Positions 1 to 64,000 of a stretch of DNA of 64,000 nt are shown here, piece by piece. The stretch's first letter is position 1. Every line of letters begins with the position of its first letter. The notes beneath the pieces are model-generated. The model was not told where the DNA came from and searched no databases. It saw nothing but the letters and a program-made list of their open reading frames with translations. This DNA comes from Opitutia bacterium. GTDB taxonomy: Bacteria > Verrucomicrobiota > Verrucomicrobiia > Opitutales > Opitutaceae. The stretch spans positions 434,001 to 498,000 of the forward strand of contig JACPIT010000001.1 in assembly GCA_016187945.1 (NCBI GenBank), given 5' to 3'. A program made the translations under genes and the position numbers.

Positions 1-2
1 GC

Positions 3-719
3 GGAAATCAGCAGCGTTTGCTCGAAGCCGTAGTCGCCACGGGGAAACCGGTGGTGTTGGTCCTCATGAACGGACGACCGCTGAACATCACGTGGGCGGC
101 GAGTCACGTTTCCGCGATTCTCGAGGCCTGGTATCCCGGCGTCGAAGGCGGCAACGCCATCGCCGACATCCTTCTCGGTGACGTCAATCCGGGCGGGAAG
201 CTGCCCGTGACCTGGCCGCGCTCCGCGGGCCAATGCCCGATCTACTACAACCACAACCTGACCCAGTCGCGCGACGACGATCCCACCTTCACCTCCCGCT
301 ACGCGACGGATTCAGACTCGTCGCCACTCTACCCCTTTGGCCACGGCCTCAGCTACACGCGCTTCACGTTCTCCAACCTTACCGTCGCTCCTGTCCCCGA
401 CCAGGCTTCGGGTTCGTTGGAGATTTCGGTGGACGTGAGCAGCGTCGGCCCGGTGGCCGGCGACGAGGTGATCCAGATCTACACTCACCAACGCGCCGGA
501 TCGGTCGTGCGTCCCGCCCGCGAACTCAAAGCCTTCCGCCGGGAGACTTTCGCGGCCGGCGAGACCCGCACACTGCGTTTTGCGATCCCGCTCGCCGAGC
601 TGCGCTATTGGAATCCGCAGACTCGCACCTGGATTCTCGAACCGGGCACCTTCGACCTCTGGGTCGGCGGCGACTCCAAGGCCACCCTGCACGCGGAATT
701 CACCGTCACCGGCTCGTAG
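3..719 (+). CDS. Glycoside hydrolase family 3 beta-glucosidase, C-terminal part
   Basis: The reading frame is already open at the left edge, so only the last 238 residues or so of a GH3 enzyme are present. These enzymes remove terminal beta-D-glucosyl (or xylosyl) units, usually in the periplasm. The visible part covers the end of the GH3 C-terminal domain (GKPVVLVLMNGRPL, then NPGGKLPVTWPRS), the family signature YPFGHGLSYTRF near residue 115, and a fibronectin-III-like C-terminal domain containing the strand EVIQIYTH. The catalytic nucleophile domain and any signal peptide lie outside the window, so the substrate cannot be judged. The gene converges on priA with an 7-bp gap. Family assignment is secure; substrate is unknown. 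Confidence 0.93.
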   Translation, partial: GNQQRLLEAVVATGKPVVLVLMNGRPLNITWAASHVSAILEAWYPGVEGGNAIADILLGDVNPGGKLPVTWPRSAGQCPIYYNHNLTQSRDDDPTFTSRYATDSDSSPLYPFGHGLSYTRFTFSNLTVAPVPDQASGSLEISVDVSSVGPVAGDEVIQIYTHQRAGSVVRPARELKAFRRETFAAGETRTLRFAIPLAELRYWNPQTRTWILEPGTFDLWVGGDSKATLHAEFTVTGS

Positions 720-726
720 CCGTCCG

Positions 727-2958
727 TCACACCAGGCTCATCGGATCGACGTCGAGCACCTGTGTCACGTCCGCAGGCCACTCGATCGTCTGCTGGAGCT
801 TCACCAGCTCCGCCACGACCTTCGCCGTCCGATAGGTGAAATACCAAATCTGGAAGCGATACTCGTCCTTCACCTTCTCGATCGGTGCCGCGCTCGGTCC
901 GCGAATCTCGACCTCGCTGCCGAGCGTCGTCTCGACTTTCTTCGCCCACTGTTGCGCGAAGAACATGATCTTCTCCGGATTCGGGCCGCGAAACAGGTGG
1001 TGGATCAGATGCCGATACGGCGGATACGCGAAGTTCTTCCGCATCGTCAGTTCCGCGTCCGCGAACCCGTCGAAATCCGATTTCTTCGCGAACTGGATCG
1101 CGTCCGACTGCGGCGTGAAGGTCTGCACGACCACCTCGCCCGCGCGGTCGCCGCGACCGGCCCGCCCCGCCACTTGCACGAGCAACTGAAACGTCCGCTC
1201 GTTCGCGCGAAAATCCGGCACGTGCATTGAGATGTCCGCGTCGATCAAGCCGACGAGCGTGACGTTCGGGAAATCGAGTCCCTTGCCAATCATCTGCGTG
1301 CCGATGAGAATATCGATCTTGCCGGCGCGGAAGTCGCCGAGGATTTCGCGGAAGCGGTGCTTCTTCGACATCGTGTCCGTGTCCATCCGCTCCAACCGCG
1401 CGCGCGGCAGCACGCGGCGCACGGCCTCCTCGACGCGCTGCGTGCCGAGGCCGCGCCAGCGAATTTCCGGCGACGCGCACGACGGACACACCGCCGGCGC
1501 GCCGCGCTCGTGACCGCAGAGGTGGCACTTCAGCGTCTCGTCGGCGCGGTGATACGTCATCGACACGCTGCAATGCGGACACTCCTCGACGTGGCCGCAC
1601 TTCCGGCACTGCATCGATGACGAGTAGCCGCGGCGATTGATGAAGAGAATCGTCTGCTCGCGCCGCGCGAAGCGCTGATGCATGTGGTCGACGAGCAGAC
1701 GCGAGAGCGTCACCAGACCGCGCGAACGCATCACCTCGATGCGCATGTCGACGATCTGGATGTCCGGCAGTTTCTTGTCGTCGACGCGCTTCGTCAGACG
1801 GTCCTGCACGTATTTGCCCGTGCGCACGTTCGCGATCGACTCGAGTGACGGCGTCGCGGACCCGAGCAGGCAGACTGCGTGCGCGAGCTTCGCGCGGTAA
1901 ACCGCCACGTCGCGTCCGTGGTAGCGCGGCGTCTCGTCCTGCTTGTAGGCTGGCTCGTGTTCCTCGTCGACGACGATCAATCGCAGATCGCGCACCGGCG
2001 CGAACACCGCCGAGCGCGCGCCAACCACCACCCTCGCCTGCCCCGACGCGAGTGCCGTCCAGCCGTCGAGCCGCTCGCCCTCGCTGAGGTGGCTGTGCCA
2101 GACGACCGTCTTCTGCCCCGCCGCCTCGAAGCGCCCGCGCAGTCGCGCGACCGTCTGCGGCGTCAGCGCCACTTCGGGCACGAGATAGATCGCGCTGCCA
2201 CCGGCCGCGAGCACCGCTTCGACCGCGCGGAGATAAACCTCCGTCTTGCCGGAGCCGGTGACGCCGTTGAGCAGGTGCACGGCAAATTTCTGCTTTTCGA
2301 GACTCGCGCCGACCGAGGCGACGACTGCGGCCTGCTCGGAGTTCAGCTCTGGCGGTTTGCCCGCCACGATCTCGCCGCCGGTCCAGTTGTCCGCGTAGGC
2401 GACGCGCTCCACGTGCCGCAACTCCTCGCGCACGACGCCATGCTTCACGAGCGCCGCCACCACCGCCGCCGTCGCACCGAGCCGCTGGAGCACGAGCGAT
2501 TTTTTCACGGGGCGAAACTGCTGCTTCAGAAAATCGTAGAGCTTCGCCTGCTTCGGCGCCTTCTTCGCGAGCGTCGCGTGCTCCTCGTCGGTGAGCGCGC
2601 GCGCGATCGCGAGGTATTTGTCGTGTTTCAGCCGCGCGCCGGCGCGCACGGCGCCCGGGATCATCGTCTCGAACACGGAGTCCATCCGCGACGCGTAGTA
2701 GCTGCTCATCCAGCGCGCGAGTTCGAGCAAGTCCCGCGTCAGCGCCGGAAACTCGTGCAACACCGCCGTGATCGGCTTCAGTTTTTCGATCGCGACGTCC
2801 GGGGTCGCGTTCAGTTCCAGCACGAGGCCGATGTGATGGCGGTGCCCAATGGGGATGCGCACGAGTGAGCCCGCGCCCAAGGCGTCCACGAGCGACTCCG
2901 GCACCCGGTAGTGCAGGAGCTTCTCGAAACCCGCGAGCGGTTGGACGGCCACGATCAT
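727..2958 (-). CDS. priA: Primosomal protein N' (replication restart helicase PriA)
   Basis: PriA recognises stalled forks and reloads the replisome. The 743-residue product has an N-terminal DNA-binding region, Walker A GVTGSGKT at residues 232-239, a DEEH box at 331-334, the motif GSATPS, and the helicase C-terminal motif QVAGRAGRG. Eight cysteines in four pairs (about residues 451/454, 460/463, 478/481, 491/494) form the two zinc sites inserted in the helicase core, as in the family. I chose the ATG at 2958, because upstream only a TTG at 2994 is available and the family N-terminus aligns with MIVAVQPL. It is divergent from the Fur-family gene, with about 110 bp between starts. Length is normal for PriA. 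Confidence 0.95.
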   Translation of the reverse strand: MIVAVQPLAGFEKLLHYRVPESLVDALGAGSLVRIPIGHRHHIGLVLELNATPDVAIEKLKPITAVLHEFPALTRDLLELARWMSSYYASRMDSVFETMIPGAVRAGARLKHDKYLAIARALTDEEHATLAKKAPKQAKLYDFLKQQFRPVKKSLVLQRLGATAAVVAALVKHGVVREELRHVERVAYADNWTGGEIVAGKPPELNSEQAAVVASVGASLEKQKFAVHLLNGVTGSGKTEVYLRAVEAVLAAGGSAIYLVPEVALTPQTVARLRGRFEAAGQKTVVWHSHLSEGERLDGWTALASGQARVVVGARSAVFAPVRDLRLIVVDEEHEPAYKQDETPRYHGRDVAVYRAKLAHAVCLLGSATPSLESIANVRTGKYVQDRLTKRVDDKKLPDIQIVDMRIEVMRSRGLVTLSRLLVDHMHQRFARREQTILFINRRGYSSSMQCRKCGHVEECPHCSVSMTYHRADETLKCHLCGHERGAPAVCPSCASPEIRWRGLGTQRVEEAVRRVLPRARLERMDTDTMSKKHRFREILGDFRAGKIDILIGTQMIGKGLDFPNVTLVGLIDADISMHVPDFRANERTFQLLVQVAGRAGRGDRAGEVVVQTFTPQSDAIQFAKKSDFDGFADAELTMRKNFAYPPYRHLIHHLFRGPNPEKIMFFAQQWAKKVETTLGSEVEIRGPSAAPIEKVKDEYRFQIWYFTYRTAKVVAELVKLQQTIEWPADVTQVLDVDPMSLV

Positions 2959-3067
2959 CGGTCCCAGCGGATGCGCGCGCGCGATGTGAGGCAATGCGTT
3001 TCCGTCGACAACGAACGCGCCGCGTTCCGCGTTGACACTCGGAAACGCGCTCCCCGATGCTGCGACC

Positions 3068-3529
3068 GTGAGCGTCGAAGCTGCCCGCGCAAAATTCCAA
3101 TCCTACCTGACCCAAAAGGGTCTGCGCGTGACCAGCCAGCGCCTCGCGATCTTCGACGCCGCGTTCGCCCAGAAGGAGCATTTCACCGCCGAGGAGCTGC
3201 TCGATCACGCCCGCGCGATCGACGATTCCGTCTCGCGCGCGACGGTCTATCGCACGCTGCCGATCATGACCGAGAGCGCGCTCCTGCGCGAAGTCGACAT
3301 CGGCAAGGGGGAGAAATTCTACTTCCCCTCCTCCGGCAGCACGCAGGTCGCGCAGGTTGTCTGCGTGGATTGCGACAAGATTTTCGAGATCAGCGCCCCG
3401 TTCATGGAATGGTATGGCAACACGGTCTCGTCGAAGCTCGGCCTTCGTCCCGTTTCCCAACGTCTTCAAGTCAGTGCGCAGTGCATCGCTTTCCACGACC
3501 GCGGCGCCTGTCCCAATCGCACCAAGTAA
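3068..3529 (+). CDS. Fur-family metal/peroxide regulator, atypical metal site
   Basis: A 153-residue Fur-superfamily repressor. The winged helix is clear: [13 protein letters not shown], then [11 protein letters not shown] and the recognition region [12 protein letters not shown]. The dimerisation domain carries one CVDC pair, but the His-rich segment that normally precedes it (HHHDH type) reads STQVAQVV, and the usual second CxxC near the C-terminus is replaced by GACPNR with a lone extra Cys upstream. Regulatory metal binding is therefore probably different from Fur, Zur or PerR, and I leave the gene unnamed. The start is the GTG at 3068; a TTG at 3032 is the alternative. It is divergent from priA and is followed after one base by the TPR gene, so the two are likely co-transcribed. 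Confidence 0.85.
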
Positions 3530-3530
3530 C

Positions 3531-3929
3531 ATGTCTCGCCCTCCGAAGAGCGACCCAGCCTTCGAAATCACCTTCTTCGAGTCCGTCCACCGCCGCTGTC
3601 CGAGCTACGCCGAAGTTATCGAGCTGCTCGGCGGACTCTACACCAAGACCGGCCGCATTTCCGACGGCCTGCGCATGGACCGCAAGCTGGTGAAACTCCA
3701 GCCGACCAACGCCACCGCGCACTACAACCTCGCGTGCAGCTTCGCGCTCAGCAACCGCCCGCTCGACGCGCTCGATACGCTCCGCGTCGCCTACAAGCTC
3801 GGCTACACCGACCACGAGTGGATGCGCCAGGACCCCGACCTCGCGAGCCTGAAGACCGACGCGCAGTTCCTGAAAATCCTCGCCGACGTCAAAGCCGCCG
3901 CCAAAGGCGCGAAGCCGAAACGGCGCTGA
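3531..3929 (+). CDS. Small TPR-repeat protein
   Basis: A 132-residue soluble protein that starts one base after the Fur-family stop codon. It contains a tetratricopeptide-type helical pair (YAEVIELLGGLYTKTGR, then NATAHYNLACSFALSN and a third helix pair around ALDTLRVAYKLGY). The C-terminus is basic (KGAKPKRR). There is no signal peptide. Such proteins act as protein-interaction scaffolds; no specific partner can be deduced. Cotranscription with the Fur-like regulator is likely from the spacing. A long inverted repeat follows the stop codon. Confidence 0.85.
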   Translation: MSRPPKSDPAFEITFFESVHRRCPSYAEVIELLGGLYTKTGRISDGLRMDRKLVKLQPTNATAHYNLACSFALSNRPLDALDTLRVAYKLGYTDHEWMRQDPDLASLKTDAQFLKILADVKAAAKGAKPKRR

Positions 3930-3935
3930 ATTCGC

Positions 3936-4053
3936 GAAGCTCCAAGCTCCAACATCAAAGCTCCAGAGAAACCCCAACACCCAAACGTCCAATCTACGTC
4001 GATCGTCGGACGCCTCCTTTTGGAGCTTGGATGTTGGAGCTTGGAGCTTTTCG
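3936..4053. repeat. Long inverted repeat between convergent genes
   Basis: Left arm 3936-3966 and right arm 4021-4053 are near-perfect reverse complements built on repeats of AAGCTCCAAGCTCC with one mismatch, separated by about 55 bp. It fills the space between the TPR gene and the 3' end of the M23 peptidase gene, so it could act as a bidirectional terminator. It is lower in GC than its surroundings. Confidence 0.75.
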
Positions 4054-4075
4054 CGCGTAGCGCAGGTTTTGCGCG

Positions 4076-5086
4076 TCACCGCGTCCCGAACAACTGCTCG
4101 ACGATCGTCCGCAAGTCTCCGCCGGGCGAATAACTGCCGCCGCGCACGCGCACCAGATCCTTGCAGCGATGCGCGCGCAGCACAGCCGCATCCGCCGACA
4201 CGACGCGCACCTCTCCCGCCCGCAGGCCGATCACTTCGTTCGCCGAGAGCGGCGTCCACGCGAACGGCAGACCGGTCGCGTTGCACGAGATTTCCCAGCC
4301 CGCGACGATTCCGCCGATCGGTTTGCGCAGCAGCGACGGGTAACGCCGCACGAAATCCGGCACGCGCAGCGTCGCCACGCGCAGCGTCACCACCGGACGC
4401 AGCTTGTCGAAATACTCCTGAAACGAATCGACGCGCCCCGTGCGCCACGCGCGCAGGAAATCCAGCGGATCGATGCCCATCAGGTTCATGCCGTTGAAAT
4501 CGCCGTGCTCGTTCCGGTTGCCGAATCGCCGCGCCGCATACCACGCCTCGAAATTGTCCGTCGCGCGCAGCCCGATCTCGAAATGCAGGTGCCCGCGCTC
4601 CTTCGGGATCGCGTAGCCGCCCGCGCTCCGGCCCATCAGCCCGATCGTCTGCCCTCGCTGCACGCGCGCGCCCGGCCGCACACCCGGCTCGATCCGCGCG
4701 AGGTGCGCATAGAGCGTGTAGACGGCCGGCGTCTGCTCCGGGTGTTCGATGACGACGTAGCGCCCGTAATTGCTCGAACCCGGCGACGTGCTCACGTGTT
4801 TCACCACGCCATCCATCGCCGCAAAAACCGGATCGGCCGGCTCGCCCCGCCGGTCGCGCGACGTCGGCTTGATGTCGAGCCCTTCGTGGAACTGCGAACC
4901 GCTGCTGCGCACGCAGCCGAACAAGCCCGACTCCGGATCGCCCGACACCGTCGGCTGCACAAATTCCTCGAGCCGCCCCGTCGTCCACGCCTTTTGCGGC
5001 GTCGGGAAAACGAGATCGACGCGCGCGTGCACCAGCGTCGCGACTGCGCCGGTCAACAAAAGAAGCGACATCCGCGCACGCTTCAT
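4076..5086 (-). CDS. Secreted M23-family metallopeptidase
   Basis: A 336-residue envelope protein of the LytM/M23 type, which cleaves or binds peptidoglycan cross-links. An N-terminal hydrophobic signal (MSLLLLTGAVATLVHA) is followed by a peptidase domain at about residues 60-180. The zinc ligands are visible: H67 and D71 in FHEGLDIKP and the HLH motif at 166-168 in GHLHFEIG; YAHL at 126-129 is also conserved. A C-terminal domain of about 160 residues has no recognised match. The start is the ATG at 5086; the longer frame upstream only runs through a palindromic repeat. It lies downstream of hemW and the lipoprotein gene on the same strand. With all metal ligands kept, it is probably an active enzyme rather than a degenerate LytM factor. 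Confidence 0.88.
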   Translation of the reverse strand: MKRARMSLLLLTGAVATLVHARVDLVFPTPQKAWTTGRLEEFVQPTVSGDPESGLFGCVRSSGSQFHEGLDIKPTSRDRRGEPADPVFAAMDGVVKHVSTSPGSSNYGRYVVIEHPEQTPAVYTLYAHLARIEPGVRPGARVQRGQTIGLMGRSAGGYAIPKERGHLHFEIGLRATDNFEAWYAARRFGNRNEHGDFNGMNLMGIDPLDFLRAWRTGRVDSFQEYFDKLRPVVTLRVATLRVPDFVRRYPSLLRKPIGGIVAGWEISCNATGLPFAWTPLSANEVIGLRAGEVRVVSADAAVLRAHRCKDLVRVRGGSYSPGGDLRTIVEQLFGTR

Positions 5087-5108
5087 CCGCGCGCGAACCA
5101 ATGTTCCT

Positions 5109-5182
5109 GTAGGAGCGGCTTTACGCCGCGATACGAACGCGGCATCCGCCTCGCACCAATCGCGGCGTAAAGCCGCTCCTAC
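5109..5182. repeat. GTAG-type palindromic repeat pair (family A)
   Basis: Two inverted units, GTAGGAGCGGCTTTACGCCG on the left and its reverse complement on the right, separated by about 27 bp. Each unit is GTAG followed by a GCGGC/GCCGC hairpin, the layout of REP elements handled by RAYT transposases. A second copy of the family lies at 34957-35034. Confidence 0.88.
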
Positions 5183-5215
5183 AAAGGATGCAGTGCCGGG
5201 TGTCATCGCGATCTT

Positions 5216-5854
5216 CTACTTCCGCGCCTTTCGTGCCGCCTCGGCCAGATCGGCGGACGTCCGCTTCAACCGCCCCACCAACGCCGGCAGCTCCTCGTCG
5301 GGTAATTCGACGAAGATCAGCATCACGCCGCCCTCGAGCGCCTGATCGATGCGTCGAGCGCCGACGAAACGATCGTTCAGTGCCAGGACGAGTCGCCGCC
5401 CGTTCGCCGTGACGGAAAGTCGGTAGAGATCGCGCGCCGCGGCACCGTTCAACTGCACGAGCAGGCAGCGGCCGAGTTCGACCTGCGCAATTTCGGCGTT
5501 GGCGATGTCGTATTCGACCACGACCGGCTTCGGCGCGACCGCGATCGTCACGCCGCTCTGCGGGAGCGTCACCGCCACGCCACTCTCGTCCGGCTTCGCT
5601 TCGAGATAAAACCGCGCCACGAGCGGCGCGTAGTCCTGCGTCGCCTCGTTCGGCGGCGTGCCGCAACCCGCGAGCGCGAAAACGATCGTCGCGAGCCCAA
5701 CCAACCACTGGAGGACCGAGCTCCGGCGAGGCCGCGAACGTGATTCGACACCGGACCGCCCCGCCGTCTGCGGCCTCGCCGGAGCTCGGCCCTCCACCTG
5801 AAACGAAAGATCCGCACGGCAGGCGCGATCTCGAATGGCGTGGAGCAACATCAT
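5216..5854 (-). CDS. Putative lipoprotein with repeat-extended N-terminus
   Basis: A 212-residue protein of unknown function. Its ATG at 5854 overlaps the hemW stop codon (ATGA), implying translational coupling. A hydrophobic stretch WLVGLATIVFALAGCG ends in a lipobox with Cys at residue 64, which predicts a lipidated envelope protein. The oddity is that about 49 residues precede this stretch, and residues of roughly 20-48 are encoded by an 88-bp palindromic repeat. A functional start could also be an internal alternative codon, but none has the normal short positively charged leader. The mature part has beta-rich character and a C-terminal basic helix (DLAEAARKARK). I do not recognise a family. 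Confidence 0.72.
   Translation of the reverse strand: MMLLHAIRDRACRADLSFQVEGRAPARPQTAGRSGVESRSRPRRSSVLQWLVGLATIVFALAGCGTPPNEATQDYAPLVARFYLEAKPDESGVAVTLPQSGVTIAVAPKPVVVEYDIANAEIAQVELGRCLLVQLNGAAARDLYRLSVTANGRRLVLALNDRFVGARRIDQALEGGVMLIFVELPDEELPALVGRLKRTSADLAEAARKARK
5709..5796. repeat. Palindromic element in coding sequence (family B, copy 1)
   Basis: The 27-bp arms 5709-5735 and 5770-5796 are reverse complements with one mismatch and share the core CCGAGCTCCGGCGAGGC. The element lies in frame within the 5' part of the lipoprotein gene, between the coupled start and the signal sequence. The same family is found in frame in the methyltransferase gene at 16829-16907. Confidence 0.88.
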
Positions 5855-7179
5855 CGGCCCGCAGCTTTTGAGTCCGCCGAAAAAGCTTCAAGCACTTCCG
5901 CGCCCACCGCGTCCGCGAGCAGCCGACCGCGCGACGTCAACCGGATGCGTCCCTCGGGCGAGTCGGCGAGCATGCCTTCCGCGATCAGCTTCGGCAGGAA
6001 GTCGTGCAAGTTTTCCCACGGCGCACTCGGAAATTTCTTCCGCAGCTCCGGCAGCGACACGCCCTCGTTCATCCGCAGGCCGAAGATCACGCTGTCGGCG
6101 GCGAGCAGCTCCGGCGCGAGCGCCGTGCGATCCGCCGTCGCGCGCCGGCCGGCCGCCACGTCCGCGTGCCACTGCGTGAGGTCCGGTGGATTGCTCGCGC
6201 GCCAACCCGCGAACTGCGACGCGCCCGACGGACCGAAGCCGATCCACTCGTGCATGCGCCAGGTGTTCAGGTTGTGCGCGCACGCGTGGCCCGGTCGCGC
6301 GAAGTTCGACACCTCGTATTGCGCGAAGCCGACCTCGGCGAGGTAGTCCCACGTGCGCAGGTAGAACGCCGCCTCCTTCTCCGGATCGAGCTTCACCTTG
6401 CCCTGCGAGAGCTTCACCCACAGCGCCGTGTCCTCCTCGAAGGTCAGGCAATACGTCGACAAGTGGTCCGGTGCGAGCCGCACGAGTTCGTCGAGGTCCG
6501 CGCGCCACTGTTCTTCGCTCTGATTTGGTAGCGCGAACATCAGGTCCATGTTCACGCTCGGAAAACCCGCCGCGCGGATCAGGTCGTAGGCGCGATAAAC
6601 TTGCTTCGGCGTGTGCTGGCGGCCGAGTGCGTCGAGCAGCGCTTCGTTGAAACTCTGCACGCCGAGCGAAATCCGTGTGACGCCCAGCGCGCGCAGCACC
6701 GCCAGCCGCTCCGCCGTGACCGTCGCCGGCGCCATTTCGACACTCCACTCCGCCGGCGCACCGCCGCAAAATTCCACCATCGCGCGTCCGAGTTGCTCGA
6801 GTTCGCCGGCGCGCAGCAGCCCCGGTGTGCCGCCGCCCCAGAACGCCGTGTCGACGCGACGGCGCGTAGCGGAATTCGTAAGAATTTCGCTTCTCCGCGA
6901 AGGTTCATCGTGCGAAAGCCTCACGGCTTCCGCTACAGTGCCCTCGCGCGATAGCACCGTTGTTCGCCCCAAATCCACCAGCGCCATCTCGTCCCGGATC
7001 GCCGCCAGATAGCGTGGCACGGCATCCGCCTTCGGCACGGTCTGGTAGAACGCGCAGAAATCGCACGTCGTCGCGCAAAACGGCACATGCACGTAAACGC
7101 CCAGCGCCGGAGCAGACGCGGCGGGCGCCGCGCCGGCTCCGCTCGGAGACTTTTCTTGCCCTGCGGGGAACCCGGCCAT
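5851..7179 (-). CDS. hemW: Radical SAM protein of the HemW/HemN-like family
   Basis: A 442-residue radical-SAM protein. The cluster motif CATTCDFC places ligands at C35, C39 and C42 after the strand GVYVHVPF; WGGGTPGLL, ISLGVQSFN and the C-terminal HemN domain follow. HemW-type proteins are haem chaperones rather than true coproporphyrinogen dehydrogenases, and the motif here fits that group better. An extra segment of about 30 residues at 73-107, between the cluster loop and the GGGTP motif, is encoded by a GTAG-type repeat pair; in E. coli HemW that spacing is about 30 residues shorter. The start is the ATG at 7179. The stop overlaps the start of the lipoprotein gene. Confidence 0.88.
   Translation of the reverse strand: MAGFPAGQEKSPSGAGAAPAASAPALGVYVHVPFCATTCDFCAFYQTVPKADAVPRYLAAIRDEMALVDLGRTTVLSREGTVAEAVRLSHDEPSRRSEILTNSATRRRVDTAFWGGGTPGLLRAGELEQLGRAMVEFCGGAPAEWSVEMAPATVTAERLAVLRALGVTRISLGVQSFNEALLDALGRQHTPKQVYRAYDLIRAAGFPSVNMDLMFALPNQSEEQWRADLDELVRLAPDHLSTYCLTFEEDTALWVKLSQGKVKLDPEKEAAFYLRTWDYLAEVGFAQYEVSNFARPGHACAHNLNTWRMHEWIGFGPSGASQFAGWRASNPPDLTQWHADVAAGRRATADRTALAPELLAADSVIFGLRMNEGVSLPELRKKFPSAPWENLHDFLPKLIAEGMLADSPEGRIRLTSRGRLLADAVGAEVLEAFSADSKAAGR
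6866..6935. repeat. GTAG-type palindromic pair inserted in hemW
   Basis: The left unit GTAGCGGAATTCGTAAGAAT and the right unit ending GGCTTCCGCTAC face each other; each forms its own hairpin (GAATTC-type arms on the left, GAAAGCC/GGCTTCC on the right). The 70-bp element is fully inside the hemW reading frame and adds no stop codon. Confidence 0.82.
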
Positions 7180-7239
7180 TAGAAGTGCGTCAATTTTCGA
7201 TCAGCCAACGGCCTGCGTGGCCCGGCGCAACCTTTTCCC

Positions 7240-8154
7240 ATGACACTCCTCTCCTCCCGTTTCCGTCGCCTCCTGGCGCTCGTCGGCGCGTCCGCCGCGC
7301 TCTGGCTCCTCAGCGGTTGCCAGTCGATGACGATCACCAACATGACGCCGGACAACGTGCCCGCGAATCCCTCGCAGATCTACACGATCACCGCGACGTT
7401 CAAGCCGACGTCGTTCTCCATCGACGAGTCGTCGATCCGCCCGCGCATCGTCATCGACGGCCAAATCTACCCGATGACCCGCAGCGCCGCCGCCGACCTC
7501 TGGGAATTCGACTACCAACTGCCCGCCGGCCGCACGCACGCGAGTTACTATTTCATCGTCGCCTACGTCGGCAAAGATGCGCCGCCGAGCGCGATCCCCA
7601 CGGAGGAGCACTCCGAGTTGCAACACATGAACATCGCCGGCCGCTACGTGCTGCGTCCCGAAGCGAACCGCGCACCGGTCGGCTCGCGCGTGAGCGTGCT
7701 CGGCGCCGGCTTCACGCCGAACGACGTCGTCTATTTCGACAACCAGCCCACGCGCACGGTCTTCGAGTCGCCCAGCTCGATCAGCTTCTTCGTCCCCGCC
7801 GTCGAGACCGGGAAAAACTACATGCTCCGCGTCGCCGGCGGCGGCACCGCGCTCTCCGTCGGCGCGTTCAAGGTCGACGGCATCAACTTCACCATCTCGC
7901 CCAGCGCGCTCACGCTCCGCAGCGGCGAGCAGCAGGCGATGACCTTTACGATCCCGCAACCCGCCCCCGCCGGCGGCATGCTGATCGACGTCCAAACCGA
8001 CGCCCCCGAGAGCATCGTGATGCCCGAGGTGATCGTCCCCGCTGGCCAGACCAGCGTGACCGTCGCCGTCCAAGGCGGCAAACCCGGCACCGGCTCGCTC
8101 TTCTTCAAAAGCAGCGCCGGCGAAAGCTCCGTGCCGGTGACGGTGACGAAGTAG
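7240..8154 (+). CDS. Lipoprotein with IPT/TIG-like domain
   Basis: A 304-residue envelope lipoprotein. The leader MTLLSSRFRR plus hydrophobic core ends in LLSGC, with the lipidated Cys at residue 27. Residues of about 145-215 look like an IPT/TIG immunoglobulin-like domain (RVSVLGAGFTPNDVVYFD, then a strand with SISFFVPAV). Flanking parts are also beta-rich, so a chain of Ig-like domains is probable. No catalytic motif is seen, so a structural or binding role on the cell surface or in the periplasm is the best inference. It is divergent from hemW with 60 bp between the two starts, and is followed by a terminator-like hairpin. Confidence 0.82.
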   Translation: MTLLSSRFRRLLALVGASAALWLLSGCQSMTITNMTPDNVPANPSQIYTITATFKPTSFSIDESSIRPRIVIDGQIYPMTRSAAADLWEFDYQLPAGRTHASYYFIVAYVGKDAPPSAIPTEEHSELQHMNIAGRYVLRPEANRAPVGSRVSVLGAGFTPNDVVYFDNQPTRTVFESPSSISFFVPAVETGKNYMLRVAGGGTALSVGAFKVDGINFTISPSALTLRSGEQQAMTFTIPQPAPAGGMLIDVQTDAPESIVMPEVIVPAGQTSVTVAVQGGKPGTGSLFFKSSAGESSVPVTVTK

Positions 8155-8179
8155 TCGCCCGACCATCACGGGCAATCGA

Positions 8180-8206
8180 GCGCGCGGATCACCGTGCGCT
8201 TTTTCA
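8180..8206 (+). terminator. Rho-independent terminator of the TIG lipoprotein gene
   Basis: GCGCGCGG, a short loop, CCGTGCGC and then TTTTTC lie 25 bp after the stop codon. Confidence 0.75.
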
Positions 8207-8249
8207 TTATTAAGGTTCGCGCAATAGGCTGACGGGCGCGAAGCGGAAG

Positions 8250-8344
8250 GTAGGGCGGAGCGGCCCGCTCCGCCGCGAAGGCGATATCACGTTCTCGGCG
8301 CACCGGGCCGGCGACAAGTGCGACGCCTCGGCGGTCCGCCCTAC
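8250..8344. repeat. GTAG-type palindromic repeat pair
   Basis: GTAGGGCGGAGCGG at the left faces a unit ending CCGCCCTAC at the right. Each half has its own GC-rich hairpin. It lies in the 349-bp space between the TIG lipoprotein and the activase gene, which otherwise holds a terminator and one micro-ORF. Confidence 0.8.
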
Positions 8345-8401
8345 CTGTTAGTCGGATACGCGAGGCGCAATTATCGGACACGCCAAGGCGGCAGATTTCG
8401 C

Positions 8402-8470
8402 TCACTCCGCGCCGTCGTCGAGCGCGACGAGTAGCGCGAGTGCGGAGAGAACGATCACCGAGGCGAGCAT
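8402..8470 (-). CDS. Possible micro-protein, 22 residues
   Basis: ATG at 8470 opens a 22-codon frame, MLASVIVLSALALLVALDDG and two more residues, then TGA. It is one hydrophobic helix with an acidic tail and lies 33 bp after the activase stop on the same strand, before a repeat pair. A similar frame in the same arrangement is found at 30103-30174. No strong Shine-Dalgarno sequence is visible. Expression is unproven; the parallel placement is the main support. Confidence 0.35.
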   Translation of the reverse strand: MLASVIVLSALALLVALDDGAE

Positions 8471-8503
8471 GGTTGACGGTGGTTCTTAGCCGCACGCGCA
8501 GGT

Positions 8504-11500
8504 TCAAGTCACCGGCGCCGCCATCGCGCCCGCCCGCGCGTGGCTCCGCACGCGAGATCGACGCTTGCCCGCCCCGCGCTCGAACCGCGAGTGCACCTCG
8601 AACGCGAAGTTGTCCAGCACCGCGGGATCGGTCGGGTCGCCGTTCAGCGGCAACGTCAGCGACGGCAGGCCCTCCTTCTCGGCGATGTGGAAGAACTGCG
8701 ACTCCGCGATCTTGTTCGGCATGCATTCGTGCGGCCCCGCGCTGACGACGCCGTCGACCTGCCCGTGGCGCCACGCGAGCACCGGCCCGCCGAGCGTCAG
8801 CACCGCCTCGCCGTGCACGTCGTCGCGCAGATACGGCCGCGCCGCCGCGAGGATCTCCGCCGCGGGATGCCGCTCCGCCCAGCCGAGCGGTTGCGCCACC
8901 GCCATCGCCGTCGCGGCGCGAATCCGCGCCTGCACGCGCTCGCTGAAGCGCGCGCCGAAAGCCCACCACGGCTTCTCGCGCGTCGCCAGGTGGTCGCAGT
9001 AGCCGACCCACTCCTGCACCGGCGCCAGCCGCACGCGGATGCCGCGCTGCCGGAGTTTCTCCGCAGTGAAGTCGTTCGCGAACGGCACGCAGCGCACGTA
9101 AATCTCGCCCACGAGTTCCACGGTCGGCCGCGGCCGGCCGTCGCGCATCGCCGCGAGTTCCCGTGCCGCGCCGTCGAGCAACTCGCGCAAACCGAACAAC
9201 CCGCCGCCCGCCACCTCCCAGAGCGCTGCGCGCGTCGAGAGATCGGCGGCGGCGCGCCGCTCCAGCAGCGTGTTGATCTCCGCGAGTGCGCGGCGATAAA
9301 CCGCGTCGGCCGCGCCGGGCGTCTTCTCCTCGCAGCGCACCGCGAGCACCGCCTCGTTCAGCGCGTCGACCGCCGCCATGCCCGCCAGCGTCACCATGCC
9401 GAACGCCGCCGGAAACTCGTCGAAGTAACCCGTGTCCCGCGGCGACCAGATGCGCACGCGATCGCGCCAGCCAAGCCGCTGAAGCACGATTTGATTGAGC
9501 AGATTGTAGACGCCGAAGCGGCACGGGCCGTAGGTGCTCGACATCAGATAGGCGAACTCCTCGCCGGCCTGCGCGCGCTCGAGCCGCCCGAGCAGACTGC
9601 CGAGCGTGAGCGCGATCGGCAGACACTCCTTGCCCGACGTATGTCGCCGTCCGAGCCGCAACGCCTCGCGATCCGGCGCCCGCAAGCTCTCCGCCATCAC
9701 GCCGCGACCGCGCAGGCACGCCGCGACGGCCTCCGAGGCGTCGGTCATCCACGGGATCAGCAACCGCTCGCGTCGCGCGATCACCGTGCGCAGCGCGATC
9801 GTGTTCGTCTGCACGGTGCGGAAGTCGTGCGGCTCCGCCGCCGGCGCGCGACTCGCGCGGTCCTGCTCGACGCAGTGCAGGAACGCCTCGACGCGCGTCT
9901 TCGTCCCCGCGTCGCCCGAGTGGCCGTCGGTTTCGATGATCGCGAACGGCTTGCCCGCCATGATGTGCGCGTAGAAGTGCAGGTTGAAGCTGTCGGGGCC
10001 GCATGCGTAGTTGCTGCAATAAAGACTGTAGTGCCCCGCCGTGCGTCGAATCTGGTGTGCCGCGCGCAGGATGCGCTGGCCATGTCCCCAATACATGTCC
10101 GGAAACGCCGGCGTCGCTTCGTCGACCGGATAACAATCGAGCGGAATGCCGATCGCGCCCTGCTCGCGCAGGATCGCCGGGACGTTCGAGTTCAGCACCG
10201 GGTTGTAGATCGTGTAGGGCCGCCCCGCGACCACGACGGGCGTGAGGCCTTGCGTCGCGCAGAAATCCAGCGCGCGCGCGCCGAGTTCGACGCAGCGCCG
10301 GTCGAACGCGCGTTGCGCCGCGCTCGCCGCCGCGTGCGCCCGGCGCCAGGTGCCGTTCACCCCGCCGAGCGCCGTCGCGAGTTCGCGGCAGCAATCAAGA
10401 AACTCCGGCGAATCGAGCCCGCCGCGCCCGAGATCGATCACCGGCGAGAGCACGGTCTGCCGCGTCAGCGCGGCCAGATCCCACCGCAACAGGTCCGGGC
10501 TCGCCTGCACGATCGGACACGCCACCGCGTGCGTCTCGCCGTTCGCGGGCGGCAGGCTGCGCAGCATCGGCAGGAAGATCGCCTCGGCGCCGCTCGCCGC
10601 CAGCCGCGAAGCGAGACCGTGGTAGAGCTGCATCGGCGCGCAAAACGGCACGTTCGCACCGCGGATGCCGCGCTTCAGGTCCGCGTGGTCGCCCTCGCCG
10701 ATCCACACCGCCTCCCAGTCGAGTTCGCGGAAAAACGCCGCGAAGAACGGCGCGAGACCTTTCAGCGCAAACTCGTCGGTGAACGCGATGCGGCGCACGC
10801 GCGCGCCCCGCGCCGCGCCGGCGTCCGATCCGGTTTTCGCGACCGGCGCGAGCAGGCTGCGCGCAAGTTCCTCCCGCTCCCGGAACGGGTCCGGCGCGCG
10901 GTCGGGCAGTTTCTTTTTGCGCGTGCCCTTGTCGTGCAACGCGCAGCCCCCGCCCCAGGTAAAATTCTGCGTCTTGCCCGCCACGACCGTCCGCAGTCGC
11001 TCGATGCGACACCGGTTGCCGGCGCCGCCGCAGCCGACCGTCGCCCGGCAATGAAACGTGTCCTTGCCCGCCACGCTCGCGGCGAGAAACCGTTCCGGAT
11101 CGAGCGCCGCGGGTTCGCGTCCGGCGAGCGCGCGCTGCGCGAGCAACGCGATGCCGAGCGCGCCCACCGTGCCGGGATTCGGCGGCACGATCACCTCGGC
11201 GCCGGTCTGCCGCGCGACCGCCGCCGCGAGCGCGTCGGAGGCGAACGGCATGCCTTGGCAGAAAATCACCTGCCCGACCGAGCGGCTGCCCTTCACGCGA
11301 TTCAGGTAGTTTTGGACGATCGAGTCGTAGAGTCCCGCGACGATCGCGCGCCGCTCCGCGCCCGCCGCCACCGCCTCGTCGATCACTTCGGCCATGAATA
11401 CCGAGCAATGTTGCCCGAGCGAGACGCCCTCCTCCGCCGCCATCGCCTCCGCGGCGAGATGCACGACGTCGCGAATGCCGGCAAACTTCCGCCCCTGCTC

Positions 11501-12898
11501 CTCGATGAACGATCCGGTGCCCGCGCTGCACGCCTCGTTCATCGCGCAATCGACGACGCGTCCGCCAGCCAGCCGGATGTATTTCGCGTCCTGCCCGCCG
11601 ATCTCGAAGATCGTGTCGACGCGGGGATCGTGGAAATGCGCGCCCTCGGCGTGCGCCGCGATCTCGTTCAATACGTGCACGGCGTCGCCGCCGTAGCACA
11701 CCGTCAGCAGCGATCCGACGATCTCGCGCCCGCTGCCCGTCGCGCCGAAACCGATCACGCGCCGCCCGCCGGCGGGGCCGCTCACGAACGCGCGCAAGAG
11801 CGCCTGCGCCGCACCGACCGGATCGCCGCCGGTCGCGCGATACGATTCCCACGCCGCCGTCCGCGCCGCCACGTCGAGCGCCACGACCTTCGAGCCGGTC
11901 GAGCCGATGTCGAAGCCGAGAATCAAATCGCCCGCGCCATCCCGCGCTGCCGCGGGCTCCGCCGTCAGCCGCCGCACGCGATGCCGCCAGCCGGCCAGCG
12001 CCGGCACGCGCTCGAGCCGCGCGTGCTCCGGCGGCGCGATCAACCCGTCGAGCGCCGGCAACGCCGACGCCCCGCGCGCCGCCGCGATCGCCGCGCAACC
12101 GATCGCCTCGACGAAGAGCCCGTCCTCCGCCGCGAGCGGCGCGAGTTCGAGACCGAGCGTCGCCAGCCGCTGCGCGAACGTCGCCTGCACGCGCGGCGCG
12201 CGCGCCACGCCGCCGATCAGCACGACGCGGCGCGGACAAAGCTCGGGCTTGATGAGCACGAGCACGTTCTCGCACACCGCGTCGAACAGCCCGGCCAGGA
12301 TGGCCGCGCGGTCCTCGCCCTTGTTGGCGAGGTGCGTCATGTCGGTTTTCAAAATCACCGGACAGCGCCCCGAGAGCACCGCCGGCTTCTCGACCGCCGC
12401 GCAGAGCTGGCTGGCTTCCTCGATGGTGAGCGAGAAGCGGCCGACGAGTTGCCGCAGAAAATTGCCCGTGCCTTGCGAGCAGCGGCTGTTCTCGCGGAAG
12501 ATTTCCAGGCCGTTCTCGCGCAATTCGAGAATCGAGAAACCATGGCTGCCGATCGACGCCACCGTCGCCGGCGCCGCGCCGAGCATGAAGCGGCTGCCGG
12601 CCACCTGCGCCTGCTTCGTCGGAATCTGCGGCAAGCGCACCTGCCGCGCGAGGCGCCCGCTCGCCGCCGCGCCGTCGACCGCTCGCCAGTTCCACGCCGC
12701 CAGCAATTCGACGAGCCGCGGCCCGGGATCCTGCCGATGATCGACGAGCGCGCGACGCGCGCAGCGCCACGTCGCGCCGTCGCGCACGAGTTCGACGGCC
12801 TTCAGCGTTTCGGCGCCGATGTCGATGCCGACAAAGCGGGGGGCGGCTGCGACCGCCGGTTGGTCACACGGGAAGAGGGAGGAGACGGAGGAGTTCAT
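8504..12898 (-). CDS. Giant CoA-dehydratase activase-like fusion protein
   Basis: A 1464-residue protein joining parts that elsewhere are separate. The first ASKHA ATPase domain begins at about residue 23 (VGIDIGAETLKAVEL), a second at about 328 (LGFDIGSTGSKVVALD) with an activator-type cysteine motif (MNEACSAGTGSFIEEQ), followed by a DUF2229-like region (RIAFTDEFALKG, FCAPMQLYHG) and a 2-hydroxyglutaryl-CoA dehydratase-like C-terminal part with CSNYACGPDSF and further cysteines. The family uses ATP to drive low-potential electron transfer from an Fe-S cluster to a dehydratase or reductase. No separate dehydratase subunit is next to it, so the real substrate is unknown. I chose the ATG at 12898; an in-frame extension to 12982 is less likely. 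It is divergent from a LysR regulator, which may control it. Confidence 0.88.
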   Translation of the reverse strand: MNSSVSSLFPCDQPAVAAAPRFVGIDIGAETLKAVELVRDGATWRCARRALVDHRQDPGPRLVELLAAWNWRAVDGAAASGRLARQVRLPQIPTKQAQVAGSRFMLGAAPATVASIGSHGFSILELRENGLEIFRENSRCSQGTGNFLRQLVGRFSLTIEEASQLCAAVEKPAVLSGRCPVILKTDMTHLANKGEDRAAILAGLFDAVCENVLVLIKPELCPRRVVLIGGVARAPRVQATFAQRLATLGLELAPLAAEDGLFVEAIGCAAIAAARGASALPALDGLIAPPEHARLERVPALAGWRHRVRRLTAEPAAARDGAGDLILGFDIGSTGSKVVALDVAARTAAWESYRATGGDPVGAAQALLRAFVSGPAGGRRVIGFGATGSGREIVGSLLTVCYGGDAVHVLNEIAAHAEGAHFHDPRVDTIFEIGGQDAKYIRLAGGRVVDCAMNEACSAGTGSFIEEQGRKFAGIRDVVHLAAEAMAAEEGVSLGQHCSVFMAEVIDEAVAAGAERRAIVAGLYDSIVQNYLNRVKGSRSVGQVIFCQGMPFASDALAAAVARQTGAEVIVPPNPGTVGALGIALLAQRALAGREPAALDPERFLAASVAGKDTFHCRATVGCGGAGNRCRIERLRTVVAGKTQNFTWGGGCALHDKGTRKKKLPDRAPDPFREREELARSLLAPVAKTGSDAGAARGARVRRIAFTDEFALKGLAPFFAAFFRELDWEAVWIGEGDHADLKRGIRGANVPFCAPMQLYHGLASRLAASGAEAIFLPMLRSLPPANGETHAVACPIVQASPDLLRWDLAALTRQTVLSPVIDLGRGGLDSPEFLDCCRELATALGGVNGTWRRAHAAASAAQRAFDRRCVELGARALDFCATQGLTPVVVAGRPYTIYNPVLNSNVPAILREQGAIGIPLDCYPVDEATPAFPDMYWGHGQRILRAAHQIRRTAGHYSLYCSNYACGPDSFNLHFYAHIMAGKPFAIIETDGHSGDAGTKTRVEAFLHCVEQDRASRAPAAEPHDFRTVQTNTIALRTVIARRERLLIPWMTDASEAVAACLRGRGVMAESLRAPDREALRLGRRHTSGKECLPIALTLGSLLGRLERAQAGEEFAYLMSSTYGPCRFGVYNLLNQIVLQRLGWRDRVRIWSPRDTGYFDEFPAAFGMVTLAGMAAVDALNEAVLAVRCEEKTPGAADAVYRRALAEINTLLERRAAADLSTRAALWEVAGGGLFGLRELLDGAARELAAMRDGRPRPTVELVGEIYVRCVPFANDFTAEKLRQRGIRVRLAPVQEWVGYCDHLATREKPWWAFGARFSERVQARIRAATAMAVAQPLGWAERHPAAEILAAARPYLRDDVHGEAVLTLGGPVLAWRHGQVDGVVSAGPHECMPNKIAESQFFHIAEKEGLPSLTLPLNGDPTDPAVLDNFAFEVHSRFERGAGKRRSRVRSHARAGAMAAPVT

Positions 12899-13127
12899 CG
12901 AGAGGCACCGCGGCCCGGGCGGCGCGTGGAGTATAGCGGGACTGCGCGCGAGGCGTGCGTCGAAAAATTTGATGCGCGCCATTCACGCACGGAATCGCGC
13001 GCCGCCCGCCGCGGCGCGTTGCGGCACGATCTGCACAGCCAACGGATGCGCAGGTTCCCGGCTCGCGCCCGCCGCCCGGAGCGGCGATAAAATCGCGCCA
13101 CGACCGCCGGTGCGGGCCGGTTTCGCC

Positions 13128-14081
13128 GTGAACGTCCATCACCTCGAACTCTTCTACTACGTCGCGCAGCACCGCGGCATCGCCCAGGCGGTCCGCCAGA
13201 TGCCCTACGGCATTCAACAACCGGCGGTGAGCACGCAGATGCGGCAGCTCGAGCAGGACGTGGGGGCGCGACTGTTCGAGCGCAGCCCGTTCCGCCTCAC
13301 GAAGCCCGGCGAGGAACTCTTCGAGTTTATCCGGCCATTCTTCGCCAACCTCGACGCCGTCGCCGCGCGCGTCGGCAAATCCACCGCGCCCACGCTGCGC
13401 GTCGGCGCCGCCGAGGTGATGCTGCGCGACTACTTTCCCGCCGTGCTGCAACAGCTCCGCGCCGATCAGCCGTCGCTCCAGTTCAGCCTGCGCTCGGGTT
13501 TCACGTCGGAACTCCACGCCGCGCTCCGCGAGCGCGCGCTCGATCTCATCATCGTGCCGCACACCGGCCGCGTCGCGCCGGGGCTGCGCTGCCTGCGCCT
13601 GCTGCGGCTCCAACTCGCGCTGCTCGTGCCGCAATCCTCGCCGCTGCGCCGTGCCGACGAACTCTGGCAACAGCCCCGCATCGACACGCCGCTTATCAGC
13701 CTGCCCGACCACGAGGTGATCAGCCGGATTTTTCAACGCGGCCTGAAGCGCCGCTGGGTCGAATGGCCGTGCGCGCTCGAGGCGAGTTCGATCGATCTCG
13801 TCGGCGAATACGTCGCGCATGGCCAGGGCCTCGGTCTCGTCGTGAACGTCGCCGAAAGCGCCATGCCGCCTGGCGTGCGCCTGCTGCCGCTCGACGGTTT
13901 CGATCCGGTCGAGATCGCCGTGCAGTGGATCGGCAAGCCCACGCCGATGGTGCAGCTTTTCCTCGACCACGCCCAGCGCTTCGTCGCGCAACGCTGGCCG
14001 CGCACGAAGACCGTCGTCGAAACGACGATCGACGGCCGCCGCCGCGATGCGACTCGCGCGGTTCCGGCAGGTGCAGATTAG
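13128..14081 (+). CDS. LysR-family transcriptional regulator
   Basis: A 317-residue LysR-type regulator. The N-terminal winged helix starts at the GTG at 13128 (NVHHLELFYYVAQHRG, then QQPAVSTQMRQLEQDVGARL), and the effector-binding domain begins at about residue 88 (LRVGAAEVMLRDYFP). The family usually activates a divergent target, and the start is 229 bp from that of the activase fusion gene, which makes that gene the natural candidate target. The longer open frame to the left of 13128 has no family support. The ligand cannot be deduced. Confidence 0.9.
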   Translation: MNVHHLELFYYVAQHRGIAQAVRQMPYGIQQPAVSTQMRQLEQDVGARLFERSPFRLTKPGEELFEFIRPFFANLDAVAARVGKSTAPTLRVGAAEVMLRDYFPAVLQQLRADQPSLQFSLRSGFTSELHAALRERALDLIIVPHTGRVAPGLRCLRLLRLQLALLVPQSSPLRRADELWQQPRIDTPLISLPDHEVISRIFQRGLKRRWVEWPCALEASSIDLVGEYVAHGQGLGLVVNVAESAMPPGVRLLPLDGFDPVEIAVQWIGKPTPMVQLFLDHAQRFVAQRWPRTKTVVETTIDGRRRDATRAVPAGAD

Positions 14082-14278
14082 GCGCCTCCCGGACACCACG
14101 CCTGCGCTCGCTGCGGTCCGCGCCTTTTCGTCCGCCATCGACGGTGCGGCTCGCACGCGTTCGGCGTCATCGACCGGCTTCAACTGGGAAGGACGCAGGA
14201 GAAAGGGGCTGCCGTTCACCGTCTCGCGCCACGTCTTTCTCAAGAGTCCCCTTTGACTCAACCGAAGACGAAGAGGGA
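14082..14278. other. Spacer with no recognised gene
   Basis: About 200 bp between the LysR stop and the left copy of the direct repeat. I see no convincing reading frame, hairpin or terminator here. Codon-position bias is lost relative to the flanking genes. Confidence 0.5.
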
Positions 14279-14299
14279 GGGCTTGTTCAACCGGCGTCC
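14279..14299. repeat. 21-bp direct repeat, left copy
   Basis: GGGCTTGTTCAACCGGCGTC plus one C, identical to 15135-15155. It contains CTTG and GTTC, tetranucleotides known as IS91 targets, and GTTCAAC, the complement of an integron core site. It directly abuts the start of transposase homology. Confidence 0.85.
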
Positions 14300-14882
14300 T
14301 GAGGTGAGCGCGCGGCAGCGCGACTGGCTGTTGCCGGTGGCGAAGCTGGCGGCGGTGTTCGCGCGGCGGATGGAGGAAGCGGTGCGAGCCGAAGCGCCGG
14401 CGTGGCACGCGGCGGCTCCGGCCGGGACGTGGCGGCGGCGGTGGAGCGTGCATTGCCAGCCGGCCGGTTCGGGGGAGAACGTCGTGCGCTACCTCGCACG
14501 CTATGTCGGGCGCACGGCGATTTCGGACGAGCGGATCGTGGCGGCGAGCGACGAGCGCGTGACGTTCCGCTACACCGACAGTGCCACGCAGCAGCGTCGG
14601 CTTTGCACGCTCGATGCGGCCGAGTTCCTGCGCCGTTACCTGCAACACGTGCCGCCGGCGGGGCAGCATCGCGTGCGCTACTTCGGCTGGATGCATCCCT
14701 CGGCGAAGCGGCGCCGGATGCTGGTCGAGACGCTGCTGCAAAAGCCGATCGTCGTTGCGGCTGCTCCGCCGGCGGAGTCGACGCGCTGGCACCTGCGCTG
14801 TCCGCACTGCGAACGCTTCACGCTCGTGCGCGTGGGCTCGCTGCCGCGCCAGGCGCGTGCACCGCCGCAATGCGTCCGATGA
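14300..14882 (+). pseudogene. IS91-family transposase, C-terminal remnant
   Basis: About 194 codons match the second half of IS91-type (Y2/HUH) transposases, which move by rolling-circle replication. Recognisable blocks are DWLLPVAKLAAVF, VVRYLARYVGRTAISDERI, EFLRRYLQHV and RVRYFGWMHPSAKRR. The catalytic HUH and tyrosine region that should precede them is missing: homology starts at the edge of the direct repeat, so the 5' half is deleted or was never captured. The final residues lose similarity after a zinc-finger-like CPHC. An inactive fragment. 14883-15134 downstream shows no further recognisable gene. Confidence 0.82.
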
Positions 14883-15134
14883 ACGCTCGTATCGTTACGC
14901 TCGTGCTCGAACTGCGACGCGCTCGCCGCGCCGCTGGCGGGAGCTTTGCGTGCGGGGCCGCGAGGCGTGCTTGCGTGCGCCGACGTCCAGAAAAAAACCG
15001 CGGCCAACGCGGCAAAACCGAGGTGGACCGCCGCCACGTTCACCCTCCGACGGCGTTAGTGCCGGACTGGACGGCCGCCGCCACCCCCTCGCGCCAAACA
15101 CAAAGCGCATAAGCGCTCGCGCACATCAGTCCAC

Positions 15135-15155
15135 GGGCTTGTTCAACCGGCGTCC
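15135..15155. repeat. 21-bp direct repeat, right copy
   Basis: Identical to 14279-14299. On the minus strand it reads ...GGACGCCGGTTGAACAAGCC, so it overlaps the 3' end of the attC-like hairpin at 15141-15195. Confidence 0.85.
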
Positions 15156-15195
15156 CGCTGCGCGCTACGGCGCAGCAGAACGCTCTGAGATCGGC
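15141..15195 (-). other. attC-like integron recombination site 2
   Basis: Read on the minus strand: GCCGATC three bases after the stop of the upstream gene, a 14-bp stem GCGTTCTGCTGCGC / GCGCAGCGGGACGC with two G-T wobbles and a six-base loop, then GTTGAAC, which fits the GTTRRRY core consensus. The total length of 55 bp is normal for short attC sites. The first core is the exact complement of GATCGGC found just upstream of the same gene, as expected for the two ends of one cassette. Confidence 0.6.
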
Positions 15196-15198
15196 TCT

Positions 15199-15516
15199 TT
15201 AGGACTTTCGGAGCGCATCGGTCTTCGTGAATAGCAGGAACAAGCCAAATACCACGTTCACCATCGGAATCAGCGAAAGTAGGCCCGAGAAAACCTTCGA
15301 GATGCCGATATCGACGCCGCGAGGCATCGAAATGAAAACAACGGAGTAAGCGGCAAGCACGACCATCAAACCGATCCCGAACCAATCCCACAGGGGCCAT
15401 GCATCTTCGCGAACTATCTGAAAGTGTAGTCTTACGGGAACCGAAAGCACACCCACGAGGAAGCACCGCACGAGAAATCCCAATCTAGTCAGCCGCTCCG
15501 GGAACAGTGTCTTCAT
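15199..15516 (-). CDS. Small membrane protein, DUF805-like (cassette gene)
   Basis: A 105-residue protein with about three hydrophobic segments: LGFLVRCFLVGVLSV, WFGIGLMVVLAAYSVVFI, and LSLIPMVNVVFGLFLLF. The region PRGVDIGISKVFSGLLSLIP resembles the DUF805 family of inner-membrane proteins of unknown function. Base composition is clearly less GC-rich than the flanking genes, suggesting transfer. It starts nine bases after a core-like GATCGGC and ends three bases before its complement GCCGATC, so it has the layout of an integron cassette. The translation start region (AGAAAGATGAAGA) is shared with the next cassette gene. Confidence 0.7.
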   Translation of the reverse strand: MKTLFPERLTRLGFLVRCFLVGVLSVPVRLHFQIVREDAWPLWDWFGIGLMVVLAAYSVVFISMPRGVDIGISKVFSGLLSLIPMVNVVFGLFLLFTKTDALRKS

Positions 15517-15525
15517 CTTTCTTCC

Positions 15526-15585
15526 GCCGATCGTCAGCAGTCAGCCACGCGCGAAGCGCGTTGTGCTGTGATGCTCTGGTTGGGC
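15526..15585 (-). other. attC-like integron recombination site 1
   Basis: On the minus strand: GCCCAAC seven bases after the stop of the upstream gene, an imperfect hairpin (CAGCAC..CGCG-CTT-CGCG..GTGGCTG, with one unpaired G, as extrahelical bases in attC), and GATCGGC at the end. GCCCAAC is the complement of GTTGGGC located upstream of the same gene. The final core deviates from GTTRRRY. Confidence 0.5.
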
Positions 15586-15592
15586 TTGGTCT

Positions 15593-15997
15593 TCATTGTG
15601 CATGGCCGACGACCACGCCGCTCTGATCCACCACCTCATCGCCCACAATCCGCAACCAGACGTCCTCCGGCGCTTTTCGGGTCCATTCGGTTCCTACTGA
15701 CGCGCGAAGCGGGCCTTCAAGGCTCGGATCATCTCGGACAAACAATGGCAAAGCAGTAATCACAAACGCTGCCGGATGGAGTGGTTGCTCTTCTTCTCCG
15801 CTGAAAAGCATCCATCCGCTATCTTGCCGAAACTTCGCTTCGTCGCGGCGCATGAATCGCACCTTCTTTCTTTCAGGACCAATGCAAGCGGTCGAAACCC
15901 AAGCTAGGCTTGCATCGGCCGACTTCGCATACGCTCGTTCGTATTCGTCCCGGAGTTCGCGGTCACGACGCCACTTTGATAGAAACGGTATCTTCAT
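15593..15997 (-). CDS. DUF2185/Imm33-like small protein (cassette gene)
   Basis: A 134-residue soluble protein. The segment KVRFMRRDEAKFRQDSGWML followed by FSGEEE resembles DUF2185, a domain classed among immunity-type proteins (Imm33). The ATG at 15997 is chosen because it follows AGAAAG and lies eight bases after a GTTGGGC core. The N-terminus is charged and helical (KWRRDRELRDEYERAYAKS). Composition is lower in GC than the neighbours. The gene has integron-cassette layout with complementary core sites at both ends. An immunity role would be typical of cassette cargo but is inference. Confidence 0.68.
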   Translation of the reverse strand: MKIPFLSKWRRDRELRDEYERAYAKSADASLAWVSTACIGPERKKVRFMRRDEAKFRQDSGWMLFSGEEEQPLHPAAFVITALPLFVRDDPSLEGPLRASVGTEWTRKAPEDVWLRIVGDEVVDQSGVVVGHAQ

Positions 15998-16005
15998 CTT
16001 TCTGC

Positions 16006-16012
16006 GCCCAAC
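16006..16012 (-). other. Integron-type core site GTTGGGC
   Basis: GTTGGGC on the minus strand, eight bases before the start of the DUF2185-like gene, fits GTTRRRY. Its complement lies just after that gene. I could not identify the rest of an attC to its left. Confidence 0.45.
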
Positions 16013-16111
16013 AGTGTTATTCAGCCTCGGGGTCATTTATTTGCCCGCTGGCCAGCACGACGGAAACTCAAGGGCTTGCGTCTGGCAAGGGTGCAGATTT
16101 TTTGTCGGGGC

Positions 16112-16378
16112 ATGGCGCGCGCCAAGGCCAGGTTCCGACTCTCGTTGAAGGATCAGCAGTCCGGCGACACTCTGAAGGTCGAATTGATCGAGGCGCCCGA
16201 CGAGTCCCCGTTTCCGCCCAATCCGTCTATGCGTCGTTATCGCGTGCGGGTAAATGGCAAGGCGGCGACCAAAATCACAGCGGCGACGTTGACGGAGGTG
16301 TTCGACCGGCTGCGGCGGTGGCTGGTCGGCCGGGCGCGGAAAGCGATTCGATCGAGTGCCCACACTGGCGGCGGGTGA
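16112..16378 (+). CDS. Hypothetical small basic protein
   Basis: An 88-residue frame from the ATG at 16112 (MARAKARFRLSLKDQQSG). It reads as a plausible compact alpha/beta protein: two strands (RFRLSLKD, DTLKVELIEA), a third strand with MRRYRVRVNG and a basic helix (LTEVFDRLRRWLVGRA). No family is recognised. It is transcribed opposite to the two cassette genes and lies at the right edge of the accessory region. Codon usage resembles the chromosome more than the cassettes. Confidence 0.5.
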   Translation: MARAKARFRLSLKDQQSGDTLKVELIEAPDESPFPPNPSMRRYRVRVNGKAATKITAATLTEVFDRLRRWLVGRARKAIRSSAHTGGG

Positions 16379-16619
16379 GATTCGCCGACGCACCGAGTGT
16401 GACATCACGTTCCCAGTGGGCCCAGCGGCCCCGGCCCTCCCTACGACAGGCGAACTGAGTCACGAACTCGTGCGCGGCTTTGGCTCCCGTTTCGTCCGGC
16501 TTCGCATCGACCTTCGAGATCAGTTCGCCGGAAACGTCTTTCCGCATCCTCGCTGCGCTCTCCGGTGTTCGGCACCTTTTCGGTCGCATTCGTCATGCTG
16601 GTGCGCAGCGTTCGCGGCG

Positions 16620-17711
16620 ATGGACCTCAACTCCCTCGATTGGGAAGTGCTCGACCGGCTGCGCGAGACGTTCCTCACGAACGCGCGCAGCGAGGGCCCG
16701 TATTGGCACACGATCACCGACCTCGAGGCCTACGATCTCACCTACGCCGAGCGCATCGGTTGGAAATGGGACGCCGTGCTGCGCGAGCTCAAGCTCCGCA
16801 ACTGGACGCCGCTTTCGCCCGCCGCACGTGGAGGGCCGAGCTCCCGCGAGGCCACCGGCAGCGGGCGTAGCGACACGTTCGCAGCCTCGCGGGAGCTCGG
16901 CCCTCCAGGTCAGAACGCGATCACCGTTTTCGATTGGGGCTGCGGCAGCGGCATCGCCGGGCGGCGCGTCGTCGAGTTTCCCGGCGTGGAGAACGTCGCG
17001 CGGCTCGTGCTGCACGATCACTCGGCGCTCGCGGTCGAGTTCGCCGAACACCGCGCGCGAAAATCTTTCCCGTCGGTCGCCGTCGAACGCGCCAGCTACC
17101 GCTTCCTGCAAGAGGGCGTCATCGACGTCCTCGTTGTCAGCCACGTGCTCAACGAACTCGACGCCGTCGGCCGCGCCGAACTCACGGCGCTCCTCGCCCG
17201 CGCGCAAACCGTCCTCTGGGTCGAGCCCGGCACGCACGAAGTCGGACGCGCGCTCGTCGATTGGCGCGAGCAGGCGCGCACCGCCGGCTTCAACGTCGTC
17301 GCCCCCTGCCCGCACGACGCCGCGTGCGGTCTGCTCGCCGCCGACCGCGAGCGCGATTGGTGTCACTTCTTCGCCGCGCCGCCGCCGGAGATTTTCGCCA
17401 ACTCCGAGTGGGTGAAATTCGGCCAGCGCGCCGGCATCGACCTGCGCTCGCTGCCCTACAGTTTCCTCGTGCTCGACCGCCGCGCGTGGACGCAACCCGC
17501 CGACGCCTCGCGCATCCTCGGCGAACCGCGCGTCTACAAGGGCTACGCAAAAATCTTCAACTGCTCCGCGCGCGGCGTCGAAGAGCTGATGCTCCAGCAA
17601 CGCGCCGACAAGGAGCTGTTCAAATCGCTCAAGCGCGCGAGCGGTCCGCTCGTCTATCGCTGGACGCGCGACGGCGACCGCATCAACGCCGCCGAGCGCC
17701 TCCTGCGCTGA
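16620..17711 (+). CDS. Rsm22-like SAM-dependent methyltransferase
   Basis: A 363-residue class I methyltransferase of the group that includes mitochondrial Rsm22, associated with the small ribosomal subunit. The SAM-binding motif DWGCGSGIAG is at residues 105-114, HVLNELD follows, then the family hallmarks WVEPGTHEVGR, CPHDAACGL, DWCHFF and SYSFLVLDR-like LPYSFLVLDRR. The ATG at 16620 gives the family N-terminus. Residues of about 69-97, just before the SAM motif, are encoded by a perfect palindromic repeat of family B that adds about 27 residues without breaking the frame. It has no operon partner; a hairpin terminator follows. The substrate is probably rRNA or a ribosomal protein, by family inference. 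Confidence 0.85.
   Translation: MDLNSLDWEVLDRLRETFLTNARSEGPYWHTITDLEAYDLTYAERIGWKWDAVLRELKLRNWTPLSPAARGGPSSREATGSGRSDTFAASRELGPPGQNAITVFDWGCGSGIAGRRVVEFPGVENVARLVLHDHSALAVEFAEHRARKSFPSVAVERASYRFLQEGVIDVLVVSHVLNELDAVGRAELTALLARAQTVLWVEPGTHEVGRALVDWREQARTAGFNVVAPCPHDAACGLLAADRERDWCHFFAAPPPEIFANSEWVKFGQRAGIDLRSLPYSFLVLDRRAWTQPADASRILGEPRVYKGYAKIFNCSARGVEELMLQQRADKELFKSLKRASGPLVYRWTRDGDRINAAERLLR
16829..16907. repeat. Palindromic element in coding sequence (family B, copy 2)
   Basis: Two 24-bp arms (16829-16852 and 16884-16907) that are exact reverse complements, with the core GGGCCGAGCTCCCGCGAGGC, separated by 31 bp. It lies in frame inside the methyltransferase gene just before the SAM motif. 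Confidence 0.92.
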
Positions 17712-17714
17712 AAT

Positions 17715-17738
17715 CCGTCCCGAGTTTGGGACGGCAAA
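17715..17738 (+). terminator. Hairpin terminator after the methyltransferase gene
   Basis: CCGTCCC, loop GAGTTT, GGGACGG, then CAAAATTT, four bases after the stop codon. The U-tract is weak. Confidence 0.55.
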
Positions 17739-17871
17739 ATTTCGTTTCCGAGCGGCGGCTATGACGCGTTCCGCCGCACGCGAGCGCAAGTCGCTGTGCA
17801 TCAGCGCCGGAATTTCCGTCCGCACGTGGCACATCGCGTGCAAAATTACCGCGCGCGCCCGCGCGCTTCTC

Positions 17872-18177
17872 ATGTCACCCCGCGTCCGACCGCTGCTGCT
17901 CGTGGTGTTGCTCACCCTCACCGGTGCCGCATTCGCCGCCGATCCGGAGCGCCCGAGCGAGCCGCGAACCGACTCCGCCAAAGACGACGCACGCCCCGCC
18001 GATTGCCCGAAGGGCGACGCGAAACCGGCCGAGCCCGCCGAGCCGCCCGCGGCGCACGTCAGCGAGCCCACCGGCGAAACCGCTCCGCCTCCGCCGGTCC
18101 GCGACGCCGCGAAGCCCACGCGTCCCGCCGCCAAGCAGCGCCCTGCCTGGCCGCCGCCGCCCGAGTTGATTTCTTAA
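17872..18177 (+). CDS. Secreted proline-rich small protein
   Basis: A 101-residue frame from the ATG at 17872. The signal peptide (MSPRVRPLLLVVLLTLTG, then AAFAAD as a likely signal peptidase I site) is convincing. The mature part is low complexity, rich in Pro, Ala, Glu and Lys (PAEPAEPPAAH), with no domain. Longer upstream starts exist but would bury the signal. It lies 42 bp upstream of the ABC ATPase gene on the same strand, so it may be co-transcribed. Function is unknown. Confidence 0.65.
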   Translation: MSPRVRPLLLVVLLTLTGAAFAADPERPSEPRTDSAKDDARPADCPKGDAKPAEPAEPPAAHVSEPTGETAPPPPVRDAAKPTRPAAKQRPAWPPPPELIS

Positions 18178-18219
18178 CCGCGCTTGGCGCGCCCGGGCTT
18201 TTCCCCAAACCTTTCGTTC

Positions 18220-18885
<666 letters not shown>

Positions 18886-18915
18886 TCCGCGCCGCGCGCC
18901 GCGGCCTCTTTCTCC

Positions 18916-21336
18916 ATGCAAACCCTGAGGTTCGCGCTCCGCCAAATTCTCCAACGTCCCGCTTTCAGCGCGATGGCGGCCGTCTCGCTCGCGCTCGGCA
19001 TCGGGCTCGTCGCGACGCAATTCAGCCTGATCGACGGCATCCTGCTGCGCGGCATCCCCGCGCCCGACGCGCAGCGCATCATGCACGTCGCGCGCCTCAG
19101 CCCGCCGAGCCAGAACCGCGGCGGCTGGGAAACCGTGCCGTATCGCGACTTCCTCGCGTTCCGCGAGCGGCAGACGTCGTTCGACGCTTTCGTCGGCTCG
19201 ACCTCGATGGGCATGAATCTCAGCGCGCCCGACCACATCCCGTCGCACCACCCGGGCGGATTCACCACTTACAACGTCCCCGAACTCCTCGGCGTGCAGC
19301 CGATGCTCGGCCGCTGGTTCACCGCCGAGGAGGATCAGCCCGGCAAGCCGCCGCTCGTCGTCCTTTCGCACAAGCTTTGGCAGGAAGAGTTCGCCGCGAA
19401 CCCGGGCGTCCTCGGCCAACCGCTCACCGTCAACGGCGTGACCGGCACGATCATCGGCGTCATGCCGCCGCGCTTCAGTTTTCCAGGCAGCGAACGTCTC
19501 TGGGTCAACCTGCGCGTCGGACCGAGCGACCCGCGCACCTCGCCCGTCGATCAGGCCGAGATGATCGGCCGACTGAAACGCAACGTCACACTCGACCAGG
19601 CCCGCGCCGAATTCGACGGCATCGCCGCCTCGCTCGAAAAGCAGTGGCCGGAAACCAACGCCGGCTACAACCGCATGGACGTGCAGAAAATCTCCTTCGC
19701 CTACGGCGGCGGCACGCAGCCGGTGCTCTACCTGCTGCTCGCGATGACCGTGTTCATCCTCGGCCTCGCCTGCGTAAACGTCGCCAACATGCTCCTCGGC
19801 CGCGCCGCCCAGCGCACGCGCGAACTCGCGGTGCGCGCCGCCGTCGGGGCGACCCGCCGGCGCCTCGTCGGCCAGCTCCTCGGCGAAGCGCTGCTCCTCG
19901 CCGCGTTCGGCGCGCTCGGCGGATTGCTCGTCGCGCAATTCGGCGTCGATTACCTCGATCGCAACGTCGCTCACCAACCCTACACGCCGGAGTGGTTCGT
20001 GTTCACGATGGATTACCGCGTCGTCGGCGTCGCCATCGCGCTCACGCTGCTCGCCGGCACCTTCGCCGGCATCCTGCCCGCCCTGAAAGCGTCGAGCCTC
20101 GACGTGAACACCGCGCTGAAAGACGACTCGCGCGCCGCCGCGAGCCTGGGCCTCGGTCGCCTCGCCCGCTGGCTCGTCACCGCGCAGATCGCCTTCTCCT
20201 CCGCGTTGCTCGTCGCCGCCTGCGTGCTCGCGTGGACGGTTTACCAGACCCGCCAGGCCAACCTCCGCTACGACCCCGATCACCTGCTCACCGGCCGGGT
20301 CGAGATTCACGACTACGTCTATCCGTCCGTCGAGAAACGTGCGCGCTTCTTCCGCGAGCTCATGACGCGTCTCAAAAACGAGCCCGGCGTCGAAGCCGTC
20401 GCGGTCACCAGCCGCAACTTCATCGGCAACGGCGTGCCCACGCCCGTCGCGCCCGAGGGCATGGTCTTCGCCCACGATAACGATCGGCCGTCGCTCTGGC
20501 TCGAGGTCGTCTCGGCCGACTACTTCAAACTCGTCGGCATCTCCGCGCTGCGCGGCCGCCTCTTCGACAGCCGTGAGCACTCGCTCGAAAATCGCGCCGC
20601 CGTCGTCAACGAGTCCTTCGCCCGAAAATTCTGGCCCGACCAGGACGCCGTCGGCCGCCGCTTCCGCAACGGCCAGACCGGCAACGACTGGATTACCGTC
20701 ATCGGCGTCGTGCCCGATCTCAAGATGCAGGGCATCTTTCAACCGCCCGGCGTCGACGAAGCCGGCTTTTATCTCGTGCAGGACCAGATGGGTTGGGGCT
20801 GGCTCGATCTCTTCATCCGCACCAAGGGCGATCCGCTCGCGCTCGTCACACCGGTGCGCAAGGCCATCGCGGGCCTCGACGCCAATCAGCCGATCCACTC
20901 CATCGGGACGTTGAGCAGCGTCACGGAACAAGCCGCACGCAGCTTCTCGACCATCGGCGTGATGTCGGCCGTGTTCGCGGCGATCACGCTCTTCCTCGGC
21001 GCGATCGGCGTCTACGGCGTCACCTCGCTCGCGGTCAGCCGTCGCACGCGCGAGTTCGGCGTGCGCATGGCGCTCGGCGCGTCGGTCGGCCAAGTTCTCC
21101 GCCTCGTGCTCGTGCAAGGCGGCCGCCAGATCGCGCTCGGCCTCGCCGTCGGCCTGATCGGCGGGTTTTTCCTTACGCGTCCGGTGCAAGCGATGTTCGG
21201 CACTTCGGTGATGAACAACCCGCTCGTTTACCTGCTCGTCGCCGCCGTCATCGGACTCGTCGGTCTCGTCGCCCTCTGGCTCCCCGCCCACCGCGCCGCG
21301 AAGATCGATCCGATGGAAGCGCTGCGGACGGACTAA
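18916..21336 (+). CDS. ADOP-type ABC permease 1 (FtsX/MacB core)
   Basis: An 806-residue membrane protein of the duplicated orphan permease type, with two MacB-like periplasmic domains and two FtsX-like membrane blocks. An N-terminal transmembrane helix (AMAAVSLALGIGLVATQF) is followed by the first periplasmic domain, three helices around residues 270-390 (FILGLACVNVANMLLGRAAQ), a second helix and periplasmic unit, and the C-terminal block ending in WLPAHRAAKIDPMEALRTD, the typical family ending. It follows the ATPase gene directly. Such proteins move hydrophobic or peptidic cargo, or act mechanically across the envelope; the cargo is unknown. Confidence 0.9.
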   Translation: MQTLRFALRQILQRPAFSAMAAVSLALGIGLVATQFSLIDGILLRGIPAPDAQRIMHVARLSPPSQNRGGWETVPYRDFLAFRERQTSFDAFVGSTSMGMNLSAPDHIPSHHPGGFTTYNVPELLGVQPMLGRWFTAEEDQPGKPPLVVLSHKLWQEEFAANPGVLGQPLTVNGVTGTIIGVMPPRFSFPGSERLWVNLRVGPSDPRTSPVDQAEMIGRLKRNVTLDQARAEFDGIAASLEKQWPETNAGYNRMDVQKISFAYGGGTQPVLYLLLAMTVFILGLACVNVANMLLGRAAQRTRELAVRAAVGATRRRLVGQLLGEALLLAAFGALGGLLVAQFGVDYLDRNVAHQPYTPEWFVFTMDYRVVGVAIALTLLAGTFAGILPALKASSLDVNTALKDDSRAAASLGLGRLARWLVTAQIAFSSALLVAACVLAWTVYQTRQANLRYDPDHLLTGRVEIHDYVYPSVEKRARFFRELMTRLKNEPGVEAVAVTSRNFIGNGVPTPVAPEGMVFAHDNDRPSLWLEVVSADYFKLVGISALRGRLFDSREHSLENRAAVVNESFARKFWPDQDAVGRRFRNGQTGNDWITVIGVVPDLKMQGIFQPPGVDEAGFYLVQDQMGWGWLDLFIRTKGDPLALVTPVRKAIAGLDANQPIHSIGTLSSVTEQAARSFSTIGVMSAVFAAITLFLGAIGVYGVTSLAVSRRTREFGVRMALGASVGQVLRLVLVQGGRQIALGLAVGLIGGFFLTRPVQAMFGTSVMNNPLVYLLVAAVIGLVGLVALWLPAHRAAKIDPMEALRTD

Positions 21337-21451
21337 AACACCTCGCGCGCGCTTCACCCCTCTTTTGCCGAGACCCCTGATCGAACTGACCCGACTCCAC
21401 ACACACGACTGACCGCTACGCGCGCAGGCTCGGCAAAATCCGCCTGCCGCC

Positions 21452-23902
21452 ATGATCCACGACCTCCGCCTCGCCACGAGGCTCCTCCTCAAGTCGCCCG
21501 CGTTCACGCTGGTGGCCGTGCTCACGCTCGGCCTCGGCATCGGCGCGAACACCGCGATTTTTTCCTTCATCAACGCGTTTTTCCTGCGCGCCATGCCCGT
21601 GCGCGCGCCGGAAGAACTGGTCGCGCTCTTCACCACCGATGAGCGCGCCCCCGGCTCGTTGCCGATGTCGCAGCCGAACTTCACCGACTACGACGCTCAG
21701 AACCAGGTCTTCAGCGGCATGCTCAGCTACACGTTCACGGTCGTGAACACCGTCGTGAACAACGAGCCCGCGCGCCTCACCGGCCAGATGGTCAGCGGCA
21801 ACTATTTCGATCTGCTCGGCATCCGCGCCGCGCTCGGCCGCACGTTCCGCGAGGACGAGTGGAAAACGCCCGGCCAGAATCCCGCTGTCGTCCTCAGCTA
21901 CAACACGTGGCGCACGCAATTCGCCGGCGATCCCGGCGTGCTCGGCCGCCCGCTCGTGATGAACGGTGTCGGCTTCACCGTCATCGGCGTCGCGCCGGCG
22001 GAGTTCCGCGGCCTCAACACGCTCGGGCAGCCGGCGTTCTGGGTCACGCACGCCGCCTACCGCACCGTGCTCAGCGGGATTTTTCTGAGCTATTTCGAAA
22101 ACAACCGCCGCGCGCTCATCATGCAGGCCGTCGCCCGCCTCAAGCCCGGCGTCACGCTCGAGCAGGCGCAAGCCAGCCTCAAGCCGATCGCCGACGAACT
22201 CGCGCGCCAATACCCGCAACCCAACCGCGGCCGCGGCATCCAACTCGTGCCGCTCGCGCAGGCTGGCATCAACCCCGGGGCGCGCGCCAACTTCGTTCTC
22301 GCCGGCGCGCTGCTGCTCTCGCTCGCCGGCCTCGTGCTGCTCATCACCTGCGGCAACCTCGCCAATCTCCTCCTCGCCCGCGCCACGGCCCGCCAGCGCG
22401 AGATCGCCATCCGGCTCTCGCTCGGCGCCGCGCGCGGCCGGCTCGTTCGCCAGCTCCTCACCGAAAGCCTCCTGCTCTCCGCGCTCGGCGGACTCGCCGG
22501 CATCGTGCTCGCCTATTGGACGAAAGACCTGCTCTGGTCGCTGCGCCCGCCGTTCTTCCCACAGGATTTCGTCGTCGCGCTCGGCGCGCGCGTGCTCGGC
22601 TTCGCGCTCGGCGTCACGCTGCTCACCGGCCTCCTCTTCGGTCTCGCCCCCGCCTGGACCGCCACGCGGCCCGAGCTCACGAAGATGCTCAAGGAAGACG
22701 CGAAAGGCTCCGCGCCGCAGCCGCTGTTCAGCGTCCGTAATTTCCTCGTCGCCGGCCAACTCACGCTCTCCGTCATCGCCCTCATCGTCGCCGGGCTATT
22801 CATCCGCAGCCTCGGCCACGCGCAGCGCCTCGATCTCGGCTGGAACAGCCGCAACCTCGCGCTCCTCTCCGTCGCCACCGCCACGCAGGGCTACGACGGT
22901 CCGCGCACGCGCGACTACGTCCGCCGCGCCGTCGAGCGGCTCTCCTCGGCGCCGGGCGTCACGGGCGTGTTCGCCGCCAACAACGCCCTCATGCAGGGCG
23001 GCGGCAATCGCCGCACCGTCATGCCGCAAGGCGCCGACGAAAAAATGCGCACGCAAGGCCAGTTGCTCGACTACCTGTTCGCCGCGCCGGGTTTCTTCCA
23101 ATCGCTCGGCATGCAGCTCGTCTCCGGCCGCGACTTCACCCCGGCCGACGACCTCGATCATCCGCGCGTCATGCTCGTCAACCAGGCGTTCGCGAAACTC
23201 GGCTGGCCCGGCGAAGACGCGCTCGGCAAGACGATGAAAGTCTTCGGCTCCGACCGCACCTTCGAAGTCGTCGGCATCCTCCGCGACGCGACCTACAACA
23301 ACATCGGCGAAGCCACGATCCCCTACGCCCTCTTCCCGCTCGCGCAGGACGACCTCAACACGGGCGCCGTCACGTTCCACGTGCGCACGTCCGCCGACAT
23401 CGCCACGCAGCTCCCGCTGCTGCGCAAAGAACTCCAGGCCATCGATCCCGCCATGCCGCTCGCGAACGTCACGACGATGGAGGAAAACATCCGCCAAGGC
23501 CTGTGGGGCGCGCGCACCGGCGCGGCGCTGCTGACGGTCTTCGGCCTGCTCGCCCTCGCGCTCTCCGCGATCGGCGTTTACAGCATCATTTCCTACACCG
23601 TCGGCCAGCGCACGCGCGAGATCGGCATCCGCATGGCGATCGGCGCGCAGGCAGGCGACGTGCTCGCCCTGATCTTCCGGCGCGGGCTGCTCGTCGCCGG
23701 CGCGGGCATCGTCGCGGGCGTGCTGCTCGCGCTCTTCGTCACGCGCCTGTTTCAAAATCTCCTCTACGGCGTCAGTGCGGCCGATCCCGTCACGTTCCTC
23801 GCCATCGCCGCGCTCCTCACCCTCGTCGCCGCCGCCGCGTGTTTTGTTCCGGCGCGTCGCGCGACCAAGGTCGATCCGCTCGTGGCCCTCCGCAGCGACT
23901 GA
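21452..23902 (+). CDS. ADOP-type ABC permease 2
   Basis: An 816-residue paralogue of the preceding permease. The N-terminus is MIHDLRLATRLLLKSPAFTL, with the first helix at VLTLGLGIGANTAIFSFINA, and the membrane block LVLLITCGNLANLLLARATA at about residue 295. The end is [20 protein letters not shown]. All landmarks of the family are kept and no frameshift is visible. It is separated from permease 1 by 115 bp and from permease 3 by 33 bp. It has no own ATPase, so it would share the LolD-like ATPase or one encoded elsewhere. Confidence 0.9.
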   Translation: MIHDLRLATRLLLKSPAFTLVAVLTLGLGIGANTAIFSFINAFFLRAMPVRAPEELVALFTTDERAPGSLPMSQPNFTDYDAQNQVFSGMLSYTFTVVNTVVNNEPARLTGQMVSGNYFDLLGIRAALGRTFREDEWKTPGQNPAVVLSYNTWRTQFAGDPGVLGRPLVMNGVGFTVIGVAPAEFRGLNTLGQPAFWVTHAAYRTVLSGIFLSYFENNRRALIMQAVARLKPGVTLEQAQASLKPIADELARQYPQPNRGRGIQLVPLAQAGINPGARANFVLAGALLLSLAGLVLLITCGNLANLLLARATARQREIAIRLSLGAARGRLVRQLLTESLLLSALGGLAGIVLAYWTKDLLWSLRPPFFPQDFVVALGARVLGFALGVTLLTGLLFGLAPAWTATRPELTKMLKEDAKGSAPQPLFSVRNFLVAGQLTLSVIALIVAGLFIRSLGHAQRLDLGWNSRNLALLSVATATQGYDGPRTRDYVRRAVERLSSAPGVTGVFAANNALMQGGGNRRTVMPQGADEKMRTQGQLLDYLFAAPGFFQSLGMQLVSGRDFTPADDLDHPRVMLVNQAFAKLGWPGEDALGKTMKVFGSDRTFEVVGILRDATYNNIGEATIPYALFPLAQDDLNTGAVTFHVRTSADIATQLPLLRKELQAIDPAMPLANVTTMEENIRQGLWGARTGAALLTVFGLLALALSAIGVYSIISYTVGQRTREIGIRMAIGAQAGDVLALIFRRGLLVAGAGIVAGVLLALFVTRLFQNLLYGVSAADPVTFLAIAALLTLVAAAACFVPARRATKVDPLVALRSD

Positions 23903-23935
23903 CGTGGCGCCGCGCCGCCGAATTTCACCCACCAC

Positions 23936-26347
23936 ATGACCACCGACCTCCGCTACGCCTGGCGCCAACTCGCCAAATCCCCCGGCTTCACCTTTGTCGC
24001 CGTGCTCGCTCTCGCGCTCGGCATCGGCGCCAACGTCGCGTTGTTCAGCGTCATCGATTCCGTCTTCCTGCGTCCCCTGCCGTTCCGCGAACCGGACCGC
24101 ATCGTGCGGCTCAGTTCGACGAACGAGCAGCAGAACTTCGCGCGCATCGGTTTCTCCTACCCGCGCTACCTCGCCGTGCAGGACGGCCAGCAGGTGTTCA
24201 GCGATCTCGCCTTCGCTGCGATCAACGGCTTCACCCTCACCGGTCGCGGCGATCCGCAACAGGTGCTCGGCATGCACATCACCGCCAATTTCCTCACGAC
24301 GCTCGGCGTGCGACCGCTCCTCGGCCGCAACTTCAACGCCGACGAAGACCGCCCCGGCGGAGAGTCGGTCGTGATGCTCAGCCACGCGTTCTGGCAAAAG
24401 CAGTTCAATGCCGACCCGTCCGTGCTCGGCCAGGCCATCACGCTCGACGGCCGCCCCCACACGATCGTCGGCGTGCTGCCGCCCGCGATGTCGGCGTTTC
24501 CGTTCAACCAACAACAGGTCTGGGTGCCGCGCCCCGCCGAGGTGCCGTTCCTCGTGCCCGCGCAGCTCAACGGCGGCGGTTTCTTCTTCCAGGCCCTCGC
24601 CCGCCTCAAACCCGCCGCTTCTCTCCGCCAAGCGCAGGAAAACATGGACGCCATCGCCGCCGGCTACCGCGAAGCCAGTCCGAAAAACGTCGACGCGCCA
24701 TCGCGCATCGAACTCGTTCCGCTGCTCGAAGACGCAGTCGGCGAACAGCGCCAAACCTACCTGCTGCTCTTCGGCGCCGTCGGCTGCGTGCTGCTGATCG
24801 CGTGCGCGAACGTCGCCAACCTCCTGCTCGCGCGCTTCGTCGGCCGCCGCAAGGAAATCGCCGTGCGCTTCGCGCTCGGCGCGCGCCGCAGCCAGGTCGT
24901 CCGCCAGCTCGTCATCGAGAGTATGCTGGTCGCGTTGCTCGGCGGCGCACTCGGCGTGTTGCTCGCCCAATGGAGCCTCGGCGCTCTCGTCACGCTCGGC
25001 GAAAATCTCATACCGCGTGCACTCGAGATCGGCCTCGACCCGCTCGCCCTCGCTTTTGCGGTCGTCGTCGCGCTCGCGACCGGACTCGGCATGGGCTTGC
25101 TGCCGGCGTTCCAGGCCGCCGGCGTCGACGTGCACGACGCGCTCAAGGACGCCACGCGCGGCTCCTCCGGCTCGGGCAACCGTCTCCGCTCCGGCCTGCT
25201 CGTCGCAGAAATCTCGCTTTCGCTCGTGCTGCTGATCGCGGCCGGCCTGCTGCTCACGAGCTTCGCCCGCCTACAGGGCGTCGCGCCGGGGTTCGAGCCG
25301 GGCGGCATCTTCGTCGCTCAGATCGCGCCGTCGCCGCAGAAATACCGCGGCGAAAAACTCGTCACGTTCTACGAGCAACTTTATGCGAAACTGAAGACGC
25401 TTCCGGGCGCGAAATCCGCCGCGCTCAGCGATCGCGTGCCGCTCACCGGCAACGCGACGCCCGCACCCGTCGCGGTCACGGGCCGTCCCGTTCCACCGAT
25501 GAGCGAGCGCCCGAACGCCAACCGCCACCTCGTCTCCCCAAGCTACTTCACGACGCTCGGCATCCCGCTGCGCGCCGGACGCGACTTCGACGAGCGCGAC
25601 AGCAGCAAGGTGCCGCACGTCGTCATCATCAACGAAGCGTTCGCGAAAAAACATTTCCCCAGCGAAAACCCGCTCGGCCGCACGCTCATCACCGGCATGG
25701 GCCAACTGCCCTCGCAGATCGTCGGCATCGTGGCGGACGTTCGCGCGACAAGTCTCAACACTCCGCCCGAGCCCGACTACTTCCTGCCCGCGCTCCAGCG
25801 GCCGGAAAATTTCACCAGCCTGCTCATCCGCACCGAAGGCGATCCGGCGGGCGCGACGTCGCTCGTCCGCGCCGCGCTGAAGGAAATCGATCCCGACCTG
25901 CCGCTGCTCAACCCGCAGCCGCTCACCACGCTCATCGCCCGGAACGTCGCGAACCGGAAACTCGCAATGTTCCTCCTGGCCGGTTTCGCCGCCCTCGCGC
26001 TGCTGCTCGCGAGCATCGGCGTTTACAGCGTGATGGCTTACCTCGTGACGCAGCGCACCGCCGAGATCGGCATCCGCATGGCGCTCGGTGCGTCACCCGA
26101 AAACGTCATGGCGATGGTGCTCAAGCAAGGCCTGAGCCTCGCGCTGATCGGCGTCGCGGTGGGTCTCGGCGTTGCGCTGGGCGTGACGTGCCTGATGCAG
26201 CAGGCGCTCTTCGGCGTGCAGCCGCACGATCCGCTGATCTACGCCGGCTTGTCGCTCACCATCCTCGCCGTCGCCACCCTCGCGTGCTGGTTGCCCGCGC
26301 GACGCGCGACGAAAGTCGACCCGCTTGCCGCGCTGCGCTCGACGTAG
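23936..26347 (+). CDS. ADOP-type ABC permease 3
   Basis: An 803-residue third copy with [20 protein letters not shown] at the N-terminus, helix [20 protein letters not shown], a central membrane block ([20 protein letters not shown]) and the end [20 protein letters not shown]. It is intact. The three permeases are more alike in layout than in detail, suggesting old duplication rather than a recent one. A GC-rich hairpin with a short T-run follows the stop codon and may end the transcript. Confidence 0.9.
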
Positions 26348-26350
26348 CGG

Positions 26351-26373
26351 CTCGCGCCCCCCGCGCGAGTTTG
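26351..26373 (+). terminator. Hairpin after the permease cluster
   Basis: CTCGCGC, five-C loop, GCGCGAG then TTTGAG, four bases past the permease 3 stop. The T-run is short. The remaining bases to 26523 hold nothing recognisable. Confidence 0.5.
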
Positions 26374-26523
26374 AGCTGTGCCGGATAATTTTCTGCCGGT
26401 CGCATGCACCAAAAACTCCGCGGCCCGCATGGATGATCGACGGTTGTTGCACGACTCGCCTCGCGCTCACGACTTCCCGCATTGCTCGCGCCGCGGCGGC
26501 AGCGACAATTTCGTCTCTTGCGC

Positions 26524-28230
26524 ATGTCATCGCTGTTTCCCCGGCTCCTCGCGGGCCTCGCCCCTCTCGCTCTGCTCTCCTTCGCGGCCGCTCCGGATTT
26601 CGGGCCGAACGTCCTGATCTTTTCTCCCGGCGAACACGACGTGCAGGCTCGCATCGACGCCGTTTTCGCGCAGCAGGAGCGCAGCGAGTTCGGCGCCGGG
26701 CGCTACGCCCTGCTCTTCCGCCCCGGCGATTACGCGGCCGACGTGCAGGTCGGCTACTACATGCATGTCGCCGGCCTCGGCCGCTCGCCCGACGACGTGC
26801 GCATCACCGGGGCCGTGCGCTGCACGGCGAAATGGACGGGAGATCACAACGCCACGATCAACTTCTGGCGCACCGCGGAAAATCTCAGCGTCACGCCCAC
26901 CGTCGACGGAGGCGCCAACGTCTGGGCCGTTTCGCAAGGCACCTCGCTCCGTCGCGTGCATGTGCGCGGCGACCTGCACCTCTGGGATGGCGGCTGGGCG
27001 AGCGGCGGTTTCATGGCCGATTGCCGCATCGACGGCCGCGTCGATTCCGGCACGCAACAGCAATGGCTTTCGCGCAACGACAGTTGGGGCCAGTGGGTGG
27101 GCAGCAGTTGGAACATGGTCTTCGTCGGCGTGGATCGTCCACCCGCAGGACGCTGGCCCGATCCCGCCTACACGGTCGTCGAGCACACGCCGATCAGCCG
27201 CGAGAAGCCTTACCTGTTCACCGACGCAAATGGCGCGTTTTTCGTCTTCGTGCCGGATTTCTCTCCGCCCGACACGCGTGGCATCACGTGGAGCGCGGCG
27301 CCGACACCCGGCCGCGCCGTGTCGATCGACGAGTTTCATATCGCCCGCCCCGAAACCGACACGGCCGCGACCCTCAACGCCGCGCTCGCCGCCGGCAAAC
27401 ACCTGCTCTTCACGCCGGGCAGCTATCGCCTCGACGCGCCGCTCGAGGTCACGCGTGCCGAGACAATAGTCTTCGGCCTCGGTTTTCCGACGTTGATCTC
27501 CGCCGCTGGTCAACCCGTGCTGCGCATCGCCGACGTCGAGGGCGTCGTCGCGTGCGGCTTGCTTCTCGAAGCGAGCGAGCGCGAAGCGCCCGTGTTGTTG
27601 CAGGTCGGCTCCCCCGGCGGCGCCGCGACGCCCGAGACCCGCCCGACCGTGCTGCACGACCTCTTCGCGCGCGCCGGCTCCACCGTCGCGGGGCGCACGC
27701 GCTGCTTCGTCGAAGTGAACAGCTCCGGCACGATCCTCGACAACCTCTGGCTCTGGCGCGCCGACCACGGGCCCGGCGCGGGCTGGGAGAAAAACCGCAC
27801 GGCGCACGGCCTCGTGGTGAACGGCCGCGACGTGACCGCCTACGGCTTGTTCGTCGAGCACACGCAGGACTGCCAGACGCTCTGGAACGCCGACGGCGGC
27901 CGGGTTTACCTCTACCAATCGGAGTTGCCCTACGATCCGCCGAACCAGGCCGCGTGGATGAACGGCGCCGCGCGAGGCTTCGCGTCCTACAAAGTCGCCG
28001 ATCGCGTGCGCACGCACGAAGCGTGGGGCGTGGGCGTCTATGCCGTGTTTCACCACACGCCCGTGATCCTCGACAACGCCGTCGAAGCGCCGGCGGCGCC
28101 CGGAGTAAAATTTCACCACCTCGTGACGCTCCGCCTGAACCGCCAGCGCGGCAGCGGCATCGCGCACATCATCAACGGCGTCGGCGCGCCCGTCATCGAC
28201 GAGCGGATGGCACGAGTGGACGAGCATTGA
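26524..28230 (+). CDS. Secreted parallel beta-helix protein (pectate lyase / glucanase-like fold)
   Basis: A 568-residue secreted protein. The signal peptide (MSSLFPRLLAGLAPLALLSF, cleavage after AAA) is clear. The body shows repeated short strands and turns typical of right-handed beta-helix proteins: LLFRPGDYAADVQVGYYMHV, VRITGAVRC, then a second helix block beginning HLLFTPGSYRLDAPLEV and a coil with TAYGLFVEHTQDCQTLWNA. The segment ADVQVGYYMHVAGLG is shared with adhesin-like or polysaccharide-lyase-like beta-helix proteins. No catalytic residues can be assigned, so it may bind or degrade a polysaccharide. The ATG at 26524 is chosen because it starts the signal peptide. Confidence 0.72.
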   Translation: MSSLFPRLLAGLAPLALLSFAAAPDFGPNVLIFSPGEHDVQARIDAVFAQQERSEFGAGRYALLFRPGDYAADVQVGYYMHVAGLGRSPDDVRITGAVRCTAKWTGDHNATINFWRTAENLSVTPTVDGGANVWAVSQGTSLRRVHVRGDLHLWDGGWASGGFMADCRIDGRVDSGTQQQWLSRNDSWGQWVGSSWNMVFVGVDRPPAGRWPDPAYTVVEHTPISREKPYLFTDANGAFFVFVPDFSPPDTRGITWSAAPTPGRAVSIDEFHIARPETDTAATLNAALAAGKHLLFTPGSYRLDAPLEVTRAETIVFGLGFPTLISAAGQPVLRIADVEGVVACGLLLEASEREAPVLLQVGSPGGAATPETRPTVLHDLFARAGSTVAGRTRCFVEVNSSGTILDNLWLWRADHGPGAGWEKNRTAHGLVVNGRDVTAYGLFVEHTQDCQTLWNADGGRVYLYQSELPYDPPNQAAWMNGAARGFASYKVADRVRTHEAWGVGVYAVFHHTPVILDNAVEAPAAPGVKFHHLVTLRLNRQRGSGIAHIINGVGAPVIDERMARVDEH

Positions 28231-28329
28231 GCGGCAGGGGCGGCATGACGCGTCGAGCGCGAGATAAAGCCTTGCGCTCGCGCCGGACCGCTCGGCAATT
28301 TCGTCGGTTTAACTGAACCCAATCACGCC

Positions 28330-28653
28330 ATGACGAAGCCCACCTGCCCTGCTTGCACTCTCGAAGACGTCCTCAGCCATCCCGACAAATGGGAATGCGC
28401 CACCTGCGGTCACGAATGGCCGAAGGAAGAGGCCCCGGAGGCCGCGCGGGTCGTCAAGGACGCGCACGGCAACGTGCTGGCGGACGGCGACGCGATCACG
28501 ACGATCAAGGATCTGAAGCTCGGCGGCTCGCAAGTGCTGAAGGCCGGCTCGAAAGCGAAGAGCATCCGCCTCGTCGACGGCGACCACGAGATCGACTGCA
28601 AGATCGACGGCGTCGCTCTCGCGCTGAAGGCGTGCTTCGTCAAGAAGGCCTGA
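28330..28653 (+). CDS. PhnA/YjdM-type zinc-ribbon protein
   Basis: A 107-residue protein of the YjdM (PhnA) family. An N-terminal zinc ribbon has C6, C9, C23 and C26 (TCPAC and CATCG), followed by the conserved beta-barrel region DAHGNVLADGDAITTIKDLK and a C-terminal part with GDHEIDCKIDG. Length is normal. Despite the historical name, the family has no proven role in phosphonate use. No phn gene is nearby, so a phosphonate function should not be assumed. Confidence 0.92.
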   Translation: MTKPTCPACTLEDVLSHPDKWECATCGHEWPKEEAPEAARVVKDAHGNVLADGDAITTIKDLKLGGSQVLKAGSKAKSIRLVDGDHEIDCKIDGVALALKACFVKKA

Positions 28654-28978
28654 ACCGCCCGCGAAGCACGCGAATACGCGCGAATCGCTCCGCCCGATCT
28701 CGCGGCGAAATGCGCCGATCCACCCCGCACTCCGCCGGGTGGATTTTCATTTTATGCCCCGCGTCGATTCACGAAATCCGCGGGACGGCTGAGTCGACTC
28801 AGGCAGAGGATCTCCGGCGAATTGCGCGAATGGTCGCGAATCCAGGGAGAGAAATTTCCCCTCCTCCGCCGCATCGAAGGCACCGATCGGCGCCACCAGA
28901 GATCGACGCCTGCCATTCGCGTGGATTCGCGAAATTCGCGGGCAACTGCACGAGTTCGGCCGCGCCTCGCGGGCGGTA
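28654..28978. repeat. Intergenic region with long dispersed repeat (family C, copy 1)
   Basis: A gene-free stretch. From about 28811 to 28955 it holds GCGAATTGCGCGAATGGTCG at the left and an inverted partner with GATTCGCGAAATTCGCGGGC at the right. A diverged copy, with the same ends and inner sequence order, is at about 59535-59680. Shorter related pieces lie at 28657-28695. No coding potential is seen. Confidence 0.7.
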
Positions 28979-29275
28979 TCAGCTCTCGTCCGCCACCGGC
29001 ACGCGCCGCGCCGGCACGGGAGTCAGTTCGATGTAAACGTGCGCCGCGCCCGCGGCAGCGACCGCGTCGATGCTCGACGCGACTTCGGCCAGCGTGCGCG
29101 GCTCGGCCTGCGTCTCGCTCGGACCGATCTTGCAGGTGAAATCCCACCCGCGAAAACCCTCGGCCGGAGGCCGCTGGCGTGCGCGACGCAGAAATTTGTT
29201 CACCTCGTGGCGGATCTTGTCGCGCACGCGGGCGTCGTCGCGGCCCTCTTGCTGGAGCGGGAAAGTCTTCTTCAT
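28979..29275 (-). CDS. DUF6172-like conserved small protein
   Basis: A 98-residue soluble protein starting MKKTFPLQQEGRDDARVRDK. The pattern of a short leader, the helix with IRHEVNKFLRRARQR and the core GFRGWDFTCKIG is that of the DUF6172 family. No catalytic motif is known. The ATG at 29275 is the family start; the frame extends 11 codons further upstream without support. Divergent from the ArsC-like gene by about 125 bp. Function is unknown. Confidence 0.75.
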   Translation of the reverse strand: MKKTFPLQQEGRDDARVRDKIRHEVNKFLRRARQRPPAEGFRGWDFTCKIGPSETQAEPRTLAEVASSIDAVAAAGAAHVYIELTPVPARRVPVADES

Positions 29276-29400
29276 CCCGCCCAGCGTTGCGGCAGCCCGC
29301 GGCAACACAACGCGAATCCCGCCTCAAGCGGCGCGACGAATCGGGAGCGGCGATATAATATCGCCGTTCCGGAAAGAATCGGAAGATTCGCCATCGCCCA

Positions 29401-29985
29401 ATGTCCGCGCCCCTCACCGTCTACGCCTACGCGAAATGTTCCACCTGTCGCGACGCCGCCCAATGGCTGCGCGCGCACCGCGTCGAGTTCGTCGAACGGC
29501 CGATCTACGAGCAAGCGCCGGCCGTCGCCGAACTGCGCCGCATGCTGGCGTTCCAAGGCGGCAACTTGCGCCGGCTCTTCAACACCTCCGGCATCCAATA
29601 CCGCGAGCGCGGTCTCGCCGCAAAGCTGCCGGCAATGGCCGAGTCCGATGCGCTCGCCTTGCTCGCGTCTGACGGGCGGCTGGTGAAACGCCCTTTCCTG
29701 CTCGGCGAACGCGTCGGCCTGCTCGGCTTCGACGCCGAGGCGTGGACGGCGGCGCTGACGAAAGTAAAGATCCCCGGAGCAAGCTCCGGGGCATTTGAAA
29801 AGACCTCTGCAAACCCGTTCGAGCCCCATGCAATCCACACTCAATCCCGTTCTGCCGACCAAGCCGAAGCAAGCTTCAGGGTATCGGACCCACAGCGAAT
29901 GATCCCGTTCTGCCGACCAAGCCGAAGCAAGCTTCAGGGTATCGGACCCACAGCGAATGAAATGAGTCGCCGCGGCGCGACATAG
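29401..29985 (+). CDS. ArsC/Spx-family (arsenate reductase-like) protein with repeat-encoded tail
   Basis: The first 120 residues or so are a complete ArsC/YffB-like thioredoxin fold protein. It has CSTC at 13-16 (YAYAKCSTCRDA), the helix AELRRMLAF and the conserved RPFLLGERVGLLGFDAEAW near the end. Family members are about 115-120 residues. Here the frame continues for about 70 more residues through a hairpin and a 58-bp tandem duplication, so the tail has no family counterpart. Because 58 is not a multiple of three, the two repeat copies are read in different frames, which argues that the tail is accidental. The enzyme may reduce a thiol substrate; arsenate is not proven, and no ars genes are nearby. 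Confidence 0.82.
   Translation: MSAPLTVYAYAKCSTCRDAAQWLRAHRVEFVERPIYEQAPAVAELRRMLAFQGGNLRRLFNTSGIQYRERGLAAKLPAMAESDALALLASDGRLVKRPFLLGERVGLLGFDAEAWTAALTKVKIPGASSGAFEKTSANPFEPHAIHTQSRSADQAEASFRVSDPQRMIPFCRPSRSKLQGIGPTANEMSRRGAT
29772..29791 (+). repeat. Perfect GC-rich hairpin
   Basis: CCCCGGAGC, loop AA, GCTCCGGGG. It lies in frame at the point where the ArsC-like family similarity ends. Without the tail it would be a natural transcription-end hairpin. Confidence 0.7.
29844..29959. repeat. 58-bp exact tandem duplication
   Basis: 29844-29901 and 29902-29959 are identical. Each copy contains AAGCCGAAGCAAGCTTCAGG and CGGACCCACAGCGAATG, itself a small inverted repeat about AAGCTT. Confidence 0.92.
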
Positions 29986-30076
29986 GGCCGGTTTCCAACC
30001 GGCCCCGTCGGAAGCTCGCTCGCGCATCACGCCCGCAAACGTCCAAGCCACCAGGCCGGTCGGAGACCGGCCCTAC
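29982..30076. repeat. GTAG-type palindromic repeat pair
   Basis: ATAGGGCCGGTTTCCAACCG at the left and a unit ending GAGACCGGCCCTAC at the right, each a perfect hairpin (GGCCGGTT/AACCGGCC and GGCCGGTC/GACCGGCC). Confidence 0.85.
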
Positions 30077-30102
30077 CGCTCGCCACGAACGTCGCGCCGG
30101 GA

Positions 30103-30174
30103 TCAGGAGCCTTCGCCTGCGTCACAACCGGTGACGAGGACGAGCGCAACGAGGATGAAGAGTGTGGCGAGCAT
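30103..30174 (-). CDS. Possible micro-protein, 23 residues, lipobox-like
   Basis: The ATG at 30174 opens MLATLFILVALVLVTGCDAG and three more residues, then TGA. The sequence VLVTGCD resembles a lipobox with Cys17. It lies 75 bp after the esterase stop on the same strand and 26 bp before a repeat pair, the same layout as 8402-8470, whose predicted peptide also starts MLA and is hydrophobic. No strong Shine-Dalgarno sequence is visible. Confidence 0.38.
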   Translation of the reverse strand: MLATLFILVALVLVTGCDAGEGS

Positions 30175-30249
30175 GGCGGTTCAGCCATTCGACGAATCAA
30201 ACCGTCGTCAGCGGACACCGGCCCGCCCCCATTCCACCCGCGACGCTCT

Positions 30250-31035
30250 TCAAGGCCGCGTGTGCGCCTGGAAGAATTTCACGATCGCCTCGGCCCCGCC
30301 GTTCGGGAAACCGTGTCCGACCTCGCGGAGATAGGTCGCCGTCTCCGCGCCCTCACTCGACGGATAGCTCGTGTAACCGCGCGCGTCCGGGTGGCGCGGC
30401 CCGCCGCCATTGATTTCCAGAAGTCGATCGATCATCCGCTCCTGCCAGGTGAATTTCACGAGCGGATCGTCCGGGCTGCCGAGGTGCAGCACCGGTTTCG
30501 GCGTGAGCTTCTCCACGCCGCGCGCGAGCACCGCCGCGGATGGCGCGACCGCCGCGAAAACCGGTCCGCGCTCCGCCCACAGCAGGTAGGTGAACGCGCC
30601 GCCGTTCGAGTGGCCCATCGCATAAACGCGGCGCGCGTCGTAGTGAAACCGCGCTTCGAAATCGGTCAGCATCGCATCCACGAACTTGAGATCGCGGTCG
30701 GCCTGCGCGCCGGCGAACGCCTGCCAGCCGTTCTCGCGCCCGGCCCGGTCGGTCAGCGCACCGGGCGTCGGCAGACCTTGAGGATAGACGACGATCGCTT
30801 CCGGCCAAAGCGGATGGAGCGCGAAACTCCGCGATGCGTGCACGGCGTTGCCGCCGTGGCCGTGAAACGCGAACACCAGCGGCGCGCCGCCGTTCGCGGC
30901 ACCAGCCGGCACGCGCACGAGCGCCTCTCGCTCGACCCCGTCCACCTTCCAGACGAAGCGCTCGAGCGTCGCCGCGGCGAGGTTCCCTGCGGCGAGCAGG
31001 AGCCAACTCAAGAGGAACGCGCGGAGGATGGGCAC
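30250..31035 (-). CDS. Secreted alpha/beta-hydrolase esterase (LpqC / PHB-depolymerase type)
   Basis: A 262-residue secreted hydrolase of the group formed by LpqC, feruloyl esterases and PHB depolymerases. A signal peptide (PILRAFLLSWLLLAAGNLAA) starts at the GTG at 31035. The oxyanion region FAFHGHGGNA, the nucleophile elbow GHSNGG (Ser143) and the C-terminal GHGFPNGGAE with a possible catalytic His are all visible; the acid is probably in GSPDDPLV. Longer starts (a TTG at 31071) are possible. The natural ester cannot be deduced. It lies upstream of the second micro-ORF and is not clearly in an operon. Confidence 0.85.
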   Translation of the reverse strand: MPILRAFLLSWLLLAAGNLAAATLERFVWKVDGVEREALVRVPAGAANGGAPLVFAFHGHGGNAVHASRSFALHPLWPEAIVVYPQGLPTPGALTDRAGRENGWQAFAGAQADRDLKFVDAMLTDFEARFHYDARRVYAMGHSNGGAFTYLLWAERGPVFAAVAPSAAVLARGVEKLTPKPVLHLGSPDDPLVKFTWQERMIDRLLEINGGGPRHPDARGYTSYPSSEGAETATYLREVGHGFPNGGAEAIVKFFQAHTRP

Positions 31036-31102
31036 GACACCGAGACGCCGCGAAGCCCACCCGAGTTTCAAGGACCGGCAGCGGACGCCCCCGGCCCTGG
31101 GC

Positions 31103-32293
31103 TCACTTCTTCAGGTTCGCGCAGAAACGCGTGAGGCGCTCGACGCCCTTGCGGAGGATTTCGTCGGACGTCGCGTAGCTGAGGCGCAGGTAGCCCTCGG
31201 CGCCGAAGGACGAGCCGGGGACCGCGGCGACCTTTTCCTGTTCGAGGAGCTTTGCACAAAATTCGGAGTCCTTGAGGTCGAAGCTCGAGATGTTCGGGAA
31301 AAGGTAGAACGCGCCGCCCGCGAGCAGGCAGGAGATGCCGGGAATCTTGTTCAGTTCGGCGTGCAGGTATTTGCGGCGGCGGTCGAACGCCGACTTCATC
31401 TCGGAAAGCGCCGCCTCGGCCTTCGCCTTTTCCTTCAGCGCGGCAAGCGCGCCGTATTGGGCGAACGTCGTGGCGTTCGACGACATCTGGCTTTGGAGCT
31501 CCGCACAGGCCTTGGCGATCGGCGCGGGCGCGACGAGCGTGCCGAGACGCCAGCCGGTCATCGAGTAGGTCTTGGAGAAACCGGCGACCGTGATCGTGCG
31601 CTTCTCCACTTCGGCGCCGAGCATGGCGAAATTCACGGGCTGGTTGCCGTCGTAGATCAGGTGCTCATACATCTCGTCGGCGAGCACGTAGAGGTTGTGC
31701 TTCACGCAGACGCCGGCGAGCGCCGCGAGTTCGGCGCGCGTGTAGACGGCACCGGTCGGGTTCGAGGGCGAGTTGAGAATGAGGAGCTTCGTCTTCGGCC
31801 CGATCGCGGCTTCGAGCGCGGCCGGCGTGAGTTTGAAGCCGACCTTGTCGTCGCAGAACACGAACTTCGGCGTCGCGCCCGCGAGCTTCACCATCTCGGG
31901 ATAGCTCACCCAGAATGGCGCGGGGATGATCGCCTCGTCGCCCGGGTTGCAGGTCGCGAGGACGGCGAGGTAGCACGAGTATTTGCCGCCGGGAGAAACG
32001 ACGACCTGCGACGGCGCGAGCTTGTAGCCGTATTCCGTCGCATAGCGCTCGGCGATGGCGACGCGCAGCGGCTCGATGCCAGGCGTGGGCGCATACTTGG
32101 TCTTGCCCGCCTTCAGCGCGGCGATGGCTGCCTCCTTGATGAACTCCGGCGTGTCGAAATCCGGCTCGCCGGCGGCGAACGAGCACACGTCCTCGCCCGC
32201 GGCGATCATGGCTTTCGCTTTCGCATCGATCGCGAGCGTCGGCGAAGGCGAGACATTGCGGGCCCAAACGGAGAGCGGGTGCGGTTGGCTCAT
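31103..32293 (-). CDS. Aspartate aminotransferase, class Ib
   Basis: A 396-residue PLP enzyme that interconverts aspartate and oxaloacetate. The ATG at 32293 gives the family N-terminus [20 protein letters not shown]. Substrate and cofactor motifs are normal: [34 protein letters not shown], the PLP-lysine motif [14 protein letters not shown], and the C-terminal arginine region [13 protein letters not shown]. The class I subgroup Ib fits best, but the symbol cannot be fixed to aspC or aatA from sequence alone. Its 3' end lies 67 bp from the esterase start. Confidence 0.92.
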
Positions 32294-32446
32294 ATGCGGG
32301 CGCCGACTTTTGGGTGCGCCCATCGGCAACGCAAGTCAGCCGTGCGCCGCGTGTCGGTCATAGACGGCACAGCGACGACGTTTGCGCCCCGGATCAAATC
32401 GGGCCGTCGGGCACGGCTGCGCCAATCGAGGCGCGGCGCGCGCGGC

Positions 32447-32920
32447 TCAGCGCTTCGCTTTTTTCTTCGCGGCCGGCTTGGGGGCGGGGCGCGGGGCCTT
32501 GCGCGCCTTCGGCTTCGACGGCGGTTTCTTGCGCGCGCGTTTGGCGAGCGGTCCCGGTGCGGCGGCGGCAGATTCGTCCGGCGCGATCGACGTCGGCATT
32601 TCCATTTCGAGCTGATCCATCGAACTCGATTCGAGATAAGGCAGGAACGCCTCCACGGCCGAGCGGACGAGTTGGCCGACGCTCGTGTGCTTTTCGCGCG
32701 CGACGCGCTGAAGATCGCTGCGGATATCGGCGGGCAGACGCACCGAAATCATCACCTGCGACGGGCGCACCACGACGACGTTTTCGAGGTTATACCGTTC
32801 GAGCGCCGTGCGGATTATCTCGCTCACCGACCTCGCCTTGCCCTCGCGCACGGGTTCGCTGAGGCGGTCGAGAAATTCGACTTCGAGCTGGATCGCGAAT
32901 GGGTGATTATCGTCGGCCAC
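32447..32920 (-). CDS. Ribbon-helix-helix-like protein with histone-like basic tail
   Basis: A 157-residue protein starting at the GTG at 32920 (ADDNHPFAIQLEVEFLDRL). The first part has two copies of a ribbon-helix-helix-like pattern (ARSVSEIIRTALERYNL and MISVRLPADIRSDLQRVARE, the latter with HTSVGQLVRSAVEAFLPYL). The C-terminus is an Ala/Pro/Lys/Arg-rich disordered tail ending KPAAKKKAKR, like H1-type tails. A DNA-binding role is likely. The gene starts 17 bp after the LolA-like gene ends, so the two may be co-transcribed. Confidence 0.72.
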   Translation of the reverse strand: MADDNHPFAIQLEVEFLDRLSEPVREGKARSVSEIIRTALERYNLENVVVVRPSQVMISVRLPADIRSDLQRVAREKHTSVGQLVRSAVEAFLPYLESSSMDQLEMEMPTSIAPDESAAAAPGPLAKRARKKPPSKPKARKAPRPAPKPAAKKKAKR

Positions 32921-32937
32921 GGCAAAAAGCTGCGGAC

Positions 32938-33849
32938 TCAGAGCCGCTCGATCTTTTCCGCCGGCACGGCCGGCGCCGGGCGCGACAGATTGTCGGGCGC
33001 GAACGCCTCGGCGGGCAGCGCCAGATCGAGGGCGGCGGCCGTCACCGCGAAACGCGTCTTCGCGCGCGTCTGGTGATTGCGCAGGTCGATCGATTTCACG
33101 AGCCACTGCTCGCCGATTTTCTTCAGGTCGAGCACGGTGACGGTCTTGAGCGGCTTGCCGCCGGCATCGAGCCACTCCGCCTGCGTCAACGCGCTGAATT
33201 GCGTATCGAGAAACACGCGGACCGCCGCCGGGGCGGTTTCGCTCGCCGTCGCGGTGACGAACGATTCCGGCGGATAAAGCAGGAACGCGTGCGCCGGCCG
33301 GCCGCGAACGTTCGCGACGCCTTCGTAGACGAAATCCGTCCAGCGCAGGAACGGCATCTGCAGGTCGAAGAGCGTGAGGTCGGTGCCTTGCACGGCCTGG
33401 AGCCAGTCCTCCGTGCGCAGCGCGTGCGGCGTCACGCCGTGCTCGCCGGCGTTCCACGTCCACGCCGCCGGGCTCGCGCCGCCGTGCAACAAATAGAGTC
33501 GCCGCTGACTGCCGCCGGCGTTCGCGGGATCGTCGACCGCCAGTCGCGTGAGCGGGCCGTCGGCGCCCTGCGTGCCGAACATTTCGCCGTTGAGGACGCG
33601 CTCATCGCCTTTGCGCGGCATGACGCGCAGCTCGAACTTCAGCCAATACGCGCCGTGAATGCCGACGTTGCGAAAGGTCGCGAGCACCTGCGCGCCCGCG
33701 CTTTGGTCGGGTTTGCCGCCGAGGAATTTCGGCGCCGGCCGGGCGGCGGCTGCCGCGGACGGCAGCGCGATCGCGGTCAGTGCGAGCGCCGCAAAAAACA
33801 AAACCCGGCGAACCGGGTTTCGAGTGAACTCAGGGTTTCTTGGGCTCAC
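32938..33849 (-). CDS. Outer-membrane lipoprotein-sorting (LolA-like) protein
   Basis: A 303-residue secreted protein with a hydrophobic leader (VLFFAALALTAIALPSAA). The mature part has the beta-rich layout of the LolA-like sorting proteins of unknown specific cargo: repeated strands such as YWLKFELRVMPRKGD, LLYPPESFV, and RVFLDTQFSALTQAEWLDA near the middle, with KTVTVLDLKKIGEQWLVKSI close to the end. The likely start is the GTG at 33849, inside the end of secG, but the leader region also overlaps the secG terminator, so the true start could be later (TTG). Function in lipoprotein or outer-membrane handling is inferred. Confidence 0.7.
   Translation of the reverse strand: MSPRNPEFTRNPVRRVLFFAALALTAIALPSAAAAARPAPKFLGGKPDQSAGAQVLATFRNVGIHGAYWLKFELRVMPRKGDERVLNGEMFGTQGADGPLTRLAVDDPANAGGSQRRLYLLHGGASPAAWTWNAGEHGVTPHALRTEDWLQAVQGTDLTLFDLQMPFLRWTDFVYEGVANVRGRPAHAFLLYPPESFVTATASETAPAAVRVFLDTQFSALTQAEWLDAGGKPLKTVTVLDLKKIGEQWLVKSIDLRNHQTRAKTRFAVTAAALDLALPAEAFAPDNLSRPAPAVPAEKIERL
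33793..33820 (-). terminator. secG terminator overlapping the next reading frame
   Basis: Minus strand: AAACCCGG, TTCG loop, CCGGGTTT, then TGTTTTTT. It ends secG 10 bases after its stop codon and lies inside the 5' end of the LolA-like gene. Confidence 0.8.
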
Positions 33850-34177
33850 CTTGCGCCGGGGCCGGAGTGCTCGGGGCGGGATTGGTGGCGGGCGCGGTGA
33901 CGGTCGGCAGCTTGCTGTCGACCGCGGTCTGATGCTTCGACTGGTAGATGTGAGCCAGATAAAGGCCGAAGCTGAGGATGAAAAAGAGAATCGCGGCGAA
34001 GATCGTCGCCTTGGTCAGCACGTTGCCCGTCTCGGCGCCGAAGGTCGACTCGGCCACGCCGCCGCCCATCGCGGCCACGCCGCCGTCGGACTTGGCCTTT
34101 TGCATGAGGACGACCAGCACCAGAAACAGCGACACGAGGATCAGCACCACCGTGAAAAGATTGATGAGCAAGTTCAT
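33830..34177 (-). CDS. secG: Preprotein translocase subunit SecG
   Basis: A 115-residue membrane protein starting at the ATG at 34177. It has the two-helix SecG topology: LINLFTVVLILVSLFLVLVV then MQKAKSDGGVAAMGGG, a second helix TKATIFAAILFFILSFGLYL, and a Pro/Ala/Lys-rich C-terminal tail (APAPAQGEPKKP). SecG assists SecYE and SecA in export through the inner membrane. The glycine-rich linker after the first helix is family-typical. The end of the gene overlaps the start of the LolA-like gene by 20 bp, and a terminator lies just beyond the stop. Confidence 0.92.
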   Translation of the reverse strand: MNLLINLFTVVLILVSLFLVLVVLMQKAKSDGGVAAMGGGVAESTFGAETGNVLTKATIFAAILFFILSFGLYLAHIYQSKHQTAVDSKLPTVTAPATNPAPSTPAPAQGEPKKP

Positions 34178-34300
34178 GAAAGGGGCGAACGAACGGATTC
34201 CGACCTGCTTTGTCAACCAAAGTTCTGGCACCCGCGCCACTCTGGAATAGAAGGTGGGAACCACTCCCGCCGGCCTGCCGTCAAACTCCTCCCCGCTCCC

Positions 34301-34876
34301 ATGAAAGCCACCCTGCTTCCGCTTCGCGGCCTGGTCGCCGCCGCCACCTTGATCGCCGGAGTCGTCACCGCCGCCGCCAGCTCCCAAGCCGCGGCGCCGG
34401 ACGCGAAAGGCATGAAAATCGCCGACCTGCAATTGCAGATCAACGTGCCGCCCACGTGGCGTCCGTTCCTCGACGACGACATCGCCGAATCGCTCGCCGG
34501 TATCCTCACCGACACGTTCAAGCGCCGTGGCTACACGGGCATCGTGGACTACATCGAGGAAGGCCGCCGCGCGCCCAACCCCGATCTGCCGCTCCTCACG
34601 CTGAACCTCATCCAGTGGCGCATCGACCGCATCGGCAACGCCGAGTGCACCCTCAACGCCGAACTCGCGGTGCCGGGAAACGCAAAGCGCGAGCTCGGCA
34701 TCGTCACGCAAACGCGGCTCACGTGGATTCAGGAGCGCGGCCGCTACGGTTTTCGGCGCTTCGAAATCGCCGACGCGCTCGAAGACGCCGCGACCGAGGC
34801 GATGCGCGAGCTGTTCAAGCGCGTCGCCGACACGGGTCTGCTCCGGGGCTTTCCGGCGCCGAAGGCGAAGAAGTAG
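34301..34876 (+). CDS. Hypothetical secreted protein
   Basis: A 191-residue secreted protein from the ATG at 34301. The signal peptide is clear (MKATLLPLRGLVAAATLIAG, with cleavage likely near AAASSQAAAP). The mature part begins MKIADLQLQINVPPTWRPFL and contains alternating strands such as LLTLNLIQWRIDRIG and ECTLNAELAVPGNAK, suggesting a small beta-rich or mixed domain. It is not matched to a family I know. Its stop codon TAG overlaps the GTAG of the following repeat. It is divergent from secG by about 120 bp. Function is unknown. Confidence 0.72.
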   Translation: MKATLLPLRGLVAAATLIAGVVTAAASSQAAAPDAKGMKIADLQLQINVPPTWRPFLDDDIAESLAGILTDTFKRRGYTGIVDYIEEGRRAPNPDLPLLTLNLIQWRIDRIGNAECTLNAELAVPGNAKRELGIVTQTRLTWIQERGRYGFRRFEIADALEDAATEAMRELFKRVADTGLLRGFPAPKAKK

Positions 34877-34933
34877 CACGGCGCTTCAGCCCGTGCCGGA
34901 GCGCCTTCAGCGCGAGCTAAAGCTCCGCGCTAC
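34873..34933. repeat. GTAG-type repeat pair carrying a stop codon
   Basis: GTAGCACGGCGCTTCAGCCC at the left and a unit ending CTCCGCGCTAC at the right. The stop codon of the upstream gene is the TAG within the left GTAG. Confidence 0.7.
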
Positions 34934-34956
34934 CCCAAGCCCGCGCCGCGTGCATT

Positions 34957-35034
34957 GCAGGAACGGCTTTACGCCGCGATCGGTTCGATGCCGACGCCGC
35001 GCTCGAACGTATCGCGGCGTAAAGCCGCTCCTAC
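34957..35034. repeat. Palindromic repeat pair (family A)
   Basis: CGGCTTTACGCCGCGAT at the left and ATCGCGGCGTAAAGCCGCTC followed by CTAC at the right: the same family as 5109-5182. It lies between convergent genes. Confidence 0.85.
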
Positions 35035-35070
35035 AAAAACCAACCGGCCGGCGCGACCGGTAGCCGTCGG

Positions 35071-36825
35071 CTACTTCACCGGCCGATCGTAGAACAGCCG
35101 CACCTCCGCATCGCGCGCGGGCAGTTGCAGCAACTGCGTGGCGCGTTCCAGCGCGCGCTTCGTCGAAACGGTCGGGTTGATTCCCGCCGGGAAAACGTTC
35201 TCCGCACCGATGTGGGCCAGCGCACCGCTCTTGCGCAGCACCCGCTCGACATCGGCGCTGACCCCGCTGATCAGCAACTTTCGCCCGGTGCGCTGGAGAT
35301 AGTCGTTCAACTCGACGAGCGCCATGACTGTCGTCGCGTCGAGATGCCGCGCGTTCTTGAGGCGCAGGATGAACACCTTGATGCCCTCGTCCTCTGCCAA
35401 CGCGCGCAGTTGCGAGTGGAAGAGCTCCGCTGCGCCGAAGAACAGTTCGCCTTCGACGTGCACGATCGAAATCTGCGCGTGACTCCGGTCAGCTTTGTCG
35501 GGCAGAGCGGCGAGATTGCCGGCGGCGTTGAACGCGTATTCGACCAGCATCGGCTTGGCGGCCTTCCGCAGGAAGAGCGCCAGCGACGTGCCGACGCCGA
35601 CGTAGATCGCCGTGTCGAGCTTTAGAAACAGCGCGGAGACGAGCGTGATCCAAAACACCGCCGCATCGGCACGCGTCGCGCGACGGGCCACGCGGATCTG
35701 GTCGCGCGGAATCATTTTCCACCCGATGCGCGCCAGATGTGCCGCGAGACTCGGCACCGGAATGAAATTGATCAACGGCGCGAAGAACAGCAGCGCGAGC
35801 AGCACAATGCCGCTGCTCATCGCCGCCGAGAGCTGCGTGCGCGCGCCGTTCTGGAAATTCGCGCCGCTGCGCGCGAACGACGCCGAGCCCGGCATCCCGC
35901 CGAACAGGCTGTTGGCGACGTTGGCGGCGCCCATCGCGATCAGTTCCTGATTCGCGTTCACGCGCTGCCCCGAGCGCGTCGCGAGCGTCTTCGAGATGGA
36001 GATCGCCTCGAGCATGCCGAGAATCGCGATCGCCACCGCCGCACTCAGCAACCGCGGCACGAAAGCGAGATCGGCGGTCCCGAGCGGCATACCGAGCCAC
36101 GACGGCACCGCGACCGCGAGCGCACCTTCATCCGAAATCGTGCGGATGCCCAGCTCCGGGAGATGCATGAGGCGAGTGAACAGTGAAATCGCCAGCAACC
36201 CGATGAACTCCGCCGGCCAGCGCGGGAAAAAACGCTCGATCGCCTCGAACAACAGAAACGTCAGCGCGCCCATCGCCGCGCTGTGCGGCAGGAACTCTCG
36301 ATGCAGCAGGTGTTCGGCGGTGCGGATCAACGCGCCGAGGATTCCGGCGCTGCGATCGACATTGCTGACGCCGGCGAGATAGGGCAATTGCGCGGCGATC
36401 AGCAGCACGCCGATCGCCGTGCTGTAACCGATGACGACGGACCTCGAGATGAACTGTGTGATTTCGCCCATCTTCGCGAGCCCGGCGCTGAGTTGGATCG
36501 CGCCGATCAGCAACGCGAGCACCAGCGCGATCTGCGGCGGATCGAACGCGATGCCACCGAACGAATAGATCGTGGCGGCGAGGATGATGCTGATCGAATT
36601 CGTCGGCCCAAACACGAGATGGTGCGACGACGTCAGCGTCGCCGCCACAAAGCCGCCGATCACCACCGCCATCACCACCATGAGCGGCGGCAACCCGGCA
36701 ATGAGCGCGAAGCCGATCGCTTGCGGAATGGAAACGAGCGCAACCGTCGCCGCCGCGGCGAGGTCCGGCCGGAATTTTTCGCGATCGTAGCCGCGCAACT
36801 CCTGCCAGACCGGCAGGCGATTCAT
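35071..36825 (-). CDS. SulP-family anion transporter with STAS domain
   Basis: A 584-residue SulP/SLC26 anion transporter. The membrane domain has about 10-14 helices, with the family signatures LVFGPTNSISIILAATIYSF and AMGAANVANSLFGGMPGSAS. A cytoplasmic STAS domain fills the last 130 residues (ISIVHVEGELFFGAAELFHS, then ARHLDATTVMALVELND). Substrates in the family include sulfate and bicarbonate; none can be assigned here. I prefer the ATG at 36825 (MNRLPVWQELRGYDREKF); an ATG at 36897 would add 24 residues. It ends near the intergenic repeat at 34957-35034 and starts just after the parB stop, probably not co-transcribed with a partner. Confidence 0.9.
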   Translation of the reverse strand: MNRLPVWQELRGYDREKFRPDLAAAATVALVSIPQAIGFALIAGLPPLMVVMAVVIGGFVAATLTSSHHLVFGPTNSISIILAATIYSFGGIAFDPPQIALVLALLIGAIQLSAGLAKMGEITQFISRSVVIGYSTAIGVLLIAAQLPYLAGVSNVDRSAGILGALIRTAEHLLHREFLPHSAAMGALTFLLFEAIERFFPRWPAEFIGLLAISLFTRLMHLPELGIRTISDEGALAVAVPSWLGMPLGTADLAFVPRLLSAAVAIAILGMLEAISISKTLATRSGQRVNANQELIAMGAANVANSLFGGMPGSASFARSGANFQNGARTQLSAAMSSGIVLLALLFFAPLINFIPVPSLAAHLARIGWKMIPRDQIRVARRATRADAAVFWITLVSALFLKLDTAIYVGVGTSLALFLRKAAKPMLVEYAFNAAGNLAALPDKADRSHAQISIVHVEGELFFGAAELFHSQLRALAEDEGIKVFILRLKNARHLDATTVMALVELNDYLQRTGRKLLISGVSADVERVLRKSGALAHIGAENVFPAGINPTVSTKRALERATQLLQLPARDAEVRLFYDRPVK

Positions 36826-36908
36826 CAGCCAACGGCGCACCGCCTCGCCTCCGCGGTGCGGAAAATTTCGTTCAACGCCTCTGGCCGGTGACTCCACTCA
36901 TCGGTGAG

Positions 36909-37850
36909 TCACAGAGTGACGCCCATGCGTTCCAACACGCGCGCGAGATCGTCGTTGCCGTGATACTCGACGATGATGCGGCCGTTCTTCGGCGCGTGGC
37001 GCAGCGTCACGCGCGCGCCGAGATGGCTGGTGAGTTTTTTCTCCACGTCGGCCAGCGCGGTCGCCTCGGCGGCCGGCATTTTGCGCTTCTTGCCCGGACC
37101 GCCCACGACGCCGGCGCGGTGGCCTTGGACGATTTGCTCGAGCGCGCGCACGCTGAGGCCGTCCTCGATCGAACGGCGGGCGAGCACGAGGCGCTCCGCG
37201 CCATCGTCGACGCCGAGGAGCACCTTCGCGTGACCGACGCTGAGCATCGCCTTGCCGAGATAACCCTGGATTTCCGCGTCGAGCGCGAGCAGGCGCAGCG
37301 AGTTGGCCACGGTGGCGCGTCCCTTGCCGACGCGTTGCGCGGCGGCGTCCTGCGTGAGGTCGAAATCGCGGATGAGACTCGCGTAGCCGTGCGCTTCTTC
37401 GATCGGGTTGAGGTCCGCGCGCTGCAAGTTCTCGATCAACGCCAGCGAGGCGGACGACGCGTCGCTCGACGTCATCACGCGCGCGGGGATCGATTTGAGT
37501 TTCAGTTGCTGAAACGCGCGCCAGCGGCGCTCGCCGGCGATGAGCTGGAATTTTTCGCCGACTTGGCGGACGACGATCGGTTGGAGCAATCCCTCGGCGC
37601 GGATGCTGTCGACGAGGTCGGCGAGTGCGGCGGGGTCGAATTCCTTGCGCGGCTGATAGGGATTCGCCTCGACCTGCGCGATGGGGATCTCGCGGTAGCC
37701 GGGTAAACCGTCGACGCTGGAGGTGGCGCTCGCGGGCGTCACCGGAGCGGCCGGTGCGGGCGCAGCGGCGGGCTTGGCGGAGGCGGGCGTGCCGCTCGCG
37801 ATGAGTGCGCCGAGACCGCGACCGAGACGGGAAGGAGTGGGTTTGGCCAT
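36909..37850 (-). CDS. parB: Chromosome partitioning protein ParB
   Basis: A 313-residue ParB. The N-terminal box NPYQPRKEF (63-71), the CTPase motif GERRWRA (106-112) and LIENLQRADLNP are normal, followed by the helix-turn-helix (TQDAAAQRVGKGRATVANSL) that binds parS, and the dimerisation C-terminus. The N-terminus (MAKPTPSRLGRGLGALIASG) has the short motif that interacts with ParA. ParA is not adjacent: the neighbour upstream is a LysM gene, one base from the parB start codon, so the two are co-transcribed. A parS-like sequence lies 15 kb away at 53248. Confidence 0.95.
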   Translation of the reverse strand: MAKPTPSRLGRGLGALIASGTPASAKPAAAPAPAAPVTPASATSSVDGLPGYREIPIAQVEANPYQPRKEFDPAALADLVDSIRAEGLLQPIVVRQVGEKFQLIAGERRWRAFQQLKLKSIPARVMTSSDASSASLALIENLQRADLNPIEEAHGYASLIRDFDLTQDAAAQRVGKGRATVANSLRLLALDAEIQGYLGKAMLSVGHAKVLLGVDDGAERLVLARRSIEDGLSVRALEQIVQGHRAGVVGGPGKKRKMPAAEATALADVEKKLTSHLGARVTLRHAPKNGRIIVEYHGNDDLARVLERMGVTL

Positions 37851-37851
37851 G

Positions 37852-38409
37852 TTATTTGCCGAGGGGGATAAAAAGAGTTTGGCCCGGCCGAATTTTGGTC
37901 GGGTCGGAAAGTTTGTTGGCGTTGACGATGTCCTGCATCTTCGCGCCGTTTTTCTGCGCGATCGCGGAAAGCGTGTCGCCCGCCTGCACCGTGTAGTTGA
38001 CGCCCTGCTTCGGGAAATCCTCGGAGAAACTCGTCTGCACGGCCGGGCGCGTCGCCTGGTTTTTCGCCAGCGCCTCGAGCGCGGCGTTCGTTTGCTTGCC
38101 CATCGTCACGAGTTGCGTCGCGACCTGCGCGAGAATTTCGCGTTTCTGTTCGGAAAGATCGCCCTGCACCGCGCGGTTCAAGTCCGCGACGGCTTTGTTG
38201 AGCTGCTCGATCGTGGCGTAGCTTTGGCTGGCCTTCGATTGCAGCGCGGAATTTTCGCGATTGAGCTGCTCGACGGTGAGGGTCAGCTCGCCGATCCGCT
38301 GCCTCAATTCGCGAACGTCCTCACGCAGGCTCGCCAGTTCGGACGCGGTGTTGGCCGGCTGGGCCATGGCCGTGACCGCGAGGCTCACGAGGAGAAATCC
38401 GATTCGCAT
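37852..38409 (-). CDS. Secreted coiled-coil protein with C-terminal LysM domain
   Basis: A 185-residue exported protein. A signal peptide (MRIGFLLVSLAVTAMA) is followed by a coiled coil of about 85 residues (SELASLREDVRELRQRIGEL and following heptads) and a C-terminal LysM domain (YTVQAGDTLSAIAQKNGAKM, end FIPLGK) that binds peptidoglycan. Likely a periplasmic cell-wall anchor or organiser. It lies one base upstream of parB in the same orientation, unusual company for a cytoplasmic partition protein. Confidence 0.88.
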   Translation of the reverse strand: MRIGFLLVSLAVTAMAQPANTASELASLREDVRELRQRIGELTLTVEQLNRENSALQSKASQSYATIEQLNKAVADLNRAVQGDLSEQKREILAQVATQLVTMGKQTNAALEALAKNQATRPAVQTSFSEDFPKQGVNYTVQAGDTLSAIAQKNGAKMQDIVNANKLSDPTKIRPGQTLFIPLGK

Positions 38410-38454
38410 GCCGGCAGCTTGAAAAAAAGCCGCTCGAAAACAAGCGAAGACCCT

Positions 38455-39474
38455 TCAGCGGGCGGGACGCGGGAAAGGTTTCGGCGCAACGACCGGCGGC
38501 ATCGGCTGCGAAACGAGTCGCATGGCCGGCGCCACGGGAAACCCGCGGAGAAACTCGGCGGCACCGAGCATCTTGCCGCCGGGGCGCTGGAGCCGGAGCA
38601 CGCGCAACACGCCGGCGCCCGTGGCGATTCGCAGACCGTCCGCATCGCCGCCCAGCACCGCGCCGGCCTCAGCGGGTTTGTAGTCTAATGGACTACAAAC
38701 GTCCGCGAGACCGAACTTGATCGGCTGGCCGGCGATCTCGACGGTCGTCGCCGGCCACGGGAAGAGGCCGTTGATGCGTGCGGCGAGTTCGACCGCCGGG
38801 CGCGTGAAATCGAGCACGCCGTCGGTCTTCTCCAGTTTGCGGCAGAAGGTCGCGGCGGCCTGGTCCTGTTCGCGAAAAGTCTGCGTGCCCGCGGCAAGTT
38901 TCGGCAGCGCACGCCCGAGGAGCGGCACGCAGGCGGCAGAGAGTTTCGCTTCCACCGAGAGCGCGGTGTCGAGCGGGTCGATCGCGACGCGCTCGGTATC
39001 GGCGATCGGACCGGCATCGAGTTCGGCGACGATGCGCATGAGGGTCACGCCAGTCTCGCGCTCGCCGCACGCCACCGCCGTCTGAATCGGCGAGGCGCCG
39101 CGGTATTTCGGCAGGAGCGACGTGTGGAAATTCAGCGTGCCGAGGCGCGGAGCGGCGATGAACGCATCGCGCAAGATGTGGCCGTAGGCCATCACCAGCG
39201 CGAGATCGGCGCCGTAGCCGGCGAGCGTGGCGAGTTCGGGTTCGCGGAGTTTTTCCGGCTGATGAACGGGGATGCCGCGCTCCTGCGCCCAGAGCTTGAT
39301 CGCGTTCGGCTGCACCTTTTGGCCGCGGCCGACGGGGCGGTCGGGTTGCGTGAAGACGGCGGCAACGTGCGCGCCACTCCCCTCGCCGGCCAGCGCTGAG
39401 TCCGTCGAACGAGCCAGCCAGTTCAGCATCGGCAGCGCGATCGCGTCCGAGCACATGAAGACGATTTTCAGCAT
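38455..39474 (-). CDS. fmt: Methionyl-tRNA formyltransferase
   Basis: A 339-residue enzyme that formylates initiator Met-tRNA. The N-terminal transferase domain has FTQPDRPVGRGQKVQP, the catalytic region NFHTSLLPKYRGASPI, and GVTLMRIVAELDAGPI; the C-terminal tRNA-binding domain contains INGLFPWPATTVEI. A 25-bp palindrome in the C-terminal domain (38676-38700) encodes about eight residues in a variable loop and keeps the frame. Length is in the normal range. It lies between the LysM gene and der with spacers on both sides, so it is not obviously coupled. Confidence 0.95.
   Translation of the reverse strand: MLKIVFMCSDAIALPMLNWLARSTDSALAGEGSGAHVAAVFTQPDRPVGRGQKVQPNAIKLWAQERGIPVHQPEKLREPELATLAGYGADLALVMAYGHILRDAFIAAPRLGTLNFHTSLLPKYRGASPIQTAVACGERETGVTLMRIVAELDAGPIADTERVAIDPLDTALSVEAKLSAACVPLLGRALPKLAAGTQTFREQDQAAATFCRKLEKTDGVLDFTRPAVELAARINGLFPWPATTVEIAGQPIKFGLADVCSPLDYKPAEAGAVLGGDADGLRIATGAGVLRVLRLQRPGGKMLGAAEFLRGFPVAPAMRLVSQPMPPVVAPKPFPRPAR
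38676..38700. repeat. 25-bp AT-rich palindrome inside fmt
   Basis: GTTTGTAGTC, loop TAATG, GACTACAAAC: a perfect ten-base stem with GC content far below the gene average. It contains the GTAG/CTAC motif pair seen in the intergenic repeats. Confidence 0.85.
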
Positions 39475-39486
39475 CGCGGACGAGGT

Positions 39487-39568
39487 TGGAGGGCTCGCGT
39501 CCTCGCGAGCCGTTTTTCCGAAGTGCGCGCCATTTCCGCTCGCGGCCCGCGGGGACGCGGGCCCTCCA
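39487..39568. repeat. Palindromic repeat pair between fmt and der
   Basis: TGGAGGGCTCGCGTCCTCGC at the left and a partner unit ending ACGCGGGCCCTCCA at the right. The left unit is also a GC-rich hairpin followed by GTTTTT on the plus strand. Confidence 0.8.
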
Positions 39569-39609
39569 GACGGCTCAACGCGAGATCGAGCCCTTTGTGA
39601 TGCGAACGC

Positions 39610-41091
39610 TCAATCATCCAACACGACCGGCTCGCCGGCGAAATCGGTTTCCGGGTCGTCGCCGGCGGCTTCGTTGCGTTTCTGGCCGCGGCGCGAGAGG
39701 CGCTCGTCGATCGAGATTTTCTTTTTGCCGACGAGGTCGAAGTGGATCGGGCATCCGTCGAGATCGAACTGCTCGACGAGGCCGCCTTCGAGGTAGCGGC
39801 GGTATTGCTCCGTGAGGCTGCCCTCGCGGTTGCAGAAAATTTTGATGCGAAACGGCCGGTTGCCCGTCTGCGTGGCGTAGTAGGCGCGGAAACGCTGGCC
39901 GCCCACCGACGGCGGCGGATTGCGATCGGTAAGTTCGACGATCGCGGCGTTGAGTTTCGCGGTGGGAATCTTGCGACCGAGCCGCTCGTCGAGCGCGCGG
40001 GCGGCCTTCAGCATGCGCTCGATGTCGTGGCCCGTGAGGGCCGAGACGAACATGACGGGCGCGCCGGGCGTGAAGAACAGGCGGTCGTAGAGCGCCTTCT
40101 CGAACTTTTCGCGGAAGTCGCGCTCGTTCTTGTATTGCTTCAACTCGCCGCGCCGAAACGCCGCGTAGACGAGATCCCACTTGTTGACGATGACGACGAT
40201 CGGGCGACCCGCGCTGACGATCTCGCCGGCGATCGCCTTGTCCTGCTGCGTGACGCCGTCCATCGCGTCGAGCACCATGAACACCACGTCGGCCTGGTGG
40301 ATCGCGTCGATCGAGCGGACGCGGGAAAAATACTCAACGGACGAGGAGAGTTTCGTGGCGGGGCGGATGCCGGCCGTGTCGATGAGGCAGAACGGCCAGA
40401 CCTTCCCGTCGCGCGCCTGATAGTCGAAGCTCAGCTCGATCGAGTCGCGCGTCGTGCCGGGAATTTCGGAGACGATGAGGCGGTCGCTCTTGAGCAGGCG
40501 GTTGCTCAGGGAGGATTTCCCGACGTTCGGGCGGCCGACGAAGCAGATCGTGAGGCGCTTGTTCTCGCCGTCCCCGGTGCGCGTGTCGTCCGGCGGGGTT
40601 TTGTCGAGGATGGCGTTGCGCAGCTCCGCCTCGCCGTTGCCGTGCTCGGCGGAGACGTAGATCGGCTCGCCGAAACCGAGCCGGTAAAGGTCGCCCACTT
40701 CCTTCACCTTTTCCTCACCGCCATCGGCTTTGTTGGCGACGAGGATGACGGGCTTCTTGGCCTTGCGGAGTTGCTGGGCCACTCGCTCGTCGAGCGCGGT
40801 GACGCCTTCACGCGCGTCGACGACGAAGAGGATCACGGACGAGGCGCCGATCGCGAAGGCGACTTGCGCCTCGGCGGCCTTGATCAGCTTCGCCGGGGTC
40901 GTCGCGTCCTGCAAACCGAGGCCGCCGGTGTCGAGCAGCGTGTAGTCGCCCTCTTTGACCTCGGCGGCGATGATGTCGCGCGTGACGCCCGGCTGATCGT
41001 GGACGATGGAAATGCGGCGCTTCGCCAGTCGGTTAAACAGGCGGCTCTTGCCCACATTCGGGCGGCCAACGATGGCGACGGTGCGTGACAT
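39610..41091 (-). CDS. der: Ribosome-assembly GTPase Der (EngA)
   Basis: A 493-residue GTPase with two tandem G domains. GRPNVGKS is at residues 9-16 and again at 186-193, each with DxxG and NKxD boxes (LLDTGG and ANKADGG; LIDTAG and VNKWD), followed by a C-terminal KH-like domain (GNRPFRIKIF). Der is needed for maturation of the 50S subunit. The start is the ATG at 41091. The normal length and intact motifs indicate a working copy. It lies downstream of the aminotransferase gene with a palindromic repeat between them. Confidence 0.96.
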   Translation of the reverse strand: MSRTVAIVGRPNVGKSRLFNRLAKRRISIVHDQPGVTRDIIAAEVKEGDYTLLDTGGLGLQDATTPAKLIKAAEAQVAFAIGASSVILFVVDAREGVTALDERVAQQLRKAKKPVILVANKADGGEEKVKEVGDLYRLGFGEPIYVSAEHGNGEAELRNAILDKTPPDDTRTGDGENKRLTICFVGRPNVGKSSLSNRLLKSDRLIVSEIPGTTRDSIELSFDYQARDGKVWPFCLIDTAGIRPATKLSSSVEYFSRVRSIDAIHQADVVFMVLDAMDGVTQQDKAIAGEIVSAGRPIVVIVNKWDLVYAAFRRGELKQYKNERDFREKFEKALYDRLFFTPGAPVMFVSALTGHDIERMLKAARALDERLGRKIPTAKLNAAIVELTDRNPPPSVGGQRFRAYYATQTGNRPFRIKIFCNREGSLTEQYRRYLEGGLVEQFDLDGCPIHFDLVGKKKISIDERLSRRGQKRNEAAGDDPETDFAGEPVVLDD

Positions 41092-41174
41092 AGGCGCTAA
41101 GCTGTAAGCAGGAAGCGCCAAGCTCAAGCCAGCTAAATCGCAGGCGGAATGGGAACGTCGCTTCACGCGCCGAT

Positions 41175-41203
41175 GTAGGGCGGGGTCGGCGACCCCGCCC
41201 TAC
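41175..41203. repeat. Single GTAG palindrome
   Basis: GTAGGGCGGGGTC, loop GGC, GACCCCGCCCTAC: a perfect 13-bp stem with GTAG/CTAC at its ends, just after the aminotransferase stop codon. Confidence 0.9.
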
Positions 41204-41210
41204 ACCAGAA

Positions 41211-42392
41211 TTAGCGCTTACCGTGCGTCGCGACGAACTTCTCCATCCGATCGCAGGCGTCGATGAGTTGCTCGTAGCTCGTGGCGAAGCAGGCGCGGAC
41301 GTGGCCGAGGCCGTTGTCGCCGAAGGCGGTGCCGGGCACGACGGCGACCTTGTGCTCCTTGAGCAGGCCGACGGCGAAATCCTTCTCGGTCATCCCGGTG
41401 CTCTTCACGTCGGGGAACGCGTAGAACGAGCCGCGCGGCGAGTGACACTTTAGGCCGATCTCGTTCAACCGGCGGACGACGAGGTCGCGGCGACGGTGGT
41501 ATTGGTCGCGCATCTTCACGACGGAATCCCAGCCGTTGCGCAGCGCCTCAAGCGCGGCTTCTTGCGCGATGATCGAGGCGCAGAGCATCGAGTATTGGTG
41601 CACCTTCATCATCGCGTCGATCAGCACCGCCGGACCGCACGCGTAGCCAATGCGCCAGCCGGTCATCGCGAACGCCTTTGAGAAACCGTGAAGGAAGATC
41701 GTTCGCTCCGTCATGCCAGGCAGGCTGGCGATGCTGGTGTGCGTGCCGTCGAACGTGAGCTCCGAGTAGATTTCGTCGGAGAGCACGAGCAGGTCTTTCT
41801 CACGGCAGAATTCCGCGATCTCGAGCAACTGCTCGCGCGTGCACGTGCCGCCGGTCGGGTTGCACGGCAGGTTGAGCATCAGCATGCGGCAGCCGGGCTG
41901 CCACGCGGCGCGCAACGACTCGGCCGTGAGCGCGAAGTTGTCTTTCGCGTAGGTCGGCACGGCGACAGGGACTGCGTGCGTCAGCGCGATGCTCGGCGAA
42001 TACGAGACGTAGCACGGCTGGTGGAACAGCACCTTGTCGCCGGGATTCAGGAACGCGCGGCAAGCGAGGTCGAGCGCCTCGGAGACGCCGACAGCGACGA
42101 GAATCTGGTCCTCGGGGCGGTAACTGACGTTGAAGTGCTGCGCGACGTAGTCGGCGATCGCACGGCGCAGCTCGGGCATGCCGAGATTCGACGTGTAGTA
42201 GGTTTTGCCTTTTTCGATCGCGTAGATGGCGGCCTCGCGGATGTGCCACGGCGTGACGAAATCGGGTTCGCCCACGCCGAGGGAAATCACGCCGCCCTCG
42301 CCTTTCATTTTGGCGACGAGTTCGAAGAAGTCGCGGATACCGCTCTTGGGCAACGCGGCGACATGCCGCGCGATGTATTGAGATGGATTCAT
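41211..42392 (-). CDS. Class I/II aminotransferase
   Basis: A 393-residue PLP aminotransferase. The start is the ATG at 42392 (MNPSQYIARHVAALPKSG). Features include SLGVGEPDFVTPWHIREAA, YTSNLGMPELRRAIADYV, NLPCNPTGGTCTR, the PLP-lysine motif GFSKAFAMTGWRIG, and the terminal arginine region GHVRACFATS. It most resembles the AspB/AlaA-like group that acts on aspartate, alanine or aromatic amino acids; the donor cannot be fixed. It is next to an Lrp-type regulator on the same strand, a common pairing for amino-acid enzymes, and probably under its control. Confidence 0.88.
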   Translation of the reverse strand: MNPSQYIARHVAALPKSGIRDFFELVAKMKGEGGVISLGVGEPDFVTPWHIREAAIYAIEKGKTYYTSNLGMPELRRAIADYVAQHFNVSYRPEDQILVAVGVSEALDLACRAFLNPGDKVLFHQPCYVSYSPSIALTHAVPVAVPTYAKDNFALTAESLRAAWQPGCRMLMLNLPCNPTGGTCTREQLLEIAEFCREKDLLVLSDEIYSELTFDGTHTSIASLPGMTERTIFLHGFSKAFAMTGWRIGYACGPAVLIDAMMKVHQYSMLCASIIAQEAALEALRNGWDSVVKMRDQYHRRRDLVVRRLNEIGLKCHSPRGSFYAFPDVKSTGMTEKDFAVGLLKEHKVAVVPGTAFGDNGLGHVRACFATSYEQLIDACDRMEKFVATHGKR

Positions 42393-42414
42393 GGTCGGTG
42401 CGGCGGCGTTGGGG

Positions 42415-42470
42415 GTGGAGCGCGTTGACCTCAACGCGCTGAGCCGGTTGAGGTCAACCGGCTCCACCTT
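42415..42470. repeat. Palindromic repeat pair, GTGG type
   Basis: GTGGAGCGCGTTGACCTCAA at the left and a unit GAGCCGGTTGAGGTCAACCG ending in CTCCAC at the right. Each half is a hairpin. A related copy lies at 52158-52215. It separates the Lrp-type gene from the aminotransferase gene. Confidence 0.85.
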
Positions 42471-42491
42471 GGCGGCTCGCCGCGTTCGGAG

Positions 42492-42977
42492 TTACGGCGC
42501 GACATTCAACCGCTCGCCCGAGGACTCGGCCTGATCGAGGATGAAGCCCTGGTCCTTGTAGCAGCGGAGTTGGAAATGGGTGGAGGTCGAGAGCACGCCC
42601 TCGATCGTCGACAGCTTTTCGGAGACGAAAGCGGCGACGCGCTGGAGCGTGGTGCCCTTGACGAAGAGGAGCAGGTCGTAGCCGCCCGACATGAGGAAGC
42701 ACGACTCGACCTCGTCGAACCGGCTGATGCGCTCCGCGAGGCGGTTGAAGCCGCCGCCGCGTTCGGGCGTGATGCGGACCTCGATGACGGCCCGCACGGT
42801 AGCTGCGGCGGCGTCGCGCGAGAGATCGAGCACCGGACGCCAGCCGAGGAAGATTTTATCTTTCTTCAACTGTTCCAGGTGCTGATGGACTTCGGATTCG
42901 GGCAGGCCCGCGACTTGCGCCATTTGCGCCGTCGTGAGCTGACCGCCTTCGAGCAACAGCTTGAGAACAGGGTTCAT
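42492..42977 (-). CDS. Lrp/AsnC-family regulator
   Basis: A 161-residue protein starting at the ATG at 42977 (MNPVLKLLLEGGQLTTAQMA). A degenerate N-terminal helix-turn-helix (GLPESEVHQHLEQLKKDK) is followed by the AsnC-type RAM domain (TVRAVIEVRITPERGGGF, SGGYDLLLFVKG, LRCYKDQGFIL). The N-terminus is close to the family length. It probably senses an amino acid and controls the following aminotransferase gene. Confidence 0.85.
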   Translation of the reverse strand: MNPVLKLLLEGGQLTTAQMAQVAGLPESEVHQHLEQLKKDKIFLGWRPVLDLSRDAAAATVRAVIEVRITPERGGGFNRLAERISRFDEVESCFLMSGGYDLLLFVKGTTLQRVAAFVSEKLSTIEGVLSTSTHFQLRCYKDQGFILDQAESSGERLNVAP

Positions 42978-42997
42978 GAGACGGCGAGGCTGGCAGA

Positions 42998-43220
42998 GGC
43001 GCGAAGCACTAATCCACACTAATTCGCACTGATGACAGGAACGCGGGAGCGACCGTAAAGATAGGGCGAGTCGTCCCGACGAGCCGAGTTCACTCTCGCT
43101 GCGGACGACGGCTCGTCAGGGACGACTCGCCCTACCCCGCGACTGCCTTCGGGCGACGATACGCGAAGCGCAGGCGTCTCGCCTGCCTCCGGCCAATTGC
43201 AGGCGGGACGCCCGCGCTAC
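42998..43220. repeat. Repeat-filled spacer upstream of ffh
   Basis: Three elements: an ACTAATCC/ACTAATTCGC piece at 42998-43030, a palindromic pair at 43061-43135 (ATAGGGCGAGTCGTCCCGAC facing CTCGCCCTAC), and another at 43168-43220 (GCGCAGGCGTCTCGCC facing GACGCCCGCGCTAC). No gene is seen in the 313 bp between the divergent Lrp-type gene and ffh. Confidence 0.75.
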
Positions 43221-43290
43221 CGCCGCCGCCCTCACTTTTGTATTTTATTACCGCCGATTAGTGGTTTCCCTCGGTCCTTTCCCTTTTCCG

Positions 43291-44634
43291 ATGTTCGAAT
43301 CCCTGACCGACAAACTGACCAACGCGCTGCGCAACCTCCGGGGCGTGGGCAAGCTGTCCGAGGAAAACATGGCCGACGCGCTCAAGGAAGTGCGCGCCGC
43401 CCTCCTCGCCGCCGACGTCCACTTCAAAGTCGCGCGCGAATTCATCGAGCGCGTGCAGCAGGCCGTCGTCGGTCAGGAAGTCACGAAATCCGTCACGCCC
43501 GGCCAGCAGGTCATCAAGATCATCCACGACGAACTCGTGCGCCTCCTCGGCGAAGGCACGACGGAGCTCTCCGCCAAGCGCCCGCTGAAGATCCTGATGG
43601 TCGGTCTCCACGGCTCCGGCAAAACCACGTCCACGGCCAAGCTCGGCAAGCTGCTCAAGAAAAAGGGCGCGCGCCCGTTCGTCGTCGCGTGCGACGTGTA
43701 TCGTCCCGCCGCCATCGACCAGCTCGAGATTTTGGCGAAGCAGGAGGAACTCGGTTTCTACTGCGATCGCGTTTCGAAGGACGTGCCCGCGATCGGGGCC
43801 AAGGCCCTCGACGCCGCGCTCGCGCAGAACGCCGACCTCATCCTCTTCGACACCGCCGGCCGCCTCCAGATCGACACCGACCTGATCGAGGAAGTGAAGA
43901 AACTCAGCGCGAAGGTGCAGCCCGACGAGATCATCCTCGTCGCCGACGGCGCGCTCGGCCAGGAAGCCGTGAACGTCGCGAAGGCCTTCCACGACGCTCT
44001 CTCGCTCACCGGCCTCATCCTCACGAAAATGGACGGCGACGCCCGCGGCGGTGCGGCGCTGTCGATCAAGAGCGTCACCGGCGTGCCGATCAAATTCGTC
44101 GGCACCGGCGAAAAGACGGGCGACTTCGAGGTGTTTCACCCGGACCGCCTCGCCTCCCGTATCCTCGGCATGGGCGACGTCGTTTCGCTCGTCGAGAAGG
44201 CGCAGGAAACGATCGACCAGAAGGAAGCCGAGCGCATGGCGGAGAAGATGCGCAAGGCGGACTTTAATCTGGAAGACTTCCTCGCGCAGATGCAGCAGGT
44301 GAAAAAGATGGGGTCGATGCAGTCGATCATGGGCATGATGCCCGGCATGAGCGGCGTCGCATTACCCGACGACGCCGACCGCCAGATGAAGCGCACCGAG
44401 GCCATCATCCTCTCAATGACGCCGCAGGAGCGCCGCAAGCCAGCGATCTTGAACGGCAACCGCCGCATCCGCATCGCCAACGGCGCCGGCGTGAAGGTCG
44501 TCGAGGTGAATCAGCTCATGAAGCAGTTCGAGCAGATGCAGAAGCTCATGAAGATGATGAAGGGCGGAAATCAGAAAAAACTGATGCGCCAGATGGAAGC
44601 CATGCGCGGCAAAGGCGGGATGCCGGGGTTCTAG
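43291..44634 (+). CDS. ffh: Signal recognition particle protein Ffh
   Basis: A 447-residue SRP54-type GTPase. The N domain ([20 protein letters not shown]) is followed by the G domain with Walker [16 protein letters not shown], and TKMDGD, and a methionine-rich M domain at the C-terminus ([29 protein letters not shown]) that binds signal sequences and SRP RNA. It targets inner-membrane proteins. The ATG at 43291 gives the family start. The stop codon overlaps the stop of the convergent ceramidase-like gene (CTAG). Confidence 0.96.
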
Positions 44635-45497
44635 CCCTGCTGCACCTTTGCACGCAGCGTCGTCCGATCAAAACCCGTCGCGGCGAACACTTCGTAAGCC
44701 GCGAGAATCGCGACTGCGCCAAGCGTGTGCCACACCGCGTGTCCTTGCACGAGCGCATCGGGGTTGGCGAGAAAACCGCCGAACCGATCTCCCTGCCCAC
44801 CTGCAAACGCCATCGGCGCTGCAATGGCCAGCGCGGCCACCGCGCGCAAGTAGGCGCGGCGATCCTTTGCCTCCCGAAACGCCAGCAGAGCCATCGCGCA
44901 TCCAAGCGTCACGGATACGACCATCACATATGTGGAGTCGAACGGCTTGATTCCGAAGATGCGCACGTCGTTCCGGTGAGCGCCCGTGTAGATCGCCACC
45001 ACCCACACTAAAACCACACCGGTCCAGGCAATCGAACTGACTCGCAACGTCGGCCACAACGCCGTCAGTCCGACGAAGAGCAGGCAAAAGAGCACCGCGT
45101 AGACGCCGAGAATATCGATCATCCGCCACTCCGGCAGCAGCGACGCATGATAGACGCCGCTACCGATTCCCAGAAAAATCCCGGCGAGGCCAAGCGCACG
45201 TGATGCCCGCTGCTTCGCCGCGACGAGAATCGCGAGGCCAACGACCGCATACGCGAGATTCGAGACGGTGTTCTGCGGCTCTCGGAAAAGACGCGAGAGT
45301 TTCGTCGGAGCGTAGACCGCTTCGCTCAAGCGACTCGCCGATCGCATCGCGTGAGCATCGTAGGCTTCACACTGTGCTTTCGGAAATTCGACCGCTCCCC
45401 AATAGTCGCCTCGCGGATTCCATACGGCGAGGGCAACTAGGAAGACGAGCACGGGCGCGGCCACGAGCATCGTCAGCGTAAGCGGGGAACGTGTCAT
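44631..45497 (-). CDS. Ceramidase-like (CREST superfamily) membrane protein
   Basis: A 288-residue integral membrane protein with about seven helices from the ATG at 45497. The hallmark residues of alkaline ceramidase-like proteins are visible: [15 protein letters not shown], then [12 protein letters not shown] (His for the active site), [14 protein letters not shown] with an Asp, and the C-terminal pair [10 protein letters not shown] with two further histidines. The family hydrolyses lipid amides or acts as a receptor-like protein; here the hydrolase residues are kept. Convergent with ffh, sharing a four-base stop overlap. Confidence 0.8.
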
Positions 45498-45597
45498 CTC
45501 CACGAAACGTAGGTGCGCCTGAGCTGGCAGCGCAAGCGCGGTCAACCTCGGCCACGCTGTCGCTGCGCTCCAACGCGGCTACCGTCGGCCGCACGGC

Positions 45598-46794
45598 TCA
45601 CGGCGTCGGCTTCAGCTCGAATTTCCAGTAGCGCTCGGCAGCACTCGCGCTCGCATGCTTCTCCGTCAACCCCCGCTGCGCGGCGCGCAGGCCTTCGAGG
45701 ACGAGGCGGCGGATGTCTTTCAGCACCGGACTGCTCTCGGCGAAATAGGAGTGCTCCAGAAAACTCGTATCGAGACCCGATGCGTCGACGGTTTCGATCC
45801 CCGGCACGACGGAGATACCGGCAGCGGAGTCGCCGAGGCGCGGCGAGCCGTGCACTTTCTTCGAGGCGAGCAGCGCCTTGTCGCCGTCGGAAACGTAGAG
45901 CGTGATCTTGTCGCAGCCGGCGACGAGCTTCGGGGCGATCTCGCGCTTGAAGACGTCGGCGTCCACGTCGGGCGCGGTGAGGATGATTTCCTTAAAGCGC
46001 CCTTTCAGCTCCGGGTGCTCGGTGAACAGCGCCGACACCGCGCGGGTGAGCGCGCGATTACCCATGGAGTGCGCGATCAGGTAAATGTCTTTCGCGCCGG
46101 AATTCTGCGCGTAATCGAGCAGGAAATTTTTCAGGTTCAACGTGCTCCACTCCACGTTCGCCTCGTCGACGGTATAGCCTTCGAGCGATGCCTGTGACGG
46201 CCAACTGTAGAAGACCGGCGCGCCGCGAAAATCGAGGTCGTAGGTGATCTGCGCCGTGCGACGCGCGGCGTCGTCGAAGGCGACGTTGTAGCCGTGCACG
46301 AACACGAACGACGCGTCGCTGCCGCCGCGCTGCAACGCAGCACGGATATCTTTGCTGAAGCCGTCGCGATCGGTCGACGAACGGCGCAGGATCACCATGT
46401 GTTTGGCGGCGTCCTCCGAAAACTGAAGCAGCAACAGCGACGGACGTTCGATGGCGCCAACTTGGTGGCCACGCGGGATGCTGACGAAAACGCTACCGTA
46501 AGTGATCTCGTGGCCGCGCTCGCCGCCGAACTCGAGGCCCTCGGTCTCCTTGCGATCGGTCGCGAAAAAGACCCGCACCTGATCGAACTCCTTCCCATGC
46601 GCCACGCTGGGGTTGCTCGACTCGGGAACGGCGGTGGGGACCGGCATTTCGACGGGAGGCGGTGGCATGGCCATCGGCGCCGGTGCGGATGCGGCGGCGA
46701 CCGGCGTCGGCATGGGGCGCGTCGCGCAGGCCGCGAGGCCCAGCACGAGCAGAGCGGTCAGGAGGACGAAAACGGAACGGGGAGCGCTCTTCAC
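45598..46794 (-). CDS. DUF900 alpha/beta-hydrolase lipoprotein
   Basis: A 398-residue protein. From the GTG at 46794 a lipoprotein leader ends in VLGLAACATR, followed by a Pro/Ala-rich linker and an alpha/beta-hydrolase of the DUF900 type: VRVFFATDRKETEGLEF, ITYGSVFVSIPRGHQ, VFVHGYNVAFDDAA, and the nucleophile elbow IAHSMGNRAL. Substrate is unknown; a lipase or esterase activity at the envelope is the likely role. It starts 11 bp after the TPR gene ends and is probably co-transcribed with it. Confidence 0.85.
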   Translation of the reverse strand: MKSAPRSVFVLLTALLVLGLAACATRPMPTPVAAASAPAPMAMPPPPVEMPVPTAVPESSNPSVAHGKEFDQVRVFFATDRKETEGLEFGGERGHEITYGSVFVSIPRGHQVGAIERPSLLLLQFSEDAAKHMVILRRSSTDRDGFSKDIRAALQRGGSDASFVFVHGYNVAFDDAARRTAQITYDLDFRGAPVFYSWPSQASLEGYTVDEANVEWSTLNLKNFLLDYAQNSGAKDIYLIAHSMGNRALTRAVSALFTEHPELKGRFKEIILTAPDVDADVFKREIAPKLVAGCDKITLYVSDGDKALLASKKVHGSPRLGDSAAGISVVPGIETVDASGLDTSFLEHSYFAESSPVLKDIRRLVLEGLRAAQRGLTEKHASASAAERYWKFELKPTP

Positions 46795-46805
46795 GCGGCA
46801 GGTCG

Positions 46806-48023
46806 TCACAGGCGTTTGAGTTCGGCGGACGCCAGCGCGTCCTCGATGTAGGTTTTTTGCTCGGTGTGGAGCGCCGATTGGAAGCGCAGGCGCGCGGTCG
46901 ACTTGTCGCCGGCCTGCTTGCGCGCGAGGCCGACGTAGAAATGCATCTCGCAGGCGCGGCCCGCGAGTTCGCCGTCGTCGGACGTGTCCTTCGCCGCGGA
47001 CTCGAGCGCTTCCTCGTCGATTTGGCCGGTGATGAATTTCGCCAATGCCTGCGGCCAGGGCTCGTCCTTCCAGTCGCCCCACGAGGTCGCGAGGCGTTGG
47101 TCGGCCCCGCTCGCACGCAACAGCGCGTGGTGGCGCACGAACAGCGCGTAGGCGGCGCCGGGAGTCGGGTCCGCGTCGGCCGCGACGGCCAACGTCTGCG
47201 CCGCGTCGGCGTAGTCGCCTTTCGCGAACTGCGAGTAACCGATCACGCGCAGCGCAGCGGCCGCGTTGGGTTCGATTTCCAGCGCCTTTTTCCCGTCCGC
47301 CACCGCCTCGTCCCACTTCAGATCGTGGAAGCGAATCCACGCGCGATTGGTCAACGCGTCGGCGTGCTTCGGACTGAGTTCGATGACTCGGGAGTAATCC
47401 GCCTCCGCGTCGGCGGCTCGCTGCTCGGCCTCGTAGAGTTGACCGCGGAGATAGAGCGCCGCGACGTAGTCCGGTTTCAGCTCGATGGCGTGGGTCAGAT
47501 CCTTGAGCGCGGCCTGCCTGCTCTCGAGCTTCTGCTCGACCTCGGCGCGCATGCCATAGAGTTCGGCGTTGTTCTTTTCGAAGGCGCGCGCCTCGTCCGG
47601 ATCGTTGGCGGCGATCGCGTCGACCGTGGACTTCACCCGTTCGATTGCCTGGTTGAAGTCGGCCAGGCTCCCGCCGAAGTCCTCGGCCTGATAGCGAAAC
47701 TGACCGCGGACGCGATACGCGTCGATGTTGTCGGGATGGAGATTGATCGCCTGCGCGAGATCGGCGCGCGCGCCGCTCTTGTCCTTCAGGTTCCACTTGG
47801 CGATCGCGCGCATCACCCAGACGTTGCCGGCGGTCGGTTCGGCCTCGAGAATCTCGTTGTAGATTTCGAGCGCGGGCGGGAAGTCGCCGGCATCGACCTT
47901 GGCGTTCGCCTCCTTGAAGCGCTTTTCAAGAGCCTCCTGATCGGCGGCGCGAGCGACCGCAGCGGACGACGCCGCGAGGAGGAACGCGAGGGCGGCGAAA
48001 CAAACCAAACGACGGAGAATCAT
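46806..48023 (-). CDS. Secreted TPR-repeat protein
   Basis: A 405-residue exported protein with signal peptide (MILRRLVCFAALAFLLAASS, cleavage near AARA). At least six tetratricopeptide units follow, for instance EALEKRFKEANAKVDAGDF, NVWVMRAIAKWNLKDKSG, YVAALYLRGQLYEAEQRAAD, and DALTNRAWIRFHDLKWDE, plus a C-terminal helical region. It is a periplasmic interaction scaffold. It precedes the DUF900 lipoprotein gene, so the two may serve one envelope process, which is not identified. Confidence 0.88.
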   Translation of the reverse strand: MILRRLVCFAALAFLLAASSAAVARAADQEALEKRFKEANAKVDAGDFPPALEIYNEILEAEPTAGNVWVMRAIAKWNLKDKSGARADLAQAINLHPDNIDAYRVRGQFRYQAEDFGGSLADFNQAIERVKSTVDAIAANDPDEARAFEKNNAELYGMRAEVEQKLESRQAALKDLTHAIELKPDYVAALYLRGQLYEAEQRAADAEADYSRVIELSPKHADALTNRAWIRFHDLKWDEAVADGKKALEIEPNAAAALRVIGYSQFAKGDYADAAQTLAVAADADPTPGAAYALFVRHHALLRASGADQRLATSWGDWKDEPWPQALAKFITGQIDEEALESAAKDTSDDGELAGRACEMHFYVGLARKQAGDKSTARLRFQSALHTEQKTYIEDALASAELKRL

Positions 48024-48151
48024 GGCGGGAAACGTGGAGGCGCGGATGAGCCCGCGTGAAGGACTGACGGGCTGGCGCGAGTTTTCTTAGAGCTGAAGCG
48101 GGCGCAAGTCCGCAGAGGCCGGCGCCGTCGCGGGAAAATCCCCGCCCGCCT

Positions 48152-48796
48152 TTACTCGCCCCGCAGCGCCGCCGCCAGCGCCGCCAGCTTCGCGTGATCT
48201 TTGACGCCGGGCGACGCCTCGACGCCGCTGTTCACGTCGACGAACTTGGCGTGACTCTGCGCGAGGGCGGCGCGGATGTTCTCCGCATTCAACCCGCCCG
48301 CGAGCACCCAGCGCACTTTCTTGAACTTGCCCTGCAGCCAGGCGAAGCCGTGCCAGTCGCCCGTGGTGCCGGTGCCGCCGTGCTGCGTCGGGTGATAGCT
48401 GTCGAGCAGGAAGGTGTCCGCGAGCGGCACGAAGCACGGGTCGAGCTCCTTGCCGGGCGGCACGCGCGGCGCGAGCCAGAGCTTCGACGGCGCGACGACG
48501 TCGGTCCACATCGCCGCCTCGAAAAACGGCGTCTCGTTGGGAAAATGGAGCTGCACGAAATCGAAGCCCGCGTCGTGCACGCGTGCGAGCGTGTCGGTGT
48601 CGGAGTAGACGAGCACGCCGACCTTCGGCAGCGCGGGAAGCTCGGGGCGCAGCGCGTGGAACTGCTCGATCGTGATGTGACGCGGCGAAGCCGGATGCAG
48701 CACGAAGCCGAGGTAGTCGGCGCCGATGCCGGCCGCAGCGTGAGCGTCCGCGGCGGAGGTGAGACCGCAGATTTTGAGGTGAACGCCGTTGATCAT
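48152..48796 (-). CDS. trpF: Phosphoribosylanthranilate isomerase
   Basis: A 214-residue TIM-barrel enzyme of tryptophan synthesis (PRA to CdRP). The motif LKICGLTSAADA near the N-terminus includes the catalytic Cys, GADYLGFVLHPASPRHI follows, and the phosphate-binding loop lies in WVLAGGLNAENI, with FVDVNSGVEASPGVKD close to the end. Length is normal. It is not next to other trp genes; upstream on the same strand is a DegT-type aminotransferase, 21 bp away. Confidence 0.95.
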   Translation of the reverse strand: MINGVHLKICGLTSAADAHAAAGIGADYLGFVLHPASPRHITIEQFHALRPELPALPKVGVLVYSDTDTLARVHDAGFDFVQLHFPNETPFFEAAMWTDVVAPSKLWLAPRVPPGKELDPCFVPLADTFLLDSYHPTQHGGTGTTGDWHGFAWLQGKFKKVRWVLAGGLNAENIRAALAQSHAKFVDVNSGVEASPGVKDHAKLAALAAALRGE

Positions 48797-48817
48797 GCGC
48801 CGCGAGCGTTGGGGCTA

Positions 48818-49918
48818 TTAAGCAACAAATGAATTTACCGCAGCAATCACGTGCGCGACCTGCTCGTCGGTCAGCTCGGGGAAGATCGGCAGGCTGACGC
48901 AGCGTTCGCTCGTCTGCTCGGCGACCGGCAGGCTGCCCTTCGCGTAGTCGAGGGCGGCGTAGCACGGCTGCAGGTGCATCGGGCCGGGATAGATGATGTC
49001 GGTGCCGACGCCCTGCTGTTCGAGGTGTGCGCGCAGCGCATCGCGGCGCGGGTGCAGGATCGTGAACTGGTGCCAGACGCTCTCGCCGTAGGCGGGCACG
49101 ACCGGGAGGGTGACATTGGCGTTCTTGATGCCGGCGCGATACTGCGCGGCGATCGCGCGACGACGCGCGGTGTAAGCGTCGATGTGCTTCAACTTGATGT
49201 TGAGGATCGCGCCTTGGAAGCCGTCCATGCGGAAGTTGAAGCCGACCTCCGTGTGCAGGTAGCGCTTGGGCGAACCGTGCACACGCAGGAGCTGCGCCTT
49301 GTCCATGACGGCCGGATGCTTCGAGACGAACGCGCCGCCCTCGCCGCACGCGCCGAGATTTTTCGTCGGATAAAAGCTAAACGTGCCGCAGTCGCCGATA
49401 GCGCCGACCGGCGTGCCCTTGTAGCGGGCGCCGACGGCCTGCGCGCAATCCTCGACGACGAACAGTTTGTGCTGCGCCGCGATCGCCATGATCTCGTCCA
49501 TGCGCGCGGGCTGGCCGAAGATGTGCACGACCACGATGCCCTTCGTGCGCGGCGTGATCGCCTTCGCGATCGCTTCGGGGCTGATGCACCACGTGTCCGG
49601 ATCGATGTCGACGAACACCGGCTTGGCGCCGACGTAGCTGATGCCCCAGCAGCTCGACGCGAACGTGAACGGCGTCGTGATCACCTCGTCGCCCGGCCCG
49701 AAGCCGCCACAAAGCGAGCCAATGTGCAACGGCGACGTGCCGCTGTTCATGCCGAGCGTGCGCGCGTGACCGAAGTGCGCGCTGAAGTTCTTCTCGAAGT
49801 CCTCGACGTCCTTGCCGAGGCAGAACCGCGTGGCGTCGTAAGTGGCGGCCAACGCGGCGAGCACTTCGTCGCGGATGGCCTGATGCTGGGGCTTCAGATC
49901 GAGGAACGGGACTTTCAT
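48818..49918 (-). CDS. DegT/DnrJ/EryC1-family PLP aminotransferase
   Basis: A 366-residue sugar-nucleotide aminotransferase-type protein. The start is the ATG at 49918 (MKVPFLDLKPQHQAIRDEVL). Motifs: GMNSGTSPLHIGSLCGGFGP, VVEDCAQAVGARYKG, the PLP-lysine region FSFYPTKNLGACGEGGAF, and FNFRMDGFQGAILNIKLKH. The family usually makes amino sugars for surface polysaccharides. No sugar gene is adjacent; it sits between hemD and trpF, so its product cannot be named. Confidence 0.88.
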   Translation of the reverse strand: MKVPFLDLKPQHQAIRDEVLAALAATYDATRFCLGKDVEDFEKNFSAHFGHARTLGMNSGTSPLHIGSLCGGFGPGDEVITTPFTFASSCWGISYVGAKPVFVDIDPDTWCISPEAIAKAITPRTKGIVVVHIFGQPARMDEIMAIAAQHKLFVVEDCAQAVGARYKGTPVGAIGDCGTFSFYPTKNLGACGEGGAFVSKHPAVMDKAQLLRVHGSPKRYLHTEVGFNFRMDGFQGAILNIKLKHIDAYTARRRAIAAQYRAGIKNANVTLPVVPAYGESVWHQFTILHPRRDALRAHLEQQGVGTDIIYPGPMHLQPCYAALDYAKGSLPVAEQTSERCVSLPIFPELTDEQVAHVIAAVNSFVA

Positions 49919-49923
49919 TGGGA

Positions 49924-50002
49924 AACCACTAATGCACACTAACGGGACACTAATTCAATCCGTCTCTCCGATTAGCGAGGCATTAGCGAAAATTAGTGGT
50001 TC
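49924..50002. repeat. Inverted repeat that supplies the hemD stop codon
   Basis: AACCACTAATGCACACTAAC-type sequence at the left faces GATTAGCG...AATTAGTGGTT at the right. The hemD stop TAA (49993-49995) lies within the right arm. The family is AT-rich relative to the genome; a partial copy lies at 43253 (ATTAGTGGTTTCC) upstream of ffh. Confidence 0.7.
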
Positions 50003-50790
50003 AGTTTTTTCGTGAGCGCGTCGACGAGCGAATCGAGCGTGGCGTTCGCCGCTTCGAAGTCGACCGGCAGACCGAGCTGTTTCATCGCCGCCGTGGTTGT
50101 CGCTCCGATGCTGCCGGAGAGCGGACGCTTCGCCTTCGCGCTGAGCTTCAGCGCGGCGGCTTGATCGAAGAACGACTGCGCGGCGGACGGACTGGCGAAC
50201 AGGATCGCATCGGCGCCTTTATCGCGGAAGTCGCCGGCGACCGGATCGGCGGCGAGACTCGTCTCCTCGGTCTTGTAGATCGGCAGACGGTCGACGATCG
50301 CGTGCGCGTCGTGGAGTTTGTCGACGAGCGTGTCGCGGTTCAGGTTGCCGGTGACGACGAGGATTTTCGCGCTGTCGATCGATTCGCGTTCGAGCATGAG
50401 CTGCGCGAGTTCGTCGGCGTTGGCCTTTTTCGGCTGGAGGTCGATGCGGAGATGCTTCGAGCGGATGACTTCGGCCGTCGCTTCGCCGACAACGGCGATG
50501 CGGAGCAATCCCATCGCGCGGATGTCGTCGAAGCCCTTGTGGAACTCCTCGAAGAAAAACCGCGCGCCGTTCGCGCTCGTAAAGACGATCCACTCGTATT
50601 GGCCGAGCTCGGCGAAAATCTCGACGAGCGTGCTCTTGTCGTAATGCTTGGTGACTTGGATCAACGGCAGCTCGATGACTTCGGCGCCCTTGGCCTCGAG
50701 CTGCGCGCGCCACTCGGCGGCTTGCTCGCGCGGACGGGTGACGACGATGCGACGGCCGGCGAGCGGCTGGGATTTGGACGATGCGGTCAT
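49993..50790 (-). CDS. hemD: Uroporphyrinogen-III synthase
   Basis: A 265-residue enzyme that cyclises hydroxymethylbilane to uroporphyrinogen III. The family is poorly conserved but the pattern is clear: RRIVVTRPREQAAEW near the N-terminus, EWIVFTSANGARFFFEEF, RIAVVGEATAEVI, and near the end DAILFASPSAAQSFFDQ with GSIGATTTAAMKQLGL. It lies 136 bp downstream of hemC on the same strand, with a palindromic repeat in between, consistent with tetrapyrrole operon layout. Ends in a repeat-supplied stop. Confidence 0.92.
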   Translation of the reverse strand: MTASSKSQPLAGRRIVVTRPREQAAEWRAQLEAKGAEVIELPLIQVTKHYDKSTLVEIFAELGQYEWIVFTSANGARFFFEEFHKGFDDIRAMGLLRIAVVGEATAEVIRSKHLRIDLQPKKANADELAQLMLERESIDSAKILVVTGNLNRDTLVDKLHDAHAIVDRLPIYKTEETSLAADPVAGDFRDKGADAILFASPSAAQSFFDQAAALKLSAKAKRPLSGSIGATTTAAMKQLGLPVDFEAANATLDSLVDALTKKLNH

Positions 50791-50799
50791 GAAAGAGAA

Positions 50800-50893
50800 G
50801 TAGCGCCGGTCTCTGACCGGCGAAATTCGACCAACGCTCGCGTTTCGAATCCACGCGCAACGTTCAACTCCGCCGGTCGAAGACCGGCGCTAC
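50800..50893. repeat. GTAG palindromic repeat pair between hemC and hemD
   Basis: GTAGCGCCGGTCTCTGACCG at the left and CGCCGGTCGAAGACCGGCGC then TAC at the right, each a hairpin (CGCCGGTC/GACCGGCG). The same family recurs at 53816-53907. Confidence 0.9.
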
Positions 50894-50926
50894 GCACGGA
50901 TTCGCTCCTAACGGGTAACGCGGCCA

Positions 50927-51772
50927 TCAGAAACCGAGCTCCTTGAGGATGCGCGCAGCGGTCGCCTGCGGCGCGGCGAAATCCGCGGCGCCGAGTGAAA
51001 AGCGGCGAATGCCCGTGCGCTCGTGGAAAAAATGCAGCGTGTCCTCCGTTGCGTGCGCCGCGAAGGCGACCTGGCAGCCGCCGCCGATCTGCGTCTGGAA
51101 CGCGCGCTCGAGCGTCACGTTGCGAAACGTCGCGGCGTCGAGCGCGGGTGCGAGTTGCGCGGCGAGATCGGTGCGGCACTGGATCGCGATGGCGCCCTGC
51201 CCCACGGCGGGCACGCTCTCCTCGAACTTCAGCGGGCGGAACACGACGCCCGGCCAACTGTGGAATCCGAGGCGGCGCATGCCGGCGGCCGCGAGGATCG
51301 TCGCGTCGGCGTCGCCCTGGGCGATCTTTTTGAGGCGCGTGTCGACGTTGCCGCGGATCTCGGTGAACTTCGCATCCGGGAAAAGTTTCGCGATCTGCAT
51401 CTGGCGGCGCGGGCTGCTCGTGCCGATCGTCGCGGGCGTCGTCACGCCCTCGCGCCGCACGAGCACGTCGTGCGTCAGTTCGCGCGGGAGGAAACCGGCG
51501 ACGGTGAGGCCGGCGGGATTCTCGCCCGGCAGGTCCTTGCAACTGTGCACGGCGGCGTGCGCGTCGCCGCGCAGGAGCGCCTGCTCGAGTTCGGCGGTGA
51601 AGAGGCCCTTGCCGCCCTGCTTGATCAGCGACCAGTCGGTCTGGCGATCGCCGGTCGTGACGATCTTCAGCAGTTCGCATTCGGCGCCCAGCTTCTCGGC
51701 GAAGCGCGCCGCGACCATGTTGGTCTGCGCGAGCGCGAGCGGGCTTTTTCTCGTAGCCAGTAACAATTTCAT
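50927..51772 (-). CDS. hemC: Hydroxymethylbilane synthase (porphobilinogen deaminase)
   Basis: A 281-residue enzyme joining four porphobilinogens. LLLATRKSPLALAQ, the substrate-binding VHSCKDLPGENPAG, TIGTSSPRRQMQI, RGNVDTRLKK and the cofactor loop IGGGCQV with the dipyrromethane-binding Cys233 are present. It is slightly shorter than the usual 305-310 residues because of a short third domain. The start codon overlaps the stop of a 45-codon frame (ATGA). Confidence 0.95.
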   Translation of the reverse strand: MKLLLATRKSPLALAQTNMVAARFAEKLGAECELLKIVTTGDRQTDWSLIKQGGKGLFTAELEQALLRGDAHAAVHSCKDLPGENPAGLTVAGFLPRELTHDVLVRREGVTTPATIGTSSPRRQMQIAKLFPDAKFTEIRGNVDTRLKKIAQGDADATILAAAGMRRLGFHSWPGVVFRPLKFEESVPAVGQGAIAIQCRTDLAAQLAPALDAATFRNVTLERAFQTQIGGGCQVAFAAHATEDTLHFFHERTGIRRFSLGAADFAAPQATAARILKELGF

Positions 51773-51906
51773 GGGGAAAGCGTGGCGGGCTTGTCGGCCG
51801 AAGCAGCAGCGAACGTAATCGCCTCCGCGCCGACCGAGAGCCCCTCACGGGCGGCGCGCCACGCGCTGCGCAGCGAGCGGAGGCTGATGGCGAGGAGGAG
51901 TTTCAT
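51769..51906 (-). CDS. Small frame coupled to hemC, 45 residues
   Basis: ATG at 51906 opens a 45-codon frame (MKLLLAISLRSLRSAWRAAR, then GLSVGAEAITF, end ADKPATLSP) whose TGA overlaps the hemC ATG as ATGA. This is the typical layout of translational coupling. The peptide has a basic amphipathic N-terminus. I recognise no family. It may be a leader peptide for hemC translation or a real small protein; it lies between tRNA-Val and hemC. Confidence 0.5.
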   Translation of the reverse strand: MKLLLAISLRSLRSAWRAAREGLSVGAEAITFAAASADKPATLSP

Positions 51907-51970
51907 GAGAGCGGAAAATGAAATGTGAAGCGCGCGCTTCGGTCCGCCGTCGCCAAGGCTATGGCGGACA

Positions 51971-51997
51971 AGTTTGCACCTGCTTCAGGTGCAAACT
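51971..51997. terminator. Perfect hairpin at the 3' end of tRNA-Val
   Basis: AGTTTGCACCTG, loop CTT, CAGGTGCAAACT: a 12-bp stem directly next to the tRNA 3' end. No T-run follows on the tRNA strand, so processing or weak termination are both possible. Confidence 0.55.
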
Positions 51998-52071
51998 TGG
52001 ACGCTGAGGGGCTCGAACCCCCGACCCTCTCGGTGTAAACGAGATGCTCTAACCAACTGAGCTAAGCGTCC
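51998..52071 (-). tRNA. tRNA-Val (anticodon UAC)
   Basis: A 74-base cloverleaf on the minus strand. The acceptor stem GGACGCT pairs with AGCGTCC, the D arm is GCTCAGTTGGTTAGAGC, the anticodon arm TCTCG-TTTACAC-CGAGA gives UAC, and the T arm GGGGGTTCGAGCCCC is normal. The CCA end is not encoded. Confidence 0.93.
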
Positions 52072-52157
52072 GAAGTTCGGAGACGAAACGGCACGGCCAT
52101 CGCCCTCGCAAGGAGAAAGCCGGAGCGGGGTTTGCCGAAGAAGTTGCGGGGTTTGCG

Positions 52158-52215
52158 GGTGGAACGCGTTGACCTCAACGCGTTCGGAGCGGGTTGCGGT
52201 CAACTCGCTCCACCT
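52158..52215. repeat. Palindromic repeat pair, GTGG type
   Basis: GTGGAACGCGTTGACCTCAA at the left and a unit with GTCAACTCGCTCCACC at the right; the same family as 42415-42470. It separates tRNA-Val and asd. Confidence 0.8.
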
Positions 52216-52220
52216 TGCAC

Positions 52221-53255
52221 TCAAGCCGACGGCTTCAGCGGAATGCCTTCGCGGATCATCGCCTCGGCGATCTGGATCGAGTTCAGCGCGGCGCCCTTCC
52301 AAAGGTTGTCGCCGGCCACCCAGAACGCCAAGCCGTTCTCCCACGCGGTGTCGACGCGGATGCGGCCGACGCCGCACTTCACCTTGCGACTGAAATCGAG
52401 CGGCGTCGGGTAAAGTTTGTTCGCCGGGTCATCGACCAGTTCGGCGCCGTCAAACTTCGCGATCGCGGCCCGCGCGGCGGCAACGTCGACCGGCTTTTCA
52501 AATTCGGCGTTCACGGACACGGAATGCGCGCGCACCACCGGCACGCGCACGCAGGTCGCGGAGACCTTCAGCGCGGGCATGCCGAGGATTTTTCGGCTCT
52601 CCTCGCGCATCTTCGTTTCCTCGCCGGTGTAACCATCGGCGCCGAACGAATCGATGTGCGGGATGAGATTTTGGAAAATCTGATACGGATAAACCGCGCG
52701 CGGCAGCGGCTGACCCTTCGCGTAGGCCTGCGTCTGCGCCTCGAGTTCGTCGATCGCGTCCGCGCCGGTGCCGGAGACGGATTGGTAGGTGGAGAAGAAC
52801 GCGCGCTTCAGGCCGAAGAGGCGATGCAGCGGGTAAAGGCCCATCAGCGCGACGGCCGTCGAGCAGTTCGGGCTCGCGACGATGCCCTTGTGGCCGCGCG
52901 TCGCGGCGAGATTGATTTCAGGAACAACGAGCGGCACGTCGTCGCGCATGCGGAACGCCGAGCTCTTGTCCAACACGAGGCAGCCGCGCTTCACCGCTTC
53001 CGGCGCCAGCGCCTTCGCGATCGCGCCCTCGGCGGCGAAGAGCGCGAGGTCCAGGCCCTCGAACGCCTCCGGCTTGGCCTCGATCACCGTGAGTTTTTTC
53101 CCGGCGAACTCGACGCTGCGGCCCACGGAGCGCGCGGAGGCCATGAGCCTCAGCTCCGCGAGCGGAAATTGGCGCGACTGCAGGAGGCCGATCAACTCTT
53201 GACCGACCGCTCCCGTGGCGCCGACGATGCCGACTCGATAGGACTTGGTATTCAC
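52221..53255 (-). CDS. asd: Aspartate-semialdehyde dehydrogenase
   Basis: A 344-residue NADP enzyme that makes aspartate semialdehyde for lysine/DAP, threonine and methionine. The nucleotide loop GATGAVG is at 12-18, the catalytic Cys131 in SPNCSTAVALM, and the substrate region has VSGTGADAIDELE; GVGRIRVDTAWENG follows near the C-terminus. The start ATG at 53255 sits at the left edge of a parS-like palindrome. It is divergent from the L,D-transpeptidase gene, and both serve cell-wall synthesis in a broad sense. Confidence 0.95.
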   Translation of the reverse strand: MNTKSYRVGIVGATGAVGQELIGLLQSRQFPLAELRLMASARSVGRSVEFAGKKLTVIEAKPEAFEGLDLALFAAEGAIAKALAPEAVKRGCLVLDKSSAFRMRDDVPLVVPEINLAATRGHKGIVASPNCSTAVALMGLYPLHRLFGLKRAFFSTYQSVSGTGADAIDELEAQTQAYAKGQPLPRAVYPYQIFQNLIPHIDSFGADGYTGEETKMREESRKILGMPALKVSATCVRVPVVRAHSVSVNAEFEKPVDVAAARAAIAKFDGAELVDDPANKLYPTPLDFSRKVKCGVGRIRVDTAWENGLAFWVAGDNLWKGAALNSIQIAEAMIREGIPLKPSA

Positions 53256-53263
53256 GTGAAAGA
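53248..53263. promoter_or_regulatory. parS-like palindrome
   Basis: GTATTCACGTGAAAGA matches 12 of 16 positions of the parS consensus TGTTTCACGTGAAACA, including the full inner TTCACGTGAAA. It covers the asd start codon. May be chance, but a parB gene is present. Confidence 0.3.
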
Positions 53264-53324
53264 TTCCTTTGAACGGGCCACGAAAAAGTCTGCCGCTCTC
53301 GGCCGCAAGCCGTCAGCGCGTTCT

Positions 53325-53807
53325 ATGGTCGTTTCCATCGGCAAACAGTTGATGGGCTTCTATCGCGGTGGGCAGCTCGTGAAGAGTTACGTCATATCCA
53401 CCTCGCTGCGCCCGCCCTCGAACGTGAAAAACTCCCTCGGCACACCGCGCGGCCTGCATGAGATCGCCGAACGCATCGGCGGCGGCGCTCCGCCGGGCAT
53501 CGTCTTCAAGGCGCGCGTGAGCACCGGACAACATTTCACGGAGTTCGACGCCGACGAGCAGGCGAAGAACCTGATCACAACGCGCATCCTCTGGCTGCGC
53601 GGCCTCGAACCCGGCTTGAACGCCGGCACGAACGCCGCCGGCGAGTCGGTCGACACCTACGATCGCTACGTCTACATCCACGGCACGAATCACGAGGAGC
53701 GCCTCGGCTCCCCCGCGAGCAGCGGCTGCGTGCAAATGCGCAACCTCGACATCATCGAGCTCTACGACGAAGTGCGCGTCGGAGACTTGGTGTGGATCGA
53801 GGACTGA
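53325..53807 (+). CDS. L,D-transpeptidase (YkuD domain)
   Basis: A 160-residue protein with the YkuD fold: MVVSIGKQLMGFYRGGQLVK, YVISTSL, GTPRGLHEIAERIG, and the catalytic motif YIHGTNHEERLGSPASSGCV with the nucleophilic Cys, ending VRVGDLVWIED. It makes 3-3 cross-links or attaches proteins to peptidoglycan, normally in the periplasm. No signal peptide is seen from the ATG at 53325; a GTG at 53256 adds 23 residues but still gives no signal. Export must be unconventional, or the start is elsewhere. It is divergent from asd. Confidence 0.88.
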   Translation: MVVSIGKQLMGFYRGGQLVKSYVISTSLRPPSNVKNSLGTPRGLHEIAERIGGGAPPGIVFKARVSTGQHFTEFDADEQAKNLITTRILWLRGLEPGLNAGTNAAGESVDTYDRYVYIHGTNHEERLGSPASSGCVQMRNLDIIELYDEVRVGDLVWIED

Positions 53808-53815
53808 GTAGGCAA

Positions 53816-53907
53816 GTGGCGCCGGTCTCCGACCGGCGAAAACAGACTGGCGTGAGCAAACGAAGTCCACGCCAACGAGCGATCCGCCGGTCGCAGACCG
53901 GCGCTAC
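53816..53907. repeat. Palindromic repeat pair (CGCCGGTC family)
   Basis: GTGGCGCCGGTCTCCGACCG at the left and CCGCCGGTCGCAGACCGGCG then CTAC at the right: the same family as 50800-50893. It lies between convergent genes. Confidence 0.88.
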
Positions 53908-53909
53908 CT

Positions 53910-56195
53910 TCAATCGTTCCTCCCCAGCAGCAGCCGCAGCGAATTCAAGCACACCACCACCGTGCTACCCTCGTGCGCGATCACGCCGAGGCTCAGCGGA
54001 ATCGTGCCGATCAGCGAGGCGCCGACCATCACGATCACCGTGCCGAGCGCGATGACGAGGTTCTGCTTGATGATGGCGCGCGCCCGCCGGCTCAGCCGCA
54101 GCGCCGCGAGGAAATTCTCGATGCGGTCGTGCATCAGGATCACCTCGCTCTGCTCGAGCGCCGCATCGCTGCCGCGCGCCCCCATCGCCACCGAGACGTA
54201 AGCCGCCGCGAGACTCGGCGCATCGTTCACGCCGTCGCCCACCATGGCGACCTTGCGGCCTTGCTGGCGGAAACCGTCGACGATTTCGACTTTCTGCTCC
54301 GGCGAGAGACCCGCGCGCACTTCGTCGACGCCAAGTTCTTTCGCGACAGACTCAGCCGTGTGGCGACGGTCGCCCGTCAGCATCACGGTGCGGATGCCGC
54401 CCGCTTTCAGCGCGGCCAACACGCCGCGCGACTCGGCGCGTAGTTGGTCCTTCAAGAGCAATCGGCCGACGATTCCCGGCGCGACGACCCAAACTTCGGA
54501 AAACTCCGCCGCCGCGGGCGGCACTTTCTCGAGCCATTGCGCGAACGGCCCGGCGGCGACCAATTCGCGGCGCCCGAGGAAGGCGTGTCCGTCGCCGACC
54601 TGCGCGCGCACGCCCTGGCCGGTGATCGATTCGAATCGCGCGATTTCTCGCACGGTCACGTTCTCCTTGCGCGCGTGGTGCGTGATCGCGCGCGCGATCG
54701 GGTGATGCGAGTGACGCTCGAGTGCGTAAGCCAGTTCGAGCAACTCGCGCTCGCGGCCTTGCGGGAAACTCTCGACCGAAACGACCGCCAGCTCGCCCGT
54801 GGTGAGCGTGCCGGTCTTGTCGAGCGCCACGGTGTCGATCTCCGCCATCTTCTCGATCGCCGCGCCGCCGCGGAAAAGCACGCCGTGTTTCGCCCCCCAC
54901 GCGATCGCCGCGAGGATCGCCGACGGAATCGACAGCACCAATGCGCACGGACTCGCGACGACTAGCAGCGTCATCGCGCGATAGAATGCCGAGGCGTGGC
55001 CGTCGACGCTCTTGAACGGCGGCAGCCCGAACCCGAGCCACCACACGAGAAACATCGCCGTGACCGCGCTGAGCACGATCAGCGTGTAGTTGCCACCGAA
55101 ACGGTCAGTCAGCCGCTGGCTCGGCGCCTTGAGTTTCTGCGCGGTCTGAATGAGCCGGACGATTTTTTGCAGCGTGCTCTCGCTCGGCAAACGCGTGACG
55201 TTCACCTCGACCGAACCCCAGAGATTAATCGTGCCGCTGAACACCTGCGAGCCGACGCTCTTCTCGACCGGCACCGCTTCGCCCGTCAGCGTCGATTCGT
55301 CACTCGCGGTTTCGCCCTTCACGATGTCGCCGTCCGCCGCGAACATCTCGCCCGGTTTCACGACGAGCCGCTGGCCGACATTCAATTGCTCGATCGTGAC
55401 GACGTGTTGCGCGCCGTCGGCATCGATGAGGGTCGCCTCTTTCGGCGCCGTGTGGAGCAGCGACGAGACTTCGCGCTGCGTGCGGTCCATCGCGTAAGCT
55501 TCCATCGCGCCCGACGCGGAGAAGAGGAACAGCAGCAGCGTCGCTTCGCCGTAAGCGCCGACGCACACCGCGCCGACCGCGACCGCGAGCATCAGGAAAT
55601 GGATGTCGAGCTTACGCTCGCACAGATTCTCCCACGAATCGATCGCGGCATCCCAACCGCCCGCGATCAGCGCGACGCCGTAGAGCGCGACCTGCGCCCA
55701 GTTTGGCGCGCCGAGTTTTTCCGCGACGAAACCCGCAATGCCCATCACGCCGCAAATCGCCGCGAGCGTGCCGAGGAGCTTCCACTCGCCCTCCGCGTGC
55801 TCGCCGCCGTGGCCATGGCCGTGCCCGTGCTCTTCCTCGCGATCGTGCGTCTCCTCTTCCGGGAGCGCATATTCTTTCCACTGGTAGAACCGCGGCGCGG
55901 TCGCGCACGTTGGACGCTCGACCGTCGTCACGCTGCCGGCTTGCTTCACGACGAAACCCGGCTGCGCCACGGTCGCCGCGCCGCGCTCCCGTCCGGTCGC
56001 GAGCTTCGCTTCGATCGCGAGCAGCACTTCCTGAATCTGCTGTTCGAGCTGAGCGGAGTCGACGCTGCCGAGCGTCGCGACCGAGACGGTCATGTCCGCC
56101 GAGTTCACGCGCACGGCGGCGACCGCCGGCTGCGTTTGTAGAAACTTGATGAGTTCCTGCGTCCACTCTGCACTCGGTTTGGGTTCAACTGCCAT
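53910..56195 (-). CDS. P1B-type metal-transporting ATPase (SPC, probably P1B-4)
   Basis: A 761-residue heavy-metal ATPase. After an N-terminal metal-binding-like region there is a His-rich segment at about 117-133 (HDREEEHGHGHGHGGEH). The transport motif is SPC at 415-417 and the phosphorylated Asp459 is in DKTGTLTTGE, with HHPIA, MLTGDRRHTA and GDGVNDAPSLA later. The C-terminal helix holds HEGSTVVVCLNSL. SPC with HEGST is the signature of the P1B-4 group (Co, Zn, possibly Fe), rather than CPC copper or zinc pumps. The His-rich loop would suit Zn, Co or Ni. No regulator gene is adjacent. Confidence 0.9.
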   Translation of the reverse strand: MAVEPKPSAEWTQELIKFLQTQPAVAAVRVNSADMTVSVATLGSVDSAQLEQQIQEVLLAIEAKLATGRERGAATVAQPGFVVKQAGSVTTVERPTCATAPRFYQWKEYALPEEETHDREEEHGHGHGHGGEHAEGEWKLLGTLAAICGVMGIAGFVAEKLGAPNWAQVALYGVALIAGGWDAAIDSWENLCERKLDIHFLMLAVAVGAVCVGAYGEATLLLFLFSASGAMEAYAMDRTQREVSSLLHTAPKEATLIDADGAQHVVTIEQLNVGQRLVVKPGEMFAADGDIVKGETASDESTLTGEAVPVEKSVGSQVFSGTINLWGSVEVNVTRLPSESTLQKIVRLIQTAQKLKAPSQRLTDRFGGNYTLIVLSAVTAMFLVWWLGFGLPPFKSVDGHASAFYRAMTLLVVASPCALVLSIPSAILAAIAWGAKHGVLFRGGAAIEKMAEIDTVALDKTGTLTTGELAVVSVESFPQGRERELLELAYALERHSHHPIARAITHHARKENVTVREIARFESITGQGVRAQVGDGHAFLGRRELVAAGPFAQWLEKVPPAAAEFSEVWVVAPGIVGRLLLKDQLRAESRGVLAALKAGGIRTVMLTGDRRHTAESVAKELGVDEVRAGLSPEQKVEIVDGFRQQGRKVAMVGDGVNDAPSLAAAYVSVAMGARGSDAALEQSEVILMHDRIENFLAALRLSRRARAIIKQNLVIALGTVIVMVGASLIGTIPLSLGVIAHEGSTVVVCLNSLRLLLGRND

Positions 56196-56273
56196 CCGCT
56201 CAGAGTTGGTTTGAGCGCAAGCGCTCGCAAATAAATTTGCGCCCGCCGAAAGTCATCAGCTCTCTCGCCATTG

Positions 56274-58343
56274 ATGATTAGTCTCAACGAGGGAGGCGGC
56301 GCCGCTGTCTCGCGCGCAGTGGAGCTGACGTCGCGCGTGTTCGCCGACGACGGCTGGCTGTGCACGAGTCTCAGTCTCGAACATCGCCCCGAGCAGGAAC
56401 GCCTCGCGCACGCCATCGCCGCGGCCTTCGACGGCGACACGAGTCTCCTCTGCGAAGCCGGCACGGGCGTCGGCAAAAGCCTCGCCTACCTCGTGCCCGG
56501 CATCATCCACGCCGTCGACACCCGCCGCCAGTTTCTCGTCTCGACGCACACGAAGACCCTGCAGGAGCAAGTCCGCGACAAAGACCTCGCGAACTGTCGC
56601 CGCCTCTTCGCCGCCGTGCCGGAGCTCGCCGCCTATCGCGACTTCACGAGCGCCGTGCTGATGGGCAAAGGCAACTATCTCTGCACGACGCGGCTCAAGC
56701 GCGCGCTCGCCGAGAAACACGAGCTCTTCGCCACGCCCGAGCAGGAACAACTCGCACGCATCGAGCAATGGGCGAAGACCACCGAGACCGGCCTGCTCGC
56801 CGATCTCCCGTCGCCGCGCGTCGCGCCCGACGTGTGGGACGAAGTCTCCGCCGACTCCGATGCGTGCTCGTCGAAGCACTGCGACAGCGCGGTCTGCTTC
56901 TACCAACGCGCTAAGAAACGCCGCGACTCCGCGAACCTCGTCATCGTGAACCACAGCCTGCTCTTCACGCTGATGGCGATCCAGGCCGCGCAGGAAAAAT
57001 CCCTCGCGCGCGGCATCCTGCGCCTCGACGACTTCCTCGTGCTCGACGAGGCGCACACGGTGCCCGACATCGCCACCGAGCACCTCGGCCTCGCCCTGAC
57101 GTCGACCGGCCTGCGGCGGCAGTTGCACGCGCTCTTCAATCCGAAGCGCAAGAAAGGCCTCTTCGTTCGCCACAAGGACACCGGCGGCCAACGCGCGGTC
57201 GAGATCGCCGCGGAACAGGCGGACCATTTCTTCGCGACCGTCGCGGAAAAAATTCCCGCCGGCTCGAGCCTGCAACGCTGGCGCGAAGCCGACGCGGTCG
57301 AGCATCTGCTCGCCGGTCCGCTGAACAGCGTCGTCGCCCGCCTCGACGCGCTGCGCACGAGCTTGCCGCCGGAGGACATCGCGCACGTCGAAGTGGAGAC
57401 GAAACAGAAACGCCTCTCCGCCTACCGCGATGCGATCAAGTCCTGGCTCGATCTCGCGCGCGAGGGCGATGTGCACTGGGCGGAGATGGCGGACCGCCGC
57501 CGCGAACTCGTCGTCAGCCTGCGCTCGGCGCCGCTCGACGTGTCGGCGGAGTTGCGCCAGCGGCTGTTCGCACGCGAGACGTCGTGCGTGCTGACGAGCG
57601 CCACGCTCGCGACAGGCAGCACGATCGAGCCGTTCCGCGAGCGCGTCGGCGCGCACGGCGTCGACGTGTTGATCGAAAAATCGCCGTTCGACTACGAGCG
57701 AAACATGCGCGTCTACCTCGCCACGGACGTGCCGGAACCGTCCGCCTCCGCCGAGGGCAAGCTCGCACTCGACGCCATCACGGACTATGTGCGCTTCTGC
57801 ACGCTCGCGGTCCGCGGCGGCTCGCTCGTGCTCTTCACCAGTTACCGTGACCTGCTCGCCGTCGCGGCGCGGCTCGAGCCGGATTACCGCGCCGCCGGTC
57901 GCCGCTGCCTCGTGCAGGAAGCCGGCGCCTCGCGCTCGGAGTTGGCCGAGCAACTCCGTCAGGCCGGCAACGGCGTGCTGTTCGGCACGGAAAGTTTCTG
58001 GACCGGCATCGACGTGCCGGGCGACGCGCTGTCGCAGGTCATCATCACCCGCCTGCCCTTCGAGCCGCCGAATCATCCGGTCGCGCAGGCCCGCGCCGAG
58101 TGGGTCGCGTCGGAGGGCGGCAATCCGTTCGCGCAGCTCGCGCTGCCGGAGGCGCTGGGAAAATTCCGCCAGGGCATTGGCCGCCTCATCCGCAGCAAGA
58201 CCGATCGCGGCGTCGTCACGATTCTCGACCCGCGGATAGTAACAAAGAACTACGGTCGCGAATTCATCGCCAGTTTACCGACACAAAACTTCGAGCGCCT
58301 CACGCGCGCGGACCGCGACCGGATTTTTCGTCCTTTCATTTGA
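56274..58343 (+). CDS. DinG-family DNA helicase
   Basis: A 689-residue XPD-like helicase. Walker A EAGTGVGKS is at 61-69, followed by STHTKTLQEQ, a cysteine cluster for a 4Fe-4S centre (GNYLC, then CSSKHCDSAVC), the DEAH box LVLDEAHTV, LTSATLA, and the C-terminal helicase motifs RGGSLVLFTSYRDL and QGIGRLIRSKTDRG. The family unwinds R-loops, forks and damage intermediates. The start is the ATG at 56274. It has no partner gene; it is divergent from the metal ATPase by 78 bp. I leave it unnamed since dinG and yoaA are hard to separate. Confidence 0.9.
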   Translation: MISLNEGGGAAVSRAVELTSRVFADDGWLCTSLSLEHRPEQERLAHAIAAAFDGDTSLLCEAGTGVGKSLAYLVPGIIHAVDTRRQFLVSTHTKTLQEQVRDKDLANCRRLFAAVPELAAYRDFTSAVLMGKGNYLCTTRLKRALAEKHELFATPEQEQLARIEQWAKTTETGLLADLPSPRVAPDVWDEVSADSDACSSKHCDSAVCFYQRAKKRRDSANLVIVNHSLLFTLMAIQAAQEKSLARGILRLDDFLVLDEAHTVPDIATEHLGLALTSTGLRRQLHALFNPKRKKGLFVRHKDTGGQRAVEIAAEQADHFFATVAEKIPAGSSLQRWREADAVEHLLAGPLNSVVARLDALRTSLPPEDIAHVEVETKQKRLSAYRDAIKSWLDLAREGDVHWAEMADRRRELVVSLRSAPLDVSAELRQRLFARETSCVLTSATLATGSTIEPFRERVGAHGVDVLIEKSPFDYERNMRVYLATDVPEPSASAEGKLALDAITDYVRFCTLAVRGGSLVLFTSYRDLLAVAARLEPDYRAAGRRCLVQEAGASRSELAEQLRQAGNGVLFGTESFWTGIDVPGDALSQVIITRLPFEPPNHPVAQARAEWVASEGGNPFAQLALPEALGKFRQGIGRLIRSKTDRGVVTILDPRIVTKNYGREFIASLPTQNFERLTRADRDRIFRPFI

Positions 58344-58371
58344 GCGAGGCCCGGACAATTTTGCTGCCTTC

Positions 58372-59082
58372 ATGAAGCTGCGCTCGTTCGCCCTCACCGA
58401 CATCGGCTGCTACCGGCAGCAAAACGAGGACAGCTACGTGTGCGACGACGGCCTGCGCCTCTACGCCGTCGCCGACGGCATCGGCGGCCTTCCCGCGGGC
58501 GCGGCCGCGAGCCGCGCGGCGCTCGACGCGTTCGAGGACTGGTTCGTGAAGCGCGCGAAAAAACCCTTCGACTACGCGGGCGCGCTGGCGCTGGCGAACG
58601 ACGCGGTGTTCACGCTCGGCCGCCAACTCAGCCCGCGCCACGGCATCGGCACGACGCTGACGCTCGCTCACTTCGCCGACGGCGCCGCGCACATCGTGCA
58701 CGTCGGCGACAGCGCGATGTTCCGCCTGCGCGACGGCGAGCTCGACGTGCTGACGCGCGAGCACAATCTGGAAAACGAAATGCGCGAGCGCGCCGCGCGC
58801 GGCGAACCGACCTACGTCCTCACCGAGAACCGCGCCGCGCTCACACGTTGCGTCGGCCAGCCGCCGCCGCTCGAAGGCGACATCGACTCGCATCCGATCG
58901 AAGCCGGCGACCGCTATCTCCTTTGCACGGACGGCATCACGCGCTGCATCACGCCGCACGAGTTGACGAAACACCTCACGACCGGCCAGACGCCGGAGTC
59001 GATCGCCCGCACGCTCGTCGGCCTCGCCCGCGAACGCGGCGGCTTGGACAACGCGACCGCGATCGTGATCTTCGCCGAGTGA
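58372..59082 (+). CDS. PP2C-family serine/threonine phosphatase
   Basis: A 236-residue Mn/Mg-dependent phosphatase of the Stp/PP2C type. Family landmarks: TDIGCYRQQNEDSYV, YAVADGIGGLPAG, GTTLTLAHFA, VHVGDSAMFRL, LCTDGITRCI and GGLDNATAIVIF; all metal-binding aspartates are present. It would oppose a Ser/Thr kinase, none of which is adjacent. It starts 28 bp after the helicase stop and may be co-transcribed. Confidence 0.93.
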   Translation: MKLRSFALTDIGCYRQQNEDSYVCDDGLRLYAVADGIGGLPAGAAASRAALDAFEDWFVKRAKKPFDYAGALALANDAVFTLGRQLSPRHGIGTTLTLAHFADGAAHIVHVGDSAMFRLRDGELDVLTREHNLENEMRERAARGEPTYVLTENRAALTRCVGQPPPLEGDIDSHPIEAGDRYLLCTDGITRCITPHELTKHLTTGQTPESIARTLVGLARERGGLDNATAIVIFAE

Positions 59083-59166
59083 GGCGCCGGGCGCCGGGCG
59101 CCAGTTGAAGTTGGAAGTTGAAGTTTAGGCGGCGGCTTGTGCGATCGTTCGCGTGCTTTCACCGCT

Positions 59167-59472
59167 ATGAATTCCGACCGCTTCGCCGCCCTCGTGGCTT
59201 CGCAACCCGAGAACGAGATGTTCCGCTTCAGCCTCGCCCAAGCGCTCCTGCGCGAAGGCCGGAGCGCCGATGCCGTGCCGCACCTGGAATTTTGCGCCAA
59301 CAAGAAGGCCGACTGGATGATGGCGCGCATCCTCCTCGGCAAAACGCTCCTCGCGCTCGGCCACCCGGCTGACGCCAAGCCATGGCTCGAGCAAGCGCTG
59401 CAACTCGCCGTCGAGCAGGACCACGAAGATCCCGAGCGCGAACTTCGGGGAATCCTGACGGAGCTGAGATAA
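59167..59472 (+). CDS. Small TPR protein
   Basis: A 101-residue soluble protein with two to three tetratricopeptide units (NEMFRFSLAQALLREGRSAD, ADWMMARILLGKTLLALGH, ADAKPWLEQALQLAVEQDHE). There is no signal peptide. The ATG at 59167 is chosen. It follows the phosphatase gene by 84 bp, a spacer that contains an AGTTGAAGTTGGAAGTTGAA repeat. A general interaction module; no partner is known. Confidence 0.82.
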   Translation: MNSDRFAALVASQPENEMFRFSLAQALLREGRSADAVPHLEFCANKKADWMMARILLGKTLLALGHPADAKPWLEQALQLAVEQDHEDPERELRGILTELR

Positions 59473-59731
59473 CCACGAAACACACCAAACATACGAAGCG
59501 CTAAGAGCTCGGGACGCCCAGCCGAGTTCGCACAGAAGACTGCCCGCGAATTGCGCGAATGGTCGCGAATTCAGCGGGAGCAACTTCATCTCCTCCGTCC
59601 GCTCGACAACACTGATCGAGCGAACCGGAGATCAAAGATTTTCATTCGCGCTAATTCGCGAAATTCGCGGGCGATCGCCTGAAGTCCGGCCGCCTTTTCG
59701 TGTATTTGTGTGTGCTTCGTGGTGGCTTGCT
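59473..59731. repeat. Intergenic region with dispersed repeats (family C, copy 2)
   Basis: Outer arms of CCACGAAACACACCAAACAT type (59473) and TTGTGTGTGCTTCGTGGTGG (59706) face each other. Between them (about 59535-59680) lies a diverged copy of the 28811-28955 repeat, from GCGAATTGCGCGAATGGTCG to GCTAATTCGCGAAATTCGCG. No gene is seen. Confidence 0.75.
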
Positions 59732-60640
59732 TCAGCCCCAGAGCGGCGCCGGGTAGCGGCCGGCGGCGACGAGTTCGCGCACGGCGACCGTCGCGGTCGG
59801 CAAATCTTCGCGATACGTGATGCCGAACCAGGCGTCTTCGCTGCGGAGAAGCGCGATGTTCGCCGCGCCGCGCTCGTTCAGCGTGCTGAGCGACGTCGGC
59901 AGATAAAATTCCGCCTTCGGGTCGCCGCCGCGCGCCGCGAGGAACTCCTCGAAAAGCTCCTGCAACTGCGCGAACACCGCGGGCGTGAAACCCCAGAAGT
60001 TCATCGAGACAGTCTCCTCTCCGGTGAGGCGATGCACGACGCCGTCCGTGCCGGTGTAGCGCGCGCCGTCGGCGGTTTTTTCGATTTTCGTCAGCTCCGT
60101 GATGCTGCGCAGCCGCCCCGGCCCCTCGATCGCGCAAAGCCCGCGGCTCACGGTGCCGTGCTCCGAAAGCGTTTGCCGCAGCGGATAGCCGACCAGCGCG
60201 TAGTCGCTCGACGTCGCGAAATGTGCCGCGAGGGCTCGATAGCCCGCGGCGCCGTAGAAATCGTCGGCGTTGATGACCGCGAACGGCCGCTTCACTGCCG
60301 CGCGCGCCGCCAAGACGGCGTGACCGGTGCCCCAGGGTTTCGTGCGTGTCGCCGCGTGCGCGAGATGAGCCGCGGGCACGTCGCCGAGCTCCTGAAAAAC
60401 GTAATCCACCGCCACGCGCGACTCGAGCCGCCGGCCGATCGTGGCGCGGAAGTCGGCCTCGATGTCCTTGCGGATCACGAGCACGAGCCGGTCGAAGCCG
60501 GCGCGCAGTGCGTCGAAGATCGAATACTCGATGATGAGTTCGCCGTGCGGTCCGACGGGCTGGACTTGCTTGAGCCCGCCGAAGCGGCTGCCCATGCCCG
60601 CGGCGAGGATGACGAGATCGTAGGAAGAGGAGTTGCCCAC
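59732..60640 (-). CDS. Nucleotidyltransferase (sugar-phosphate NTP transferase type)
   Basis: A 302-residue protein with the NTP-transferase N-terminal fold: YDLVILAAGMGSRFGGLKQV, ELIIEYSIFDALRAGF, and FAVINADDFYG with the metal-binding DD-like motif, then GEETVSMNFWGFTPAVF. It resembles UTP- or CTP-dependent sugar-phosphate uridylyl/cytidylyl transferases in layout, but the sugar cannot be named. The start is a GTG at 60640 that lies at the edge of a CACGAAACACACGAAA repeat; longer frames upstream run through that repeat only. Confidence 0.82.
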   Translation of the reverse strand: MGNSSSYDLVILAAGMGSRFGGLKQVQPVGPHGELIIEYSIFDALRAGFDRLVLVIRKDIEADFRATIGRRLESRVAVDYVFQELGDVPAAHLAHAATRTKPWGTGHAVLAARAAVKRPFAVINADDFYGAAGYRALAAHFATSSDYALVGYPLRQTLSEHGTVSRGLCAIEGPGRLRSITELTKIEKTADGARYTGTDGVVHRLTGEETVSMNFWGFTPAVFAQLQELFEEFLAARGGDPKAEFYLPTSLSTLNERGAANIALLRSEDAWFGITYREDLPTATVAVRELVAAGRYPAPLWG

Positions 60641-60666
60641 GAAACACACGAAAGACACGAAAGCGG
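60638..60666. repeat. CACGAAA-type repeat over the nucleotidyltransferase start
   Basis: CACGAAACACACGAAAGACA and a further CGAAAG: a direct-repeat tract of CACGAAA/CACACGAAA units. Related sequence occurs at 59473-59500. The GTG start of the neighbouring gene is the complement of the first CAC. Confidence 0.6.
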
Positions 60667-60811
60667 CGGAGGGAAAGCGAAAGCGCGGAACAGAGCGAGC
60701 GAACTTCGAGCGCCGCGGCGATTCGCGTCCGGACAGAAAAATCTTGTGGATTTCCGGCAAAAATTGTGGCTTCTAGCCCGCTCCCCGGCCGTGCAGGCTG
60801 GGAACGAGAAT

Positions 60812-60886
60812 GCCAGGGTAGCTCAGTGGTAGAGCAGGGGACTCATAAGCCCTTGGTCGCCGGTTCAATCCCGGCCCCTGGCACCA
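60812..60886 (+). tRNA. tRNA-Met (anticodon CAU)
   Basis: A 75-base gene with encoded CCA. Acceptor GCCAGGG pairs with CCCTGGC, D arm GCTCAGTGGTAGAGC, anticodon loop CTCATAA gives CAU, T arm GCCGGTTCAATCCCGGC. The last pair of the anticodon stem is mismatched (A-G). Elongator Met is more likely than initiator because the acceptor closes with a G-C pair; tRNA-Ile(CAU, lysidine) cannot be excluded. Confidence 0.9.
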
Positions 60887-60916
60887 CTCCGCGCCACGCG
60901 CGGCTCCCCTACCCGA

Positions 60917-62116
60917 TCAAATGTCCTCTGCTGCGAGCCAGCGGAAATACACCACGACATAACGGTAGCCGAAGGCGCCGGCCGGGGCCGCAGTGCGCTG
61001 GACCAGCGCCTCGCAATACGCGGAGGCAGCGATGTAGTCGGCGTCGCCGGGCTGGCGCGCGAGATTCACGGCATCGCCGTAAGCGCGGACGAGAAATGTG
61101 TCGCCGCGCACGCAGAGCACGGGCGCCAGGCGCGCCGCGATGGTCGCGGCGTTCGTGACGCCGACGGTCGAGTTGGCGGCGAGCTTGGCCTGAAAATCCG
61201 CGGTCGAGCGAAAGGGCCGCGCGGCGTCGCGAATCGCAGCGTAGGCGGCCGCACGGCTGACCGTGAGCGTCAACGTGTCGAGGTAGGCGTTCCACGCCGC
61301 TTGCGAGCGCGTGTTTGCGTTGAAGCTGCCGGGGATCAGTTGTCCCGCGCCGACGCCGGGAAAGTGGAGTCGCGGCGCCGCGGCGGTCACGGCCGGCCAA
61401 AGCGCGTTCAGGGTGTTTCCGTTCACGTTGAACGGCGGGAGCAGCAGTTGGTCGACGACGAGGAGTTTGGCGCGCGCGTCGTTGGTCGAGTTGGCGGCGA
61501 TCGACGAAAACACCGACTGCGTGCGCGGCACCGGATAGACCGTGTAGCCCGGCGGCGGCGCGACATCGGTGCGCACGTTCATGCTCACCTTGAGGCTCTC
61601 GTCGCCCACCCAGAACGCGTAGCGGCCGATCGTGCGCGCGGCGCTTTCGCCGGTCGGCACGGCGTCGATGGCCATTCGCCGCGCCCTCACCTGCTCGGAT
61701 GCGGCGAGGTTACGCTTCAGCAGCCAGACGGCTTCCGCGTCGGAGAGTGCCGTGTCGGGCGTGAGCGCGAGAGGCGTGTTTTCGTTGCCGCTCACGAGCC
61801 ACGTGACCGCACCGAGGGAGTCGTTTGCGCGCCACACGCCGGTCCACGCGGGATTTGCCACCGCCGCACCCGCAACGTCCGCGCGAGCGGTCACGATGCC
61901 ATCGCCGCCGGTGTAGCGTTGGAGTTGGCCGATCGCGATCCACAGCGCGAGCCGCGCGTTGGCGCGTGCGCGCGCGAGTTCGCCGGCGTTCACCGCCGCC
62001 TGTGCTTCGAGCCGCACCACCGCGACGAGTCCCAACAACAGCAGCAACACGAAACTCAACAGCGCCAGCGTGAGCAGCAGCGCGAAGCCGCGGCGCTCCT
62101 TGCTCCGCGCATTCAT
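60917..62116 (-). CDS. Verru_Chthon cassette protein A (pilin-like export protein)
   Basis: A 399-residue protein of the last position of the cassette. After a short positive leader it has a long N-terminal helix (RGFALLLTLALLSFVLLLLL) followed by a helical neck (AQAAVNAGELARARANARLA). The body shows repeated strands, for example RYAFWVGDESLKVSMNV and LHFPGVGAGQLIPGSF. The general layout resembles GspK-type minor pseudopilins. ATG at 62116 overlaps the stop of gene C (ATGA). Function of the cassette is unknown. Confidence 0.8.
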   Translation of the reverse strand: MNARSKERRGFALLLTLALLSFVLLLLLGLVAVVRLEAQAAVNAGELARARANARLALWIAIGQLQRYTGGDGIVTARADVAGAAVANPAWTGVWRANDSLGAVTWLVSGNENTPLALTPDTALSDAEAVWLLKRNLAASEQVRARRMAIDAVPTGESAARTIGRYAFWVGDESLKVSMNVRTDVAPPPGYTVYPVPRTQSVFSSIAANSTNDARAKLLVVDQLLLPPFNVNGNTLNALWPAVTAAAPRLHFPGVGAGQLIPGSFNANTRSQAAWNAYLDTLTLTVSRAAAYAAIRDAARPFRSTADFQAKLAANSTVGVTNAATIAARLAPVLCVRGDTFLVRAYGDAVNLARQPGDADYIAASAYCEALVQRTAAPAGAFGYRYVVVYFRWLAAEDI

Positions 62117-63069
62117 GAGGCTCCTTGCGGCAGCACCACGCGACGCGTGTAGACGTGCGAGTGCTGCACGACGATGTCCCACCAGGTGCCAGTGGACGTG
62201 TAGCCCGGCGGCGGGTTCTCGAAATTGCGCAACTGCCGGACGCCTTCGTCGGTGAGCACGCGGATCATGATCTCGACGGCGTCCGGCCGCGCGCTGTCCG
62301 ACGTGCCGCTGCCACCGAGCCGCACGAGATGCGTCAGTTCGTCGTTGGTCCAATCGCCCGCCGGCGTCGCGGGAAACAGCGGTCGCAGCGCCGTGGCATT
62401 GGAGCGGAAAAACCGGACGCCGAAATCGACCACGTGATCCGCGAGCACGGTGTCGAGCGGCGGACGCAGCACGTTCCCCGCGTTGCCGACCGTCGCGTTC
62501 GCGGTGCGGTAGCCGCCGGTCGTTGGGTCGAGATTGTAGCCGGCCGCGAAGGTGTTCGCGTCGCTCACCACCGAGCGGAACAGCAGATACGACACCTCCG
62601 CCCCCGACGCGCTGGACTGCGCGCGCCGCACGATTTGGTAGGCGACGGCGCGGAGGTTGGCCGTGTTGCGGCCGCCCGCGTCGGTGAAAAACCGCAGCCA
62701 CGTGCCCGCGGCGCCAAAGCGATCGTCCGCGATCGCCGGCTCCGTCAGCACGAGCGAATCGGCGGCAGCGCGCCCGCGATTCGTGCTGACCCAAGCGCCC
62801 GAGTTGCTCGTGGTCGTCAGCACCGTGGCCGACATCCAGACGTTGCCGTCTTCGCGAAAGACTGCGGCTTGCAGATCGGCTTCGAGTTGGTCGAGCACCG
62901 CGCGCGCCGTCGCGGCCGTGGCGATGCGACCGTTCGCGCGCGTCCAGAGGTTCGACGCGGCGAGCGCGACCGAGAGCAAGAGCGTCACCAGCAGCGCGCC
63001 GATGCCGACCGCGACGAGCAGTTCGAGCAACGTGAAGGCGCGCCGCGATGTTCCGCGTCCGAGCTTCAT
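62113..63069 (-). CDS. Verru_Chthon cassette protein C (type IV pilin-like)
   Basis: A 318-residue prepilin-like protein. The leader MKLGRGTSRR is followed by the methylation-type motif AFTLLELLVAVGIGALLVTL, and a neck helix (AASNLWTRANGRIATAATAR). The C-terminal part is beta-rich (YQIVRRAQSSASGAEVSYLL, VVDFGVRFFRSNA). Starts overlap the B stop codon by ATGA. Like a minor pseudopilin of type II secretion or transformation systems, but no assembly ATPase or inner-membrane platform is visible in the window. Confidence 0.88.
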   Translation of the reverse strand: MKLGRGTSRRAFTLLELLVAVGIGALLVTLLLSVALAASNLWTRANGRIATAATARAVLDQLEADLQAAVFREDGNVWMSATVLTTTSNSGAWVSTNRGRAAADSLVLTEPAIADDRFGAAGTWLRFFTDAGGRNTANLRAVAYQIVRRAQSSASGAEVSYLLFRSVVSDANTFAAGYNLDPTTGGYRTANATVGNAGNVLRPPLDTVLADHVVDFGVRFFRSNATALRPLFPATPAGDWTNDELTHLVRLGGSGTSDSARPDAVEIMIRVLTDEGVRQLRNFENPPPGYTSTGTWWDIVVQHSHVYTRRVVLPQGAS

Positions 63070-63527
63070 CGCAGCAACACGTGTGAAAGCTGGAGCATCG
63101 AGTGCTCGGCGTCCACGTTAGCCGGCCACTCGACGCGAACCTGCACGGCTAGTCCGGCACCGGTGGCATCGGCGGACGGCGGACTGAGGTTTTCCACGCG
63201 AAACACCGTCACGACGTAGTGGCGATCCTGCGCCGCGAGCGCGCTGCCCCACCCCGTTTTCGTGCCGTCGCGCGAGAGATAAAAGCGCGCGTCTTCCGCG
63301 GAGGTGGCGCGCTCCGCGGTGACTTTCGCGGCGGCAGCGGCGAAGCCGAGACGCTCGAGTTCGGCGATGCCGTCTGCCAACGCGCGCTCGGCGTCGCGGC
63401 GGTCGTTGGCGATCGCGATCATTTTCGCAGCGCCCGCCATGAGGCCGAGCACGGCGGTCAGTCCCACCGCGAGCACGCCGATCGCGATGACGACCTCGAT
63501 CAAACTGAAGCCTCGGCGCGCCGTCAT
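63066..63527 (-). CDS. Verru_Chthon cassette protein B (type IV pilin-like)
   Basis: A 153-residue prepilin-like protein: short leader MTARRG, then FSLIEVVIAIGVLAVGLTAV, a textbook prepilin cleavage/methylation site with Phe and Glu at +1 and +5. A neck helix (NDRRDAERALADGIAELERL) follows and a short beta-rich globular part (HYVVTVFRVENLSPP, VQVRVEWPANVDAE). The start overlaps the stop of gene D (ATGA). Confidence 0.9.
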   Translation of the reverse strand: MTARRGFSLIEVVIAIGVLAVGLTAVLGLMAGAAKMIAIANDRRDAERALADGIAELERLGFAAAAAKVTAERATSAEDARFYLSRDGTKTGWGSALAAQDRHYVVTVFRVENLSPPSADATGAGLAVQVRVEWPANVDAEHSMLQLSHVLLR

Positions 63528-64000
63528 GGGATACTCGCCGCCTCTCTGAGCAGCGTAGCGATGCCGGATCCGCGCACGAGGTAGCAGCGGACTTGCTCGC
63601 TGGAGGTGAACTCGAACGTGTCAGCGCGGCGAACGACGTTCGCGAACGTGAGCTTGGGGCTGCCGAAAACTCCTCCCGCCGCGGAGAACTCGAGATAGCC
63701 GTAGCTGCCCGCCGGCAATCCCGGAGTGTTGACCGACATCGTCGCGGTCCAGCGGCTGGTGAAATTGCCCGGCCACACGACGCCGCTGCCAGTCGGCACC
63801 GAGGAAGCCGGCACCAGACGCACGTGTCGGCTCAGGCGCACGGGCTCGGCGACCAAGGTCCACGCGCCGCTCGACGCGTCCTGTCTCAGCAACGCAACCA
63901 GCGCGAGACGTTCATCGAGATCGGCAGCGTCGAGATTGATGGCGAGGCGCACAGGCTTGCCGAGGCGGATCGCATTCGCCCTCGCGAGAGCGAGCTGAGC
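63524..64000 (-). CDS. Verru_Chthon cassette protein D, C-terminal part
   Basis: The frame is open to the right edge of the window, so the N-terminus and pilin signal are missing. The visible 158 residues begin AQLALARANAIRLGKPVRLA, typical of the pilin neck followed by the first strand, and continue with strands such as VALLRQDASSGAWTLVAEPV and GYLEFSAAGGVFGSPKLTF, ending SGIATLLREAASIP. The stop TGA overlaps the B start (ATGA). Assignment depends on position in the D-B-C-A order. Confidence 0.75.
   Translation of the reverse strand, partial: AQLALARANAIRLGKPVRLAINLDAADLDERLALVALLRQDASSGAWTLVAEPVRLSRHVRLVPASSVPTGSGVVWPGNFTSRWTATMSVNTPGLPAGSYGYLEFSAAGGVFGSPKLTFANVVRRADTFEFTSSEQVRCYLVRGSGIATLLREAASIP

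Follow-up and report, generated by a model that had tools for sequence, protein, structure and literature searches.

Within the window analysed here, a stretch of 64,000 nucleotides from the genome of an Opitutia bacterium of the family Opitutaceae, the gene for an Rsm22-like methyltransferase carries a long palindrome inside its coding sequence, which raises the question of what kind of element this is, how it may have come to lie there and what it means for the protein. The original prediction was that a palindromic element had been inserted in frame, adding about 27 residues directly before the SAM-binding motif, and it likened the element to the palindromic elements of Rickettsia (RPE). 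The palindrome itself is real: a first REP-like arm at 16829..16852 (+ strand), read as GGPSSREA, and a second, inverted arm at 16884..16907 (- strand), which in the gene becomes ASRELGPP, form perfect 24-nt inverted repeats around a 31-nt spacer (16853..16883, + strand). Folded as single-stranded DNA, the 79-nt element at 16829-16907 reaches -41.9 kcal/mol, where shuffled sequences average -19.55 (z -9.27) and none of 200 is as good.

The host gene (16620..17711, + strand, 363 amino acids) is open through the insertion, running from the ATG at 16620 over 363 codons with no stop and no frameshift, and its product matches the Rsm22 family PF09243 (75.2 bits, cut-off 23). The element corresponds to about residues 70-96, with the predicted peptide GGPSSREATGSGR...ASRELGPP, and eight codons downstream of it lies the motif DWGCGSG, which we take to be the SAM-binding motif. 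The position before this motif and the preserved frame are thus borne out by the open reading frame, but the figure of about 27 residues describes the element itself; relative to the genes of two related genomes, G001 and G007, the net gain is 33 codons, six above the element, so that 20 nt outside the element are also extra. Inspection by eye revealed no clean target duplication around the insert. Nei-Gojobori estimates of dN/dS over 330 codons are 0.137 for the window gene against G001 and 0.163 against G007, far below 1, and the gene is still under purifying selection; as both exceed the 0.089 obtained between G001 and G007, constraint may have eased slightly on the branch leading to the window gene.

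Comparison with relatives identifies the element as an addition. An orthologue of the methyltransferase was found in 52 of the 95 genomes searched, the source genome included, and in most relatives the match stops at about query residue 65-68 and restarts at about 100-103. The element is missing in all 29 fetched relatives, no aligned orthologue carries equivalent residues at this point, and other copies exist in the genome, as the original prediction had anticipated. The linker concerned measures 42 residues in the window protein and 8-19 residues in 77 of 78 readable orthologues (from 80 named loci, the top 80 among 251 relatives that were found; a motif script could read 78 of them). The one remaining orthologue, from G005 (L196/L077), has a linker of 72 residues in which two other palindromic pieces were recognised by eye: a repeat TGTCATCGCGAG...CTCGCAATGACA and, in frame, a palindrome GGTGGAGCG...CGCTCCACC that resembles the one at 42414-42468 of the window. 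The linker of the Rsm22-like enzyme has therefore been struck by different palindromes in two species.

The element belongs to a dispersed repeat family. A search of the source genome (G000; 5.47 Mb in 16 contigs) with the arm gave 37 + 34 = 71 matches at up to 3 mismatches, and 0 + 0 with the reversed pattern as control. At up to 6 mismatches, 45 places were counted within 37 fetched stretches and the window, of which 30 are inverted pairs (64-89 nt) and 15 are single arms; four of the latter make up a single locus around a transposase gene, two with six mismatches were taken for chance, three are degenerate or uncertain (two of these with a decayed partner nearby, by eye) and six are clean. 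Conservation over 60 arm ends extends through a block of 26 nt with the consensus TGGAGGGCCGAGCTCCYGCGAGGCCG and sharp ends, beyond which the sequence is background except for being A-rich in the three flanking bases. Its outer end is TGGAG, not GTAG, and degenerate tags such as GTGG have been described for REPs (PMC3733652); we therefore label the family REP/REPIN-like rather than a member of the GTAG family, and refer to its repeat as the GGAG arm. Folding, computed for just the two copies in the window, gave z values of -9.27 and -6.97, and the hairpin inside a single arm (4 bp, a 2x2 mismatch, 2 bp and a 4-nt loop; z -0.55 to 0.20) is no better than shuffles. The arm is free of stops in all six frames. 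The GGAG family was found in 10 of the 95 genomes, the source genome included.

The window holds palindromes of further kinds. Those at 5108-5183 and 34955-35036 belong to a canonical GTAG-tagged REP family (GTAGGAGCGGCTTTACGCCGCGA), whose GTAG-GAGCGGC arm is matched 197 + 199 times across the genome (control 1 + 0), and the one at 42414-42468 belongs to a TGGAGCG family. Inverted pairs around GCCGGTC...GACCGGC at 29971-30087, 50800-50893 and 53816-53907, some with GTAG at one end, are possibly another REP family, and 3918-4068 contains inverted, partly repeated sequence of the GAAGCTCCAAGCTCCAACATC type.

The GGAG arms are associated with a gene for a REP-associated tyrosine transposase (RAYT). 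This ORF of 156 amino acids (G000:C12:569763-570230) matches NF047646 with 87 bits against a cut-off of 80 and PF01797 (Y1_Tnp) with 26.4 bits against 23, and its sole match among PDB sequences is TnpArep 4er8 (E 1.3e-11). In the fetched locus (L100, ORF 3764-4234) it lies between four GGAG-family arms at 3658, 3704, 4279 and 4325, and in G001 a RAYT 74% identical to it likewise lies between arms of this family. The source genome has 10 RAYT-like matches in all; the TGGAGCG family lies on both sides of the RAYT at C9:498082, and the GTAG-GAGCGGC family on both sides of the one at C15:188101. A probe, GCGCCGGTC with 2 mismatches, proved far too loose near the RAYT genes and was discarded.

How often copies lie within genes was assessed from codon-usage scores on both flanks, Pfam matches and orthologue checks. 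Some copies do lie in frame inside genes, as foreseen, yet most are extragenic: 7 of the 45 places are in genes or at gene starts, all in open frames, and the other 38, several of them near gene starts, were not called intragenic by codon scores and Pfam. Full pairs occur in the Rsm22-like gene, at a lipoprotein start (window 5709-5796) and in an OGG-type DNA glycosylase (C12:648912), between OGG_N (35.3 bits) and HhH-GPD (30.4 bits). Single arms occur in a fused E1 dehydrogenase (C10:239218, between the Pfam matches E1_dh and Transket_pyr), a tricorn-like protease (C2:364321, between the propeller and Tricorn_C1), UvrA (C6:353111) and alanyl-tRNA synthetase (AlaRS; C7:75927, near the end of tRNA-synt_2c). 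The identification of UvrA rests on a piece of 480 amino acids that scores 448 bits with TIGR00630, under the full-length cut-off of 729.8, and that of AlaRS on tRNA-synt_2c and tRNA_SAD. Among the clean places, genes hold four of the six singles but three of the 30 pairs (Fisher P 0.0076, with the classes drawn after looking). Ten places where, by eye, the coding side starts past the element or where the ORF has no Pfam support (five ORFs were scanned) were not counted as intragenic: C9:285185, C8:88695, C10:14450, C6:316131, C12:582252, C6:97230, C1:234296, C6:309865, C7:95070 and C6:200819.

Among the other intragenic places, orthologues were compared for the single arms in UvrA, AlaRS, E1 and the tricorn-like protease of the source genome. 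GGPSSREA was absent at the UvrA site from all 13 aligned relatives (27 had a match), at the AlaRS site from all 11 (15 had a match) and at the E1 site from all 8 (17 had a match), and the tricorn insert was missing in both readable homologues (five tried of 11 fetched). At the corresponding place in UvrA, G005 encodes GGADSRE, a similar peptide whose DNA shows 6 mismatches relative to the arm. As a separate observation, the UvrA (L143) and E1 (L114) linkers and those of relatives among L152-L159 and L180-L187 contain in-frame residues resembling simple repeats (IENPKSKIEN, QPSALSSQ-type) that vary between genus-mates, and it seems that these linkers are occupied by repeats of a second kind as well.

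The copy at 5709..5796 (- strand), which had been described as a second in-frame insertion of the same family, is real and is in frame by the ORF, but it may precede the true start and so need not be inside a translated gene. It is 88 nt long with 32-nt arms that are 91% complementary, reads EGRAPARP...RSSVLQ and lies before the signal peptide of a lipoprotein-like ORF of 212 amino acids (5216..5854, - strand) that gave no Pfam or NCBIfam match at E 0.001. The ATG of this ORF overlaps the stop of a HemW-like gene (5851..7179, - strand; TIGR00539 210.4 bits against a cut-off of 205.4). In G001 and G007 the lipoprotein ATG also overlaps the HemW stop and the signal peptide follows directly (DNA read by eye); the window retains this ATG, and 19 codons and then the element separate it from the hydrophobic stretch, in an ORF that stays open to the lipobox. 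Because the copy precedes the hydrophobic stretch, it may lie outside the translated part, and a downstream TTG could serve as the start; many N-terminal REPs may be extragenic, according to the text of an earlier survey (PMC3733652).

An extragenic location also prevails in G057, a genome of another genus of the same family, where the arm has 77 + 78 matches at up to 2 mismatches and forms 53 perfect pairs. Of the 50 pairs examined, 46 are exactly 81 nt long, two precede a gene start and none has an in-frame coding signal on both sides, by a codon model trained on the same stretches, so that weak coding cases could be missed. No cognate RAYT was found among the matches listed for G057, the best being 33% identical to the C12 RAYT.

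The single arms found inside genes share a reading frame. In three genus-mates, all seven that were found have the same strand and frame, giving GGPSSREA or near variants: beside the four of the source genome these are GGSSSRET in the UvrA of G006, GGPNSSEA between the lipoyl and E3-binding domains of the G006 E2 acyltransferase, and GGPSSREA before Met_synt_B12 (B12-binding/Met_synt_B12) in the methionine synthase of G012 (places L375, L376 and L377). The singles from relatives were drawn from eight loci, one for each of eight other genomes, the G001 locus being the RAYT locus, together with one extra G006 place, and their coding status was judged from the open frame, GC content by codon position and Pfam. 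If six frames are equally likely, the chance of seven out of seven is 6 x (1/6)^7 = 2.1e-5, for a pattern noticed post hoc. Two doubtful cases that read differently were left out of the seven: L068, a single arm with 3 mismatches in the TonB receptor barrel of G031 (EDRASERP), and L066, one at the start of a PP-loop gene of G039; with L068 the count becomes 7/8, and with both 7/9.

The three pairs in genes or at gene starts (Rsm22-like, OGG-like and lipoprotein) use three different frames, as by chance, so the bias is limited to singles; a test pooling pairs and singles was rejected, since in any full pair the first arm is necessarily read as sense. Selection seems to favour the GGPSSREA frame for single arms, which would account for the bias, and at a guess the singles derive from pairs, as the C2:364321 arm is followed by bases resembling a REPIN spacer. 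Among the papers listed by literature searches, beyond whose reach supplementary files lay, there was no earlier report of a single-arm frame bias.

The AlaRS linker shows that one site can hold repeats of several kinds. In six of the ten genomes read (10 of 14 fetched loci were readable) it contains REP-like sequences of three kinds: the GGAG arm in the source genome, GTAGGGCGAGTTCTCCGAACGAGCC (inverted) in G003 and, with 4 differences, in G005 and G006, and GTGGGAGCGAGCTTGCTCGCGA in both G007 and G004; the linkers of the other four genomes have none of the four arms tested. Two of these arm patterns were themselves taken from AlaRS linkers, so that their matches there are by construction; as to their repeat status, the GTGG one recurs at L122 and L163 (both G007) and the GTAG one at L304 (source genome) and L375 (G006). 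G005 and G006 may share one ancestral insertion, and likewise G004 and G007. A reading of the AlaRS arm as a clean insertion of eight residues was rejected, because the linkers of relatives are similar in length and several are filled by other REP-like sequences.

We consider it very probable that these observations have a single explanation. In it, the 79-nt element is a REPIN-like unit, two inverted 26-nt REP-like arms around a variable spacer, that is most likely mobilised in trans as a single-stranded hairpin by the C12 RAYT, if the analogy with TnpA_REP holds (as outlined in PMC8266576). One copy would have landed in a length-tolerant linker just before DWGCGSG of the methyltransferase and, its net length being a multiple of three, would be translated as a linker rich in G, P, S, A, R and E and be tolerated; since all six frames of the arm are free of stops, copies of a net multiple of three are translatable. 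Selection would then retain those inserts that sit in linkers, the insert being probably neutral, and tolerance would be owed to the sites being linkers.

A different ending of the same history is conceivable, in which the insert harms the methyltransferase, by misfolding or by forming a stable hairpin in the mRNA, and the gene is on its way to being lost, its frame being open by transient accident. The dN/dS values of the window gene, higher than that between G001 and G007, fit such decay, as do the very stable hairpin and the failure to find an orthologue in 43 of the 95 genomes (10 of the same family, 33 of other families of the order). Set against these are 363 codons with neither stop nor frameshift, dN/dS values that are still far below 1, and six other genes of the source genome, AlaRS and UvrA among them, that carry the GGAG family in open frames; we regard decay as unlikely. 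The notion that the palindrome arose by chance or is an artefact of assembly, for which no supporting point was found, has a negligible probability, and as far as chance is concerned the counts refute it: beside the 71 genomic matches with none for the reversed control and the occurrence in 10 of 95 genomes, the window has 13 perfect inverted 20-mers within 120 nt, all its palindromes taken together, whereas 18 of 20 windows simulated with a first-order Markov model have none and the remaining two have 4 and 1.

An RPE-like or CGTC-type coding palindrome that spreads without a RAYT would lead to the same outcome, since both are described as in-frame palindromes in unrelated protein genes (PMC10969869, PMC3733652). 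However, the GGAG family flanks a RAYT gene in two genomes and most of its copies are extragenic, whereas CGTC repeats have no association with transposase genes in the account consulted (PMC3733652), and we judge this origin very improbable. RPE, as described, are about 150 bp long with a conserved peptide, and no link to RAYT is mentioned in that description (PMC10969869), whereas the present elements are RAYT-linked and about 80 bp long. Their lengths of 64-89 nt, differing spacers and location in or at the starts of genes in 7 of 45 places also set them apart, as judged by the RPE description only. A Rickettsia-type element is accordingly not supported; what is present is a REP/REPIN-like family with a flanked RAYT gene and mostly extragenic copies.

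The REPIN-like reading can be placed in its lineage through Opitutus terrae, which we take to belong to the same family as the source genome. REPs lying wholly within ORFs are recorded for this verrucomicrobial species, where GTAG repeats of this kind are most numerous, and for Rickettsia conorii, where the CGTC ones are (PMC3733652). The phenomenon is therefore already known in the lineage, where a comparable system has been published. According to the same text, intragenic REP dimers or groups encode 20-30 residues, both uvrA genes of O. terrae are hit twice, tRNA synthetases are targets in other species, different REPs lie at about the same recB site in two Xanthomonas species, and flexible linkers and loops are a possible cause of tolerance (PMC3733652). 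The present family is similar in having copies within ORFs, in its 20-30 or so residues for a dimer, in its uvrA and tRNA synthetase targets and in the occurrence of different REPs at one site; it differs by the single-arm frame bias shown here, for which Additional file 3 of that paper may hold comparable data. The word GGAG does not occur in the main text of that paper, figures aside, and a text search for GGAG, RAYT and REP found no paper.

With REPIN/RAYT systems, as characterised in the accounts available to us (PMC3116915, PMC2817692, PMC8266576), the family shares inverted doublets of short repeats that are dispersed and form a long hairpin, and a RAYT flanked by its own repeats; it is also mainly extragenic (38 of 45 places in the source genome and all 50 G057 pairs examined). 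It differs in its (T)GGAG outer end, most described ends being GTAG, in having tens and not hundreds of copies, the usual REP number being given as more than 100 per genome (PMC2817692), and in that some copies are intragenic. To what was known, the present analysis adds a family without the GTAG tag together with its RAYT, the frame bias of single arms, and the reuse of the AlaRS and Rsm22-like linkers by more than one family.

When mobile repeats turn into protein sequence, selfish DNA gains a direct way of changing proteins. With the family, its likely transposase, empty sites in close relatives and repeated linker hits at hand, tolerance and selection become testable against each other in AlaRS, UvrA and Rsm22-like enzymes. 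We would tentatively go further and suggest, as an idea that could well prove wrong, that the REP families of this genus are a recurring supply of linker peptides to core enzymes, with different families colonising the same interdomain linkers from species to species and single arms persisting in genes only in the strand and frame of GGPSSREA, which would make a flexible, hydrophilic linker. If that were true, coding space would be a selected niche for REP halves and not their graveyard.
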